Of a stretch of 64,000 nucleotides of DNA, positions 1 through 64,000 are shown piece after piece (the stretch's first letter is position 1; each line of letters begins with the position of its first letter). The notes beneath the pieces are model-generated. The model had not been told where the DNA came from. It worked only from the letters and a program-made list of their open reading frames with translations, and did no database searches. Source of the stretch: an uncultured Pelagibacteraceae bacterium (GTDB lineage: Bacteria > Pseudomonadota > Alphaproteobacteria > Pelagibacterales > Pelagibacteraceae). The stretch is taken from the NCBI GenBank assembly GCA_902628195.1, contig CACOLY010000001.1, positions 1-64,000 of the forward strand. The letters run 5' to 3'. Position numbers and translations under genes: made by a program.

Positions 1-349
1 GCAAGTCGTAGATTTACCATTTGTGCCTGTAATGGTAATACAATCATTTTTATAAAATGAATAAAAAACATCTAAATCAGAATAAACTTTATTATTATTT
101 TTCCTTAAAAATTTTGATAATTTACATTTGTTAATATCAATTCCAGGGCTGATGATTATTTGATCAAAATTTGATTTTAATATGTTTTTATAAGTAATTG
201 AATATTTATTTATATTCAAAGCTTTAACCTTTGAAAAATTATCATCATACAAAAATACTTCACTTTTTTTCTTAAGAAACTTAAACGAAGACAATCCACT
301 TTTTCCTAAACCATAAATTAATATTTTTTTATTTAAAAAGATATTCAAA
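1..349 (-). CDS. murD: MurD, UDP-N-acetylmuramoylalanine-D-glutamate ligase (N-terminal part)
   Basis: MurD adds D-glutamate to UDP-MurNAc-L-alanine in the cytoplasm, an early peptidoglycan step. Only the first ~116 codons lie in the window; the gene runs off the left edge. The translation shows an N-terminal nucleotide-fold motif (YGLGKSG) and the Mur ligase ATP-binding loop TGTNGKST near residue 109. There is no suitable ATG. I place the start at a TTG (347-349) because an AAAAGG ribosome-binding site lies 6 nt upstream, just after the mraY stop codon. It follows mraY by about 10 nt and is clearly in the same operon. Identity rests on the motif plus position after mraY; other Mur ligases share the loop. 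Confidence 0.88.
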
Positions 350-359
350 CTTGTGCCTT

Positions 360-1445
360 TTATCTAAGTTTAAGTGTAGCTAAACCAACCATTGCCAAAA
401 CAATTGATATAATCCAAAACCTAATTACAACAGTAGATTCGGGCCAACCTTTTTTTTCAAAATGATGGTGTATAGGTGCCATCTTAAATATTCTTTTTCC
501 AGTTAATTTGAAAGAAATAACTTGAACCATAACTGAAATCGCCTCTAAAACAAATAGTCCACCAGTTATCGCTAAAACTATTTCATGTTTTGTTATAATT
601 CCCACAGCTCCTAAAGAACCTCCAAGAGAAAGAGATCCTGTATCACCCATAAATATTTTTGCAGGTGGTGCATTGAACCACAGAAAACCTAAACAAGCTC
701 CTATAATAGCTCCACAAAAAATTGAAATTTCTCCTGTGCCTTCAATATATGGAATTTGTAAATAATCTGAGAAAACTATATTTCCAGTTACGTAACTTAT
801 AAACGCAAAGCAAACAGCAACTAGAATAACTGGTACTGTTGCTAGACCATCCAAACCATCCGTCAAATTAACAGCATTTGATGATCCAACAATTACAAAA
901 ACCGCGAAAGGAATAAAAAACCAACCTAAATTTATTATTAAGTTTTTAAAAAATGGAAAAAATAAGTTTGTTAAATCAGCATTATTTGAAAATTCATTTA
1001 AAAATAACAATCCTATTATAGCAAGTATGATTTGAATTATTAATTTTATTTTAGATGATATCCCTGAAGAATTTTTATGTTTTATTTTTTTATAGTCATC
1101 ATAAGCCCCTAGTAACCCAAATGATATTGCAATATATAAAGCAAAAATTACGTAAATATTTTTTAAATTACCCCACATTAATACTGAAATTAATAATCCT
1201 GTTAAAATAATTAAACCTCCCATTGTCGGTGTCCCAATTTTTTTTATAATATGATCTGAGGGGCCATCATCTCTTATTGGATTTGTAATTTCTTTATTAG
1301 CAAAAAATCTGATAAATGGATTCCCGATTAATAGAACTATAATTAATGAAGTAAATACTGCTAAACCAGTTCTAAAAGTTATGTATTTAAACACATTTAA
1401 AAAAGAAAAAATATCTACAAAATTTAAAAGAAAATTATAAAGCAT
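360..1445 (-). CDS. mraY: MraY, phospho-MurNAc-pentapeptide transferase
   Basis: MraY is an integral membrane enzyme that moves phospho-MurNAc-pentapeptide from UDP to undecaprenyl phosphate, making lipid I. The 361-residue length is normal for the family, and about ten hydrophobic segments are visible. Diagnostic motifs are [13 protein letters not shown] (Mg/substrate aspartates), [12 protein letters not shown] and the histidine motif APIHHHFE near the C-terminus. The start overlaps the end of the upstream murE-murF gene by 11 nt, so the two are translationally linked. murD follows after about 10 nt. Confidence 0.97.
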
Positions 1446-4296
1446 GAGTATTTATCTTTTTTAATTTACTTATATGATTAAATAAACCTGTTGAATTTGA
1501 TGCTTTTACCATCAAATAATCACCATCTCTCAAATTGTTTGCTATAAGATAATTTAATTCCGAATCATTTTTTAGAATTAATCCTTTTTTGATTTTATGA
1601 ATTTTATTGTAAGTTTCTTTAATATGCTTACCTATTACATGAACTTTGTTTACTGAGATTTTATTTATTACTTTTGCCATAGAGATGTGTAATTTTTTTG
1701 AATGAGTTCCTAATTCAAGCATATCACCAAGCAGGATATGTTTTCTTTTAACATCAACTTTAATTTTATTAAAATTTTGTAAAGCTGAATTCAAAGATAA
1801 TGGGTTGGAATTATAGCTTTCATTAATAAGATAAATTTTTCTTTGATTTAGTGATATTTTTGAAATATTTCCTCTGCCTTCTGTTGATTTGATATTTAAA
1901 AACGTATTCTTACTTAATTTAGTTACATCAAAATAAATTTGTATGACGGTAAGTGTAGCTAAAATATTATATAAAAAACTTTTAAAATCTCTTCTTACAT
2001 AAAAATATTTCTCTAGATTATTTACTCTTAAAATAATTTTAAATATATTTTTTTGTATAATAATTTTTTTTATATATACAGTTGCATTTTTCTTATTGAA
2101 AGAAAAAGAAAAAACTTTTAATTTTTTTTTAACAGCTAATTCTTTATGAAAATTAAAAAATTTGTCATCTGCATTAAGAACAATTGACCCATGCTTATTT
2201 ATATTATTAATAATTTCTCCCTTTGCAGCTGCAATTTCTGAAATATTATTAAAATTTTTTATGTGGGCAAAGCTTATATTTGTTATCATTCCTACATCGG
2301 GTTTAATAATTTTTGATAAAAAATCTATTTCTCCTTTTTTATCCATTCCAACTTCTAATACACCGAATTTATCTCTCTGATTAATATTAAATAAACTTAA
2401 AGGAACCCCATATTTATTATTAAAAGATTTTTTTGAAAAAGTGGTTTTAAAATATTTATTTAAAACAAATCCCAACATATCTTTAACTGATGTTTTTCCA
2501 CAACTTCCTGTAATAGCTATAAAATTAGTTTCTAAAGATTCTCTTAAAGTCTTTGCGCATTTAGTCAAGAATTTCAGAGTATCTTTAACTTTTATTTGTG
2601 TTGTATAATTTGATTTCTTTACTTTTTTTTCAACAATAGCAATTGATGCTTTTTTTCTAAATACCTCACTTAAATATCTGTGAGCATCATTTTTATTTCC
2701 TCTGATGGTAAAAAAAATATTATTTTTACTCACCTCTTTTGAATTAATTACTGCATTATTAAAGTTAATTTTTTTTAAAGATAATTTTGATTTTGAGATC
2801 TCTTGAATAATATTTAATTTAACATTTGTCGATAAATCTTTATTTTTATTTCTTATTGCTACTTTAATGACTTCTCTATCAGAAAAAAATCTTACTTTAT
2901 TCTTATAAGTTTGAGTAGTTTCGTGACCCTTTCCAGCTATTAATAAAATTTCTGAACTTTTAAGATTAAAGATAGCTCTATTTATTGCTTTTTTTCTATC
3001 GGCTATTTCAAATAAATTTTTTATTTTAATTCCTTTTTTAATTTCTTTTCTAATTAAATTTGGATTTTCATTTCTTGGATTATCATCTGTTAAATAAATT
3101 TGATGACAGAAAATATTTGCAATTTTTCCCATTTTAGATCTCTTCTTAATATCTCGATTTCCACCGCAACCAAAAACTATTGAAATCTTATTGTTTGGAA
3201 ATTGTTCTTTCAAGTTTTCTAGAACGATTTTTAAAGCATCAGGGGTATGAGCGTAATCTAAAATAACTTTTGAGTTATTTTTGATTTGACCAATTTTTTC
3301 TAATCTTCCATTGATAGGTTTTAAATGATTTAGACTTTTGATAATATTTGAAATTTTTATACCACTTTTTTCAGCAGCTAATATCGCCATTAGGACGTTT
3401 TTAATCTGAACTTTTCCAATTAAATTGACACTAAATTTTAAATTTTTTTTTTTATAATTTAAGTTAACTATTTGTTTTTCCCCATCGAATATATGTGAGA
3501 CAACTTTTATTCCTAAATTTTTTTGATCACTTAAAATAAAATTAAGTTTTAATTTTTCTTTTTTTGAAATCTTTTTAATTTTATCAAATTCAGGAATTGA
3601 ATAATCAGTGATAATATTTGCATTTTTTTTCATTAACTTTTTAAATAAATACATTTTTGCATTCAAATATTCTTTAAAGTTTTTATGATAATCTAAGTGA
3701 TCATGAGAAAGATTTGTAAAAATACCTGTATCAAACAGTAATCCATCTAATCTATGCTGTTTTAAACCATGACTAGATGCTTCCAAAATAACATTCTCTA
3801 TTTTTTGTTTTTTTAAATCTTTTAATATTTCACTTAATTTAATTGGATCTATTGTTGTATTTGATAAACTTTTAAATGATTTGTTGGTTCTAATTCCTAA
3901 TGTACCTATAGAAGCAACCTTTTTTTTATTAAATTGAAGTATTTGAAAATAGAAATCAGCTATAGATGATTTACCGTTAGTGCCAGTTACTGATACTAAA
4001 TTTTTTGGTTTAAGAAAATTTATTTTAAAAGCAATCTCAGCCAATAATTTTCTAATATTTTTAGTATAAATAAATAAAATTTTATTCTTTAAACCTGTAA
4101 ATTTTTTTTCATGAAATATTATTTTTGCCCCTTTTTTAATGGCATGATTTATAAAATTATGGCCATCATAATTATTTCCTTTAATCGCAAAAAAAATGAA
4201 ATTCTTTTTTACTTTTGAACTATCAAAAGAAATATAAGAAAAAAAATATTTTTGAAATTTTTTTTCTATTCCAGAAAAGTAATTATTAAGAAACAT
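1435..4296 (-). CDS. murEF: Fused MurE-MurF ligase (UDP-MurNAc-tripeptide and -pentapeptide synthesis)
   Basis: One 953-residue reading frame holds two Mur ligases. The N-terminal half (about 1-485) looks like MurE: ATP loop TGTNGKSS at 104-111 and DNPRNENP at 405-412, the DNPR signature of enzymes that add meso-diaminopimelate. The C-terminal half (about 495-953) looks like MurF, with its own ATP loop TGSCGKTS at 596-603, and adds D-Ala-D-Ala. I use the ATG at 4294-4296, two bases after the ftsI stop. A 28-codon upstream extension in the same frame lies entirely within ftsI and encodes nothing MurE-like. There is no stop or frameshift at the junction, so the fusion appears genuine. Such fusions are known in some other bacteria (for example Bordetella, from memory). 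Confidence 0.94.
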
Positions 4297-4298
4297 TA

Positions 4299-5990
4299 TT
4301 AATAAATTTGAAGATACTTTGTGGCTAAAATAGGCCCAATTTTTTCTATAATTTGACCTGCTACTTCGACAGAGGTCCATCCTGCAGTGTTAAAAGGTGT
4401 GCCCGTAAAACTCCCTTTTTTATTTCTATAGTTATAAACATAAGTTGGAGAGCCTTTTGGTGAGTCAAGCATAACAATAAAAACAAATTCAGGTTTTGAT
4501 GACGGAAAAACTGAAGCAAAAGTATTAATCTTTTTATTTGAATACTCTCCATCTATTACTTGTTCCGCTGTCCCTGTTTTACCAGCAATTTCATATCCAT
4601 CAACATTTGCTAAACCAGCGGTGCCCGTATCATCAGTTACAATTTTTCTTAAAATTTTGACTAATTTTTCAGAAACATCTTTTTTTAAAATTGTTTTTTT
4701 TTCATTCACCAAATTATCAGAATTTCTAATAACTAATTTTGGATCAACATCGTACCCACCATTAGATATAACAGCATAGCCTTTAGCTAAATGTAATAGA
4801 GTTGTAGCTATTCCATGTCCAAATGATGCTGTTGCTAATTTGCATTTGCCCATAGAAAAATTTTTAAAGGCAGCTACTTCCTCTAAATCAAAATTAATAT
4901 TACCAATAACACCAATTTTTTCTAAAAAACTTTTAAATTTTTTTTCACCTATTTTTTGAGCTATCTTAACTGATCCAATATTTCCAGATCTTATTAATAT
5001 TTGTTCCGCAGTTAAACTGGTTGGAATTTCTTTATCATATTCTCTAATTGGAAACCCTGAACATCTAATCGACTTAGGTAAATCTAAAAATTCTGTTGAT
5101 GGCTCAATTAATTCCATATCTAATGCAGCTGCAAAAGTAAAAGGTTTGAATACAGATCCCAATTCATAAGATCCTTTGCTTACTCGATTAATATAATTTT
5201 TATCTTTAATTTGTTTTCTTTCATTTAAATCAAAATCTGGCAATGAAACAAAAGATAGTATTTCTCCACTGTGAATATTCATTAAAAGTGAAGCGCTACC
5301 TTTAGTTTGAAAAATTTTATTAAATTCAATTAATTCGTTTCGTATGAGAAATTGAATATTTGAGTCTAAACTTAATCTAACAGGATTGGAAAAATTCTTT
5401 AAATCATTATCTAAAGATTTTTCTAAACCTGATATTCCATTATTATCATTATCAATTTGGCCAATTATATGACTAAATAAATTTTTTTGTGGATATAATC
5501 TAATAATGTTTGCTCTAGGTTCTATAGACTTGTCTCCAAGTCTCATTAATTTTTCATAATTTTCTTCTGATACTTTTTTTTCAAAGTAAAAAAATTTTCC
5601 CTTGTTAATTTTTTTTTTTATCTCAGAATAATCTTTATCTGGAAATATATACTTTAGATTTAAAATTAATTTTTTTTCATCAATAATTTGTGATGGGCTG
5701 ATACCTATGTCTATAGAATTAATTGTTTTACTAAGATATTCATTATTTCTATCAACAATATCAGCTCTTTGAAATCTTTTATTTGATTTTACAATATCAA
5801 TTTTTTTTGTATCTTTTGTATTTCTAGAACCTAGATGAATAAGATGAATAGAGAAAATCAAAGAGATAATAAAAAAAACAAAAAAAATAAAAGCTATACG
5901 ATTAAAATTGATATTTAAATTTGATTTACTTTTACTAAAGATATAATCATTTTTTTGCTCTTCTAAAACAATTCTAGTTTCATTATTCAT
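4299..5990 (-). CDS. ftsI: FtsI/PBP3-type peptidoglycan transpeptidase
   Basis: This class B penicillin-binding protein crosslinks septal peptidoglycan. It has 563 residues, with one membrane anchor at about 30-53 and a periplasmic PBP dimerisation region. The transpeptidase domain shows all three active-site motifs: SVFK (Ser279), SGN (335-337) and KTG (471-473). The location between the ftsL-like gene and murE matches the dcw cluster order and supports FtsI rather than the elongation PBP2. Its start overlaps the end of the ftsL-like gene by 8 nt. Confidence 0.95.
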   Translation of the reverse strand: MNNETRIVLEEQKNDYIFSKSKSNLNINFNRIAFIFFVFFIISLIFSIHLIHLGSRNTKDTKKIDIVKSNKRFQRADIVDRNNEYLSKTINSIDIGISPSQIIDEKKLILNLKYIFPDKDYSEIKKKINKGKFFYFEKKVSEENYEKLMRLGDKSIEPRANIIRLYPQKNLFSHIIGQIDNDNNGISGLEKSLDNDLKNFSNPVRLSLDSNIQFLIRNELIEFNKIFQTKGSASLLMNIHSGEILSFVSLPDFDLNERKQIKDKNYINRVSKGSYELGSVFKPFTFAAALDMELIEPSTEFLDLPKSIRCSGFPIREYDKEIPTSLTAEQILIRSGNIGSVKIAQKIGEKKFKSFLEKIGVIGNINFDLEEVAAFKNFSMGKCKLATASFGHGIATTLLHLAKGYAVISNGGYDVDPKLVIRNSDNLVNEKKTILKKDVSEKLVKILRKIVTDDTGTAGLANVDGYEIAGKTGTAEQVIDGEYSNKKINTFASVFPSSKPEFVFIVMLDSPKGSPTYVYNYRNKKGSFTGTPFNTAGWTSVEVAGQIIEKIGPILATKYLQIY

Positions 5991-6252
5991 GATTTAATTC
6001 AAAACTACTAATTTCCTTTATTTTTTTTTGAACTAATTTATTCTCAAAATATAATTTCTGATATTCGATGAGTTTTTCAGCTGAACTTAAATAATTAAAT
6101 TCCAATTTTGATTTTTCATAATCTTTAATTAAGCTTCTTATATTTTCATTAATTAAAAAAGTTTCATCTTCAAATTTTTTTGTAGAATTTTTAATAATTG
6201 TAGTAATCAAAATTAGAGAAAGTATTATTGTGATAAGTGTAATTTTTTTCAT
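5983..6252 (-). CDS. ftsL: FtsL-like small bitopic division protein
   Basis: This is an 89-residue protein with one N-terminal membrane segment (about residues 4-21) and a mostly charged helical remainder of the kind that forms a coiled coil. FtsL bridges FtsB and the FtsW/FtsI synthase at the septum. FtsL is poorly conserved in sequence, so the call rests on topology, size and position between rsmH and ftsI, with overlaps at both ends (4 nt and 8 nt). It is shorter than E. coli FtsL (121 residues). Confidence 0.7.
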
Positions 6253-7259
6253 AATTTATTTCCTAAATTTTCAATTTCAATTAGATGATTAAATTTGTCA
6301 AAAATATCTGTATCAAATTTATAAACATCATTTTTTTTAATCACGTATCTTAATTTAGCAGATCTTGAAGGAAAATTTTCTTTTAATTCTTTTGTAGTTG
6401 GTGTGATGGGTTTTTTTTGTATTAATTTAAATATAGTATCCGGTGCATCTAGTTTAGGCATATAACGGGAAATACTTTTTTTTTCAGACAAACTTCTGAA
6501 AAAATATTTTACAATTTTATCTTCAAGTGAATGAAATGTAACTACTGCTAGCACACCATCTTTTTTCAATACTTTTGAAGCAGTTATTAGCCCTTTTATT
6601 AATTCACTTATTTCTTTATTCACAAAAATTCTCAAAGCTTGAAAAATTTTTGTAGCGCTATGAATTTTAAAATTTTTTCTCTTTTTTGTTTTTTCAATTA
6701 TTTCAACTAACTCTTTTGTATTAATATTTTTTTTTTCTCTCTCTTTAATAATTTTGAGTACAATTCTTTTTGCCTCTTTTTCTTCACCAAAGAATTTGAA
6801 AATTTTTTCTAACTCAATAGCATCTAATTTATTTATTACCTCATTAGCCGAGAAATCATTTAAACCCATTTTCATATTTAGATCACCAGATGAATCAAAA
6901 GATAGACCCTTTTTTGGATCTTTGATTTGTGTATATGAATAGCCTAAATCAAAAATTATAGATCTAACATTTTCATTTTTAAGCTTAAGGTAATCTAATT
7001 GACTAAATTTTATGTTCTTAAAAACAAACCTATCATTGAACTTATTCAAAATTTCATCAGCTTTAACTTTGCTTTCAATATCCCTGTCGAGAGCAATTAC
7101 TTTGGTATTTTTATAACTTAAAATCTTACTTGAATATCCACCTTGACCAAATGTACAATCAATAAATGTGCCACCATGTTGAGGGGTAATAATGCTAATT
7201 AATTCATTTAGCAATACCGGATAATGTTTTGAAGCATCCGATACCATGGTGGCTTCCAT
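6249..7259 (-). CDS. rsmH: RsmH (MraW), 16S rRNA C1402 N4-methyltransferase
   Basis: This SAM-dependent methyltransferase modifies C1402 in the 16S rRNA decoding centre. It is 336 residues long. Family motifs include HYPVLLNE near the N-terminus, the SAM loop [10 protein letters not shown], and a C-terminal [13 protein letters not shown]. There are two possible starts. The ATG at 7257-7259 has no obvious ribosome-binding site. The in-frame ATG at 7245-7247, four codons later, follows GGAA at a 6-nt distance and leaves the conserved SKHYPVLL intact. It sits 18 nt after ftsZ in the operon. Confidence 0.96.
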
Positions 7260-7277
7260 TTATTTTTTCGAAGACCA

Positions 7278-8729
7278 TTAATTCTTTTGTCTTCTTAAAA
7301 ATGCTGGTATTTCGAGATCATCTTCCTCATTTTCTTCTTCTGAGGTCTCGAGTAGATTATCTGAGCTTGGATTAGGATTATCTGAATTAAATAAATCTGG
7401 TTCTCTAGTATCAACACCAAATTCTTTTAAATCATTTGATGACTCATTTTTATTTTCCAAAGATGATTCAATGCCATGAGAAAATGACATTTCACTTTCA
7501 TCTAATGTATTTTCAACTTCTTGGTTCTTTAATAATTCTTCATGATATTGATTATTTATTTCATCAACAGAATCGTTGTTAATATCCTCACTCACCACTT
7601 CATTATCAAGTTTTAAAGCATTAGCACCATGTGAAATTGGATTTGTGCTTGCATTAGAAAAATTAAATGTAGGAGTTCCATTGCTTGTAGTAAAATCAGA
7701 ATATCCAGGATTACGATTTTGGATTCTATGTACCATATTAATTACTGATTTACTTTCTGGCTGTTGACCATCCAAAGCAGTAGCAACTATCGAAACACGA
7801 ATTTTACCATCTAAAGATGGATCAATAATTGATCCATTTATAATTTCAGCTTCTACATCCACTTCAGATCTTATTTTATTGACGATTTCATCTACCTCGA
7901 AGAGTTTTAAGTCTTCACCACCAGTAATATTTATCAATAAACCTTTTGCACCTTTTAGAGAATAATCATCAATAAGTGGATTGTTTAAAGCTAATTCTGT
8001 AGCTTTGGCTGCTCTACCTTCTCCTTCTGCTTCTCCAGTTCCCATCATTGCTTTTCCCATAGAGCTCATAACGGTTTCAACATCAGCAAAATCTAAATTA
8101 ACGAGACCATCTTTTACCATCAAATCTGTTACACTCTGAACTCCATGTCTTAAGATGCTGTTTGATAATTGAAAAGACTCTTTGTAAGTAGTTTGTTCAT
8201 TTGCAATTTTAAATAAATTTTGATTAGGAATTACTATAATAGTATCTACATGTTTTCTTAATTCCTCAAGGCCCTCATGCGCTCTTCTCATTCTTGATGG
8301 AGCTTCATATAAAAATGGAAGAGTTACCACACCTACTGTTAGAATATTTAATTCTTTTGCAGCTCTTGCTATTACATGCGCAGCACCTGTACCAGTTCCT
8401 CCACCCATTCCAGCTGTAATAAAAACCATATTTGCACCTTTTAGAATATCAACAATATCATTTAAAGACTCATTGGCTGCTGCTAGGCCTATCTCATGCT
8501 TTGCTCCAGCACCTAATCCTTTAGTTAAATTTAAACCAAGTTGAATCCTTGTTTTTGATTTACTTGTTTTTAAATCTTGAGCATCCGTGTTAACAGCAAC
8601 AAATTCTACACCTTCTACACCTGCATCGATCATTTCATTTATTGCATTACCTCCAGCTCCCCCAACTCCTAGGACTAAAATTCTAGGTTTTAATTCTTTT
8701 ATTTCTGGTACTTTAAAGTTAATTGTCAT
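7278..8729 (-). CDS. ftsZ: FtsZ, tubulin-like division ring GTPase
   Basis: FtsZ polymerises at midcell to form the division ring. It has 483 residues: the GTP-binding motif GGGTGTGA at 109-116, the T7 region around NLDFADV, an acidic low-complexity linker of about 130 residues, and the C-terminal partner-binding peptide EIPAFLRRQ at the very end. The intact peptide implies an FtsA/ZipA-like tether elsewhere. It lies directly after mraZ (14 nt gap) and before rsmH, an unusual place in a dcw cluster (see findings). No separate promoter is evident, so the mraZ promoter probably drives it. Confidence 0.98.
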
Positions 8730-8743
8730 TTTTCTATCCCCCG

Positions 8744-9199
8744 TTATTTATTAAGTTGATGCTCCCATTTAAGACTCGCTCGATTTAAATTTGCTTTTTT
8801 TCTGGCATTTGTCCTAAATTTTTCAAAAATTGTTGGTTCCCATATTTGAAATGTTTTTCCTTGACCAACAAAAATCATGCTATTCTTTATCTTTGCATGT
8901 TTTAATAATTTTGATGTGAGCGAAATTCTTCCCTCGCTATCAAATTGTAAATTAATACTTTCCGATAAAACTGATGTTGCAAAAAAATCTCTCTTTTCTT
9001 CAAAAGGATTTAAAGATTCTATCGCATTAGAAATTTTTTCTATTCGATCTTGTGGCCACGCCTCTATAGATTGATTATTAAATGATGGATAACAAATTAC
9101 TCCATTATAGCCCAAATTAGATAAATAAGATCTAAAACTTGCAGGCACTGACACCCTTCCCTTTTTGTCTAATTTGTTCTGGTACGTCGATAAAAACAT
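8744..9199 (-). CDS. mraZ: MraZ, dcw-cluster transcriptional regulator
   Basis: MraZ is a DNA-binding regulator that normally controls its own operon. The 151 residues hold two copies of the AbrB/SpoVT-like swapped-hairpin domain: [13 protein letters not shown] at about 11-23 and [13 protein letters not shown] at about 87-99. It is the first gene of the division/wall operon. TGGG repeats at 10-bp spacing lie just upstream, as expected for an autoregulatory site. An AAAGGA ribosome-binding sequence precedes the ATG by about 11 nt. Confidence 0.96.
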
Positions 9200-9226
9200 A
9201 AACCATAAATTCCTTTAATTCCCTTA

Positions 9227-9252
9227 TATGGGAATATATGGGACAATATGGG
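9227..9252 (-). promoter_or_regulatory. MraZ-box repeats upstream of mraZ
   Basis: Three copies of ATATGGG start at 9227, 9237 and 9247, so TGGG recurs at exactly 10-bp intervals (9229, 9239, 9249). Known MraZ sites are TGGG-type direct repeats with one-turn spacing. Here the TGGG reads on the plus strand, opposite to mraZ. I am not certain what orientation is usual, so that detail is open. The repeats cover the predicted -10 and start region, so binding would be expected to repress. Confidence 0.72.
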
Positions 9253-9271
9253 TTTTTTACCCCAGAGTCAA
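9243..9271 (-). promoter_or_regulatory. Predicted sigma-70 promoter of the mraZ-ftsZ-dcw operon
   Basis: On the minus strand, TTGACT (9266-9271) is followed after exactly 17 nt by TATTGT (9243-9248), about 45 nt before the mraZ ATG. The -35 box overlaps a GANTC site (9265-9269), and the -10 lies within the TGGG repeats. A second GANTC is at 9328-9332. Confidence 0.65.
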
Positions 9272-9377
9272 TACATACAATTTGAGGTTTAATACAAAGG
9301 TTTTTTATTAGATAATTTATGGAAAGTGAATCAAAACGAGAACATTAAATTAATAGCTTAAGGATATTTCTAATTTT

Positions 9378-9733
9378 GCCAGATAAACTGTAAGCCGGGT
9401 TCTGTCATTTAAACTTATCATTTGTCTAGACTTAAGATCGCTCTTAAGCTCAAGCAACTAACCCTGATGACTAGCCAAGGATGGCTTTTAGTTTTCACAA
9501 TGTCATCTCTACTTAGTCTTGCTCTCAGTGGGGTTTTCCAGCGTTCATTGTTACCAATAGAACCGGTGTGCTCTTACCACACCTTTTCACCCTTGCCATG
9601 TTATGGCGGTTTATTTTCTGTGGCACTATCCCTAGGGTCGCCCCCGCCAGGAATTACCTGGCACTGTATCCTTGTAGAGCCCGGACTTTCCTCTTTAAAT
9701 AAAAAATTTAAAGCGACAAGTCATTTATCTGGC
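9378..9733 (-). ncRNA. rnpB: RNase P RNA, bacterial class A
   Basis: This is the catalytic RNA that trims the 5' ends of tRNA precursors. Read on the minus strand it contains the universal GAGGAAAGTCCGGGCT element near the 5' end and AGAACCCGGCTTACAG near the 3' end. The first ten bases, GCCAGATAAA (9724-9733), pair perfectly with the last ten, TTTATCTGGC (9378-9387), forming the P1 helix and fixing both ends at about 356 nt. A TATAAG sequence (9742-9747) 8 nt upstream could be the -10 box; a TTGAAA at 9762-9767 is only 14 nt from it, so the -35 is uncertain. Confidence 0.96.
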
Positions 9734-9776
9734 AAAAACAACTTATAATTTAATTATAAAATTTCAAGGAATAAAT

Positions 9777-10520
9777 TTAAGATTTTATAAGATTTTTACT
9801 TATTATAAGACATTCTTTGTCTATCTTTCCATTAATTAATTCTTGTCTAAAACGTCTTTGGTATGCAGTTATTATAGATCTAATGTTTTTATCAAAAATT
9901 TTGTTTATTTTGATATTATAACCTATTTTAGATAAATTATTCAAAAAATTTTTTTTTTCCTTATCTGAAACAGAAATGCTTCTAAATTTTTTTGTCTTTT
10001 TTCTATTTAGCGTATGCCATTTACATAACCTTTTTTTTGCTAATTTTTCCCAAGGAAATTTCTCTCCAGGATCTTTTTTTCGATCTGGCGCTATATCTGA
10101 ATGACCCAAAACATTATCTACCTTAATATTATATTTTTGTATCAAAAAACTTAATAATTTTTTTAAAGAATTAATCTGTTTTGAATTAAATTTATTGTAA
10201 ACAAACTCGTGCCCTGGATTATTTAATTCAATACCAATTGAGTACTTATTTAATAAATCAAATTTTTTCCACTTTGATTTACCTGCATGCCAAGCTTCAT
10301 ATAGATCTGGAACCAAATTCAATATTTGGCCATTGTTTTTAATAAAATAATGAGAGCTTACTTTTGAGTTATGGTCACATAGTTTTTTAATCGCGTCAGT
10401 TTCTTTCCTCATTCCTGTATAATGAAGGATTATAAATTTAATTAATTTTTTGGTTCTTTTGTTTGAACTAAAATTATAAGAATAATTTCTAGTCAAATTT
10501 AAGCCCATTTTTGATCGCAT
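9777..10520 (-). CDS. N-acetylmuramoyl-L-alanine amidase (AmpD/AmiD family)
   Basis: This amidase_2 enzyme cleaves the bond between MurNAc and L-alanine during wall turnover or recycling. Zinc and catalytic motifs are visible: ILHYTGM (first His), GIELNN, and GHSDIAPDRKKDPGEKFPW (second His, Lys and Asp). The 247 residues exceed AmpD (about 185). The C-terminal part contains a helical, PG_binding_1-like stretch (NNLSKIGYNI to AYQRRFRQ), which favours the AmiD type. No signal peptide is clear. The start is uncertain: ATG at 10518-10520 or 10506-10508, neither with a ribosome-binding site. It is divergent from mlaA. Confidence 0.86.
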   Translation of the reverse strand: MRSKMGLNLTRNYSYNFSSNKRTKKLIKFIILHYTGMRKETDAIKKLCDHNSKVSSHYFIKNNGQILNLVPDLYEAWHAGKSKWKKFDLLNKYSIGIELNNPGHEFVYNKFNSKQINSLKKLLSFLIQKYNIKVDNVLGHSDIAPDRKKDPGEKFPWEKLAKKRLCKWHTLNRKKTKKFRSISVSDKEKKNFLNNLSKIGYNIKINKIFDKNIRSIITAYQRRFRQELINGKIDKECLIISKNLIKS

Positions 10521-10572
10521 TTTAAATAAATACTTAATTTACATTAGATTTGAATATAATATAAGGATGCTT

Positions 10573-11358
10573 ATGATTAGAAAATTTGCAATAATTATAA
10601 TTACAACTATTGCGCTAGTTACTAATGTCAATGCAGCTTCAGATGGTGAGCTTTTACTAAAAAAAAATGAGCCTGCAGAAGTCAAAGATTGTTTTGAAAA
10701 ATTAAATAGAGCCACATTTGCTTTTAATAATGCTCTTGATGGAATTATATTTAAACCTGTCGCAAGTGTTTATAAAGTCTTACCCTCTCCGGTAAGAACA
10801 GGAGTTAGCAACTCACTTGATAATCTATCAAGCTTAGTAACGATTCCAAATAATGTTCTTCAAGGTGATTTTTCAAAAGCTGGAGTAAATACTGGTAGAT
10901 TTTTAATTAATACAACTATTGGGTTATTAGGTTTAATTGATGTTGCAACATATCTTGGATTGGAAGAATATGAAAAAGAAGATTATGGACAATCGTTAGC
11001 TAAGCATGGAGTGGGCCCTGGATGTTATATTGTTTTGCCAGTTCTTGGTCCAAGTACTGCTAGAGATACAGTTGCCACAACATTTAACTTTTTAGGTGGA
11101 GATCCCTGGTATAACGTTACTGTAAAAAATGATACTCAATACGTAAGTCATGAAGATTATTATACTTCTAGAGTAACTGGTGGTGTAGATTTTAGAGCAA
11201 AGAATTACAATTCAATTGAAAATTTGAAAAAAAATTCTGTTGATTTTTACGCATCTGTAAAAAGTTTGTACTTACAAGACAGACAACAAAAAATTTTAAA
11301 TTCAAAGAAAATAATCAGCACTCAAGATGATAGTGACTGGGAAGAAATTGAAAATTAA
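10573..11358 (+). CDS. mlaA: MlaA (VacJ)-like outer-membrane lipid asymmetry protein
   Basis: MlaA removes misplaced phospholipids from the outer leaflet of the outer membrane and passes them to MlaC. Family features include DCFEKLNRATFAFNN near the N-terminus, IPNNVLQGDFSKAG, GRFLINTTIGLLGL and the DYGQSLAKHGVGPG block. A signal peptide is present, with cleavage probably at NVNA-AS. There is no cysteine lipobox, although MlaA is a lipoprotein in E. coli. I start at the ATG at 10573 because AAGGA lies 5 nt before it; an ATG two codons earlier would overlap that site. mlaC follows after 25 nt. Confidence 0.92.
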   Translation: MIRKFAIIIITTIALVTNVNAASDGELLLKKNEPAEVKDCFEKLNRATFAFNNALDGIIFKPVASVYKVLPSPVRTGVSNSLDNLSSLVTIPNNVLQGDFSKAGVNTGRFLINTTIGLLGLIDVATYLGLEEYEKEDYGQSLAKHGVGPGCYIVLPVLGPSTARDTVATTFNFLGGDPWYNVTVKNDTQYVSHEDYYTSRVTGGVDFRAKNYNSIENLKKNSVDFYASVKSLYLQDRQQKILNSKKIISTQDDSDWEEIEN

Positions 11359-11383
11359 TAATTAAAAAATAAAATAAAATAAA

Positions 11384-11974
11384 ATGAAAAAACATAAATT
11401 TGTTTTGATTGTATTTATATATTTTTTTAGTCTTTTGAATGTGAATTCAACAGAGCCCGATGTTTTTGTTCAATCAACAGTAAATAGAGCTTCAGAAATA
11501 TTATCTAATGATATTTCTAAAGATCAAAAGATAGAAGAATTAAAAAAAATTGCAAAAGATACCGTAGATATAAACGGTATTGGATTTTATACATTGGGTT
11601 CTGCAAGAAAAAATTTAAATGATACTCAAAAGAAAGAATACTCAGTTTTATTTGAACAATATTTTTTAAAAAGTTTTGCAAGTAGATTAGCAGAATACAC
11701 CAATCCTGAAATAGATGTTTTTGCAAAAGAAAAATTGAATGAAAAATATACAATTGTAAATAGTTTATTAAAAGCAACGGATCAAAGGCCTGAGGTAAAA
11801 ATTGACTGGAGAATTTATACTAAAAACCCTGAAAATCCACTAATTAGAGATTTGATCATAGAAGGTTTAAGTTTAGCTAGAACTCAAAAAGAGGAGTTTG
11901 CATCAATTCTAAATTCTAATGATGGTGATATTAATATTCTTTTTAAAACTTTAGAGGAATTTTCAAAAAATTAG
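11384..11974 (+). CDS. mlaC: MlaC-like periplasmic phospholipid carrier
   Basis: MlaC ferries phospholipid between MlaA and the inner-membrane MlaFEDB transporter. The 196 residues start with a hydrophobic signal sequence (about 5-22). The body matches the Ttg2D/MlaC pattern: VDINGIGFYTLG, an EYSVLFEQYFLKSF helix, and KIDWRIYT followed by IRDLIIEGLSLARTQKEEF. It follows mlaA, which supports the call. The Mla ABC transporter genes are not in this window. The gene ends 13 nt before a tRNA gene on the opposite strand. Confidence 0.9.
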   Translation: MKKHKFVLIVFIYFFSLLNVNSTEPDVFVQSTVNRASEILSNDISKDQKIEELKKIAKDTVDINGIGFYTLGSARKNLNDTQKKEYSVLFEQYFLKSFASRLAEYTNPEIDVFAKEKLNEKYTIVNSLLKATDQRPEVKIDWRIYTKNPENPLIRDLIIEGLSLARTQKEEFASILNSNDGDINILFKTLEEFSKN

Positions 11975-11987
11975 ATTTCTTAAAATT

Positions 11988-12064
11988 TGGTGGGCCCGCC
12001 AGGACTCGAACCTGGGACCAATACATTATGAGTGTACTGCTCTAACCAACTGAGCTACAGGCCC
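11988..12064 (-). tRNA. tRNA-Ile2 (anticodon CAT, lysidine type)
   Basis: This is a full cloverleaf of 77 nt including an encoded CCA. The acceptor stem is GGGCCTG with CGGGCCC, the anticodon loop is CTCATAA (anticodon CAT), and the T-arm contains GGTTCGAGTCC. CAT can mean Met or Ile2. The consecutive pairs C4-G69 and C5-G68 are the known determinants for TilS, the lysidine enzyme. The C3-G70 pair favoured by methionyl-tRNA synthetase is absent. I therefore favour Ile2. It lies downstream of rpoD, as ileX does in E. coli. Confidence 0.88.
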
Positions 12065-12124
12065 AAATGAGATTTATTTTTACTTTGTTACTTTAATATA
12101 ATCAATAAGATAATATAAATTAAA

Positions 12125-12199
12125 TGGTGGGCCGTGTTGGTTACGCTCCAACTACCCCTGCAATGTCAATGCAGTACTCTACTATTGAGCTAACGGCCC
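12125..12199 (-). tRNA. tRNA-Val (anticodon GAC)
   Basis: This is a cloverleaf of 75 nt including an encoded CCA. The acceptor is GGGCCGT with ACGGCCC, the anticodon stem is CTGCA/TGCAG, and the loop TTGACAT gives anticodon GAC, reading GUC and GUU codons. It begins 14 nt after the rpoD stop on the same strand and is probably processed from the rpoD transcript. Confidence 0.93.
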
Positions 12200-12213
12200 T
12201 TAAGATTTTATTT

Positions 12214-14040
12214 TTAACTCTCTAAGAAACTTTTTAACTGTTTAGATCGACTAGGGTGTTTTAGCTTTCTTAGCGCTTTGGCTTCAATTTGTCTAATTCT
12301 CTCTCTTGTTACAGAAAATTGTAGACCAACTTCTTCTAAAGTATGATCTGTATTCATTCCAACACCAAAACGCATTCTTAAAACTCTTTCTTCCCTCGGA
12401 GTTAAAGTAGATAATATTTTTGTAGTTGCTTCTCCTAAATTTGATTTTATCGCCTGCTCTAAAGGTGCTAAAGCTTTTGTATCCTCTATAAAATCACCTA
12501 AACTACTATCTTCTTCATCTCCAACAGGTTTTTCTAACGAAACAGGTTCCTTAGATATTTTTAAAACTTTTCTCACTTTATCAAGCGGCATTCTCAATTT
12601 TTTAGCTAATTCCTCAGGGGTAGCTTCTCTACCAAATTCACTTAATATTAATCTTTGAGTTCTAACAATTTTATTTATTGTTTCTATCATGTGAACTGGA
12701 ATTCTAATTGTTCTAGCTTGATCTGCTATTGATCTGGTAATTGCTTGTCTAATCCACCATGTTGCATAAGTCGAAAATTTATAACCTCTTCTATATTCAA
12801 ATTTATCTACAGCTTTCATTAACCCAATATTTCCCTCTTGAATTAAATCTAAAAATTGAAGACCTCTATTTGTATATTTTTTTGCAATCGAAATAACTAA
12901 TCTTAAATTAGCTTCAACCATTTCTTTTTTGGCAATCCTTGATTCTTTCTCACCTTTTTGAACTCTACTTACTAATTTTTTGAAATCAGTGACAGACATT
13001 CCTAATTTGTGACTAATTTCTATTAATCTTTCTCTTATATTTTTAAATTCTATCTTATTTTTTGTAAAAAATTGTTTCCAAAGAGAATTGGTATCTAAAA
13101 ATCTTTTAAGATTCGGGTTTATTTCGTTTCCTACATAAAATTTAATAAATTCATTCCTAGGTATTTTTTGATCTATTGCTAGTCTTAACAAATTTCCTTC
13201 TAGAGAAATTATCTTTTTATTTTCTATATAGTGTTTTTGAACCAATTCCTCTAAAACTGAAGGAGATAATTGTAAAGATTTTATATTTTCTAAAATATCA
13301 TTAACTATTCTTTCATAACCTTTTTCTTTTGTCGGTGAAAATGTTTGTGAGTTTAAAACACATTCTAATTTTTCTTTTTGATATTTAATTAATTTATTAT
13401 ACTCTTTTGTTAAGTTGTTTACTGTTTTTAAAACTTTTGGTTTTATTTCAGACTCCATTGCTGCAAGCGTAGGATTGAAATCGTCTTCACTCTCATCATT
13501 TGAATTTTCTTCTTTATCAGTTTCACCAGAATTTTTTTGTTTTGCACTTGGTCCTGTGCTTTCATCCTCCATGTAGTTTGTGTCTATATCAATAATTTCT
13601 CTTACTAAAATTTCATCTTTGGTTAATTTTTCATTCCAGTCAAAAAATTGTTGGGCAGTTATCGGACTTTGAGATAATGCAATTAGCATTACATCTTTTC
13701 CAGCTTCAATTCTTTTTGCAATTGCGATTTCACCTTCCCTAGAAAGTAATTCAACACCTCCCATTTCTCGTAAATACATTCTTATAGGGTCATCACTTTT
13801 TTCTATCGTTTTGCCCTCATCTTTTGAGGAACTTTCTTTTTTTCTTAAAACTTTGTAATCAGATTTTTTTTCGACTAAGGTAATTTTTTCATTTAAGATA
13901 TGAATAAAAGCTTGAGATAAGTTTTCATCAGATAAGTTTCTTTTACCTAAAGACTTACTTAATTCCTCATAAGTTATAAAACCTCTATGAGTTCCACGAC
14001 CCATTAACCTTGCAAATGATTTAGTAATAATTCTTTCCAC
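12214..14040 (-). CDS. rpoD: RpoD, primary sigma-70 factor
   Basis: The housekeeping sigma factor directs RNA polymerase to most promoters. The 608 residues show region 1.1 ([11 protein letters not shown]), region 1.2 ([12 protein letters not shown]), an acidic non-conserved region around 165-190, region 2 ([46 protein letters not shown]), region 3, and region 4 with the helix-turn-helix [20 protein letters not shown]. The first codon is GTG; an ATG 12 codons later (14002-14004) is preceded by AAGG and is an alternative. A GANTC site lies at 14057-14061. It follows dnaG by 68 nt and is followed by two tRNAs. Confidence 0.97.
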
Positions 14041-14108
14041 AGCTGTATAATTAGAAGAGTCTTATATAATGCTTAATTAGAAAAAATCCATTATTAATTT
14101 ATTAAGAA

Positions 14109-15884
14109 TTAATTGATATTTTGCTTTTTTTTAAGCTCTTTTAACTCATTAAAAGTAACTTCACTTAGATCTTTAGAAAACTTAGATTCTAATTCCTTTA
14201 TTCTAAATTCTAAATCGTAGTTATTAAGATCTCTACGGATATCTTCCAATAATTCAATTATCTCATGCTCATCATTAGATTTATTTTGCAAAATATATTT
14301 GATTGGCGCAAATTTATTTATTCTATCTATTATTTGACTATCAATATCTAGATCACTTATTGAAATTTTATCTTCCGATTTTAGGCTTGAAATTACTTTT
14401 TCAAAAATTTGTTTATTTATATCCGTAAATATTTTTATATTTTCTATCAATTGAATATTTTCTTTGAATAATTTTAGATTAGTCAAAATTAAATATAATA
14501 GAGAAAACTCTTTTAATTCTACTCCAGATAAAGAATGACTTTCGTTATAATGCTTTTTGGTAAAATCTAATGATTTTGTTTTTTTTGTGAAATAATTTTT
14601 TTTATTTTGACTGGTATGTGGAGCTAAGTCAGAAATCTTTTCTAAGAAATATTCTAAAACATATTTTTTTATATATTCATCCCTGATCGTATTTGCTATT
14701 GATCTCAACTTTTTATCAAAAATTGCCATTGAAGAAGGGTTGTTTTTAGTCTGTTTTTTATAATGACTAAAAATAAATTGATGTATTGAAATTTTTTTTT
14801 GATTCGAATAATCAATAAAATAATTCTTACCATTTTTATTTGCAAAACTATCTGGATCTTCTTTGTCTGGTAAAAATAAAAATGAAATATTTTTTTCAGG
14901 TTTTAATTCCTTTATAGAATTTTCAGCGGCTCTTACAGCAGCTTTGTAACCACTTTCATCACCATCAAAACAAATAATTATGTCATCGAAAAATTGGTTT
15001 AAAGTTAAAATTTGCTTATCAGTGAGTGAAGTTCCCAAATTTGCTACAGCATTTTCAACCCCATTTTTACTTAATCCAACAACATCCATGTAGCCTTCAA
15101 CCAGATAAATAGCATCTAACTTATTGGATAGTTTTCTTGCTAAATCTAAATTATATAGATTTGAACCTTTTTTAAAAAATAATGTCTCAGGTGAATTTAT
15201 ATATTTAGCAAGGTAATCGCTTTTTTCAATAATCCTTCCTCCTAAAGCAATAGGTTGCCCAGAAATATTATTTATCGGGAATATTAAACGACCTCTGAAC
15301 CTTTCAACATAAATTTTCTTTTTTTCATCCAAATAAAATAAACCAGTTTCTAATAAATCCTCTACCTTAAAATCATTTTTGAATTTATCGAAAAGATTTG
15401 GATTTTTTTCTATATAACCTATCTTGAATTTTTTTACTTGCTCTTTATTAAGAGATCTTTTTTTTAAATACTCACGAGCATTTATGTATGTCTCATTTTT
15501 TAAAAGTTCCTCATGATAAAAATCGACGTAACGTTTAAAGATGGATGAATATTCTTTCCATTTCCTCTCCCTCTCTTCATCTTGTTTTGAAAAAATATAA
15601 GGCTGCATACCCGCAAGATTAGCTAGATATTTTACAGCTTCACCAAATCTTAAATTTTGTGTTTTCATTACAAAATCAAAAATATTTCCGTGTTCAGAGG
15701 TAGCAAAACAATGATAAAATTCTTTTTCATCATTAACAGTAAACGAGGGGGTTTTCTCATTTTTAAAGGGGGAAAGACCAATATACTCCTTTCCTCTTTT
15801 TTTTAAACTTACAAACTTAGAAACTACAGTCGATACTTTTAATCTTGTTTTAATCTCATCAAGATATTCTTTTGGGTATTTCAT
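14109..15884 (-). CDS. dnaG: DnaG, DNA primase
   Basis: DnaG makes RNA primers at the replication fork. It has 591 residues: an N-terminal CHC2-like domain, then a TOPRIM catalytic core with VEGYMD (acidic residue) and CFDGDESG. In the CHC2 domain the usual Cys/His zinc ligands are mostly replaced: GLSPFKNEKTPSF carries Ser and Lys where CPFH is typical, and YHCFATSEHG keeps only the first cysteine. As I recall, this zinc-poor form is common in alphaproteobacteria, so it is probably ancestral. The ATG overlaps the yqeY stop in an ATGA arrangement. Confidence 0.96.
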   Translation of the reverse strand: MKYPKEYLDEIKTRLKVSTVVSKFVSLKKRGKEYIGLSPFKNEKTPSFTVNDEKEFYHCFATSEHGNIFDFVMKTQNLRFGEAVKYLANLAGMQPYIFSKQDEERERKWKEYSSIFKRYVDFYHEELLKNETYINAREYLKKRSLNKEQVKKFKIGYIEKNPNLFDKFKNDFKVEDLLETGLFYLDEKKKIYVERFRGRLIFPINNISGQPIALGGRIIEKSDYLAKYINSPETLFFKKGSNLYNLDLARKLSNKLDAIYLVEGYMDVVGLSKNGVENAVANLGTSLTDKQILTLNQFFDDIIICFDGDESGYKAAVRAAENSIKELKPEKNISFLFLPDKEDPDSFANKNGKNYFIDYSNQKKISIHQFIFSHYKKQTKNNPSSMAIFDKKLRSIANTIRDEYIKKYVLEYFLEKISDLAPHTSQNKKNYFTKKTKSLDFTKKHYNESHSLSGVELKEFSLLYLILTNLKLFKENIQLIENIKIFTDINKQIFEKVISSLKSEDKISISDLDIDSQIIDRINKFAPIKYILQNKSNDEHEIIELLEDIRRDLNNYDLEFRIKELESKFSKDLSEVTFNELKELKKKQNIN

Positions 15885-16345
15885 TTATTATTTAATAATT
15901 CTTTAATAAGAATTCCAGCTTTTGCAAAATCTATCTCATCTGCATAATTTTTTTTTAATTCTCCCATAACTTTTCCCATATCTTTAATTGATGATGCCCC
16001 TAATTTCGAAATTATTTCTTTACATATTTTTTTTGTGTCTTTCTCATCAAGTTGTTTTGGAAGAAAACCTATTAAAATGTCATGTTCGTTTTGTTCTATT
16101 TTAAGTAAATCTTCTCGATTATTTTTTTTATAAATCTCAATTGATTCGGCTCTTTGTTTTACCATTTTTTTAAAAAGTTTTTTAATATCTTCGTCATCGG
16201 TGTCCTTTTTATTTGGCCCTGATCTATTGGTAATATCTAGGTCTTTAATAGAAGATAAAATTAACCTATAGGTTGATATTTTTACCTTATCTTTTGATTT
16301 TAAGGCGTTTTTGTATTCTGTTTGTATTGTTTCTTTTAAAGACAT
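15881..16345 (-). CDS. yqeY: YqeY/GatB-tail domain protein
   Basis: This 154-residue protein belongs to the YqeY family, related to the tail domain of GatB, the tRNA amidotransferase subunit. Visible family pattern: LKETIQTEYKNALKSKDK at the N-terminus, MVKQRAESIEIYKKNNREDL, and a C-terminal MGKVMGELKK stretch. Its exact role is not settled; a tRNA-related function is suspected from the GatB relation. It is first in the yqeY-dnaG-rpoD set and overlaps dnaG by 4 nt. It is divergent from carA. Confidence 0.88.
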   Translation of the reverse strand: MSLKETIQTEYKNALKSKDKVKISTYRLILSSIKDLDITNRSGPNKKDTDDEDIKKLFKKMVKQRAESIEIYKKNNREDLLKIEQNEHDILIGFLPKQLDEKDTKKICKEIISKLGASSIKDMGKVMGELKKNYADEIDFAKAGILIKELLNNK

Positions 16346-16383
16346 TTTTTTTAATCTACTTTAAAGAAAAAAATCTTCAAAAG

Positions 16384-16407
16384 AAAAATTGTTTTTTTAC
16401 AATTTTT
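16384..16407. promoter_or_regulatory. Perfect 9-bp inverted repeat between yqeY and carA
   Basis: AAAAATTGT (16384-16392) and ACAATTTTT (16399-16407) are perfect inverted copies around a six-T loop. The element lies between two divergent genes, just upstream of the predicted carA promoter. It could be an operator or part of the yqeY promoter. A terminator is unlikely because no gene ends here. AT-rich sequence makes chance occurrence possible. Confidence 0.4.
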
Positions 16408-16420
16408 TAATACATCTTTG

Positions 16421-16449
16421 TTGCGATAATAAACCAATTATTGTATTAA
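16421..16449 (+). promoter_or_regulatory. Predicted sigma-70 promoter of carA-carB
   Basis: TTGCGA (16421-16426) is followed after 17 nt by TATTAA (16444-16449). The start point would fall about 15 nt before the carA start codon. No arginine or pyrimidine operator was recognised. Confidence 0.5.
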
Positions 16450-16470
16450 CCTTTAACTTATGAGTTGTAA

Positions 16471-17664
16471 TTGATCAAAAAAGCAAAAAAAACAAACTCA
16501 AAAAATTCAAAATTTAATACAGGCATTTTAGTTCTTGAAAACAAGAAGATTTTTAAAGGTATTGGAATTGGTTATAAAGGAGAAGCAACTGGTGAAGTTT
16601 GCTTCAATACCTCTTTAACTGGTTACCAAGAAATTATTTCTGATCCTTCCTATGCGGGACAGATTATTAATTTTACATTCCCTCATATTGGAAATGTTGG
16701 AACAAACAGGGAGGATGTTGAGTCTGACAAAATCTGGACAAGGGGTGTAATCTTTAATTCTGAAATAACTTCTCCTTCAAATTATAGAGCATTTTTGCAT
16801 TTAGATACTTGGCTAAAAAAAAATAAAATTGTTGGAATTACAGGACTAGATACTAGAGGTCTAACAAACTTTATTAGAGATAAAGGAGCGCCTAAAGGGA
16901 CAATTTCATATTCAAAAAATGGAAAATTTAATGTGAGCAAATTAATTAACTCAACAATTAAATGGAGTGGATTAAAAAGTCTTGACCTAGCAAAAACAGT
17001 AACAACTTCAAAAAACTATATTTGGAATGGCCTTAAAACTTGGAGAAAAGAAACGGGATATAAAAAAAATACAAAGAATTCTTTTCATGTAGTTGCAATA
17101 GACTATGGAATTAAAAAAAATATTTTAAGATATTTTTCAGACTTTAAATGCAAAATAACAGTTGTTTCTTGCAAAACTTCTGCAAAAAAAATTTTAGAGC
17201 TCAAACCAAATGGAATATTTTTGTCAAATGGACCTGGTGATCCTGCGGCAACAGGAAAATATGCAATAGAAATAATTAATGAATTAATTAAAAAAAATTT
17301 ACCTATTTTTGGGATTTGTTTAGGTCATCAAATTTTAGCATTAGCTTTGGGTGGAAAAACAAAAAAAATGAAATTGGGACATAGGGGGGCAAACCATCCT
17401 GTCAAAAATTTAGTTCATGAAAAAGTTGAAATTACCAGTCAAAATCACGGGTTTGTAGTGGTTGAAGAAACTTTACCAAAAAAAATTGAAGTAACTCATA
17501 AATCTCTTTTTGATAATACCATTGAGGGAATAAGACTTAAAAACAAACCAATATTTTCAGTACAATATCATCCTGAGTCAAATCCTGGGCCGCATGATAG
17601 TGTCTACTTGTTCGAAGAATTCATTAACAATATGAAAAAAAATGCCAAAAAGAAGAGATATTAA
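16471..17664 (+). CDS. carA: CarA, carbamoyl-phosphate synthase small (glutaminase) subunit
   Basis: CarA releases ammonia from glutamine and passes it to CarB to make carbamoyl phosphate for arginine and pyrimidines. The 397 residues contain the N-terminal CarA domain ([31 protein letters not shown]) and a class I glutamine amidotransferase domain with FLSNGPGDP, the nucleophile in GICLGHQI, and [12 protein letters not shown]. There is no ATG before the conserved start, so TTG at 16471 is the likely start. The only nearby ATG (16460) runs into a stop at once. It overlaps carB by 23 nt. Confidence 0.97.
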
Positions 17665-20600
17665 AAAAATATTAGTTGTAGGAGCTGGACCAATAATAAT
17701 TGGTCAAGCATGCGAGTTTGATTATTCAGGTACTCAAGCTTGTAAAGCATTAAAAGATGAAGGTTACAAAGTAGTTCTAATCAACTCCAACCCTGCAACA
17801 ATTATGACTGATCCAAATGTTGCAGATAAAACTTATATAGAGCCAATAACATTAGAAGTTCTAGAATTAATTTTAAAAAAAGAAAAACCAGATGCAATTC
17901 TTCCTACTATGGGTGGACAGACTGCACTTAATCTTTCAATGGAAGCTGAGAAAAGGGGAATTTTAAAAAAATATAAGATTGAACTCATAGGGGCTAACTC
18001 TAAAGCAATTGCCAATGCAGAAGATAGAAAAAAATTTAGAAAAAATATGATTGATATCGGTTTGGATTTACCTAAATCTGAAATTGTAAACAATATTAAT
18101 CAAGCTTCTAAAGTTTTAAAAAAAATTGGCCTTCCTGCAATTATAAGACCAGCATTTACACTTGGAGGGCTTGGTGGTGGCATAGCTAAAAATAAAAAAG
18201 ACTACCTTAAAATAATTAAAAATGGACTTCATGAGTCTCCGGTTAGCCAAGTTTTAGTTGAAGAATGTTTAGAGGGCTGGAAAGAATTTGAAATGGAAGT
18301 TGTAAGAGATAGAAAAGATAACTGCATCATCATCTGCTCAATTGAAAATGTTGACCCAATGGGGGTACATACTGGGGACTCAGTGACAGTTGCTCCGGCT
18401 CTTACCTTGACTGATAAAGAATACCAAGTAATGAGAAACGCCTCTATTGCATGTTTAAGAAAAATTGGGGTTGAGACAGGTGGATCAAACGTTCAATTTG
18501 CAATTAATCCTAAAAATGGTCGAATGGTTGTAATAGAAATGAATCCACGTGTATCAAGATCATCAGCTCTTGCATCTAAAGCTACTGGATTTCCAATTGC
18601 AAAAGTTGCTGCAAAACTTGCGGTTGGTTACACTTTAGATGAATTAAAAAATGAAATCACCAAAGTAACACCTGCTTCATTTGAACCAAGCATTGATTAT
18701 GTGGTAACTAAAATTCCAAGATTTACTTTTGAAAAATTTTCAACTTCACCAGCAATTCTAGGTACATCAATGAAATCAGTTGGTGAAGCAATGGCTATAG
18801 GAAGAAACTTCAAAGAGTCTTTACAAAAAGCTTTGGTATCTCTTGAAACTGGTTTTTCAGGATTAGATAGAATATTTGATTTAAATAAAAAACAAATTGA
18901 AAAAAAGCTCAAAGAAAATATTCCAAATAAACTCTTATTAGTCGCAGAAGCAATTAGAAAAAAAATAAATTTAAAAAGAATATTTACTTTATCAAAAATT
19001 GATCCTTGGTTTTTAGAACAAATTAAAGAAATTGTTGATAATGAAATAATATTAAAAAATAAGGGTCTTCCAAAAGATTTTGAGGAATTTAATAGAATAA
19101 AATCAATTGGATTTTCTGATAAAAAATTATCAGAATTGTCAAATAAGTCAGAAGATATTGTAAGAAGAAAAAGATCAGCACTTAATGTAATGCCTGTATA
19201 TAAAAAAGTTGATACATGTGCGGCTGAATTTAAATCATTCACACCATATATGTACTCAACTTATCAGCGAAGTTTCTCAATTAATTCAGAATGTGAAGCG
19301 GGTCCATCAACAAAGAAAAAAATTATTATACTGGGTGGAGGACCTAATAGAATCGGACAAGGAATAGAATTTGACTATTGCTGCTGTCAGGCAAGTTTTT
19401 CTTTAAAAGAGGCTGGATTTGAGACTATTATGGTAAATTGTAATCCTGAAACAGTTTCAACAGATTATGATACCAGTGATCGATTATACTTTGAGCCACT
19501 AAAAGAAGAGTATGTATTTAATATTATAAAAAAAGAGAAAGAAAAAGGAAACCTGGTTGGGATTATTGCTCAATTTGGTGGCCAAACACCAATTAAACTT
19601 GCAAAGTTTTTGCATGATAACAAACTTCCAATCTTAGGAACACAATATACATCAATTGATTTAGCTGAGGACAGAGATCGATTTAGGAATCTTTTGAATA
19701 AACTTAAATTAAAACAAGCTGATAGTGGTATTGCTAGAAACTATAAACAAGCAATTCAAATAGCTGAAAAAATTGGCTTACCGTTAATTGTCAGACCTTC
19801 ATACGTTTTGGGTGGAAGAGCAATGGAAATCGTTCATGAAAAAAGTAAATTAAAAAATTTTGTTGAAGAAGCATTTAAAGCTGCAGAAGAAAATCCAATT
19901 TTAATAGATAAATTCATAAACCAAGCTATGGAAGTAGATGTTGATGCTTTATCAGATGGAAAAGAGGTTTTTGTGGCAGGTATAATGCAACATATTGAGG
20001 AGGCTGGAATTCATTCAGGAGACTCGGCTTGTAGCTTGCCTCCTATCTCAATTAAGCCCTACCTTATTAAAGAAATCGAAAGTCAAACAAAAAAATTGGC
20101 TTTAGCTTTAAATGTAAAAGGCTTCATGAATATACAATTTGCAATTAAAAAAGATAAAATTTATGTAATTGAAGTTAATCCAAGAGCAAGCAGAACTGTT
20201 CCTTTTGTTTCTAAAGCAAAAGGTTTACCTCTTGCAAAAATTGCTTCCAGAATTATGACTGGAGAAAAATTATCTAAATTTAATCTTAGGGATAAATCAA
20301 AAGGTATGTTTGCAGTCAAGGAAGCCGTATTTCCTTTTAACAAATTTCCGAACAGTGATTTGCTTTTAGGACCAGAAATGAAATCTACTGGTGAAGTAAT
20401 GGGCTTTGATAGAGATTTTGGTATGGCTTTTGCTAAGAGTCAGATTGCAGCTGCTAATTCATTGCCAAAAGAGGGTCTGGCTTTTATATCTCTTAAAAAT
20501 TCTCATAAAGATGAGGGAATTAATTTGGCTAAAGAGCTTACAAAGTTAAAATTTAAACTTTCTGCAACAAAGGGGACTGCAGAATATATAAGAAAATTTG

Positions 20601-20869
20601 GGATGAAATGTAAAATAATAAATAAAGTAAGTAGCGGTTCACCACATATTGTTGATATATTAGATTCCAAAAAAATTTCTCTTGTTATTAATACTGGTGG
20701 CGGCAATAAAGCTTTCCGTATTAGTGATGCAATAGCCTTGAGAAGAGCTACTTTAAAAAATAAAGTTCCTTATTGCACCAATATGTCTACTGCTTACGCT
20801 TGTTTAGAAGCAATTAAATCCCTTAAAATAAAAAAATTAGAAATCAAATCTTTACAAGATATAAATTAA
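17642..20869 (+). CDS. carB: CarB, carbamoyl-phosphate synthase large subunit
   Basis: CarB builds carbamoyl phosphate from bicarbonate, ammonia and two ATP. Its 1075 residues are the standard length. Two homologous ATP-grasp halves are evident. The first begins [23 protein letters not shown] and has GGLGGG; the second begins [21 protein letters not shown] and has [10 protein letters not shown]. An MGS-like allosteric domain lies at the C-terminus ([17 protein letters not shown]). The carA/carB overlap implies coupled translation. A longer antisense reading frame within it is a shadow. Confidence 0.98.
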
Positions 20870-20950
20870 TTCACCTTAAGGTTGAACCCAAAATGATTAG
20901 TTATTTCGTTGTTATATATTTAATTTTTTAATTAAATATAGAAATAAAAT

Positions 20951-21202
20951 ATGAGTTCAGAACTGCATAAATATATTGAGGATGCTGTTAAAAAGAAAGC
21001 AAGTTTATTTGATGCTGAAGTTTTGGAATTTCCAAAAGATAAAAAAATAAAAGTCTCAAAAAATTTTGAATTAAATCACAACAATTATTGGAAAATTGAC
21101 GACAGTTCCAATGATGATCAATTAAAAGCTATTACAGGTATTTGCTTAATGTTTGGTTTTTTGCTGGTGATGGGAATATTTGCAAATCTAAATCTAATAT
21201 AA
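20951..21202 (+). CDS. Small hypothetical protein with C-terminal membrane segment
   Basis: I do not recognise this 83-residue protein. The first ~58 residues are charged and probably cytoplasmic. Residues about 60-83 form one hydrophobic segment (GICLMFGFLLVMGIF) ending at the C-terminus, as in a tail-anchored protein. It lies 81 nt after carB on the same strand and ends 18 nt before a convergent oxygenase gene. The ATG and normal codon character make it a plausible real gene. Confidence 0.6.
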   Translation: MSSELHKYIEDAVKKKASLFDAEVLEFPKDKKIKVSKNFELNHNNYWKIDDSSNDDQLKAITGICLMFGFLLVMGIFANLNLI

Positions 21203-21220
21203 TTTAAAACTAAACTTAAT

Positions 21221-21883
21221 TTATTCTACTTTCCAATCAGTAGGGAAAGTTACATAATTAACTTGTATACATCGTCTTTCTTTTAAAATTTTTTTCTTTT
21301 CCATTCCGTGCCATGTACCAGGACCACTGGTAAACAAATAACCATAATTATGTTTATAGGGTACTGTTTTAACTTTTTTTAAATCTTTATCATAAAAATC
21401 TGTTCCTAAATCTTCAGACTCATTTGTTTTATTTACGAAAATTAGACCTGACATCAATTTTTCTTTAATATCACAATGAGGTTTAAGCCAAAATCCTTCT
21501 CTATCACAAATTACCTCAACTCTTACATAAGAGTTAGATAAATCCTTCTTAATCATTTTAGAAATTGTTTCATAAGTTTTTTTAGACTGAAGTTCTTTGA
21601 TAAAATTTACTAAATTTGGAAATTGAAAAGCATTTTCTTTAGTTATAAAACATCTGAACTTTAACGCCTTACCGCCAGATGCTATCCCCTCTCTGAAATC
21701 GGCTGCTCCCCCATCAATTGCGCGTGTGCCATCATATGAAAGGTTATGCTTTCTTACGTCAGGAATGTCGGTATTAATTATTTCTTTAATTTGTTCATCA
21801 GTAAGAGCATTATCATACTCCCAATGATCAAACGGAAATTGATGTTTTTTTGATTGTTTTAAAATGGAATTAAGAAAATTCAT
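21221..21883 (-). CDS. Putative 2-oxoglutarate/Fe(II)-type oxygenase
   Basis: The 220 residues resemble a double-stranded beta-helix 2OG-Fe(II) dioxygenase. Candidate iron ligands are His and Asp in LKPHCDIKEK and the distal His in GPGTWHGMEKK. A downstream Arg in ERRCIQVNYV fits the 2-oxoglutarate anchor. The substrate is unknown. The start overlaps the end of the ELM1-like gene by 14 nt, so the two are co-transcribed and may act on the same surface or nucleotide-sugar product. The family call rests on motif spacing only. Confidence 0.6.
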   Translation of the reverse strand: MNFLNSILKQSKKHQFPFDHWEYDNALTDEQIKEIINTDIPDVRKHNLSYDGTRAIDGGAADFREGIASGGKALKFRCFITKENAFQFPNLVNFIKELQSKKTYETISKMIKKDLSNSYVRVEVICDREGFWLKPHCDIKEKLMSGLIFVNKTNESEDLGTDFYDKDLKKVKTVPYKHNYGYLFTSGPGTWHGMEKKKILKERRCIQVNYVTFPTDWKVE

Positions 21884-22820
21884 AATTTTTTATTTTTTCT
21901 TTTATATAACTCGATATCCTATTGGTTTCATTAAGTTTTTCATAATTCCAGCTTTCAACTGTATTTTCCAAATCTTTAATAATATTTAGAGATTTAAATA
22001 ATTCAAAAAATTTAATAAATCTCTCATTTTTTTTAGTTGAAGGCATTTGAGCTACATAAATTGGTTTTCCTGTTATAGCAGCCTCTGAAATCATAGAAGT
22101 TGAGTCACAAGTTACAACAATATAATTCGATATTTTTAAAGAGGATAGATAAGCTTTTTTATCAACCTTAGTAATAATTATTTGATCATTACCAAAATAA
22201 TTCTTTGCTAAATCAATTATTTTTTGAGGTGTTCTCATTGAGGGAATAATTATTAATTGAAATCCTTTGTTGATAAAATTTCTATCTATTTTTGAGAATA
22301 TTTCCTTGATGGCTTGCTCATTATAATCATAATATTTATTTGGTCCTCCTACAATTAATGTAACTAAATTTTCTTTCTTTATTTGAGATTTTAAATAATC
22401 TTTATTTCCATCTAATTCCTCACCCCTCAAATAATGGATTGCTCCCCTAGTTGTTATGACATTTTTACCATTTACTCCATCATGTTCAGGAATGACAACA
22501 AAATCAAAATTATCTAGTGAAACTTTTGGATCTTGAATATGAATATTCAATATTTTTTTTTTTAACTTTTTCTTTAAATAAAGTGATGGAATTACACTCT
22601 TTCTTCCACAAGAGATGATAATATCAAACTTTTTATCAATCCTATTTTTAAATACAAAAGATTGTATTGGAGTTATTTTTGGAGGAATTAGTTTCCAAAA
22701 ATTATTTAGTTCAATTTTTTCGTGCATAAAATCTAAATCTAGTGCTTTAGCTAGACCTTCCACCTGGCTAATCATGCCATGCATACCCTCTGTTAATAAT
22801 AAACCTTTTAATTTAGACAT
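21870..22820 (-). CDS. ELM1/DUF1022 family protein (GT-B-like fold)
   Basis: The 316-residue protein matches the mitochondrial-fission ELM1 (DUF1022) family found in alphaproteobacteria and plants. Features include GLLLTEGMHGMISQVEGLAKAL at the start, IISCGRKSVIPSLYLKK, HIQDPKVSLDNFD, VIPEHDGVNGKNVITTRGAIH, LIVGGPNKYYDY, and CDSTSMISEAAITGKPIY at the C-terminal side. The bacterial function is not established. The fold recalls GT-B glycosyltransferases. Only 21 nt separate its start from that of trxB on the other strand. Confidence 0.82.
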   Translation of the reverse strand: MSKLKGLLLTEGMHGMISQVEGLAKALDLDFMHEKIELNNFWKLIPPKITPIQSFVFKNRIDKKFDIIISCGRKSVIPSLYLKKKLKKKILNIHIQDPKVSLDNFDFVVIPEHDGVNGKNVITTRGAIHYLRGEELDGNKDYLKSQIKKENLVTLIVGGPNKYYDYNEQAIKEIFSKIDRNFINKGFQLIIIPSMRTPQKIIDLAKNYFGNDQIIITKVDKKAYLSSLKISNYIVVTCDSTSMISEAAITGKPIYVAQMPSTKKNERFIKFFELFKSLNIIKDLENTVESWNYEKLNETNRISSYIKEKIKNYEFS

Positions 22821-22841
22821 TAATTACTATATAGCTCTCAT

Positions 22842-23786
22842 ATGAGTCAAAATCCAACTAAACACACAAAAGTGTTAATAATTGGATCTGGTCCTGCCGG
22901 ATACACTGCTGCAGTTTATGCTGCTAGAGCAATGCTTAATCCAATTTTAGTTTACGGTTCAGCTCCTGGTGGACAACTAACTACTACTACTGATGTTGAA
23001 AATTATCCTGGTTTTGCTGATGTTATCCAAGGTCCCTGGCTTATGGACCAGATGAAAGATCAAGCTAAAGCTGTTGGAACTGAAATGATTGAAGATCATA
23101 TAGCTTCAGTGAATTTAAAATCAAAACCTTTTGAAGCAATTGGGGATAGTGGTCAAAAATATACGGCTGATAGTATAATTATTTCGACTGGTGCCCAAGC
23201 AAGATGGTTGAATTTAAAATCTGAGCAAGAATTTAGAGGATTTGGAGTTTCAGCATGTGCTACATGTGATGGTTTCTTTTTTAAAAATAAAGAAGTTGCA
23301 GTTGTAGGTGGTGGTAATGCTGCTGTTGAAGAGGCTATGTTTTTAACAAAATTTGCATCTAAAGTAAAATTGATCCACAGAAGAAATAGTTTGAGGGCTG
23401 AAAAAATGCTTCAAAAGAAATTAATGGAAAACAAAAAAATCGAAATTATTTGGGACTCTGTTGTAGAGGACGTTGTTGGAGACAAAGACCCTAAAAATGT
23501 TAAAGGAATTAAAGTGAAAAATGTTAAAACAAATAAAATTGAAGAAATTAAATTAGATGGAGTTTTTATTGCCATAGGTCATGACCCAGCTACACAATTA
23601 TTTAAAAATCAACTCCAAATGGATAATGAAGGTTATTTGATTACAAAACCAGATTCCACGGAAACTAACATACCAGGTGTTTATGCGGCTGGTGATGTTA
23701 AGGATAAAACATTTAGACAAGCAGTGACTGCAGCTGGAATGGGATGTATGGCAGCTCTAGAAGCTGAAAAATTCTTATCACACTAA
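22842..23786 (+). CDS. trxB: TrxB, thioredoxin reductase (NADPH)
   Basis: TrxB reduces thioredoxin with NADPH through FAD and a redox disulphide. The 314 residues have the FAD loop IGSGPAGYTAAVYAARA near the N-terminus, the active-site CATCDG, the NADPH loop VVGGGNAAVEEAMFL and a C-terminal FAD-binding GVYAAGDVKD. This is the standard low-molecular-weight bacterial form. A GTG-started gene begins one base after its stop, so they form an operon. Confidence 0.97.
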   Translation: MSQNPTKHTKVLIIGSGPAGYTAAVYAARAMLNPILVYGSAPGGQLTTTTDVENYPGFADVIQGPWLMDQMKDQAKAVGTEMIEDHIASVNLKSKPFEAIGDSGQKYTADSIIISTGAQARWLNLKSEQEFRGFGVSACATCDGFFFKNKEVAVVGGGNAAVEEAMFLTKFASKVKLIHRRNSLRAEKMLQKKLMENKKIEIIWDSVVEDVVGDKDPKNVKGIKVKNVKTNKIEEIKLDGVFIAIGHDPATQLFKNQLQMDNEGYLITKPDSTETNIPGVYAAGDVKDKTFRQAVTAAGMGCMAALEAEKFLSH

Positions 23787-23787
23787 C

Positions 23788-24735
23788 GTGAAAAATAACC
23801 TACATGTATTTTTAGGTGCAACTGTGGCTGATGCTGCTGCAAGACCTTTGCATTGGGTTTATAATCAAAAAAAGCTAAATTCCTTTATTAAAGGAAAAAA
23901 AGATTTCTCTTTTCTTAAGAAAAATAAAAGTCCTTTTTATAATATCAAAACAGGTAAAGTCTCAGGATACAATGAAATTGGTCAAGTAATGTTCAAAACA
24001 TTACTTGAAGGTCATGAAAATATTAATGAGCGTTTTAAGAAAAATATTCAAAAAAATTTTGGTCCTGGAAGTGATTATTGGAAAAACTTAAGTCTAAGAT
24101 CAAAATATAAAAAAGTAAAAGACTGGCGAGGCATAATTAAAGGGCCATGGATACATCAAAACGTAATTGAAACTATCAAAAATATTAAATTAAGAAAAAA
24201 ATTAACGGGTGGCGCTAAAGTAAACGAGTCAGATGGTTTTTGTGCGAGTCTTCCCTTCTTTCTATATGGTTTTGATTTCAAAAACATAGAAAAAATAATC
24301 TCTACTGTGACAATTTCAAAAGTAAGTCACAAATATGCTTTGGCAAAATTTCATATAATAAACTTAGCTCTTAAAGGTGCAAAAAATCCAGTAAATGAAT
24401 TTGTTAAAAAATTTAAAAAAAATCCCTATTTTAAGATAATAATAAACGACATAATAAAAATAAGAAGATTAAAATTAAAGTCTCATTCATCAATTGTAAA
24501 AAAACTGGGAATGGCCTGTAGCTACCCAGGAACTTTTAATAGCTCAATTCATGCAATATTAAGTTCAACCAATTATAAGAGAGCTATTTTAAAAACAATT
24601 AAGGCAGGTGGATGCAATTGCTCTAGAGCAAATTTTATTGGAGCATATTTTTCTGCCCTTAAAGGATTTAATTCTATTCCAAAATCCTGGATTAAAAAGA
24701 CTATACCCGCAAAAAAAATTTTAAATCAAAAATAA
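23788..24735 (+). CDS. Divergent ADP-ribosylglycohydrolase-fold protein
   Basis: The 315-residue protein resembles the ADP-ribosylglycohydrolase (ARH) family: an N-terminal FLGATVADAAARPLHWVY and a C-terminal GGCNCSRANFIGAYFSALKG. In active ARH enzymes the last motif is typically GGDTDT, whose aspartates bind metal. Here it reads GGCNCS (274-279), so the usual metal chemistry is doubtful. It may have another substrate or a binding role. The start is GTG at 23788, one base after trxB. It is the only gene seen here that could link to the redox function of trxB. Confidence 0.72.
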   Translation: MKNNLHVFLGATVADAAARPLHWVYNQKKLNSFIKGKKDFSFLKKNKSPFYNIKTGKVSGYNEIGQVMFKTLLEGHENINERFKKNIQKNFGPGSDYWKNLSLRSKYKKVKDWRGIIKGPWIHQNVIETIKNIKLRKKLTGGAKVNESDGFCASLPFFLYGFDFKNIEKIISTVTISKVSHKYALAKFHIINLALKGAKNPVNEFVKKFKKNPYFKIIINDIIKIRRLKLKSHSSIVKKLGMACSYPGTFNSSIHAILSSTNYKRAILKTIKAGGCNCSRANFIGAYFSALKGFNSIPKSWIKKTIPAKKILNQK

Positions 24736-24737
24736 AA

Positions 24738-28120
<3,383 letters not shown>

Positions 28121-28139
<19 letters not shown>

Positions 28140-28876
28140 TTATTACTGGTGGAGCTACTAGAATAGGTGCCGCGATTGCTAAGAAATTATCTGGTCAAAA
28201 TATAGAGATAACAATTCATTTTAATAAATCAAAATCTAAAGCAGAAGATTTAAAAAAAAAGCTACAAAGATTAGGCACTAAAGTTCATTTAGTAAGTGCA
28301 GATTTAAGTAAAGAAAGTGATATTCATAAGATAATCAAATTCTCAAAATCAAAAATGAAATTTTTTGACTGCTTAATAAATAATGCCTCATTATTTGAAA
28401 ACGATAAATTAGAAAATTTTAGTTCTAAAAGTTGGGAAAAGCATATTTCAACTAATCTTAAAGCTCCTGCTCTTTTATCAAAAGAATTTTCAAAAAATGT
28501 CAGAGGTAAAAATAACAATATAATCAATATAATTGATCAAAGAATATTTAAATTAACACCATATTTCTTCTCATACACATTAAGTAAAACAGGTCTATAT
28601 ACTTTAACTAAAACTAGTGCGATGAGCCTTTCGCCTAACATACGAGTTAATGGAATAGCACCTGGACCAACTATTAAAAATAAAAGACAATCTGAAAAAC
28701 ACTTTAAAAGTCAATATTTAGCAACTCCACTAAAACAACAAGTTGATGTAAATGAGATTTGTAATGCAGTTGACTTTTTTATTAAAAACAGTTCTATTAC
28801 AGGACAAGTTTTAGCTATAGATAGTGGTCAAAGCTTAAATTGGCAAACACCTGATATAATTAAAGGAAAAGAGTGA
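28121..28876 (+). CDS. SDR oxidoreductase, pteridine-reductase/FolM-like
   Basis: The 251-residue short-chain dehydrogenase has the nucleotide loop [13 protein letters not shown], the NNAS motif and the catalytic Tyr-Lys pair in [16 protein letters not shown]-type loops are seen in pteridine reductases and FolM. The next gene is folB, of the folate pathway, so a dihydromonapterin/dihydrofolate reductase role is a reasonable inference, not shown. The start is GTG at 28121, preceded by AGGGA, and lies inside the end of uvrB. Its stop overlaps the folB GTG. Confidence 0.8.
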
Positions 28877-29298
28877 AAAAAAATAATCTCAAAGTAGTTA
28901 AAATAGATAAAGCCAAAAGCTTATTTAATTACGAGAAAAAGATATTAATTAATGAGTTAATTTTAGACTTAAAACTTGGGTATTACGATTTTGAAAAAGA
29001 GAATTCTCAAAAAGTAAAATTTAGTCTTGAAATAGACTATCAAGATAAGAAGCCATCAAATGATAAAGATTTAAAATCAATCGTAAACTATGGAACAATT
29101 GTAAAATTAATTAAAAAACTTGTCAAAAAGAAACATTATAATTTTTTAGAAACTTTGGCTGAAGCAGTTTTTGATGAATTGTTTAAAGACAAAAGAATTG
29201 GTAAAATTATGTTAAAAATTGAAAAATTAGAAATTCTTAAAGATTGTTCATCAGTTGGAATACAAATTTCTAAAATAAGAAGCCATGTTAAGTCCTAA
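28873..29298 (+). CDS. folB: FolB, dihydroneopterin aldolase
   Basis: FolB converts dihydroneopterin to 6-hydroxymethyl-dihydropterin in folate synthesis. The family pattern is visible: [21 protein letters not shown] (the usual GxxxxExxxxQ-type start), [10 protein letters not shown] (substrate-binding tyrosine region), [13 protein letters not shown] with the conserved Glu, and a final KIEK. The 141 residues exceed the usual ~120 owing to a lysine-rich N-terminal extension of about 20 residues. The GTG start overlaps the preceding stop (GTGA). Confidence 0.87.
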
Positions 29299-31120
29299 AA
29301 CTGGAAAAGAAATAATTAAAAAAGAATTACCTTTAATACCAAAGCTCCCTGGAGTTTATAGAATGTTAAACTCTAAAAACGAAATCTTGTATGTTGGAAA
29401 AGCTAAAAATCTTCCCAATCGTTTAAAGAGTTATGTCTCAGAGAAAAATCATATCATTAGAACTGAGAGGATGTTGTCTCAAACTGAAAAGCTTGAAATC
29501 ACAACTACAACTAATGAAAGTGAGGCCCTACTGCTAGAAGCAAACTTAATTAAAAAACACAAACCTAAATTTAATATATTGCTTAAAGATGATAAATCTT
29601 TTCCATATATATTTATCTCAGATCATGAATTTCCAAGAATTGAAAGACACAGAGGAGCAAAAAATAAACCTGGAAAATATTATGGACCATTTGCGAGCTC
29701 TCTTGCAGTGAATAGTGCTATTAAAACTCTTCAGCGTATATTCTTAATAAGATCATGTACTGATAAACAAGTAGAAGCAGGAGATAAAACTTGCTTTAAT
29801 TATTTTTTAAAGAGATGTGCTGGTCCTTGCGGAGGAAAGATAGACAAAAATGATTACGCCAAACTAGTAGAGGCTGCAGATGAATTTTTAAGTAAAGGTA
29901 GATCAAGAAAAATACAGCAAACTCTTTCTTCTCAAATGGAAAATGCTAGTGAAGAATTAGATTTTGAGAAAGCTGCAATAATAAGAGATAAAATTAAATC
30001 TTTAAATATTATTCAGTCTTCTTTGACTATAAGTGATGTAAATTTAACTGAGGCAGACGTAATAGCTGGGTATAAAGAATCTGGAAAAACTTGTATTCAA
30101 GTATTTTTCTATAGATCAAAACAAAATTGGGGAAATCAAGCTTTTTTTCCAAAACATGATCCTGAAGAAAAATTAAGCAACATTTTAAATTCTTTTATTA
30201 CACAGTTTTATGAAAATAAAGCAGTTCCAAGAACAATAATTCTGAGTGAAGATATTGAAGAAAAAAAATTAATAGAAAAAACTCTCTCAAAAAAAGAAGG
30301 TAAACAGATTAGTATTTCTATTGCAAAGAAAGGATCAAAACTAAAGGTTATCAATTTGGCAATTAAAAATGCTAAAAATAGTTTGAATAGAAATCTTTAT
30401 GAAAGTCAAAATAATAGAAAATTACTAGATGAAGTTTCAAAAAAATTTAAAATTGATAATACTGTAAGTCTTATTGAAGTTTATGATAACAGTCATATTC
30501 AAGGAACAAATAGTGTTGGAGCCCTAATAACTTATGGTGAAGAGGGTTTTATCAAAAAAAGATATAGAAAATTTAATATAAAAAACGAAAACTTCAAACA
30601 GGACGACTATGGTATGATTAGAGAGGTCTTGAGCAGAAGGTTCAAACGAGCGATACAGGAAAAAGGAAATTTCTTAACCTTTCCAGATCTTGTGATTATT
30701 GATGGTGGTAAGGGGCAATATTCATCAGCAAGAGAAACACTCAATGAATTAGGGCTAAATGAAATACCGGTTATAGCTATAGCAAAAGGTAAATTTAGAA
30801 ATAGTGGAAATGAGACTTTTTTTCATGACGGTAAAGAATATAAATTTTCTAAGAATGACCCTACTTTATTTTTTTTACAAAGAATACGTGATGAAGCCCA
30901 TAGATTTGCAATAAGTGCTCATAGAGCAAAAAGAAAAAAAGGAATTAGCAAGTCATTGCTTGATCAAATTGAAGGTATAGGTTCTATTAGAAAAAGAGCA
31001 TTATTAAATCATTTTGGCTCCGCAAGAGCTGTTGAGTCTGCGAGCTTAGATGAGATTAAATCTGTGGAGGGCGTAGAGGAAAAAGTTGCAAAAAAGATAT
31101 ATAATTTCTTTCACGAATAA
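29285..31120 (+). CDS. uvrC: UvrC, excinuclease ABC subunit C
   Basis: UvrC makes both incisions in nucleotide excision repair. The 611 residues have the N-terminal GIY-YIG nuclease domain ([26 protein letters not shown]), a UVR motif ([16 protein letters not shown]), the RNase H-like nuclease with [15 protein letters not shown] and VIIDGGKGQ, and C-terminal tandem helix-hairpin-helix motifs ([20 protein letters not shown]). It overlaps folB by 14 nt. Being in one run with uvrB suggests joint expression. Confidence 0.98.
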
Positions 31121-31126
31121 AAAAAT

Positions 31127-31711
31127 ATGCTTAAAAAAATACCAAATATTCTAACTATTGGAAGAATTTTAATTGTTCCTTTTTTTGTTTTAGCTTTTTA
31201 TTTGCCGGGTTTCTATGGAGATTTAACTGCGTTGATTTTATTCATAGTAGCTTCATTTACCGATTTTTTAGATGGAATGTTAGCTAGATTTCTTGGAGAA
31301 GAGTCAAAACTTGGTGAATTACTAGATCCAATTGCTGATAAAATTATTATAGCTACAGCCCTTATTCTTTTAGTGATGGATGGCACAATTCGTAACTATG
31401 AAGTGATTGCAGCAATAATAATCTTAACAAGAGAAATTTTAATTTCTGGTTTAAGAGAATTTTTAGCCAAAGGAAAAATAAAACTTCCTGTGTCTAACTT
31501 AGCAAAACTTAAAACTGTTTTACAAATGATTTCTATTGCTCTTTTGCTTTCTGGAGATACTGGAAATAAAATTATAAATTTTCAAGATTACAATGCTCAA
31601 ACGATTGGAATTATACTTTTATGGTTATCTGCAGCTCTAACTCTTTTTACAGGATACGAATATATGCGTAAAGGTATTGATCATGCTATATCAGAAGATA
31701 GCAAAGATTAA
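31127..31711 (+). CDS. pgsA: PgsA, CDP-diacylglycerol-glycerol-3-phosphate phosphatidyltransferase
   Basis: PgsA makes phosphatidylglycerophosphate, the precursor of phosphatidylglycerol. The 194-residue membrane protein has the CDP-alcohol phosphatidyltransferase signature DG-x2-AR-x8-G-x3-D-x3-D, seen as DGMLARFLGEESKLGELLDPIADK split across residues ~47-69. The opening PNILTIGRILIVP is typical. It follows uvrC by 6 nt, a common alphaproteobacterial arrangement. Its stop shares a TTAA with the ilvE stop on the opposite strand. Confidence 0.96.
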   Translation: MLKKIPNILTIGRILIVPFFVLAFYLPGFYGDLTALILFIVASFTDFLDGMLARFLGEESKLGELLDPIADKIIIATALILLVMDGTIRNYEVIAAIIILTREILISGLREFLAKGKIKLPVSNLAKLKTVLQMISIALLLSGDTGNKIINFQDYNAQTIGIILLWLSAALTLFTGYEYMRKGIDHAISEDSKD

Positions 31712-32589
31712 GCTGCTTTTTTCTTTTTTACTAGAGACTGGTAGCTCTCATTTAAGTCGATAATCATTTTACAAACTTTAAATTTATAATCAGCAATACA
31801 TGACACTGGTGTTACCTCTGCTGCTGTTCCTGTCAAAAAACATCCAGCAAAATTTGAAAGCTCTTTAGGATTTATTTTTCTTTCATGAACTTTAATATTT
31901 TTTGATTTTGCTATTTCAATTACAGTTCTTCTTGTAATACCGTCTAGAAATGAATCTGGTATTGGTGTATGTAATTCTCCATTTTTGTCTTTAAAAAAGA
32001 TATTCGCTCCAGTTGCCTCAGCAACATTTCCCTCATGATCTAACATTAAAGAATCTGTGTAACCTTGTTTTTCTGCTTCATGTTTTGATAATGTGCAAAT
32101 CATATAAAGACCTGATGCTTTAGTATCCCATGGAATTGTGTCTGGAGCAGGTCTTCTCCAGCTAGAAATATTTAATCTTATCCCTTCAACTTTAAGTTTA
32201 GGATCAAAATATGAACCCCATTCCCATGTTGCAATTGCAACATGTATTTTTGTTTGCTGAGCAGAAATAGCCATCATTTCACTTCCTCTCCACGCAACAG
32301 GTCTAACATAACCATTCTCAACTTTTTGATTTAGAATAATATTTTTACATGCTAAATTAATTTCATCTTCGCTATATGGAATTTCAAAACCCATTCTTCT
32401 TGCAGAGTGAAATAATCTTGATGTATGTTCCTCTAGCTTAAATATGGACCCATCGTAAACTCTTTCTCCCTCAAAAACACAACTTGCGTAATGCAAACCA
32501 TGGCTCAATACATGAAGTTTGACATCTGACCAATCTACCAATTCGCCATTGTACCATATTTTACCAGATCTTTTATCGTAAGGTATCAT
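31708..32589 (-). CDS. ilvE: IlvE, branched-chain amino acid aminotransferase
   Basis: This fold-type IV PLP enzyme performs the last step of Leu, Ile and Val synthesis and the first of their breakdown. The 293 residues show WYNGELVDW at the start, GLHYASCVFEGERVYDG, a SGLYMICTLSKHEAEKQGY lysine region, EATGANIFF and the C-terminal FLTGTAAEVTPV. The protein ends in a lysine-rich tail. A strong promoter-like sequence lies 21-49 nt upstream. Divergent from the MarR-type gene. Confidence 0.95.
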   Translation of the reverse strand: MIPYDKRSGKIWYNGELVDWSDVKLHVLSHGLHYASCVFEGERVYDGSIFKLEEHTSRLFHSARRMGFEIPYSEDEINLACKNIILNQKVENGYVRPVAWRGSEMMAISAQQTKIHVAIATWEWGSYFDPKLKVEGIRLNISSWRRPAPDTIPWDTKASGLYMICTLSKHEAEKQGYTDSLMLDHEGNVAEATGANIFFKDKNGELHTPIPDSFLDGITRRTVIEIAKSKNIKVHERKINPKELSNFAGCFLTGTAAEVTPVSCIADYKFKVCKMIIDLNESYQSLVKKKKAA

Positions 32590-32602
32590 TGAAAAAAAAT
32601 TC

Positions 32603-32631
32603 TTACTGAAAAATATCTTTGTATCTATAAT
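32603..32631 (+). promoter_or_regulatory. Candidate promoter of the MarR/response-regulator operon
   Basis: A perfect TATAAT (32626-32631) lies about 23 nt before the ATG. The matching -35 position, 17 nt upstream, is TTACTG (32603-32608), a poor match. The element lies within the ilvE promoter, so the two could compete. Confidence 0.4.
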
Positions 32632-32638
32632 ATGTCAA
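32610..32638 (-). promoter_or_regulatory. Predicted ilvE promoter
   Basis: On the minus strand, consensus TTGACA (32633-32638) is followed after 17 nt by TATTTT (32610-32615). The start point would be about 14 nt before the ilvE ATG. It overlaps the candidate promoter for the divergent MarR gene. Confidence 0.65.
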
Positions 32639-32653
32639 TATAACTTACCTATA

Positions 32654-33091
32654 ATGAAAGAACTTTTATATCTTAAAGATGATCAATTAAAAGAGCTAAT
32701 CGAAAAATTATTCTTAAGTTACAGGGAAACATTTTCAGATTCTAAAAAAGTCCTTAGTAAATATTCTTTAGGGCTTGCTCATCAAAAAGTTATTCACTTA
32801 TTATCTATGTATGAGGGTATCTCAATTTCTGAATTAATGGCTAAATTAAAGGTAACAAAACAAAGTTTAAATAGAGTTCTGAAAGACCTTTCAAAATTAG
32901 AGATTATAAATTTTGAAAAAGATAATAAAGACTCACGAGTAAAACATGCTTTTTTAAATGAAAAGGGTAAAAAAATATTTGATGAAATTTTTGAGATACA
33001 AAAAAAAAGGATTTACAATGCTTTGTTAAATTCAAGCTCAGAAGAGGTTATTAATTTTGATAATGTATTAAAAAAGATTATTAATGGATAA
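32654..33091 (+). CDS. MarR-family transcriptional regulator (PetP-like)
   Basis: The 145 residues fold as a winged helix of the MarR type: GLAHQKVIHLLSMYEGISISELMAKLKVTKQSLNRVLKDL is the DNA-binding region, followed by a DKDSRVKHAFLNEKGKK-like wing. An operon of a MarR gene followed by an OmpR-type regulator, next to ilvE, resembles petP-petR of Rhodobacter, which are needed for cytochrome bc1 expression. The bc1 genes lie 8 kb downstream. The link is inference. It overlaps the next gene by 8 nt. Confidence 0.87.
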   Translation: MKELLYLKDDQLKELIEKLFLSYRETFSDSKKVLSKYSLGLAHQKVIHLLSMYEGISISELMAKLKVTKQSLNRVLKDLSKLEIINFEKDNKDSRVKHAFLNEKGKKIFDEIFEIQKKRIYNALLNSSSEEVINFDNVLKKIING

Positions 33092-33761
33092 ATTTAAAGC
33101 ACATATATTAGTTGTAGATGACGATGATGGAATTCGATCTTTAGTCAAAAAATATCTTAATGAAAATGATTATTTGGTTACTACTGCTAATAGTGCAGAA
33201 GATGCAATGGAAAAAATTAAGGTAATTGAATTCGATTTAATAATCTTAGATATTATGATGCCAGGCAAAAGCGGTTTGGATTTCATAAATGAAAAAAAAA
33301 AAGAATTGGAAACACCAATAATATTATTAACTGCTAAAGGAAATACTGACGAAAGGATAGAGGGCTTAGAGATTGGTGCTGATGATTACTTACCAAAACC
33401 ATTTGAACCTAAAGAATTAATTCTTCGTATCAAAAATATCATTAGTAAAACAAAAAAAATGAATCCTAAAAGAGTTATTGAATTTGAGACAGTGAAAATT
33501 GATCTTAATAAACTTTTAATTTCTAAAAATAACAAAGAATTTAAAATTAATAAAACAGAGAAATTAATATTAGAAAAGATGATTAATAATCCGGGTAAAA
33601 CCTTTTCAAGAGAAGATATAGGTAAACTGATAGATTTAGATAAAGAAAGATCTATTGATGTAATAATTACCAGATTAAGAAAAAAAATTGAGTCTGATCC
33701 AAAAAAACCAAAATTTTTACAAACAAATAGAGGTGCAGGATATGTTTTATGGATTGAATAG
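33084..33761 (+). CDS. OmpR-family response regulator (PetR-like)
   Basis: The 225 residues have a receiver domain with the acidic cluster VVDDDDG, phospho-acceptor Asp56 in LIILDIMMPGKSG, a Thr switch in LLTAKG and the conserved Lys in YLPKPF. A C-terminal winged-helix domain (DKERSIDVIITRLRKKIE, TNRGAGYVLW) binds DNA. The partner kinase follows immediately, with overlap. PetR of Rhodobacter is the best functional analogy; OmpR/EnvZ-like control is the alternative. Confidence 0.93.
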   Translation: MDKFKAHILVVDDDDGIRSLVKKYLNENDYLVTTANSAEDAMEKIKVIEFDLIILDIMMPGKSGLDFINEKKKELETPIILLTAKGNTDERIEGLEIGADDYLPKPFEPKELILRIKNIISKTKKMNPKRVIEFETVKIDLNKLLISKNNKEFKINKTEKLILEKMINNPGKTFSREDIGKLIDLDKERSIDVIITRLRKKIESDPKKPKFLQTNRGAGYVLWIE

Positions 33762-35061
33762 ATTTATTAAAAATATACTCCCAAAAAGTTTATTTTATAG
33801 AGCATTATTAATTGTTGCAATACCAGTTATTTTCTTGCAACTTGTAATTACAATTGTCTTCTTTGATAGTCTTTGGATAAAAACTACAAAAGGAATGACT
33901 AGAGCTCTTGTAAATGAAATGAGTACGTTCTTAGAATTCTATAATAATGAGGAATACAACAAAGAGGAAATAACTAATTTATTTTCTGTATACCAAGATT
34001 TGAATTTTGAGTACGTAAAAGATGAAAATTTTAATTTTATTTATAATGAAAGATGGTTTAGTCCTATAGATAGAACACTCAGACGAGAATTAAAATCAAG
34101 ATTCAATGAAAAAAATTTTTGGTTTGATACTACGAATTACAAAGAATTAATTGATATTAGAATAAAATATGAGGATGGTTATTTTAAATTTTTAGTTCCA
34201 AGAGATAGAATTACAAGCTCATCAGCCAGAATATTTGCCTTATGGATTACTGTACCAGCATCTATAATGGTTTTAATTTCGCTCATATTCTTAAAAAATC
34301 AAACTAGACCAATAACAAATCTTGCTAGAGCTGCAGAAAAATTTGGTAAGGGGGAAGAGATAGAGGAATTTAAGCCTTCTGGAGCTTCCGAAATTAGAAA
34401 AGCAGGTTATGAATTTGATAAAATGCGAAAAAGAATAATTAGACATTTGAATCAAAGATCAGAGATGCTCTCTGGAATTAGTCATGATTTAAGGACACCA
34501 TTAACGAGAATGAAATTGCAGATAGCCTTTATAAAAGACAAAGATTTATCAAATAAATTAGCTGAAGATATCAATGAAATGGAAAAAATGCTTAATGAAT
34601 ATCTCCAATTCGCAAAATCATCTTTTCAAGAAAAAGATGAGATGTTCAATTTGACTGAATTAATTAATGAAATAATAAAAAAATATGACAAAGAAAATAT
34701 ATCGAAAAATTTAATTGATAGAATTTATTTTAATGGAAGAAAAAATTTAATTAAAAGATGTATCAACAATTTGATAGATAATGCTATAAAATATGGAAAA
34801 AAAGTTAATATAGAGCTTAACAAAAATAATGATAATATATTTATTAAAATTGATGATGATGGGCCTGGTATACCAGAAACTGAATATGAAAATGTATTTA
34901 AACCATTTTACAAAATAAATAAAGGTAGAGCTGATTCTAAGTCAAGTGTCGGTTTAGGATTATCTATAGCATCTGATATAATTAGGTCGCATGGTGGAAA
35001 TATAAACTTAGAAAAATCAAAAATGAATGGTCTTGGAGTTAAGATTTTTTTACCTTTTTAG
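33742..35061 (+). CDS. EnvZ-like sensor histidine kinase
   Basis: The membrane kinase partners the preceding regulator. It has a first membrane segment (about residues 20-42), a periplasmic loop of about 110 residues, a second segment, a HAMP linker (RPITNLARAAEKFG), the phospho-acceptor His in SGISHDLRTPLTRMK, and an ATPase domain with NLIDNAIKYG, DDDGPGIP and GLGLSIASDI. I start at the ATG at 33742, preceded by GAGG. An 18-codon upstream extension lies inside the response-regulator gene and is unlikely. The product is 439 residues. The end overlaps ubiK by 23 nt. Confidence 0.92.
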   Translation: MFYGLNRFIKNILPKSLFYRALLIVAIPVIFLQLVITIVFFDSLWIKTTKGMTRALVNEMSTFLEFYNNEEYNKEEITNLFSVYQDLNFEYVKDENFNFIYNERWFSPIDRTLRRELKSRFNEKNFWFDTTNYKELIDIRIKYEDGYFKFLVPRDRITSSSARIFALWITVPASIMVLISLIFLKNQTRPITNLARAAEKFGKGEEIEEFKPSGASEIRKAGYEFDKMRKRIIRHLNQRSEMLSGISHDLRTPLTRMKLQIAFIKDKDLSNKLAEDINEMEKMLNEYLQFAKSSFQEKDEMFNLTELINEIIKKYDKENISKNLIDRIYFNGRKNLIKRCINNLIDNAIKYGKKVNIELNKNNDNIFIKIDDDGPGIPETEYENVFKPFYKINKGRADSKSSVGLGLSIASDIIRSHGGNINLEKSKMNGLGVKIFLPF

Positions 35062-35290
35062 ATTTTAATTTTTTTTTTGTTTGTAATTTTTCTATTTTTT
35101 TTTCTAGGTTTTCAACTCTTTTGGAAAGTACATCAAATTCATCTTTACTAGTTAATTTTAGTCTAAATACTAATTCATCTCTTTTTGACCTTAATATTGT
35201 CAATAACTCTGACGTGAGATCTTTTGATGAAATTAAACCCTGTTCAAATAGTTTTGTTAATTTATCAATGACTATCTTTGAATTTTTCAT
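35039..35290 (-). CDS. ubiK: UbiK/BMFP-type ubiquinone biosynthesis accessory factor
   Basis: This 83-residue protein resembles the BMFP/YqiC (UbiK) family. These are small trimeric coiled-coil proteins that assist ubiquinone synthesis. The pattern TSKDEFDVLSKRVENLEKKIEKL matches the family's conserved EEFDV followed by a C-terminal coiled coil; the tail is lysine-rich. It converges on and overlaps the kinase gene. The call rests on size and this one motif. Confidence 0.75.
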   Translation of the reverse strand: MKNSKIVIDKLTKLFEQGLISSKDLTSELLTILRSKRDELVFRLKLTSKDEFDVLSKRVENLEKKIEKLQTKKKLKSKKVKKS

Positions 35291-35341
35291 ATATTTATAT
35301 AATAACTTATTATAATTTTAATTTATAATTATTATTAAAAA

Positions 35342-36118
35342 ATGTTCACTAATAATTTTGACCCAGTAGCTTTTCAAATTTTCACACTTGAAATAAGATG
35401 GTATTCTTTAGCATATATAGCAGGGATATTAATTGGGTGGTTTTTAAGTAAAAAAATATTTATTTCAACTGAAAAAATTAAAGCGAGTTTTGATGATTAT
35501 TTAACATATATAATTTTAGGAATAATTATTGGAGGTAGACTAGGTTATGTTTTTTTTTATAACTTTGGTTATTATTCACAAAATCTAATTGAAATAATAA
35601 TGATTTGGCAAGGAGGCATGTCGTTTCATGGTGGTCTTTTAGGTGTTATTTTGGCAACATTATTATTCACAAAAAAAAATAATCATAATCCTTTTGAATA
35701 TTTAGATATAGTTGCATTAGTTTCTCCTATAGGTATTTTTTTTGGAAGAATAGCCAATTATATTAATTCTGAACTTTACGGTATCGAAACAAAAATGCCT
35801 TGGGCGGTTAAATTTATTAAAGTTGATGAATTATCTCGTCATCCATCCCAATTGTATGAGGCTGCGTCGGAAGGTTTAATACTATTTATAATTTTACTTT
35901 ATTTTAGATATAAAGGTTTTATTAAAATGCCAGGAATAATTTCGGGAATATTTTTAACTTTCTACTCTTTTTTTAGATTTATAGTTGAGTTTTTTAGAGC
36001 CCCTGATGAACAATTAGGATACTTATTTTTTAATTTAACTATGGGGCAAATTATTAGCTTAATTTTTTTTATTATTGGTATTTATTTAATATTTAAAAAA
36101 AATGAAATTAAAACATAA
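35342..36118 (+). CDS. lgt: Lgt, prolipoprotein diacylglyceryl transferase
   Basis: Lgt attaches diacylglycerol to the lipobox cysteine of lipoproteins, in the inner membrane. The 258-residue multi-span protein has the family signatures GGRLGYVFFYN, GGMSFHGGLLG, GRIANYINSELYG and RHPSQLYEA. Its presence shows the organism makes lipoproteins. The end overlaps the next gene by 17 nt. Confidence 0.97.
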   Translation: MFTNNFDPVAFQIFTLEIRWYSLAYIAGILIGWFLSKKIFISTEKIKASFDDYLTYIILGIIIGGRLGYVFFYNFGYYSQNLIEIIMIWQGGMSFHGGLLGVILATLLFTKKNNHNPFEYLDIVALVSPIGIFFGRIANYINSELYGIETKMPWAVKFIKVDELSRHPSQLYEAASEGLILFIILLYFRYKGFIKMPGIISGIFLTFYSFFRFIVEFFRAPDEQLGYLFFNLTMGQIISLIFFIIGIYLIFKKNEIKT

Positions 36119-37148
36119 AAATAATATTACACTAGATGACTATATAAATTTATCTCTTTACGATAAAAAAAAAGGATATTACATGAAAAAAAATCCTTTT
36201 GGTAAAAAGGGAGACTTTACAACAGCGCCTAATATCTCGAGATTATTTTCTGAAATGATTGCTGTTTGGATTGTAAATTTTTGGCAAAATTTAGGTTCTC
36301 CAAAAAATTTAAATTTAATAGAGCTCGGAGCAGGTAATGGCGAAATGATGAAAATTTTAATTGAAAGTTTTAGAAATTTTCCTAATTTTTTTAATTCTTG
36401 CAATATCTATATTCATGAAAAGAGTCCGCTTCTAATAAAAATTCAAAAAAAAAATCTTAAAGGAAATAGTATAATTTGGTTAACTAATATTAATAAAATT
36501 AAAAAAAATCCTACAATTTTTATTGCAAATGAATTTTTTGACTCAATAGCAATAAAACAATTCATTAAGATAGAAAATTCATGGTTTGAAAGATATGTAA
36601 AAATGAAAAACAAAACCAGAGCCTTTTTTTTTGATAAAAAATTTAATATGAAATCTTTTGAAAAAAAGATCAAATTTCAAATTAGCTATAAACAAAATTT
36701 TATTGAATATTCTGAATTAGGAGTGAAATATTTAGAGATTATCTCCAAAATCATAAAGAAAAATAATGGAGGAATACTTATTATAGATTACGGGTATTTT
36801 GATGAAAAAATGAAAAATACACTTCAAGCGATATCAAATCAAAAATATTCAAATGTCCTAAATAATGTCGGAAGCTCTGATATAACTCACAATATAAATT
36901 TTAATTTATTTAAAAGAATAGTAAAAAAAATAGGAGGACTCAAAGAACTAACTGCTACACAAAGAAATTTTTTGATTAATATTGGAATAAAAGAAAGGGC
37001 TGAAATAATATCTAAGAACCAATCATTTTTAAAAAAAGCAGATATTTACTATAGGTTACAAAGATTAATAGATGAAAAACAGATGGGAAATATTTTTAAA
37101 GTTATGTTAATCAAAAATAAGAGTAACAAATTTAATTTGGGATTTTAA
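36102..37148 (+). CDS. MidA/NDUFAF7-like SAM-dependent methyltransferase
   Basis: The 348 residues belong to the DUF185 methyltransferase family, whose mitochondrial member NDUFAF7 methylates an arginine in complex I subunit NDUFS2. Typical motifs: YDKKKGYYMKK, GDFTTAPNISRLFSEMIA, the SAM loop LIELGAGNGEMM, ANEFFDSIAIKQF and IIDYGY. A complex I assembly role in bacteria is inferred. The lgt-midA-pgeF order is common in alphaproteobacteria. Confidence 0.9.
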   Translation: MKLKHKNNITLDDYINLSLYDKKKGYYMKKNPFGKKGDFTTAPNISRLFSEMIAVWIVNFWQNLGSPKNLNLIELGAGNGEMMKILIESFRNFPNFFNSCNIYIHEKSPLLIKIQKKNLKGNSIIWLTNINKIKKNPTIFIANEFFDSIAIKQFIKIENSWFERYVKMKNKTRAFFFDKKFNMKSFEKKIKFQISYKQNFIEYSELGVKYLEIISKIIKKNNGGILIIDYGYFDEKMKNTLQAISNQKYSNVLNNVGSSDITHNINFNLFKRIVKKIGGLKELTATQRNFLINIGIKERAEIISKNQSFLKKADIYYRLQRLIDEKQMGNIFKVMLIKNKSNKFNLGF

Positions 37149-37151
37149 GAA

Positions 37152-37913
37152 TTGATAAAATCAAAAAAATTAAAAAAATTGAAGGATATTTCTCATGGTT
37201 TCTTTAACAAAGAAGGTGGAAAATCTAAAGGAATTTACAAAAGTTTAAACTGTGGACCTGGTTCAAATGATAAAAAAAAACATATCAAACAAAACTTAGA
37301 AATTGTAAAAAATAAAATAGGTAATAAATCTAAAAAAATATTTCTCCTCCATCAAATACATAGTAATAAATTTATTTTTATTAATAAAAATTTTAGAATA
37401 AATGAAAAAAGACTAAAAGCTGATGCAATAATTACTGATCAAAAAAAATTGCCAATTGGTATTCTGACAGCTGACTGTGCACCAATATTAATTTACGATA
37501 ATATTTCAAAAATAGTTGCTGCAATTCATGCTGGATGGAAAGGAGCTTATAAAGATATTGTAAGTAAAGTTATTAAGTTTATGTTAAAAAAAGGTTGTAA
37601 ACCAAAGAATATGCATGCTGTGATAGGTCCGTGTATAACAAAAAAAAATTATAATGTTAGAGAGGATTTTTTAAGAAAATTTTTAAAAAAAACAAAAAAA
37701 AATTTAATATTCTTTAAGACTAGAAAAAAGATAATTTATTTTGATTTACCCAATTATATAAAATCACAACTCAAATCCAATAAAATCTCGAATATTGAAC
37801 ACATAAATATAGATACTTTTGAAGCTAAAAATAAATTTTTCAGTGCTAGACGATCTTTACGGCTAAATCATGCTGATTATGGTAGAAATATTTCAATAAT
37901 TATGATTAATTAA
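37152..37913 (+). CDS. pgeF: PgeF/YfiH, laccase-domain peptidoglycan editing factor
   Basis: The 253-residue YfiH-type protein has the copper/zinc-site motifs ILTADCAPIL, AAIHAGWKGAYKDI and AVIGPCI. Members of this family act as purine nucleoside phosphorylase/adenosine deaminase-like enzymes and help keep peptidoglycan precursors correct. The start is probably TTG at 37152, 3 bases after the previous stop with AAGA just before it. No ATG precedes the conserved HGFFNKEGGKS. Confidence 0.92.
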   Translation: MIKSKKLKKLKDISHGFFNKEGGKSKGIYKSLNCGPGSNDKKKHIKQNLEIVKNKIGNKSKKIFLLHQIHSNKFIFINKNFRINEKRLKADAIITDQKKLPIGILTADCAPILIYDNISKIVAAIHAGWKGAYKDIVSKVIKFMLKKGCKPKNMHAVIGPCITKKNYNVREDFLRKFLKKTKKNLIFFKTRKKIIYFDLPNYIKSQLKSNKISNIEHINIDTFEAKNKFFSARRSLRLNHADYGRNISIIMIN

Positions 37914-37921
37914 ACTTTTCA

Positions 37922-38854
37922 ATGAAATTATTAACAGGAAATAGCAATAAAGCTCTTAGTAAAAATATTGCTAAATATTTAAAAACTAAAATTGTAAATT
38001 CTAGTATAAGAAAATTTTCTGATGGAGAAATCTACATTGAAATAAATGAAAATATTAGGGGTAATAGTATTTTTATTATTCAGTCAATTTCATCACCTGC
38101 GAATGATAATCTGATGGAATTATTGCTCTGTATTGATGCTCTAAAGAGATCATCAGCAAAAAATATAACTGCAGTCATCCCTTATTTTGGGTACGCAAGG
38201 CAAGATCGAAAAGTTGTTCCTAGAACTTCAATCTCTGCAAAACTTGTTTCTAATTTAATTACTAAAGCTGGAGCAGATAGAGTTGTAACAGTAGATTTGC
38301 ACGCGGGTCAAATCCAAGGTTTTTTTGACATTCCTGTAGATAACCTTTTTGCAACACCAATTTTTGCAAGACATATCAAAAAAAAGATAAAAAGTAGAAA
38401 CATAATTTGTATTGCGCCAGATGTTGGTGGAACAGAGAGAGCAAGAGCTCTTGGAAAAATTTTGAATGTTGGTCTTGCTATTGTTGATAAGAGAAGACCA
38501 AAGCCTGGTCAATCTCAAGTAATGAATATAGTTGGGGATGTAAAAGGTAAAACTTGTATAATTGTAGATGATATTATTGACTCTGGTGGAACGATTGTAA
38601 ATGCAGCAAAGGCATTAAAGCAAAGAGGAGCTAAAGAAGTTTATGTTTATGTCACACATGGTGTGTTAAGTGGTGAAGCAGTGAAGAAAATTAAAAATTC
38701 TGTCATAAAAAATTTAGTAATAACAGATACTATTGATAACGTTACTAGAACAAAAAATGTAAAAAATATTGAAGTTTTACCAATTTCAGGACTGATGGGA
38801 GAGGCTATTAAAAGAATTTCAAACTCTACCTCCGTATCAGATTTATTTAAATAA
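37922..38854 (+). CDS. prs: Prs, ribose-phosphate pyrophosphokinase
   Basis: Prs makes PRPP from ribose 5-phosphate and ATP, feeding nucleotide, His and Trp synthesis. The 310 residues show the opening LLTGNSNKALSKNIAKYL, YFGYARQDRK, VTVDLHAGQIQGFFDIPVDN, and the PRPP loop CIIVDDIIDSGGT. Class I bacterial type. It is followed by rplY, pth and ychF, a standard grouping. Confidence 0.97.
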   Translation: MKLLTGNSNKALSKNIAKYLKTKIVNSSIRKFSDGEIYIEINENIRGNSIFIIQSISSPANDNLMELLLCIDALKRSSAKNITAVIPYFGYARQDRKVVPRTSISAKLVSNLITKAGADRVVTVDLHAGQIQGFFDIPVDNLFATPIFARHIKKKIKSRNIICIAPDVGGTERARALGKILNVGLAIVDKRRPKPGQSQVMNIVGDVKGKTCIIVDDIIDSGGTIVNAAKALKQRGAKEVYVYVTHGVLSGEAVKKIKNSVIKNLVITDTIDNVTRTKNVKNIEVLPISGLMGEAIKRISNSTSVSDLFK

Positions 38855-38897
38855 TTACCTTGATTATTTGTCAACATGAGTTAAAAAGCTGTGTTTT

Positions 38898-39644
38898 ATG
38901 AATTCTTTAGAAGCAAGCATTAGAGAAAATACCACTAAAGGTCAGCTTAATAACATTAGAAACAGTGGGAATGTTCCAGCAATAATTTACGGTGGTAAAG
39001 AGGAAAATCAGAAAATAACAATTTCAAAAAAATTACTTAAAAATCTTATAGAAAAAGAAAACTTCTTATCAAGTATTATATCTCTAAATATTAATGGAAA
39101 ACCTCATAATGTTTTACCGAGAGAAATTAAGTACGATATCATAAGTGATGAACCAACTCATGTTGATTTTTTAAGAGTTTTACCTGGTGTCAAAATCAAG
39201 ATTGAAGTACCAGTAAACTTTATTAATCATGAAAAATCTCCAGGACTAAAAAGAGGTGGTGTTTTAAACATTGTAAGAAGAAAAGTTGAATTAAAATGTC
39301 CAAGTGAAAAGATACCGACAAATCTAACTTTAGACCTTGAAGGTATTGATATTGGTTCAAGTTTCAAAATTTCTTCAGTACAACTTGATCCTGAGGTGGT
39401 TCCTACTATTCAGGGTAGAGATTTTGTAATTGCAACTCTTGCAGCACCGACTGTAATGAAAGAACCAGAAAAACCTGCAGAAGGTGAAGCTGCAGAAGGT
39501 GAGGAAGGGGCTGAGGGAGCTGAAGCTTCAGCAGCAGATGGTGATAAACCAGCAGCAGATAGTGATAAACCTGCAGCAGAAGGTGATAAAAAAACTGCAG
39601 ATAAAAAACCTGCTGAAAAAAAATCTGCTGAAGAGAAAAAATAA
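38898..39644 (+). CDS. rplY: Ribosomal protein L25 (Ctc type)
   Basis: L25 binds 5S rRNA. The 248-residue long form has the N-terminal 5S-binding domain (SLEASIRENTTKGQLNNIR, VPAIIYGGKEEN) and a TL5/Ctc C-terminal beta domain (VPVNFINHEKSPGLKRGGVL). A disordered Ala/Glu/Lys tail of about 55 residues (from about 193) follows and contains three 7-residue repeats. The tail uses GCA-rich codons unlike the neighbours. Confidence 0.95.
   Translation: MNSLEASIRENTTKGQLNNIRNSGNVPAIIYGGKEENQKITISKKLLKNLIEKENFLSSIISLNINGKPHNVLPREIKYDIISDEPTHVDFLRVLPGVKIKIEVPVNFINHEKSPGLKRGGVLNIVRRKVELKCPSEKIPTNLTLDLEGIDIGSSFKISSVQLDPEVVPTIQGRDFVIATLAAPTVMKEPEKPAEGEAAEGEEGAEGAEASAADGDKPAADSDKPAAEGDKKTADKKPAEKKSAEEKK
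39531..39593 (+). repeat. Three 21-bp in-frame repeats in the rplY tail
   Basis: Units at 39531-39551, 39552-39572 and 39573-39593 are near-identical, built on GCAGCAGATGGTGATAAACC. They encode AADGDKP, AADSDKP and AAEGDKK. The arrangement is a simple tandem repeat that could change in length by slippage. Confidence 0.9.
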
Positions 39645-39679
39645 TCAAATAAAATTTGGAATTTAAATCTCAATAATTT

Positions 39680-40240
39680 ATGCTTTTATTTGTAGGTCTA
39701 GGCAATCCAACACCAGATAGTGAAAATAACAGACATAACGTCGGCTTTAAAATAATAGATTCTATAAATAAGAAATTTAGCCTCTCAAAGCAAAAACCTA
39801 AGTTTAAAGGTTTATTAACAACTGGAAATATAAATAATAAAAAAGTTTATGCCATCAAACCTCTGACTTTTATGAATAATTCTGGAATTTGTATAAGAGA
39901 ATTAATTGAGTATTTTAAAATTGACGCTGAGGATGTAGTCGTTTTTCATGATGATCTAGATATAGAATTCGGCAAAATAAAAGCAAAATTTGGTGGTTCA
40001 AGTGCGGGACACAATGGTATTGCATCAATAGATAAATTTATTGGCAAAGATTATTCTAGAGTTAGAATTGGTATTGGAAAACCCAAGAACAATATTGAAG
40101 TTGCAGACTATGTTTTGCAAAATTTTGATGAAGAAGAAACTTTAGGAATAGATAAAATTTCAAAGAACATAACCGAATCAATATCAATTCTTGTGGAAAA
40201 AAAATTAGATTTATTCTCTAGCACTGTAAATAATAAATAA
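39680..40240 (+). CDS. pth: Pth, peptidyl-tRNA hydrolase
   Basis: Pth releases peptides from prematurely freed peptidyl-tRNA. The 186 residues include GLGNPTPDSENNRHNVGF with the catalytic His, PLTFMNNSG, VFHDDLDIEFGKIKAKFGGSSAGHNGIASI and a final GIGKP. Normal size. It overlaps ychF by one base (TAATG). Confidence 0.97.
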   Translation: MLLFVGLGNPTPDSENNRHNVGFKIIDSINKKFSLSKQKPKFKGLLTTGNINNKKVYAIKPLTFMNNSGICIRELIEYFKIDAEDVVVFHDDLDIEFGKIKAKFGGSSAGHNGIASIDKFIGKDYSRVRIGIGKPKNNIEVADYVLQNFDEEETLGIDKISKNITESISILVEKKLDLFSSTVNNK

Positions 40241-41313
40241 TGAGTTTTAAGTGTGGAATTGTAGGATTGCCTAATGTTGGTAAATCAACCTTATTTAATG
40301 CTTTAACAAATTCAAACAAAGCTCAGGCTGCAAACTTTCCTTTTTGCACAATAGATCCCAACATTGGCGTAGTCGCCGTTCCTGATCAAAGACTTGAGAA
40401 TTTAGCTAAAATTTCTCAATCAAAAAAAATAATTAATACCTCAATATCATTTGTAGATATTGCTGGTTTAGTTAAGGGTGCATCTAAAGGTGAAGGGCTT
40501 GGAAACAAATTCTTATCACATATAAGAGAAGTTGATGCAATAATTCATATGATTAGATGCTTCGACTCGAGTGATATCCAAAATGTAAACCCAAATGTAG
40601 ATCCAGTTAGAGACCTTGAAATTATTGAGACAGAAATGATGCTAGCCGATCTCGAATCAATTCAAAAAAGACTTGAAAAAAACAATAAGAAAAATGTTGA
40701 TGAGGAACAATTAAAAATCTTAGAAAAAGCTTTAGATTTTATTAACAATGATAAAGACTTATCAATTCTTTACTCTGAATTTAATAAAAAACAACTTAAT
40801 CAAAGTGGATTATTATCTTTAAAACCTAAAATATTTGTCTGCAATGTAGACGAAAAAAGTGTTCAAAAAGGTAATGAATATACAAAAACATTTATGGATA
40901 AATATAAAAGTGAAAATACATTAATTATTTCTGCCGATATAGAAAATCAAATAAATGAATTAGATATTACTGAGAAAAAAAATTATATGGAAATGATAGG
41001 TCTTAAAAAAACTGGGTTAGATATGTTAATTCAAAAGGGTTATAAAATTCTTGAGTTAGAAACTTATTTTACATCAGGTCCTGAGGAAACCAGAGCTTGG
41101 ACTATTCAAAAAAATTGTACGGCACCAAAAGCTGCAGGTGAAATTCATACTGATTTTGAGAAAGGTTTTATTAGAGCTGAAACAGTATCCTATATCGATT
41201 TTATTTCCAATGGTGGCTGGGTAAACTCAAAAACTAATGGAAAAATGAGACTAGAGGGAAAAGATTATATCGTGAAAGATGGTGATGTTCTAAACTTCCG
41301 TTTCAATACGTGA
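40240..41313 (+). CDS. ychF: YchF/OLA1-type ATPase-GTPase
   Basis: YchF is a universally conserved P-loop protein that binds ribosomes and prefers ATP. The 357 residues have GIVGLPNVGKSTLFNALT, the FVDIAGLVKGASKGEGLGNKFL switch region, and a C-terminal TGS-like domain (FTSGPEETRAWTIQKNCTAPKAAGEIHTDFEKGFIRAE). Its last 24 bases overlap the end of petC on the other strand. Confidence 0.97.
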   Translation: MSFKCGIVGLPNVGKSTLFNALTNSNKAQAANFPFCTIDPNIGVVAVPDQRLENLAKISQSKKIINTSISFVDIAGLVKGASKGEGLGNKFLSHIREVDAIIHMIRCFDSSDIQNVNPNVDPVRDLEIIETEMMLADLESIQKRLEKNNKKNVDEEQLKILEKALDFINNDKDLSILYSEFNKKQLNQSGLLSLKPKIFVCNVDEKSVQKGNEYTKTFMDKYKSENTLIISADIENQINELDITEKKNYMEMIGLKKTGLDMLIQKGYKILELETYFTSGPEETRAWTIQKNCTAPKAAGEIHTDFEKGFIRAETVSYIDFISNGGWVNSKTNGKMRLEGKDYIVKDGDVLNFRFNT

Positions 41314-42069
41314 CCATATTTTTTTCATACTAAAGTAAACTAAAACTGTTAAAATTATCAAATACACGATTGCTTTAAAACCCATCTGGTGCCTTGACTC
41401 TAAATGTGGTTCTGCTGCCCACATCAAAAATGTTGTTACATCTTTAGACATTTGTTCAACTGTTGCATTTGTTCCATCAGAATATTCCACTAAACCATCA
41501 GATAATTGATTTGCCATTTTGATTTTATTTCCGTACATATACTTATTATAGTAAACCCCATCATCTAATGTTACTCCTAAAGGTGGGTCTTCATATCCTT
41601 GAAGAAGTGAATATATATAATCTACTCCTCCACCCCTTGCTTTTACTAAAACTGACATGTCTGGTGGATAAGCACCACCGTTAGCTGCCTGGGCAGCTTT
41701 TTTGTTTTCGTAAGGCATAACAAATTTATCTGATAATTTACCTGGTCTTGTAAACATATCACCATCAGCATTTGGCCCATCTTTTACCTCAAAAGATGCT
41801 GCTATTGCTTTCACTTGCTCCTCACTAAATTCTGGTCCACCCTTTTCCGCTAAGTTCCTATAACTCAAATATTTCATGGAGTGGCAAGATGAACAAACCT
41901 CTGTATAAACTTGATATCCTCTTTGAAGTGAAGCTCTATCAAACTTTCCAAAAAGTCCTTTAAAGCTCCAATCAGTTTTTAAATATTCAACTTTTTCAGC
42001 AGCATTAGAATTGTATTGAAATCCAATAAGTAGCAATATTAAGAATAGTGTTCTAAAAAAATTTTTCAC
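41290..42069 (-). CDS. petC: Cytochrome c1 of the bc1 complex
   Basis: This is the membrane-anchored c-type cytochrome of respiratory complex III. The 259 residues have a signal peptide (about 1-23), haem-binding CSSCH (VCSSCHSMKYLSYR), a downstream Met ligand region (FVMPYENKK or the later YMYGNKIKMANQLSDG), and a C-terminal membrane anchor (AIVYLIILTVLVYF). It is last in the petA-petB-petC operon, 4 nt after petB. Confidence 0.97.
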   Translation of the reverse strand: MKNFFRTLFLILLLIGFQYNSNAAEKVEYLKTDWSFKGLFGKFDRASLQRGYQVYTEVCSSCHSMKYLSYRNLAEKGGPEFSEEQVKAIAASFEVKDGPNADGDMFTRPGKLSDKFVMPYENKKAAQAANGGAYPPDMSVLVKARGGGVDYIYSLLQGYEDPPLGVTLDDGVYYNKYMYGNKIKMANQLSDGLVEYSDGTNATVEQMSKDVTTFLMWAAEPHLESRHQMGFKAIVYLIILTVLVYFSMKKIWSRIETEV

Positions 42070-42073
42070 TTAA

Positions 42074-43333
42074 CTACTTAAACTCACTTTTTTTTTTTGC
42101 TACAGCTAGATTTGGTGACCCACCCAAAACAGGCTCGGTAATACTTAAAGGTAAAGGAAGAGTTCTTTCTTTAAAACCAAGAACAGGTAAAATTACTAAA
42201 AAGTGTAAGAAATAGTACGCAGTAGCTATTCTTGCTACTAATAAATATAATCCCTCAGCTGGCATTGCTCCCACATAACCTAATATCAAAACGTCAGCAA
42301 CAAGTATCCAATAAAATTGTCTATATAAAGGTCTAAATACTGCTGATCTAATTTTAGAAGTGTCTAACCAAGGCAAAGCAGCCAAAATAAAGATAGCAGA
42401 AAGCATAGCAACAACTCCTAATAATTTATCAGGCACTGATCTTAAGATTGCATAAAAAGGTAATAAATACCATTCAGGTACAATATGTGCTGGTGTCACT
42501 AATGGATCGGCCTCAATATAATTGTCTGCATGACCTAATATGTTTGGCGTATAAAAAACAAAGAATGCGAATACAATCATAAACATCAATAAAGCAAAAC
42601 CATCTTTGATTACAATATAAGGATGAAATGGAACTGTATCTTTTGATGGTTTTTTTATATCTATTCCAACTGGATTGTTATTGCCTGGAACATGTAGTGC
42701 CCAAATATGTAAAACAACCAAACCTAAAATTAAAAATGGTATCAAATAATGAAGTGTAAAAAATCTGGTTAATGTAGGATTATCAACAGAATAACCACCC
42801 CATAACCATGTCACTATTCCCTCTCCAACTAAAGGTATTGCACTAAATAAGTTTGTAATTACTGTTGCTCCCCAAAAACTCATCTGTCCCCATGGAAGAA
42901 CATATCCCATAAATGCTGCTGCCATCATTAGAAGATAAATAATAATACCAATTATCCAAATTATTTCTCTTGGAGCTTTGTAAGATCCATAAAACAAAGA
43001 TCTAAATATATGAATATAAACTGCTAGAAAAAACATTGATGCACCATTTGCATGAATGTATCTTATTAACCAACCGTAATTTACATCTCTCATTATGTGC
43101 TCAACACTATCAAAAGCCATATCTGCATGAGCAATATAGTGCATTGCTAAAACCAAACCTGTTACAATTTGTGTAATTAAACAAAAAGTTAGAATACCGC
43201 CAAACGTCCACCAATAATTTAAGTTTTTAGGAGTTGGATAATCAGTTAGATGATTTGCAAGTGTAAGAAGTGGTAAACGATCGTTGAACCATTTTCCAAA
43301 TTTTGATTTCGGGGTATACTCGTGGTCGCTCAT
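42074..43333 (-). CDS. petB: Cytochrome b of the bc1 complex
   Basis: Cytochrome b holds the two haems and quinone sites of complex III. The 419 residues include the haem-ligand histidines in [29 protein letters not shown] and [21 protein letters not shown]. The Qo-site motif PEWY appears in [16 protein letters not shown]. This is the full-length bc1 type, not the split b6/subunit IV form. It lies 5 nt after petA. Confidence 0.98.
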
Positions 43334-43338
43334 AATAA

Positions 43339-43848
43339 TTATCCTATTTTAATTGTATTAGAATTAACAAATTCATATTTAGGAATTTCCATATTTGTTG
43401 GCGCAGGACCTTTTCTTATTCTTCCTGATATATCATAGTGAGAACCATGACATGGACAAAACCAACCGTTGTAATCACCTTTTTGATCTAAGGGGACACA
43501 GCCAAGATGAGTGCACACCCCCAACATAACAAGCCACTCCGGATCTTTAGCTCTGTCTTGATCTTTCTCGGGATGTTTTAAATCCTCTAACTTTACTAAT
43601 CTAGCTTCAGCTATTTCCTCTTTAGTTCTTCTTCTAATAAAAACTGGTTTACCTCTCCACAAAACAGTTATTGTTTTACCTGGAGTTACAGTGCTTACAT
43701 CCACTTCTGTGCTTGCCAATGCTTTTACAGAGGCGTCTGGATTCATCTGATCTATCATAGGCCAAATTGTTGCGCCAACACCAACTGCCCCAACTGCATA
43801 TGTAGCTGTAAATAAAAAGTCTCTTCTGTTAGTTTTTTTTTCTGACAT
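43339..43848 (-). CDS. petA: Rieske iron-sulphur protein of the bc1 complex
   Basis: The Rieske 2Fe-2S protein transfers electrons from quinol to cytochrome c1. The 169 residues have a twin-arginine signal/anchor (NRRDFLF at 7-13, then a hydrophobic stretch) and both cluster boxes: CTHLGC (112-117) and CPCHGSH (131-137). It is first in the pet operon. About 90 AT-rich bases separate it from divergent trmL, which must hold both promoters; a TATAAT at 43906-43911 faces trmL. Confidence 0.97.
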
Positions 43849-43939
43849 ATTAAATTATTTAAATATATTCAATATAGATTATTTCTACTTAAATATATGA
43901 TTTCATATAATATAAAATAGTAAATTTACTACTGTAAGA

Positions 43940-44413
43940 ATGACACAGAAATTGACAAATCAGAGGCCAAAAATTGCATTATTTGAACCAGATATTCCTC
44001 AGAATACTGCAGCGATAATCAGGACGTGTGCTTGTCTTGGGGCAAAATTAGAGATTATTAAGCCATGTGGCTTTTTAATAAGTGATAAGAGATTTAAAAG
44101 AGTGGTTATGGATTACATGAACCCTAATGAAATACAATTTTATGAAAGTTCAGACGATTTTTTTAAATCGAAAGAAAATCAGAGAATTGTGTTGATGACA
44201 ACTAAAGCTTCAGTATCCTACACTAGTTTTAAATTTAGTAAAAATGACACAATTTTATTTGGAAGAGAAAGTAGTGGCGTTCCAAATAAAGTACACAAAA
44301 TTGTTAAAAATAGATTAAAAATACCTATGAAAAAAAATATGCGATCACTTAATATAGCAACATCTGTTGCAATTATTTTAGCTGAAAGTTTAAAACAAAC
44401 AAAATTTATTTAA
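43940..44413 (+). CDS. trmL: TrmL, tRNA (cytidine/uridine-34 2'-O)-methyltransferase
   Basis: TrmL is a SPOUT-family enzyme that methylates the wobble ribose of leucine tRNAs. The 157 residues show LFEPDIPQNTAAIIRTCACLGAKLEII, IKPCGF, LFGRESSGVPNKVH and the knot motif IPMKKNMRSLNIATSVAI. Size and motifs are normal. hemF begins 1 nt after its stop. Confidence 0.95.
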   Translation: MTQKLTNQRPKIALFEPDIPQNTAAIIRTCACLGAKLEIIKPCGFLISDKRFKRVVMDYMNPNEIQFYESSDDFFKSKENQRIVLMTTKASVSYTSFKFSKNDTILFGRESSGVPNKVHKIVKNRLKIPMKKNMRSLNIATSVAIILAESLKQTKFI

Positions 44414-44414
44414 C

Positions 44415-45242
44415 ATGGAATTAGATATTAAAAAAGATCTGACAAGTGGTTGGTTCAAAACTTTGCAGAACTCTATTTGTAGTACTATCAGCAATCTTGA
44501 AAAAAATAAGATTAAATTTCAAATAACAACATGGAAAAGAAACAAAAAAAAAAATGAAGGTGGAGGTGAATACAGAATACTTAAAAATGGAAAAGTATTC
44601 GACAAAGTTGGTGTAAACTTTTCTGAAGTGTATGGTAAATTTCCAAAAAAATTTCAAAAAAATATTCCTGGCGCAAAAAATAATCCAAATTTTTGGGCAT
44701 CAGGGATTTCTGTTGTCATGCACATGAAAAACCCTTTAATTCCAGCAATGCATTTTAATACAAGATATATCTGCACTACTCAAGAATGGTTTGGTGGTGG
44801 TATGGACGTAACTCCATCTAAAAAAGATAATTTGGAAAAAAAAGAATTTCATAAAATTTTAAAAGATATGTGTAATCGCCATAATAAAAATTATTACCCT
44901 AAATATAAGAAATGGTGTGATACATATTTTTATCTATCTCATAGGAAAGAGCCTAGAGGAATTGGGGGCATTTTTTTTGATTACAAAAAAGATAACTTTG
45001 AAAAAGATTTTAAATTTGTCAGAGATCTCGGGGTGACATTCCAATTAATTTTCCAAAAAATTATAAATAAAAAAATAAAAAAAAAATGGACTTTAAAAGA
45101 TAAAGAAACACAATATGTTAAAAGAGGCAGATATGCAGAATTTAATTTATTGTATGATAGAGGAACAAAATTTGGATTACAAACTGGCGGTAATGTTGAG
45201 GGTATACTTATGTCATTACCACCATTAGCTAAATGGAAATGA
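44415..45242 (+). CDS. hemF: HemF, oxygen-dependent coproporphyrinogen III oxidase
   Basis: HemF performs the oxygen-requiring oxidative decarboxylation step of haem synthesis, indicating aerobic life. The 275 residues include the conserved WFGGGMDVTP, a HRKEPRGIGGIFFDY block and a final RYAEFNLLYDRGTKFGLQTGGNVEGILMSLPP, split here as RYAEFNLLYDRGT and FGLQTGGN. The protein is slightly short (E. coli about 299). It sits between trmL and greA with gaps of 1 nt. Confidence 0.96.
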   Translation: MELDIKKDLTSGWFKTLQNSICSTISNLEKNKIKFQITTWKRNKKKNEGGGEYRILKNGKVFDKVGVNFSEVYGKFPKKFQKNIPGAKNNPNFWASGISVVMHMKNPLIPAMHFNTRYICTTQEWFGGGMDVTPSKKDNLEKKEFHKILKDMCNRHNKNYYPKYKKWCDTYFYLSHRKEPRGIGGIFFDYKKDNFEKDFKFVRDLGVTFQLIFQKIINKKIKKKWTLKDKETQYVKRGRYAEFNLLYDRGTKFGLQTGGNVEGILMSLPPLAKWK

Positions 45243-45243
45243 T

Positions 45244-45720
45244 ATGGAGAAAGAACCTATTACATTAAAAGGATTAAAAAAATTAAAAGATGAGTTGATT
45301 TTTTTAAAAGAAAAAAAAAGACCAGAAATAGTTGCTGCTATAGCTGAAGCAAGATCTCATGGTGACCTAAAAGAAAATGCTGAATATCATGCTGCAAAAG
45401 AAGAGCAATCTCACAATGAAGGTAGAATAACTGAGATAAATGATATCATAGCTAGAGCAAATGTTGTTGATGTAACAAAATTAAATAATGAAGGTAAAGT
45501 AATATTTGGTTCAACTGTGTACTTAGAAAATTTAGATACAGGTGAAAAAATAGATTATCAAATTGTCGGTAAAGATGAGGCAGACCTTAAAAATAAATTA
45601 ATATATTTCCAATCACCTATTGGTAAGGGTTTAATCGGAAAAAATAAAAAAGATTTAGTTGAAATAATTACTCCCGCAGGAACTAAAAATTTTGAAATCA
45701 AAGACGTAAAGTACATTTAA
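45244..45720 (+). CDS. greA: GreA, transcript cleavage factor
   Basis: GreA rescues backtracked RNA polymerase by stimulating RNA cleavage. The 158 residues have the N-terminal coiled coil (RPEIVAAIAEARSHGDLKENAEYHAAKEEQ), with the acidic tip in GDLKENAEY, and the C-terminal FKBP-like domain (SPIGKGLIGKNKKD). Normal length. Its stop shares a TTAA with the cca stop on the opposite strand. Confidence 0.97.
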   Translation: MEKEPITLKGLKKLKDELIFLKEKKRPEIVAAIAEARSHGDLKENAEYHAAKEEQSHNEGRITEINDIIARANVVDVTKLNNEGKVIFGSTVYLENLDTGEKIDYQIVGKDEADLKNKLIYFQSPIGKGLIGKNKKDLVEIITPAGTKNFEIKDVKYI

Positions 45721-46991
45721 TTATTTATAATATTATCAACTTCATTATCGGAAATTTTAAAATTATTTTTTACCCATATATCCTCTATTTGTTTCAGCTT
45801 GTTTCCTAATATTTTACCTTCTGGTATTTTATATTTTGACATTAAAATATTCGCCTTAATAGGCATAATAGGAATTGATTTTTCTTTAAACAATTTTGTT
45901 AATTTAATTAAATGATTATCAAATTTTTTCGATTTGAATAATTTAAAATATAAAATATCAATCAAGGCTTCTTTACCTTTATAATAAAAAATACTATTCA
46001 AATTATTTTCATTAAATGCTTTGGATGTTAATTTTTCTTTATAAAATTCATCTATATTTTTTATTCTTTTTTGGTCTTTTTTTGAGATATTAAACTTATA
46101 AATGAAATAATCAGTATTATCAGTTTCATCAATTATCAATAAAGAAATTAGAAAAATAAAATCTACTTCTTGAATTATTTCATACAAAAATGAATTGATT
46201 TTTGAAAAAATATTAAAGTATTTTAACTCTGGAAAAATAATCTTAATAAATTCTAAACTTATTTTATCTTGAGATAGTTTAATAAGAGATTTTGAATTAA
46301 TCATTTTTCTTAATTCATCTAAAAGCCTCTCTTTTGATAGTTTTGAAACGCCATCAATATTCTTTTTTAAAGATTTGATAATTTCTGGCTTATGTTTCTG
46401 TTTTGAATAATTCAAAAAAAATCTAAAATATCTCAGTATTCTTAAATAATCTTCTTTTACTCTTGTTTCTGTATCGCCAATAAAATTAATTTTTCCTTTT
46501 TTTAAATCTTCTTTGCCATTATAGGGATCAAATAGATTACCCTCTTTGTCTGCATAAATTGAATTTATTGTAAAATCTCTCCTAGAAGCATCCTTTTTCC
46601 AATCCTGCGAAAATTTTACTTGAGCGTGACGCCCATCTGTAGAAACATCCTCTCTTAAACTTGTAATCTCAAATTTATAATTATCGATTAAGGCAGTAAT
46701 AGTTCCATGTTTAATTCCAATTTCATGAAAATTAATCTTGTTTCGACTCAATGCCTCACAAACTTGAATTGGCTCTAAGTTGGTTGCTAAATCAATATCA
46801 TCAATTTTTTCCATATTGATAATCTTTCTAATACATCCCCCAACATATCTAATTTCGCTTGATGAAGAATAAGAGTCTATAGCATCAAAAATTTTTAGTA
46901 TCGGGGTGTTAATTGATAGATCTTTTATATTTTTACTAATATAATTTAGATTGTTACTTCTTAAAAATAATTTATCTAATAAGTTTTTCAT
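45717..46991 (-). CDS. cca: CCA tRNA nucleotidyltransferase (poly(A) polymerase family)
   Basis: This class II nucleotidyltransferase adds or repairs the 3' CCA of tRNAs. The 424 residues have the head motif RYVGGCIRKI, the catalytic DIDLAT, the base/NTP template region RRDFTINSIYAD with DPYNGKEDL, and a helical body and tail (RILRYFRFFLNYS). The start codon is 3 nt after the 3' CCA of tRNA-Gln on the same strand, leaving no room for a ribosome-binding site after tRNA excision. No later ATG precedes the conserved head. Confidence 0.94.
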   Translation of the reverse strand: MKNLLDKLFLRSNNLNYISKNIKDLSINTPILKIFDAIDSYSSSSEIRYVGGCIRKIINMEKIDDIDLATNLEPIQVCEALSRNKINFHEIGIKHGTITALIDNYKFEITSLREDVSTDGRHAQVKFSQDWKKDASRRDFTINSIYADKEGNLFDPYNGKEDLKKGKINFIGDTETRVKEDYLRILRYFRFFLNYSKQKHKPEIIKSLKKNIDGVSKLSKERLLDELRKMINSKSLIKLSQDKISLEFIKIIFPELKYFNIFSKINSFLYEIIQEVDFIFLISLLIIDETDNTDYFIYKFNISKKDQKRIKNIDEFYKEKLTSKAFNENNLNSIFYYKGKEALIDILYFKLFKSKKFDNHLIKLTKLFKEKSIPIMPIKANILMSKYKIPEGKILGNKLKQIEDIWVKNNFKISDNEVDNIINN

Positions 46992-46994
46992 ATT

Positions 46995-47068
46995 TGGCTG
47001 GGGCGCTAGGATTCGAACCTAGGATGCAGGTACCAAAAACCCGTGCCTTACCGCTTGGCTACGCCCCA
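46995..47068 (-). tRNA. tRNA-Gln (anticodon TTG)
   Basis: This is a cloverleaf of 74 nt including an encoded CCA. The acceptor is TGGGGCG with CGCCCCA, keeping the U1-A72 pair and G73 discriminator typical of tRNA-Gln. The anticodon loop TTTTGGT gives TTG, and the T-arm has GGTTCGAATCC. The cca gene starts 3 nt downstream. Confidence 0.96.
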
Positions 47069-47100
47069 ATTATAATTTCGTATAACACAAAAAATGAAAT

Positions 47101-47943
47101 TTATATAGTTTTTGAACTTATACACCAGTATTTTTTATAATCTCTACGAAATTGTTTTTTAGCTTTGTCGCATTGTTTTTTTGAATGATAATAAGCAATA
47201 AATGCAGATCCCGAACCCGTCATTCTAACAAAAATTGGCTTTTCTAAATTACTCAAATATGAACGAATTCTTTTTAAAATCGAGTACTTATTAATGACAA
47301 TTTTTTCTAATGAATTTTGTGCTTCTTTTAAAAAATCTATATCAAACATTCTCTTTGATGGTCTATTGAATTTTACGTTATCAAACTTATTTACTTCAGA
47401 GAATATTTCTTTAGTTGAACAACCAAAATGTGGTTTAATAACCAATGTGTGCATTTTTTTACAATTTCTAAATCTTTTTATTAAATTTTTTGAGGTTAAA
47501 ATTGAATTACAGGTCTCTAAACCTAAAATAACATCGGATCCCACAAAACTCGCAATTTCTAAAATTTCTTTTTTATTTATCCTAATAAATTTTTTTTTAA
47601 TCAAATAATTCAAAATATTTGCAGCATTCATAGAGCCTCCACCCAAACCTGCTTTTTGAGGGATATTTTTGATAATTCTAATGTGAAATTTTTTACTGAT
47701 TAATTTTTTTTCATCTAAAATTTTAAATAATTTTGAAACTGTATTATTTGAATAAATATTTTTTGAAAATTTACCAGTAAAAGAAATAAGATTTTTTTTT
47801 GATTTAATCTCTTTAATTAAAATTAAATCATATAAATTTATATAAGTAATCAAACTTTCAATATTATGTAATTTACTTGATTTACTAATAATATTGAGAG
47901 CTAAATTAACTTTAGCAAATGATTTAATCTTACTAAAATTCAT
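47101..47943 (-). CDS. ispE: IspE, CDP-methylerythritol kinase
   Basis: IspE phosphorylates CDP-ME in the MEP pathway of isoprenoid synthesis, which also feeds carotenoid precursors. The 280 residues have the GHMP-kinase pattern: SFAKVNLALNI at the start, the ATP loop PQKAGLGGGSMNAA, and the C-terminal FVRMTGSGSAFIAYY. I start at the ATG at 47941-47943, giving MNFSKIKSFAKVN. A start nine codons earlier would overlap the TPR gene and adds nothing conserved. It follows the TPR gene by 4 nt. Confidence 0.94.
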   Translation of the reverse strand: MNFSKIKSFAKVNLALNIISKSSKLHNIESLITYINLYDLILIKEIKSKKNLISFTGKFSKNIYSNNTVSKLFKILDEKKLISKKFHIRIIKNIPQKAGLGGGSMNAANILNYLIKKKFIRINKKEILEIASFVGSDVILGLETCNSILTSKNLIKRFRNCKKMHTLVIKPHFGCSTKEIFSEVNKFDNVKFNRPSKRMFDIDFLKEAQNSLEKIVINKYSILKRIRSYLSNLEKPIFVRMTGSGSAFIAYYHSKKQCDKAKKQFRRDYKKYWCISSKTI

Positions 47944-47947
47944 AAAC

Positions 47948-49633
47948 TTATGAATTTTTTGGTCCTTCAAGTAATTTGATATTAATTTTTTTTATCATCT
48001 CTTCTTCAACATCTTTCATTTTAAGTACATTTTTCCAAAAATATCTTGCTTGAATTTTTTGGTTTAATTTCCACAATATGTCACCATAATGATCATTTAC
48101 TATTGGGTCATCTGGCATAAGCTCTACTGCTCTTCTCAAAAATTCTTCTGCTTTTGAATAATCGTCTATTAAGTAATAAGCCCATCCTATAGAGTCTATA
48201 ATATAAGGATCGTCTTCTGTAGAATTGTAGGCTAATTCTAACATTTCTATTGCTTTATCAATTTTATATTCTCTTTCTAGCCAAGAGTAAGCTAGATAAT
48301 TTAAAACATAAGCATCGCTTGGATCGAAACTTAAAGACTGTAATAAATCTTTATCAGAATTTATATAATCCCCATTTCTTTCATAACTACCTCCTCTCCT
48401 GTAAAGAAGATCTGACATAATATCTGAGTTGTCATCTAAATTATCAATAACCTTAGTGTAATATTCAATTGCCTTTTCATAATTTTTTGTTTTTTTATAA
48501 AAATTTGCTACGTCAAAAATTATTTTATTATTTGGTTTTTCTATCCTATTAAATTCTGAAATAATATAATCTAAGGATGCTTTTTGATTTTTTTGATTTG
48601 CAATTATTTGGGCTTCTTTCTTTAAACGAAACCAATAATAAAATTTATCTTTTTTTTTAAAATTATATAAAATTTTTTTTGATTTCATATAATCCTCATT
48701 AAGAAAATAGTTTTCTACTAATAAAGATAAATTGTATACGAATTTTGGATTTAAATAATTTGATAGATATAAATAAAAATTTGATTTTTCAAAATTTTCT
48801 TGGGATGAATAAAGATTAGAAATTAAAAATAAAAACTCACTTATAATATGATTATGATTTTGACACGAAAATATATTTTGAAATTTTTCATAATTACCAG
48901 ATTCTATCCAGCTTTTTCCTTGAGATAAAAGCAATGTTGAATTTAAATAGTCAAATTTAGATATTAACTTTTTTATCTCATTAAACTTATTTTTTTCGAT
49001 CAAGTAAGTTAAGTAAAAATATATATATCTTGAATAATCTGCGTCATTCTTATTTATGAGATTTGAGAAATAATTCTCAGTTTTGATATCATCTAAATAA
49101 CATTTTTGAAAAGTTTCTGTTATAATTGATAAATTTCCAAAATTTTTCTTTGCATTTAATAATTTTTTTTCTTTAAATACAAAAATGTATTCATTTAAAG
49201 TCTCTAATATTGCTGAATTAAATCTACCTTGTTCTGCAAAAGTGAAAGCAATTTTTAAATCTGTATATGCTTTTTCAATATTATTTTTCTTTAAACTATC
49301 TAAAACTAATAACAAATAAGCCTCAAAAAAATCTACATTCTTTTTATTTTTATTTTTTGAAACAACATTAATTGCTTGAGAAACTTTATTTTCTAAAACT
49401 AAAGCTGTTATATATCTTTTTAAATAGGGATCGTGCTGATTAAGCAAAACTTTGGATGAGTTAAAAAATTTAAGCGCATCTGTATTTTTTTTATTTTCAA
49501 ATGCAACTATTCCAGAGAAATAATTTGATAAATCTTTTGAATTAAAATTCTCTAAACTAGTGCTTTTAGAATAAGATATGCTTTGATAGAATAATGCAAT
49601 TATAAAAAAAAATTTTAAAATTTTTTTGAACAT
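47948..49633 (-). CDS. Periplasmic tetratricopeptide-repeat protein
   Basis: The 561-residue protein begins with a signal sequence (about 1-22; no lipobox cysteine). The C-terminal third contains clear TPR units, for example NYEKAIEYYTKVIDNLDDN, DYINSDKDLLQSLSFDPSDAYVLNYLAYSW and YSKAEEFLRRAVELMPDDPIVNDHYGDILW, broken here at residues ~395-530. The rest is helical and less regular. TPR proteins next to ispE occur in other alphaproteobacteria; a role in envelope assembly is a guess. The start lies 11 nt from the divergent UDG-like gene. Confidence 0.85.
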   Translation of the reverse strand: MFKKILKFFFIIALFYQSISYSKSTSLENFNSKDLSNYFSGIVAFENKKNTDALKFFNSSKVLLNQHDPYLKRYITALVLENKVSQAINVVSKNKNKKNVDFFEAYLLLVLDSLKKNNIEKAYTDLKIAFTFAEQGRFNSAILETLNEYIFVFKEKKLLNAKKNFGNLSIITETFQKCYLDDIKTENYFSNLINKNDADYSRYIYFYLTYLIEKNKFNEIKKLISKFDYLNSTLLLSQGKSWIESGNYEKFQNIFSCQNHNHIISEFLFLISNLYSSQENFEKSNFYLYLSNYLNPKFVYNLSLLVENYFLNEDYMKSKKILYNFKKKDKFYYWFRLKKEAQIIANQKNQKASLDYIISEFNRIEKPNNKIIFDVANFYKKTKNYEKAIEYYTKVIDNLDDNSDIMSDLLYRRGGSYERNGDYINSDKDLLQSLSFDPSDAYVLNYLAYSWLEREYKIDKAIEMLELAYNSTEDDPYIIDSIGWAYYLIDDYSKAEEFLRRAVELMPDDPIVNDHYGDILWKLNQKIQARYFWKNVLKMKDVEEEMIKKINIKLLEGPKNS

Positions 49634-49644
49634 AATTACACATT

Positions 49645-50367
49645 ATGACTAAAAAAGAGTTAAATCAAAATGCCAAATATGATCAAGAATTAACAAATAC
49701 CTTCGAAGATCAATTCAATTTTGTCAATAAACCAATAAATAGGTTCAAAATTTCTCATAATAGCAAAGCTCTAGAAATCCTAAATAAATCAGAAAGATTA
49801 TCGGAATTAAAAGAAGAGATAAGTTCAATTGAAAATTGTAATTTAAAAGATAATTCAAGCGATATTGTTTTGGGGGAAGGTAATATCAATAGTTCAATTA
49901 TGTTTATTGGGGAGACGCCTGGAGTGGAAGAGGAAAAATCAGGTAAAGTTTTTCAGGGAGAGGTGGGTGCACTTTTAAAAAAAATGTTAGCTGCAATAAA
50001 TATTAAAATAGAAAATGTATATTTATCATATTCAATAAATTTTAGACCACCTGATGACAGAAAGCCTGTTGCACAAGAAATTAAAAGATATTCAATATTT
50101 TTAAAAAAACATATTTCAATAATTAATCCAAAAATAATTGTTTTAATGGGCAGCACAGCAATGGAAGCCTTAGTTGGATTAAATAGCAAAATTACTCACG
50201 AAAGAGGAAAATGGAAAGAAATAATACTAAATAAAAAAACGTATCCAATTATGATTACATTTAATCCATCATATTTAATTAGATTTCCTGAGAACAAAAA
50301 ATTTTCTTGGGAAGACTTAAAAAAAATTAGACAAAAAATTAAAGATCTTAATATAAAAATTAAATGA
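49645..50367 (+). CDS. Family 4 uracil-DNA glycosylase-like protein lacking Fe-S ligands
   Basis: The 240 residues match family 4 uracil-DNA glycosylases in layout: motif GETPG (89-93, usual GEAPG/GEGPG), FRPPDDRKP, IIVLMGSTAMEAL and the second motif NPSYLIR (207-213, usual HPSYLLR). The family normally has four cysteines holding a 4Fe-4S cluster; this protein has one cysteine in total (Cys65). The motif His is Asn. Activity may therefore be altered. An N-terminal extension of about 55 residues is present, as in other alphaproteobacterial members from memory. rnhB overlaps its stop (ATGA). Confidence 0.82.
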   Translation: MTKKELNQNAKYDQELTNTFEDQFNFVNKPINRFKISHNSKALEILNKSERLSELKEEISSIENCNLKDNSSDIVLGEGNINSSIMFIGETPGVEEEKSGKVFQGEVGALLKKMLAAINIKIENVYLSYSINFRPPDDRKPVAQEIKRYSIFLKKHISIINPKIIVLMGSTAMEALVGLNSKITHERGKWKEIILNKKTYPIMITFNPSYLIRFPENKKFSWEDLKKIRQKIKDLNIKIK

Positions 50368-50924
50368 AAATTATTGCTGGTGTCGACGAAGTGGGACGAG
50401 GAAGCTTAATGGGACCTGTATATGCTGCAGCAGTGATATTAAATAAATCAATAAACAAAAAAATATTAAAAGATTCTAAAAAATTATCAAAATCTAGTCG
50501 AGAAATCTTAGCAAAATATATAAAAAAAAACTCTATATGGGCTATAGGTAAAGCTTCAGTCAAAGAAATTGAAAAAATAAATATATTTCACGCAAGTATG
50601 CTCGCTATGAAAAGAGCAATTATTAAGTTGAAAAAGAAGCCCTCTATCGTCTTAATAGATGGAAACAAATTGCCAAATTTAAAAAACTATAAACTTAACT
50701 CTGTGATCAAAGGAGATCAAAAAATACCATCAATTTCTGCAGCATCTATTATTGCAAAAGTTACACGTGATAAAATGATTTGCAATCTTGGAAAAAAATT
50801 TAAAGGTTATTCTTGGGATAAAAATTGTGGTTATGGAACTAAACAACATTTAAAAGCTATTAAAAATCTTGGAATAACATCCCATCATAGGAAAACTTTT
50901 TCACCGATTAATAAAATTAAATAG
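50364..50924 (+). CDS. rnhB: RnhB, ribonuclease HII
   Basis: RNase HII cuts RNA in RNA-DNA hybrids and removes single ribonucleotides from DNA. The 186 residues carry the catalytic GVDEVGRGSLMGPV, SMLAMKRAI, LIDGNKLPN and SAASIIAKVTRDKMI with the later catalytic acids. It is slightly shorter than E. coli RnhB (198). It overlaps the UDG-like gene by 4 nt; both act in removing wrong nucleotides. Confidence 0.96.
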   Translation: MKIIAGVDEVGRGSLMGPVYAAAVILNKSINKKILKDSKKLSKSSREILAKYIKKNSIWAIGKASVKEIEKINIFHASMLAMKRAIIKLKKKPSIVLIDGNKLPNLKNYKLNSVIKGDQKIPSISAASIIAKVTRDKMICNLGKKFKGYSWDKNCGYGTKQHLKAIKNLGITSHHRKTFSPINKIK

Positions 50925-50977
50925 GTTTCACGTAGAAACACAATATCTAGTTGCCTCAAAAAAATCTAACACAAATC

Positions 50978-51030
50978 GAATCTAAATAATTCAATCCTAG
51001 GTTGACCCATGAATCTTTTTGGAGTCTAAT
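50978..51030 (+). promoter_or_regulatory. ccrM promoter with three GANTC methylation sites
   Basis: TTGACC (51002-51007), a 17-nt spacer and TCTAAT (51025-51030) form a good sigma-70-like promoter about 14 nt before the ATG. GANTC sites, the CcrM target, lie at 50978-50982, 51011-51015 (in the spacer) and 51022-51026 (touching the -10). Confidence 0.7.
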
Positions 51031-51044
51031 TTATTTTTAGAAAA

Positions 51045-52124
51045 ATGAATTTAGATTTAAAAAATAAATTAATTAATGGAGATAGTTTAGAGGAACTGAA
51101 AAAAATTCCTGATGAGACGTTTGATTTAATTTTTGCTGACCCTCCCTACAACCTACAACTTAAAAGTGAATTAACAAGACCAGACAGATCAAAGGTTAGT
51201 GCGGTAAATGACAAATGGGATCAATTTGAAAATTTTAAAAAGTATGATGATTTTACTTATTCATGGTTAACTGAATGTAAAAGAATTTTAAAGAAAGATG
51301 GAGCTATCTGGGTAATTGGTAGTTATCACAATATTTTTAGAGTTGGTACAGCTATTCAAAATTTAGGTTTTTGGATTTTAAATGACGTCATTTGGAATAA
51401 AAGAAATCCTATGCCAAATTTCAGAGGAACACGTTTTACGAACGCCCATGAAACTTTAATTTGGGCATCTAAGTCCGAAAAATCAAAGTACACTTTTAAT
51501 TATCAATCCTTAAAGTGTTTTAATGATGATCTTCAAATGAGATCTGACTGGGAATTGCCAATTTGTAATGGTTCTGAAAGACTAAAAAAGAATGGTAAAA
51601 AAGTGCATTCTACACAAAAACCAGAGGCTTTACTTCACCGAATTTTATTAGCAACTTCAAATAAAAATGATTTAATTTTAGATCCTTTTTTAGGATCAGG
51701 AACAACAGCAACAGTTGCAAAAAAATTGGGTAGAAATTATTACGGAATTGAAAAAGAAAAAAACTATTTCAAAGCTGCAGTACAAAGATTACAAAAAACA
51801 AAACCTATAGAAGATCATTATTTAGATACTCTTAAGAACAATAGATCTAAACCAAGAATACCTTTTGGCTCATTAGTTGAATTGGGAATTATCAAACCAG
51901 GCACCACCATTTTTGATAACAAGAGGAAAATTACTGCAAAAATAATGGCTGACGGTAGTATCAAGCATGCTAAAACTGAAGGCTCAATTCATAAAGTGGC
52001 AGCTACAATTTTAGGTGCTGAAAGCTGTAACGGATGGACTTATTGGTATTTTAAGTTAGGTAATTCTTTTGTGCCAATAGATAATTTAAGACAAAAATTC
52101 CTTGTAAATAAAAGTTATCTATAA
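51045..52124 (+). CDS. ccrM: CcrM-type GANTC adenine DNA methyltransferase
   Basis: CcrM methylates the adenine of GANTC and is a cell-cycle regulator in alphaproteobacteria. The 359 residues are in beta-class order: DPPYNL (32-37) first, then the SAM-binding FLGSGTT (215-221). The extra C-terminal domain specific to CcrM is present (FGSLVELGIIKPGT, ADGSIKHAKTEGSIHKVAA, ESCNGWTYWYF). It is solitary: no restriction gene is nearby. Its end overlaps the convergent monooxygenase by 10 nt. Confidence 0.95.
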   Translation: MNLDLKNKLINGDSLEELKKIPDETFDLIFADPPYNLQLKSELTRPDRSKVSAVNDKWDQFENFKKYDDFTYSWLTECKRILKKDGAIWVIGSYHNIFRVGTAIQNLGFWILNDVIWNKRNPMPNFRGTRFTNAHETLIWASKSEKSKYTFNYQSLKCFNDDLQMRSDWELPICNGSERLKKNGKKVHSTQKPEALLHRILLATSNKNDLILDPFLGSGTTATVAKKLGRNYYGIEKEKNYFKAAVQRLQKTKPIEDHYLDTLKNNRSKPRIPFGSLVELGIIKPGTTIFDNKRKITAKIMADGSIKHAKTEGSIHKVAATILGAESCNGWTYWYFKLGNSFVPIDNLRQKFLVNKSYL

Positions 52125-53257
52125 ATTTTACCAAGATAGCTTTCTAAAAACTTCTTATTTTTAACTAATTTTTTCAAAAAAATATTTCTTAAAAATGTAG
52201 TTAAAGGATTAGATAAATGGAATGCAAATTGATTAAATTTTGATCTATTATTAACCATTCTAATTTTACTAACCCTATTTTTAAAATAACTATTTTCTGT
52301 TTTATTTTCTATGCTTTTAAATAATTCATAGGCACCCTCTATTGACTGTGATGCTCCCTGGGCAAATGATGGAGGGAAAGCAAAAAGAGCATCACCTATA
52401 AAATGAATATTATCATTTTTTAATTTAGAAAAATTATTGCTGATAAATACTGGGAATATCTTTATTTGCTTAATTTCATTTAGAAATTCTCTCATCTCTA
52501 ATGGAATATCATCTAAAATTTTTTTGATAAAATTATCATCATTGAATAACAAATGGTTTTTTTGTTCATTTATTGAGAGGTTGTATTTCAATATCGCTAT
52601 GAAATTTAAATCTCCACTAGGACTTACAGGATAAATTACCTGATGAAAATTAGGACCTAAAAACAACGAAATATTCTTACAATCAATTTTTTGAGAATTA
52701 GGTATTGTACCTCTTATAGCCAACATTTTATTGAACCTTGGTTGAGTTTGATTATTAGAGATAAGACTTTTGCTTTTTGAAAAAACTCCATCTGATATAA
52801 TCAAATAATCACATTCAAAAATTTCATTATTTTCAAAATCAAGTTTAATCTTTTTATTTTCTTGATCTATCTTCGAAATATTGTGATTGGTTTTTATTGA
52901 ATCTCCTAAACCCATCTTTAAAAAATTGACTAAGTCAGACCTTTTCAAAGTTGTATATTTACATTCTTGTGAATTAAATTCAGAAATATCCAAATCGCAT
53001 ATCTTATTAGAGCTTTTAATAGAATAGAAATTTATTTTTTCTGGATTGAACTTTTTATTATCTTTAAATTTATCAAATCCAATTTGATTTAAAAATTTCA
53101 CGCTATTAACTGATAACTGAATTCCATAACCTTTATCTAAATCAATTGTGTGGTTTTTTTCAAAAACTGTAATTTGATAATTTAAATTTTTTTTGAATAA
53201 ATTAGCAATAAATAGTCCTGAAATACCAGCTCCAATAATGCCAATTTTTTTCATCAA
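52115..53257 (-). CDS. FAD-dependent monooxygenase (UbiH/salicylate hydroxylase-like)
   Basis: The 380-residue flavoprotein has the N-terminal FAD loop GIIGAGISGLFIANLF, a central YLIISDGVFSKSK (DG motif of PHBH-fold hydroxylases) and the C-terminal GDALFAFPPSFAQGASQSIEGA. These are typical of aromatic or quinone-ring hydroxylases. The substrate cannot be told from sequence; ubiquinone synthesis is one option. It follows mutY with a 4-nt overlap. The start could be either of two adjacent ATG codons. Confidence 0.85.
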   Translation of the reverse strand: MMKKIGIIGAGISGLFIANLFKKNLNYQITVFEKNHTIDLDKGYGIQLSVNSVKFLNQIGFDKFKDNKKFNPEKINFYSIKSSNKICDLDISEFNSQECKYTTLKRSDLVNFLKMGLGDSIKTNHNISKIDQENKKIKLDFENNEIFECDYLIISDGVFSKSKSLISNNQTQPRFNKMLAIRGTIPNSQKIDCKNISLFLGPNFHQVIYPVSPSGDLNFIAILKYNLSINEQKNHLLFNDDNFIKKILDDIPLEMREFLNEIKQIKIFPVFISNNFSKLKNDNIHFIGDALFAFPPSFAQGASQSIEGAYELFKSIENKTENSYFKNRVSKIRMVNNRSKFNQFAFHLSNPLTTFLRNIFLKKLVKNKKFLESYLGKIYR

Positions 53258-54234
53258 TTTTTCTCTAAATATTGAACAACTTTTTTTGTAAATGAAGGTA
53301 ACATATAACTGCCCAATTTTTTTCTATCAAACCAATAAGCTGATGAAAATTTTTGATTATCTTTTGAATATTGAATTTTTATATTCATGTTCATATTAGA
53401 CATCTTAAAATTCAAATTTTCATTAAAATTTTTAGGATTAGATAATTCTTCCATAGGAAATATAGATAAATTTTTTAAAAAATTAAATTTAGTATTTTTA
53501 ATTAATAAATATCTTTGATCTTTTTTGTAAACTTTAAGGATAAAATATTTGTCTTTATTTTTTTTTATGTTTTTAGTTAAAGTGAAATCTTTGTTTATAA
53601 AAGATTTACAATTTTTCCTGATCGGACAATGATTACATATTGGATTATTTGGTTTACATATTAAAGCCCCTAGTTCCATTAATGCTTGAGCGTAATCACT
53701 AGATCTCAAAGTAGTTCCAAATATAGTTTTTTTTTGAAGAAGATTATCTTTTTGAATTTCTTTTTTTTTTTTTAAATAAAGGTATCTTTTTAAAACTCTT
53801 TCGATATTTCCATCTAGTGGAATATTTGGTTTGTTAAATGCAATAGCTAAGATTGCATTTGCGGTATAATTTCCTACACCAGGTAGAGTTAATAAATCTT
53901 CAAAATTGTTAGGCAATTTACCATCAAAATTTTTAATAATAATTTTTGCAGTTTTTTTTAGATTTCTTGCTCTAGAATAATATCCAAGACCTTCCCAAAG
54001 TTTTATTAATCTTTTCTCATTTACTTTTGCAAGAGAAACTAAAGAGGGTAAATTTTTTATAAATCTATTAAAAAATGGAATTACAGTTGTAACTTGGGTT
54101 TGCTGCAACATAAACTCACTAATTAATGTATAATATTGTTTTTTTTTTAAAGAAACTTTTTTTCTCCAGGGTAAAGATCTTTTATTTAAATCGTACCATT
54201 TAAGAATTTTTTTTGCTATTATCTTTTCTCTCAT
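53254..54234 (-). CDS. mutY: MutY, adenine DNA glycosylase
   Basis: MutY removes adenine mispaired with 8-oxoguanine. The 326 residues show LPWRKKVS, EFMLQQTQVTTVIPFF, GLGYYSRARNL, LPGVGNYTANAILAIAFN with the catalytic Asp in PLDGNIERVL, and the 4Fe-4S ligands in CKPNNPICNHCPIRKNC (Cys-x6-Cys-x2-Cys-x5-Cys). A NUDIX-like 8-oxoG-sensing tail follows. I start at 54232-54234. An upstream in-frame ATG (54279) lies inside the divergent gene. The start codon directly abuts the next gene's start. Confidence 0.95.
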   Translation of the reverse strand: MREKIIAKKILKWYDLNKRSLPWRKKVSLKKKQYYTLISEFMLQQTQVTTVIPFFNRFIKNLPSLVSLAKVNEKRLIKLWEGLGYYSRARNLKKTAKIIIKNFDGKLPNNFEDLLTLPGVGNYTANAILAIAFNKPNIPLDGNIERVLKRYLYLKKKKEIQKDNLLQKKTIFGTTLRSSDYAQALMELGALICKPNNPICNHCPIRKNCKSFINKDFTLTKNIKKNKDKYFILKVYKKDQRYLLIKNTKFNFLKNLSIFPMEELSNPKNFNENLNFKMSNMNMNIKIQYSKDNQKFSSAYWFDRKKLGSYMLPSFTKKVVQYLEKN

Positions 54235-54723
54235 ATGCAATATAAAAATAATACTAAGCAGAGATTTAGTTCCATTCAAGGTTTAAGATCCTTAAAAGAC
54301 ACTTTGCCAAAAAATATAAAAAAAGTTATCAATAAAAGGGGCCAAATTTATTCAGAAACTTTAAATAACTGGAAGAACATAGCTGGAGAAAATCTTTTTA
54401 AATTTTGTTACCCAAAATCATTTAAAAATTCAAATAAATTTGGAGTTAGTACCCTTCTTATAATGGTAAAAAGAGGTCATGAGGTTGATTTAGAATATTC
54501 AAAAAAAGAAATCATAGATAGGATGAATAATTTTTTTGGGAATACAGTTGTAGAAAAGATTAAATTTACGAGTTTTGAAGAAGAGCTTAAAATTTCTAAA
54601 GATGATAATATTTTGAAAAAAAATGTGACAAAAAACAAATATCAAAAAAAAGTTAGTGATGTTAAAAATGAAAAAATAAAAAAATCACTTCTTGAGCTTA
54701 CAAAAGTATTTAAAGGAAAATGA
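54235..54723 (+). CDS. DUF721/DciA-like protein
   Basis: The 162 residues resemble DUF721 (DciA) proteins: a pattern like NWKNIAGENLFKFCYPKSF and a hydrophobic strand LLIMVKRGHEVDLEYSKKEIIDRMNNFFG. DciA assists loading of the DnaB helicase in many bacteria lacking DnaC. The order mutY / DUF721 / DsbA-like / smc is common in alphaproteobacteria. The ATG abuts the mutY start (CATATG), with no intergenic base. Confidence 0.8.
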   Translation: MQYKNNTKQRFSSIQGLRSLKDTLPKNIKKVINKRGQIYSETLNNWKNIAGENLFKFCYPKSFKNSNKFGVSTLLIMVKRGHEVDLEYSKKEIIDRMNNFFGNTVVEKIKFTSFEEELKISKDDNILKKNVTKNKYQKKVSDVKNEKIKKSLLELTKVFKGK

Positions 54724-55295
54724 AAAAAATTATCTTAATAATATTTATTTATTTTGGTATCATTACTAATATTAATGCTGAAGTTAAAAGAATAGTTTCA
54801 GGACAAGAAAATGCTAAAATTACAATTATTGCATACGAGTCTTTAACTTGTAGTCATTGTGCTGATTTTCATAAAAATATCTATCCTAAACTTAAAAAAG
54901 ATTTTCTTGATACTGGAATTGCTAAAATTGAATTTAGACATTTCCCTTTAGATGTTGCTGCTTTAAATGCTGCAAAAATTGCACAATGTAAAAATAATGA
55001 AAGTTTAAAAATATTAGAAAGCCTATACTTAAACCAGCAGGCTTGGATAAAAGGAAATTCAGTTGAAGATTTAAATAACCATCTTAAAAATTATTTAGAA
55101 AAAGGAGGTTTTGATATTAATTTTGAAAAATGTATTAAAAATAAGGAAATAGAAGATTTTGTTTTAAATGATCGAATCGAAGGTGTTAAAAAATTCAAAG
55201 TAAATGCTACTCCTACGATAATTATAAACAATGAAAAGTTTGAAAAGTCTCTAAATTATAAAAATTTAAAAAAAAAAATAGAAAAACTGCTATAA
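54720..55295 (+). CDS. DsbA-family thiol-disulphide oxidoreductase
   Basis: The 191-residue exported thioredoxin-fold protein has a signal peptide (about 1-20, cleaved near NINA-EV), the active site CSHC (Cys44, Cys47), a DsbA-like helical insertion, and a cis-proline loop in VNATPTIII. It probably forms or isomerises disulphides in the periplasm. It overlaps the DciA-like gene by 4 nt (ATGA) and precedes smc by 7 nt. Confidence 0.92.
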   Translation: MKKIILIIFIYFGIITNINAEVKRIVSGQENAKITIIAYESLTCSHCADFHKNIYPKLKKDFLDTGIAKIEFRHFPLDVAALNAAKIAQCKNNESLKILESLYLNQQAWIKGNSVEDLNNHLKNYLEKGGFDINFEKCIKNKEIEDFVLNDRIEGVKKFKVNATPTIIINNEKFEKSLNYKNLKKKIEKLL

Positions 55296-55302
55296 TCCAC
55301 TA

Positions 55303-57699
55303 ATGGAGTTTAAAAAAATTCAACTTAATGGATTTAAATCCTTTGCCGATAAAACAAATTTTTTAATTGAGGATGGTTTAACCGGAATAGTCGGGCCTAA
55401 TGGGTGTGGAAAATCTAATATTGTAGAATCCTTAAGATGGGTAATGGGAGAAACATCTGCAAAAAGTATGCGAGGTTCTGGAATGGAAGATGTAATATTT
55501 TCAGGTACTTCAAACAAACCATCAAAAAATATTGCTGAAGTTTCAGTTACTGTCGAAAACAAAGGTAATGAAGGGCCAGTTCAATTCAAAGGGTTTAATG
55601 AAATTCACGTCAGACGTAAAATTGAAAAAGATAAAGGATCTAAATTTTATATAAATGATAAAGAAGTGAGAGCAAGAGATGCTCAAATGTTTTTTGCTGA
55701 TTTATCAACTGGTGCTCATTCACCCTCGATGATAAGTCAAGGACGTATTGGAGCTCTTGTAACTGCAAAACCCACAGATAGACGTGCAATTTTAGAGGAA
55801 GCTGCTGGAATTTCAGGTTTACATGTTAGAAGGCATGAAGCTGAGCTTAGATTGGGAGCGGCAGAAAATAATTTAAAAAGGGCAGATGAATTAAGAAGAC
55901 AACAAGAAAGACAACTGGCTAATCTTCAGAAACAAGCTGAAGAGGCAACTAAATATAAAAATATATCTGATGAAATAAAAAGAATTGAGGCTGGTTTATA
56001 TTATTTAAAATTATTAGAAATAGATAAAGAAATAAGAGTTGAAAATGAAATTAATACAGAAGCTGAAGGAGAAGTGAGTGGCTATAATAATAAAATTTTA
56101 GAATTAGAAAAACAAATTAAATTTGAAACTGATAAGGTTACACCTTTAAGAGAAAAAAATATTGAAAATCTATCAAGAATTCAACGACTCAATCTAGAAC
56201 TTCAAAATTTAGATGAAGAAAATACTAGAACGCAAGAGGAGATAGAAAATATTAAAAAATCTTTGCAAACACTTGATGAAGATATTTCTAGAGAGAAGGG
56301 AATAATAATCGATGCAAACTCAAATGAAAAAAGGCTAAAGGAAGAAAAAAATGATCTTATAGAGATAGACTCAAAATATTACGAAACAGAAAAACAATCT
56401 AATGAAGATTTGGATCAATCAAAAAGTAAATTAAAAAATGAAATAGAAAATATTAGAACTTTAATTTCTAACAAACAAAATGCAGAAGCAATAAAAGCAT
56501 TAGATAATTTTCAATTTATTATAGAAAAGTTTGCAGAAAATTTTAGTAAAAATCAAAATATTAAAAAAGAGTCAGTAAAAAGAAACGAAAGAATTAGAAT
56601 AATAGAAAAAGAAATTGAGAGTTGGAAAAACTTACTTTCGAATTCTGAAAAAATGGTAAATGAACTTTCAGAAAGAAAAAATAAATCAAACTCTCAGTTA
56701 GAAAAACTTGATAATCAGCCCAAAATTCAGGCGGAAAAAAAAGGTCAAATCTCAGAAAACTTAAGAATATCTGAAAATGAAAAGACCGAAAATGAAAAAA
56801 TAATAAATGAAACTGATGAAAAAATAGAAAATTTAAGAGTTCAACTTAATGAAATTCAAGAACAATCAATTCAAATTAGGGAAAGAAAAGCTAGTTCAAG
56901 AGCAACTATAGATGGACTTAAAAAAAGAAAAAATGATTTAATTGATAGGATTGCTTCTGAACTAAATTTGAATGAAGATAATATTTTAGAAAATTCAAAT
57001 CTTAATGGAGTCGAAGAGCTTCCTGATGCAGTCAATCAAGAAGATTTATTGGATAAAAGAAAACAAGAAAGAGAAAGATTGGGTTCAGTAAATTTAAAAG
57101 CTGATGAGGAAACAAATAAATTTGAAACAGAAATAAAAAAAATGGAACAAGATCGAAAAGATTTAGTCACTGCAATTGTTAAATTAAAGGATAGTATTAA
57201 CGAATTAAATCAAAAAGGAAGAGAAAGATTAATTGAGGCCTTTGAAAAAGTTAATAGAAAATTTAATGAAGTTTATACAAAATTATTTAATGGTGGTAAT
57301 GCAAAGCTCGAGCTTGTTGATTCTGATGATCCTCTTGAGGCTGGATTAGAAATGTTAGTAAGTCCCCCTGGAAAAAGGTTGCAATCGATAACTTTATTAT
57401 CTGGTGGAGAACAAGCTTTAACAGCTTTATCACTTATATTTGCCGTTTTTTTAACTAACCCATCACCAATATGTGTTTTGGATGAGGTAGATGCTCCTTT
57501 AGATGATGCTAATGTAACAAGATTTTGTAACTTACTTGAGGAACTTATAAATATTACTAATACAAAATTTGTAATTGTAACCCATCACGCTTTAACAATG
57601 TCAAAAATGAATAGACTATATGGTGTAACAATGCCTGAAAAAGGAATAAGCCAGTTAGTTGCTGTTGATTTACAAAAAGCAGAGAGTATGGTTGCATAA
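55303..57699 (+). CDS. smc: SMC chromosome-segregation ATPase, short form apparently without hinge
   Basis: SMC compacts and helps segregate the chromosome with ScpA/ScpB. The ends are intact: Walker A GPNGCGKS (31-38), an R-loop/coil start, the signature LSGGEQ (699-704) and Walker B CVLDEVDA (724-731). At 798 residues it is about 350 short of usual SMCs (~1150). The middle (about 175-640) is almost unbroken coiled coil of Glu/Lys/Asn. I see no globular hinge with its glycine-rich interface. The frame is open throughout, so this is not a frameshift. RecN or RecF are unlikely given FKSFADKT at the start. Confidence 0.93.
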   Translation: MEFKKIQLNGFKSFADKTNFLIEDGLTGIVGPNGCGKSNIVESLRWVMGETSAKSMRGSGMEDVIFSGTSNKPSKNIAEVSVTVENKGNEGPVQFKGFNEIHVRRKIEKDKGSKFYINDKEVRARDAQMFFADLSTGAHSPSMISQGRIGALVTAKPTDRRAILEEAAGISGLHVRRHEAELRLGAAENNLKRADELRRQQERQLANLQKQAEEATKYKNISDEIKRIEAGLYYLKLLEIDKEIRVENEINTEAEGEVSGYNNKILELEKQIKFETDKVTPLREKNIENLSRIQRLNLELQNLDEENTRTQEEIENIKKSLQTLDEDISREKGIIIDANSNEKRLKEEKNDLIEIDSKYYETEKQSNEDLDQSKSKLKNEIENIRTLISNKQNAEAIKALDNFQFIIEKFAENFSKNQNIKKESVKRNERIRIIEKEIESWKNLLSNSEKMVNELSERKNKSNSQLEKLDNQPKIQAEKKGQISENLRISENEKTENEKIINETDEKIENLRVQLNEIQEQSIQIRERKASSRATIDGLKKRKNDLIDRIASELNLNEDNILENSNLNGVEELPDAVNQEDLLDKRKQERERLGSVNLKADEETNKFETEIKKMEQDRKDLVTAIVKLKDSINELNQKGRERLIEAFEKVNRKFNEVYTKLFNGGNAKLELVDSDDPLEAGLEMLVSPPGKRLQSITLLSGGEQALTALSLIFAVFLTNPSPICVLDEVDAPLDDANVTRFCNLLEELINITNTKFVIVTHHALTMSKMNRLYGVTMPEKGISQLVAVDLQKAESMVA

Positions 57700-57708
57700 T
57701 CTAAAATA

Positions 57709-57987
57709 ATGCCAAGAGATCAGTTCAAAACTCGCTTAGAGATTGCAAAAAAGAAGGTTTCAAAAAGAAATTTAGACAACAAAAATCACAATCCATCCCC
57801 TATTGGCTCAGCTTTTAAGCTAAGCACAGAATTAGTTTCTGCTGTGGTTGTAGGGACAATTATTGGGTTTATTTTAGATAAGACCTTTGGTACTAAACCA
57901 TGGTTAATTTTAATATTTTTTTTTGTAGGAGTGATTGCTGGTATTACCAATGTAATTAAATCTGCAAAGAATATGCAAAAAAAGTAA
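57709..57987 (+). CDS. atpI: AtpI/AtpZ-like F0 accessory protein
   Basis: The 92 residues have a charged N-terminus and two membrane segments (about 36-55 and 64-80) with the family pattern VVVGTIIGFILDKTFGTKPWLILIFFF, broken by a short loop. AtpI helps assemble the c-ring or supply magnesium. It heads the F0 operon atpI-atpB-atpE-atpF'-atpF, 9 nt after smc. Confidence 0.87.
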   Translation: MPRDQFKTRLEIAKKKVSKRNLDNKNHNPSPIGSAFKLSTELVSAVVVGTIIGFILDKTFGTKPWLILIFFFVGVIAGITNVIKSAKNMQKK

Positions 57988-57994
57988 AAAAATT

Positions 57995-58729
57995 ATGGCA
58001 ACAAATCCAATGACTCAATTCGAAGTATATAGAATTGGGCCAGAGATTAAAATAGGAACTTTTGATATTTCATTTACAAACGCTAGTTTGTTTATGGTTA
58101 TAAGTTCTATTGCAATTTTACTTATTTTTAATTTAAGTTCTAAAAAAAATTCAATATTACCAAATAAACTTCAATTATTAGCAGAGCTCAGTTATTCATT
58201 TGTATCAAAAATGATTAGTGATACAGCTGGTTCTAAAGCAAAACCATATTTTTCATTTATATTTTCTTTATTTATGTTTGTTCTTTTTTGCAACATGTTT
58301 GGAATGATACCTTACACTTTTACTGTAACTAGCCACATAATAGTGACCTTTGTTTTAGCAGCATTTATATTTATCGGAGTTACAATTATTGGTTTTGTAA
58401 AACATGGTTTTGGCTACTTAAAACTTTTTGTACCAAGTGGAGTTCCTGTTGTTTTGCTTCCTTTAATTGTAATAATTGAAATAATTTCTTATTTAAGTAG
58501 ACCTATTAGTCTTTCAGTCAGACTATTTGCAAATATGATGGCAGGTCATACGATGATGAAAGTTTTCGGAGGCTTTGTAATAAGTCTTGGAATAGTCGGT
58601 GGATGGCTTCCACTGAGTTTTTCGGTTGCATTAACTGGTTTGGAGATCTTAGTTGCTTTTCTTCAAGCTTATGTTTTTGCAATCTTAACATGTATCTATT
58701 TAAATGATGCATTAAATTTACACCATTAA
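57995..58729 (+). CDS. atpB: ATP synthase F0 subunit a
   Basis: Subunit a forms the proton half-channels. The 244-residue multi-span protein has the key arginine in SLSVRLFANMMAGH, LVAFLQAYVFAILTCIYLNDA at the C-terminus, and GMIPYTFTVTSH. Normal size for alphaproteobacteria. It is followed by atpE with 18 nt between. Confidence 0.97.
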   Translation: MATNPMTQFEVYRIGPEIKIGTFDISFTNASLFMVISSIAILLIFNLSSKKNSILPNKLQLLAELSYSFVSKMISDTAGSKAKPYFSFIFSLFMFVLFCNMFGMIPYTFTVTSHIIVTFVLAAFIFIGVTIIGFVKHGFGYLKLFVPSGVPVVLLPLIVIIEIISYLSRPISLSVRLFANMMAGHTMMKVFGGFVISLGIVGGWLPLSFSVALTGLEILVAFLQAYVFAILTCIYLNDALNLHH

Positions 58730-58736
58730 CTAACAT

Positions 58737-58742
58737 AGGAGG
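58737..58742 (+). promoter_or_regulatory. Full-consensus ribosome-binding site of atpE
   Basis: AGGAGG lies 5 nt before the atpE ATG. Most starts in this window have weak or partial sites, so this stands out. It fits the need for many c subunits per ATP synthase. Confidence 0.85.
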
Positions 58743-58747
58743 ATATA

Positions 58748-58975
58748 ATGGAATTAGAAGCAGCAAAAATGATCGGGGCGGGTCTAGCAGCCATAGCTTT
58801 AGCTGGTGCTGGTGTTGGTATCGGAATAATTTTTGGTAATTATTTATCAGGAGCGATGAGAAACCCTTCAGCAGCACAAAAACAATTTCCCAATTTACTT
58901 TTAGGTTTTGCTCTTGCAGAGGCAACTGGGCTATTTGGGTTAGTAGTTGCATTAATCATTCTTTTTGCATTTTAA
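58748..58975 (+). CDS. atpE: ATP synthase F0 subunit c
   Basis: The c subunit forms the rotating proton ring. The 75 residues are two membrane helices around the polar loop RNPSAAQKQ. The proton-carrying glutamate is Glu58 in ALAEATGLF. The first helix has the glycine pattern GAGVGIGIIFG. No sodium-type ligand set is obvious, so proton coupling is expected. It has the strongest ribosome-binding site seen in the operon. Confidence 0.97.
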   Translation: MELEAAKMIGAGLAAIALAGAGVGIGIIFGNYLSGAMRNPSAAQKQFPNLLLGFALAEATGLFGLVVALIILFAF

Positions 58976-58980
58976 ATTTG

Positions 58981-59571
58981 ATGATTAAAAAATATTTTTT
59001 TCAGTTAATATTTTTTAACCTCTTTTTTTTAAAAGAGGTTTTTGCAGCTGAAAGTGGAGGTATGCCTCAATTAAACCCTGAGTTTTGGGTCTCACAAATA
59101 TTCTGGCTTATATTAACATTTGGTATTTTATATATTGTTTTATCTAAATTTATTTTACCAAAAATAAGTGGAAATTTAGAGTTAAGAAAATCTCAAATAC
59201 AAGAAAATATTGAGGCAGCAGAGAAACAAAGAGAAGAAAGTGAGTCTAAACTCAAAGAATATGATGAAATAATTCTAAAAAGCAAAATAGAGGCAAAAAA
59301 TATTTTTAAAGACGCAAGAGATAGATCTCTTAAAGATATAAATTCTAAGAGAGAGATCCTAGAGAAGCAAATTGATGAGGAGATCAAAAAAGCAGAACAA
59401 GAAATTAGTGTGCTTAAGAAGACTGGGCCTGAAAAGATTAATAAAATTGCGATTGAAACATCATCAGAAATTTTAAAAAGTTTGATAGGTACTAATATGA
59501 ATAATAGTAGTATTTCAGCGATAGTTCACGATCTATCAAAAAAGAATGGAGATAAATATTATGGTGATTGA
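58981..59571 (+). CDS. ATP synthase F0 subunit b' (AtpF2/AtpG-type)
   Basis: The b' subunit is half of the peripheral stalk, present alongside b in alphaproteobacteria. The 196 residues have a signal-like first hydrophobic stretch, LNPEFWVSQIFWLILTFGILYIVLSKF as the membrane span (about 33-58), and a long charged coiled coil. I prefer the ATG at 58981; a TTG directly before it is also in frame. A perfect hairpin lies over codons 13-20 (see separate entry). It overlaps atpF. Confidence 0.93.
   Translation: MIKKYFFQLIFFNLFFLKEVFAAESGGMPQLNPEFWVSQIFWLILTFGILYIVLSKFILPKISGNLELRKSQIQENIEAAEKQREESESKLKEYDEIILKSKIEAKNIFKDARDRSLKDINSKREILEKQIDEEIKKAEQEISVLKKTGPEKINKIAIETSSEILKSLIGTNMNNSSISAIVHDLSKKNGDKYYGD
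59017..59043 (+). terminator. Terminator-like hairpin inside the start of atpF'
   Basis: AACCTCTTTT (59017-59026), loop TTTT, and AAAAGAGGTT (59031-59040) form a perfect 10-bp stem followed by TTT. Placed just after atpE and within the b' coding sequence, it could act as a partial terminator or as a 3' end stabiliser for atpE mRNA. Function is inferred. Confidence 0.5.
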
Positions 59572-60058
59572 TTCAACCTTTTGGGTAGCTGTATCTTTTT
59601 TTATTTTTTTTGGAGGGTTAATATATTTAAAAGTACCTCAAAAAATAAATGAGATTCTCAATAAACTTATATTAGATATTAAAAATGAAATAGCAGAAAG
59701 TGAAAAATTAAGAACTGATGCAAAGACATTGCTGGAAAATGCTCAAAAAAAACTTGATACTGCTCAATCAGTAAAAAATGAAATTTTAGATCAAGCAAAA
59801 AAAGATAGTGATAGATTGATTATAGAATTAAATGACAAGTTTCATAAATCATCAGAAATTAAAAAAAATTCAGCTGAAAATAAAATTACTCAAATGAAAG
59901 AATCTGCAATAAAAGAGATCAAAAACGCATCAATCAAAATTGCTATGGACTCTGTAAAGAAAATAATAACTACATCAGTAGATAAATCTAAATTAGATAC
60001 TTTGTTCCAAAAAAATTTAGATGAAACCAAAGAAGAGTTAAAAAAAATTAATTCATAA
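59561..60058 (+). CDS. atpF: ATP synthase F0 subunit b
   Basis: The b subunit is the other half of the peripheral stalk. It has one N-terminal membrane helix (STFWVAVSFFIFFGGLIYL), then about 130 residues of charged coiled coil. I prefer the ATG at 59561 (MVIDSTFW, 165 residues), which has GGAG 8-9 nt upstream and matches the usual b start. An in-frame ATG at 59546 would add five residues. It overlaps atpF' by 11 nt and ends the F0 operon; the F1 genes must be elsewhere, as is usual in alphaproteobacteria. Confidence 0.93.
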   Translation: MVIDSTFWVAVSFFIFFGGLIYLKVPQKINEILNKLILDIKNEIAESEKLRTDAKTLLENAQKKLDTAQSVKNEILDQAKKDSDRLIIELNDKFHKSSEIKKNSAENKITQMKESAIKEIKNASIKIAMDSVKKIITTSVDKSKLDTLFQKNLDETKEELKKINS

Positions 60059-60098
60059 TTCTCTTACAATTTTTTTAAAAAACTATAAAATTATCATC

Positions 60099-61559
60099 AT
60101 GAATTCTGTTGTAATAGGTTCTGGTTTTGGAGGCATAGCAGCTGCACTGCGTCTTAAAGCAAAAGGTCATGATGTAACTTTAATTGAGAAACATCCAGAT
60201 CTTGGTGGAAGAGCAAGAGTATTTAAGAGAAATGGCTTCATATATGATGGAGGCCCCACAGTAATTACAGCACCATATTTAATCAACGAATTATTTGAAT
60301 TATTTAAAAAAGATCCAAAAGATTACATAAAACTTTCTCCATTAAAGATTTGGTATCAATTCATTTTTGAAGACAAAACTAAATTTAATTATTCAGGCAA
60401 TGAAATAGATATGAAAAAACAAATCGAGGAAATAAGTAAAGAAGATGTAAAAGGCTATGAAAAATTAGTAAACTTTACAAAAAAAATCTTCGATAAAGGT
60501 TTTACTGAACTTGCAGATGTTCCTTTTGATAGACCATTTGTGATGATGCAACAACTACCCGCATTATTTAAACTCAAAAGTTATAAATCAGTTTACTCAT
60601 TAGTTTCATCTTTTATCAAAAATGAAAAGCTGAGAAGAATGTTAAGTATGCATCCTTTGCTAGTTGGAGGAAATCCTTTTACTACGACTTCAATTTATGG
60701 ATTAATTTTATACTTAGAAAAAAAATGGGGAATTCATTATTCAATGGGCGGAACTGGAAATATCATAAAAGGTTTTGAAAAATTAATGAATGAAGTCGGA
60801 ATAGAGATTATTAAGGGAAAAGAAGTAACTAAAATTAATACCAATAAAAACAAAATAAGTGGTGTTCAGCTAGATGACAATAATATTATAGAATCTCATA
60901 ATGTTATTTGTAATGCCGATCCACCAGCTGTTTATGAAAAAATGATAAGTGGTAATACAAATAATTCATTCTTATTTAAATGGAAAAAAAATAGAATGGA
61001 GTACTCAATGGGTCTATTTGTTTATTATTTTGGAACTAGAAAAACTTATAATGATGTAGAACATCATACAATTAAATTTGGCTCAAAATATAAAGAACAT
61101 CTTGATGACATATTTAATAAAAAAAAATTGAATACAGATATAAGCTATTATCTTCACAGACCTTCGGCAACTGACAAATCAATGGCACCTAATGGGAAAG
61201 ATTGTTTTTACGTTTTAGTTCCTGTTCCTAATAATCAATCAAATATTAATTGGGAAATTGAGGGAGAAAAAATGAAGAATTTAGTAATTAATAAGATGGA
61301 AAATGATTTAATGCCAAATCTTAGAGAAAATATTGTTGAAGATTTCTATCTGACACCAGATTATTTTGAAAAGGATCTTAATACAAAACATGGTTCAGGT
61401 TTTTCTATACAGCCAAAATTTTCACAATCTGCTTATTTTAGATTTCATAATAAATCAGAAGTTTATGACGGTTTATATTTTGTTGGTGCTGGAACGCATC
61501 CTGGTGCTGGAGTACCAGGTGTTTTATCCTCAGCGAAAGTTTTAGATAAAATAATTTAA
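60099..61559 (+). CDS. crtI: CrtI, phytoene desaturase
   Basis: CrtI desaturates phytoene to lycopene. The 486 residues have the FAD loop VVIGSGFGGIAAALRLKAKG, LGGRARVFKRNGFIYDGGPTVITAP (split here), and the C-terminal FAD motif VGAGTHPGAGVPGVLSSAKV. It is first in the crtI-crtB-crtY-blh run. The 40-nt gap upstream holds a TATAAA (60084-60089) that could be its -10 box. crtB overlaps its stop (TAATG). Confidence 0.96.
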   Translation: MNSVVIGSGFGGIAAALRLKAKGHDVTLIEKHPDLGGRARVFKRNGFIYDGGPTVITAPYLINELFELFKKDPKDYIKLSPLKIWYQFIFEDKTKFNYSGNEIDMKKQIEEISKEDVKGYEKLVNFTKKIFDKGFTELADVPFDRPFVMMQQLPALFKLKSYKSVYSLVSSFIKNEKLRRMLSMHPLLVGGNPFTTTSIYGLILYLEKKWGIHYSMGGTGNIIKGFEKLMNEVGIEIIKGKEVTKINTNKNKISGVQLDDNNIIESHNVICNADPPAVYEKMISGNTNNSFLFKWKKNRMEYSMGLFVYYFGTRKTYNDVEHHTIKFGSKYKEHLDDIFNKKKLNTDISYYLHRPSATDKSMAPNGKDCFYVLVPVPNNQSNINWEIEGEKMKNLVINKMENDLMPNLRENIVEDFYLTPDYFEKDLNTKHGSGFSIQPKFSQSAYFRFHNKSEVYDGLYFVGAGTHPGAGVPGVLSSAKVLDKII

Positions 61560-62443
61560 TGATAAAAAAAAATTATCTAGCTCTTTTTGCTAAATCATTT
61601 AATTGGGCTGGTTTTTTTCTACCGAAAAAAATTTATGATGATTGTGCTAAGCTTTATGCTTTTTGTAGAGTTTTAGATGATATTGCTGATAAAAAAGCTG
61701 ATTTAGATTCTAAAATTGAAAAATTTAACAAAATGAAAATTTTTTTTAAAAATTCATTTAAGTCAATTAATAACGATAAGAGTCAATCTTACGAAAATGA
61801 AACAATAATTCTGGATATTATTAATATTGCGGAAAATTATAAGATAAAAAAAATAATAATAGAAGATTTAATAGATGGTGTTGCCTCTGATTTAAAAAAA
61901 AGAGTACATATTAGATCAGTAAAAGACTTGTTAATTTATTCATATAGAGTTGCTGGAACAGTTGGATTAATGATGGCAAAAATATTGAAAGTAAATGATA
62001 GAAGAGCTTTAAAAGGGGCAATTGATTTGGGTATAGCAATGCAATTAACTAATATTGCTAGAGACGTAGTTGAGGACAAAAAAATGAACAGAGAATATAT
62101 AAAGCCAGACTTTGAAAATATTCAAGCAACCTTAAAACTTGCAGAAATGTTTTACCAAAGCTCATTTAGCTCTATTCAAAAAATTCCGTTAAGATATAAA
62201 TTTTCGATAATTGTTGCTAGACGAATTTACAGGCAGATTGGAAGAAAAATTTTACAAAAAGGTAGTATGAAAAATTATGAAAACTCTGGAAAAATATATG
62301 TCAATAATTTTGAAAAGATTTACCAAACAATTATCTCTATATTTGATTTGATTTTAGTTTATTTAAAAGAAATAGAAACTCATCAAAGAGCAGAGGAACA
62401 TGCTATTATAAGTCAGGAAGTAGATTTAGATGAAAGAATTTGA
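61559..62443 (+). CDS. crtB: CrtB, phytoene synthase
   Basis: CrtB joins two geranylgeranyl diphosphates to phytoene. The 294 residues have the aspartate-rich motifs FCRVLDDIADKKAD and QLTNIARDVVED, plus YSYRVAGTVGLMMAKIL. Normal size. It overlaps crtI by one base and crtY by 14. crtE, for the substrate, is not in the window. Confidence 0.96.
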   Translation: MIKKNYLALFAKSFNWAGFFLPKKIYDDCAKLYAFCRVLDDIADKKADLDSKIEKFNKMKIFFKNSFKSINNDKSQSYENETIILDIINIAENYKIKKIIIEDLIDGVASDLKKRVHIRSVKDLLIYSYRVAGTVGLMMAKILKVNDRRALKGAIDLGIAMQLTNIARDVVEDKKMNREYIKPDFENIQATLKLAEMFYQSSFSSIQKIPLRYKFSIIVARRIYRQIGRKILQKGSMKNYENSGKIYVNNFEKIYQTIISIFDLILVYLKEIETHQRAEEHAIISQEVDLDERI

Positions 62444-63503
62444 TTATGTAATTATTGGAGGTGGATGTGCTGGTCTATCACTTGCTTACGAACTAGAAAT
62501 TCATGAAAAATTAAAGGATAAAACTTTAGCAATTATTGAACCCAGACCAGAGTATAAAAAAGACAAAACTTGGTCATTTTGGAGAGTTTCACCACATAAC
62601 TTTGATGATTGTGTAAAAAAAAGTTGGTACAATTTTTCAATTAATGTACCAGGCAAAACTAATCATCTAGAATGTAAAAGTTTTCCATACCAAAGTATTG
62701 ATAGTGGTATGTTTTACAAAAAAATAAACAGTAAACTCAGAGAAAATAAAAATATTTCTTTCTTTAAAGATATTACTGAAATCAATAAGAAAAATTCATT
62801 CATTTTTAACAGTGTACCAGAAATTAAAAATAACCATCAAAATCTTTGGCAACATTTTTGTGGAGTAGAAATTGAAACTAAAAATAATTTTTTTGATGAA
62901 GAAATTTTCAATCTCATGGATTTTGACTGTGAGCAAAGAGATAGTGTTCATTTCTTCTACACACTTCCATACTCAAAAAATAAAGCTTTAGTTGAAACGA
63001 CTTGGTTATCAAAAATGAATGATAATTCACAAAAAGACTATGACCAACAAATTAAACTTTATATTGAAAATCATCTTAAAATTAAAGATAAAGATTATGA
63101 GATTATCTATAAAGAAGAAGGAGCAATACCTCTCTTTTATCCATTATATAAAAAAGAAAAAAATAAAATTAATATTGGTACTGCTGGTGGTATGACAAGA
63201 TTAAGTACTGGTTATACTTTTTTGAATATTCAAGATCATTGCAAGTTTATAAGAGAGAATTTTGAAAACATTTCTAATGTCAGTAGATTTGAAATTAGTA
63301 AAAAATACCAATTTTTAGATGATATTTTTCTAAGAGTTTTAAACAAACACCCAGAAAAAATGTCAGATATTTTTTTTAATATGTTTAAGAGCTCACCAAA
63401 GACTGTTATAAAATTTTTATCTAATAAAAGTAATTATTTAGAGGACGTAAGTATAATTTTAAGAATGCCTAAATGGACTTTTATTAAAGCATTATTTTAT
63501 TAG
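62430..63503 (+). CDS. crtY: CrtY, lycopene beta-cyclase
   Basis: CrtY cyclises both ends of lycopene to give beta-carotene. The 357 residues have the flavin-type loop YVIIGGGCAGLSLAYEL, DKTWSFWRVS, FFYTLPYSKNKALVETTWLS and GTAGGMTRLSTGYTF, typical of the CrtY/CrtL family in proteobacteria. It is followed by blh after 3 nt. Confidence 0.94.
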   Translation: MKEFDYVIIGGGCAGLSLAYELEIHEKLKDKTLAIIEPRPEYKKDKTWSFWRVSPHNFDDCVKKSWYNFSINVPGKTNHLECKSFPYQSIDSGMFYKKINSKLRENKNISFFKDITEINKKNSFIFNSVPEIKNNHQNLWQHFCGVEIETKNNFFDEEIFNLMDFDCEQRDSVHFFYTLPYSKNKALVETTWLSKMNDNSQKDYDQQIKLYIENHLKIKDKDYEIIYKEEGAIPLFYPLYKKEKNKINIGTAGGMTRLSTGYTFLNIQDHCKFIRENFENISNVSRFEISKKYQFLDDIFLRVLNKHPEKMSDIFFNMFKSSPKTVIKFLSNKSNYLEDVSIILRMPKWTFIKALFY

Positions 63504-63506
63504 CCA

Positions 63507-64000
63507 ATGAGAAATCAAATTAAAAGAATAAATTTTAATCACTCTTTTATTTTCTTTTTATTTTGTAATATTCTTTCATTATTAACACTTGTAAATAATA
63601 ATCTCATAATATCTCCATTAATATGCTTCTTATTAATTTTGAGTATTGGTGTATCTCATGGTTCCCTTGATAATATGAAAGGAAAAAAACTTTTTGAAAT
63701 ATTCAAAATTAATAATTTTTTTATCTTTTACTTATCGTACGTCTCATTAGCTATTTTAATAATTTTTTTTTGGGTAATATTGCCTACAATCTCACTAACC
63801 CTTTTTTTGATAGTGGCATCATATCATTTTGGGAAAGAAGATACTTCTTTTTTGATAAATAATGAATCGTTTTATGATCCATTATTGTTTTTCTTAAAAG
63901 GTTCCTTGATTGTTTTAGCACCCATGTATTTTCATTTTGATGAAACAATCAATATTTTTAAATTTTTATTAATTGAAAATGAATCTTTTTATAATTTTTT
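63507..64000 (+). CDS. blh: Blh/Brp-type beta-carotene 15,15'-dioxygenase (N-terminal part)
   Basis: Blh cleaves beta-carotene into two retinals, the proteorhodopsin chromophore. The frame opens at ATG 63507, three bases after the crtY stop, and stays open to the window edge (about 164 codons). Membrane segments are visible, with the metal-site motifs GVSHGSLDNMKG (about residues 51-62) and ASYHFGKED (about 109-117). It implies a rhodopsin elsewhere in the genome; none is in this window. Confidence 0.93.
   Translation, partial: MRNQIKRINFNHSFIFFLFCNILSLLTLVNNNLIISPLICFLLILSIGVSHGSLDNMKGKKLFEIFKINNFFIFYLSYVSLAILIIFFWVILPTISLTLFLIVASYHFGKEDTSFLINNESFYDPLLFFLKGSLIVLAPMYFHFDETINIFKFLLIENESFYNF

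Follow-up and report, generated by a model that had tools for sequence, protein, structure and literature searches.

The window analysed here, a 64,000-nucleotide stretch of DNA from an uncultured member of the Pelagibacteraceae (SAR11), encodes an Smc protein in which all head motifs are intact and the hinge is absent (Table 1). Its reading frame comprises 798 uninterrupted codons from the ATG at 55303 to the stop at 57697-57699, and the translated protein contains Walker A (GPNGCGKS, residues 31-38), LSGGEQ (residues 699-704) and Walker B (CVLDEVDA, residues 724-731). The original prediction, made from the sequence alone, had described an open frame of 798 residues with intact head motifs at these same positions and an apparent lack of the hinge, and each of these claims held. 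The protein scores 669.4 bits against TIGR02168, the SMC_prok_B equivalog model of NCBIfam (cut-off 567.35), with only weak secondary matches to Rad50 models (17-45 bits, where the cut-offs are at least 700). The relatives with a name, at 85-89% identity, come from single-cell genomes and MAGs of Pelagibacteraceae, including Pelagibacterales bacterium SAG-MED30 at 86%, which places the window in SAR11.

Table 1. Genes and protein features at the smc locus, in window coordinates; residue numbers refer to the 798-aa Smc.
Feature	Position	Strand	Basis
dciA-domain (DUF721) gene, upstream of smc	54235..54723	+	Pfam PF05258
Thioredoxin-fold (DsbA-like) gene, directly upstream of smc	54720..55295	+	Pfam PF13462
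smc, hinge-less Smc, 798 aa	55303..57699	+	Open frame, head motifs, SMC_prok_B match
N-terminal head half, residues 1-172, Walker A 31-38	55303..55818	+	Motifs, Pfam, AlphaFold2 model
N-terminal coiled-coil arm, residues 173-389 (predicted helices 173-247, 258-389)	55819..56469	+	AlphaFold2 model
N-arm sub-apical segment, residues 331-360, low entropy	56293..56382	+	Entropy 0.64 and 1.19 bits
Apex replacing hinge, residues 376-405, predicted helical hairpin, turn 390-392	56428..56517	+	AlphaFold2 model, entropy, dN/dS
C-terminal coiled-coil arm and joint, residues 393-653	56479..57261	+	AlphaFold2 model; end at 653 set by analyst
C-arm sub-apical segment, residues 406-450 (...KRNERI...W441...), low entropy	56518..56652	+	Alignment, entropy
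C-terminal head half, residues 654-798, LSGGEQ 699-704, Walker B 724-731	57262..57696	+	Motifs, Pfam, AlphaFold2 model
atpI-like gene, directly downstream of smc	57709..57987	+	Pfam PF09527
atpB (ATP synthase A chain)	57995..58729	+	Pfam PF00119

The source genome is a 1.02-Mb draft in 43 contigs, 93% complete, in which the protein is the sole match to itself at E <= 1. The original prediction had suggested looking for scpA and scpB elsewhere in the genome, and both were found, adjoining each other on another contig. Across the order, ScpA is encoded in 248 of 297 genomes (137 of the 150 of high quality), and ParB in 18 of 21 genomes, including this one. The gene neighbours in the window are those of canonical alphaproteobacterial smc loci, a correspondence read by eye only on the canonical side, from translated loci with dciA- and dsbA-like genes before smc (L166) or atpB after it (L189). 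Since the partner genes for ScpA, ScpB and ParB are present and the neighbours are of canonical type, the hinge-less protein represents this genome's resident Smc rather than an extra copy.

Absence of the hinge and its distribution

The Pfam hinge model (SMC_hinge, PF06470) found no match in the 798-aa protein or in the 93%-complete draft genome, where 12 of 14 controls were positive. This model is insensitive in Alphaproteobacteria, reaching 16 bits (cut-off 22.5) on a canonical SMC (L200), 14 bits and nothing at all on two short SMCs that do carry a hinge (L159 and L187, respectively), and passing its cut-off in no more than 40 of 96 genomes of the class. It was consequently set aside as the only hinge test, and its weakness in the class led us to build our own HMM from 32 canonical alphaproteobacterial SMC hinges. 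Applied to 151 SMC proteins longer than 600 aa from 200 loci, the 32 profile sources included, this HMM matched all translated SMCs at least 950 aa long (again counting the sources), the shorter L158-L161 and L187 at 78-101 bits, and a 909-aa protein truncated by the end of its locus (L116). Three SAR11 rows reached only noise level (<=1.5 bits), and the other SAR11 rows, as well as those of the f25/MarineAlpha6 lineage, were unmatched. Profile-profile comparison of five apex alignments with the hinge gave 0.08-0.40%, compared with 99.7% (E 5.6e-27) for a control group of short-armed, hinge-bearing SMCs that was absent from the profile. A hinge vestige at the apex thus has no profile-profile support and was rejected. 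A second hinge model, intended for SMCs of other classes, was discarded as it spanned nearly whole proteins.

Genome searches with a hinge alignment (A4) were likewise negative in all 39 SAR11 genomes searched, this one included, and in three f25 genomes, while eight of eight other Alphaproteobacteria were recovered at E <= 2.4e-43; the 39 genomes were hand-picked from the 297, and some of the controls are perhaps close kin of the A4 rows. A separate gene encoding the missing hinge, which together with a hinge match in the middle region had been named as an outcome that would refute the original prediction, was not found in the 93%-complete draft by either the Pfam or the A4 search. A CXXC zinc hook was found in none of the 103 translated hinge-less rows. 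Fifty rows from a Foldseek search against the PDB were all SMC, condensin, cohesin, Smc5/6, MukB or Rad50 structures, none of which matched the apex.

Comparison of smc length across SAR11, also proposed at the outset, shows that hinge loss is not a local deletion but a trait found throughout the sampled order. An SMC match is present in 266 of 297 sampled genomes (140 of the 150 of high quality), including 11 single-contig genomes. The hinge is missing in all 98 translated SAR11 rows, nine of them from single-contig genomes; 97 are complete, at 798-881 aa. Together with five f25/MarineAlpha6 rows these make up the 103 hinge-less rows, which were not de-duplicated and of which one, from SAR11, is truncated. 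Their lengths fall at 798 (45 rows), 857-859 (31), 803-817 (15), 863-864 (7), 880-881 (3) and 800 aa (1), plus the truncated row of 760 aa. The SAR11 forms differ in length at the apex (residues 376-405). Within the window's genus we observed two discrete SMC lengths, 798 and 857 aa, with the 59-residue difference at the apex, at residue about 390. One SAR11 smc (G108:C2:149616-152057) contains an in-frame TAG.

Ten of the 150 high-quality genomes have no SMC match, and a renewed search of eight of the ten with all candidates scored again returned none. ScpA is present in all eight of these (G058, G111, G117, G145, G151, G156, G158 and G159) and in G019, for which no SMC match was recorded; the high-quality genome G180 matches neither. 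Because these genomes are drafts of 90-97% listed completeness, we read the missing SMCs as assembly gaps, which is likely and remains unproved. In a sample of the wider class, for which three first-look candidates were scored per genome, 89 of 289 genomes (62 of 235 of high quality) had no match to the SAR11 SMC, the protein being diverged, absent or missed.

Arms, apex and conservation

The loss is accompanied by a shortening of the arms that the original prediction had not described. With identical head boundaries set by the analyst for all rows, 20 of the 32 canonical SMCs were measured and have an N arm of 328-336, a hinge of 140-148 and a C arm of 362-381 residues (329/363 for the two arms in 14 of the 20, the others being close), and in four short-armed hinge-bearing rows the corresponding values are 189-196, 142-143 and 216-217 residues. 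Across 11 SAR11 rows, arms and apex add up to 480-565 residues, the lower value being that of the 798-aa form and the upper that of the longest. Even counting the whole apex as arm, each strand of the 798-aa protein is about 106 aa shorter than canonical, and the canonical requirement of arms of about 340 residues is unmet; assuming arms equal to those of the short-armed hinge-bearing relatives, about 70-74 residues are left for its apex. At 240, the half-length of the 798-aa form is close to the published mode of natural SMC arms, 238 aa (PMC5344682), an agreement that we do not count as evidence because the other measured SAR11 forms (246-283) and the short-armed hinge-bearing SMCs (203-207) are off the mode and the head boundaries were set by the analyst. 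The survey behind that mode retrieved sequences through dimerisation-domain alignments and was hence blind to hinge-less SMCs. A cut at the elbow (cf. PMC8279761) was tried as the origin of the short SAR11 arms and rejected.

An AlphaFold2 model of the 798-aa Smc, computed from 37 sequences and of moderate confidence (mean pLDDT 78, pTM 0.48; block pLDDT 82-90 over residues 331-420), predicts two long helices joined by a hairpin turn at 390-392 with no globular apex. The stretch after about residue 400, which had been taken to resemble a post-hinge coil, is indeed the C-terminal arm. For the 857-aa form the predicted apex is all helical, with an extra tip helix at 422-444. In the SAR11 sister family f2 (L055-L058, L123-L125), a conserved VEGYD...W was seen at the apex of L055-L058.

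Among 53 SAR11 sequences, left after thinning 90 rows at 92% identity, entropy peaks at the tip, where residues 391-405 vary more than any other block (2.18 bits, against 2.00 at 376-390 and a near value of 2.05 at 496-510); below the tip, both strands have low values (0.64 bits at 331-345, 0.85-0.87 at 421-450). Within the tip hairpin, certain hydrophobic positions such as A396, L400 and F/Y410 are nevertheless retained across forms. Over 53 pairs of 798-aa genes, dN(region)/dS(gene) averages 0.19 at the tip (361-405) and 0.01-0.02 in the head regions; the sub-apical segments lie at 0.037-0.038, and the remainder of the N and C arms at 0.043 and 0.060, respectively. The whole protein is under purifying selection, with the tip least constrained, and the sub-apical coil stands out by entropy but not by dN/dS. 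Canonical SMCs are mildly conserved at the matching mid-arm places (matched by eye), and the conserved sub-apical coil is for this reason probably older than the loss of the hinge; it possibly serves something older than dimerisation.

Other lineages and the number of losses

Hinge-less SMCs of 803-817 aa also occur in f25 (L094-L096) and in its close relatives MarineAlpha6_Bin4 (L122) and SP38 (L121; 86-87% identity). In a head-domain tree of 48 rows chosen from the 151, which included no Actinobacteria, the SAR11 heads group among Alphaproteobacteria and form one clade (100/99); MarineAlpha6, whose rows are of unusual composition, stands apart on a long branch, and two changes are counted. 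AU tests did not reject a grouping of SAR11 with MarineAlpha6 (p 0.187), with MarineAlpha6 and the short-armed hinge-bearing SMCs (p 0.098) or with the latter alone (p 0.061). With a tree that counts two changes and AU tests that allow a single origin, both histories are compatible with the data and we see little to choose between them.

The short-armed hinge-bearing group (AG-891-G06, AG-893-E21, AG-895-J15, AG-899-L06 and one further MAG), which we take to be perhaps the HIMB59/AEGEAN-169 clade, has SMCs (L158-L161, L187) with the hinge on arms of about 190-217 residues. PMC10308909 yielded no mention of these SAGs, and PMC7203096 nothing about the hinge. A 1.4-Mb single-contig genome (G326) with a hinge match at E 7.9e-46 and an 869-aa frame likely belongs here, judging by frame length and hinge match only; with it included, the SMCs measure 869-881 aa. 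Short arms with a hinge may be an intermediate design, and these relatives suggest a route in which the arms shortened first and the hinge was lost later, a possibility that the trees leave unsettled.

A third candidate is the 906-aa SMC of isolate SP335, labelled Gammaproteobacteria (L165:3001-5718). It shares 54% identity over residues 1-363 with an SMC of 1167-aa frame (G737) from the same phylum and a class other than that of SAR11, and appears hinge-less because the 90 residues between the aligned blocks, where G737 has about 355, are too few for a hinge. Its middle region gives 0.12-0.15% against the alphaproteobacterial hinge, but 30 canonical SMCs of its own kind span 2.7-96.5%, and the length argument is the stronger of the two. 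No hinge-less relative of it appeared among the matches considered from 398 genomes of the phylum. By eye, an apparent DNA ligase gene follows this smc.

Interpretation and comparison with known systems

In models of how SMCs act, the hinge is the constitutive joint of the dimer, contacts DNA and may open as a gate. On the strength of similarity and gene position, we lean towards reading the protein as the Smc subunit of a SAR11 Smc-ScpAB condensin, its dimer held by heads, kleisin and contacts of the arms or tip; the reading rests on the SMC_prok_B score above cut-off, the order-wide occurrence and the retention of ScpA, ScpB and ParB genes, while dimerisation and the entrapment or extrusion of DNA are inferred. 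The distal arms and globular hinge are missing, and the arms end in what is predicted to be a small alpha-helical hairpin. In this scheme Smc would still use ATP to load onto the chromosome and translocate along it, with its loading linked to ParB as in other condensins. Two Smc subunits would be joined by ATP-dependent head engagement, ScpA with ScpB would bridge the heads, and the rods would pair along the coil just below the apex (331-360, 406-450), perhaps with a contribution from the tip hairpin. The type of apical clasp would then be replaceable, with heads and arm geometry doing the work. The original prediction that a hinge-less SMC would need another way to dimerise, or may work as a rod, is compatible with the evidence, the mode of dimerisation being inferred only.

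Several observations speak against this reading. The tip evolves fastest, unlike a conserved dimer interface, and our confidence is lowered further because dN/dS fails to set the sub-apical coil apart. Published hinge replacements favour the reading, but a dimerisation domain was still present in them: Bacillus subtilis grows normally when the hinge of its Smc is swapped for an unrelated Rad50 zinc hook, the arm dominating the phenotype (PMC5344682), and in fission yeast Rad50 an SMC hinge can stand in for the hook (PMC6969161). The SMC-negative high-quality genomes, among them the one that is also ScpA-negative, count against it as well.

The closest rival dispenses with apical dimerisation altogether, leaving two rods joined only at the heads and kleisin as an open tweezer in place of a closed SMC-kleisin ring. 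The poorly conserved tip, the lack of any CXXC hook in the hinge-less rows and a model without a globular apex all favour it, while the hydrophobic tip positions kept across forms do not. A non-pairing apex cannot be excluded, though it is less likely and more radical than rod pairing. It is very unlikely that a hinge is present but diverged past recognition, at least in the 857-881-aa SAR11 forms. Subtracting the arms of the short-armed relatives leaves these long forms an apex of roughly 130-160 residues, where a hinge has 141, and the VEGYD...W of f2 vaguely recalls the start of a hinge; against this stand the profile-profile values, far below the control, the all-helical apex predicted for the 857-aa form and the much smaller apex of the window's own form.

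Equally improbable is that the condensin role was abandoned for that of a repair ATPase of Rad50, SbcC or RecN type. Rad50 and RecN are likewise built from a head and coiled coil with no SMC hinge, and Rad50 models do return weak matches; these lie far below their cut-offs, however, and the missing CXXC, the retained ScpA, ScpB and ParB genes and the gene neighbours shared with canonical smc loci (by eye for L166 and L189) all argue otherwise. The draft state of the genome might suggest an assembly deletion, frameshift or pseudogene, but the identical 798-aa length in 45 of 103 rows (not de-duplicated), the missing hinge in every SAR11 row, those from single-contig genomes included, and strong purifying selection all but exclude it, and the order-wide comparison rules out an artefact of frame or assembly.

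Returning to the condensin reading, a clade that keeps Smc, ScpAB and ParB but no hinge constitutes a natural experiment on the minimal DNA-folding machine, in abundant, cultured bacteria, and indicates that the hinge may be non-essential to how SMC motors work. A bolder version, which we consider unlikely, holds that the apex of the SAR11 condensin ring always stays open, that apical dimerisation is dispensable, and that marine bacteria lost the hinge repeatedly, namely in SAR11, in f25/MarineAlpha6, in one or more records labelled Gammaproteobacteria and in the Actinobacteria already published. If the open-apex reading were true, a closed SMC-kleisin ring would be dispensable for chromosome organisation.

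Hinge-less SMCs as a kind are already published, a point that, like the existence of short-armed hinge-bearing relatives, goes beyond the original prediction. An abundant clade lacking the zinc hook was described in marine Actinobacteria in 2025 (PMC12153180), with speculation on another function or different DNA binding; SAR11 and Pelagibacter are unmentioned in its main text. We found no report of a hinge-less SAR11 SMC in the open-access literature searched, which leaves out most subscription papers and all bioRxiv preprints, and within that scope the SAR11 case appears unreported and extends the hinge-less SMC from Actinobacteria to a second phylum. Both types combine an SMC head and coil with neither hinge nor CXXC hook and come from oceanic bacteria. 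The SAR11 protein differs in having alphaproteobacterial relatives and gene neighbours, in occurring across a whole sampled order and in that its partner genes were checked, a contrast drawn without direct sequence comparison.

Rad50/SbcC resembles the SAR11 protein in a coiled coil that ends without an SMC hinge; the latter has no zinc hook, scores as an Smc and stays below cut-off for the Rad50 equivalog models. The engineered B. subtilis Smc (PMC5344682) likewise lacks its own hinge, but is a laboratory construct with a Rad50 zinc hook instead. With the canonical alphaproteobacterial Smc (TIGR02168, Smc-ScpAB) the SAR11 protein shares its heads, coiled-coil arms, neighbours and the presence of ScpA, ScpB and ParB in the genome, whereas its 480 hinge-free residues of arms and apex take the place of 329 + about 141 + 363. 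The short-armed Smcs (L158-L161, L187 and probably G326) have undergone the same strong arm shortening, yet they have kept, at 78-101 bits and, for G326, at E 7.9e-46, the hinge that SAR11 has lost.
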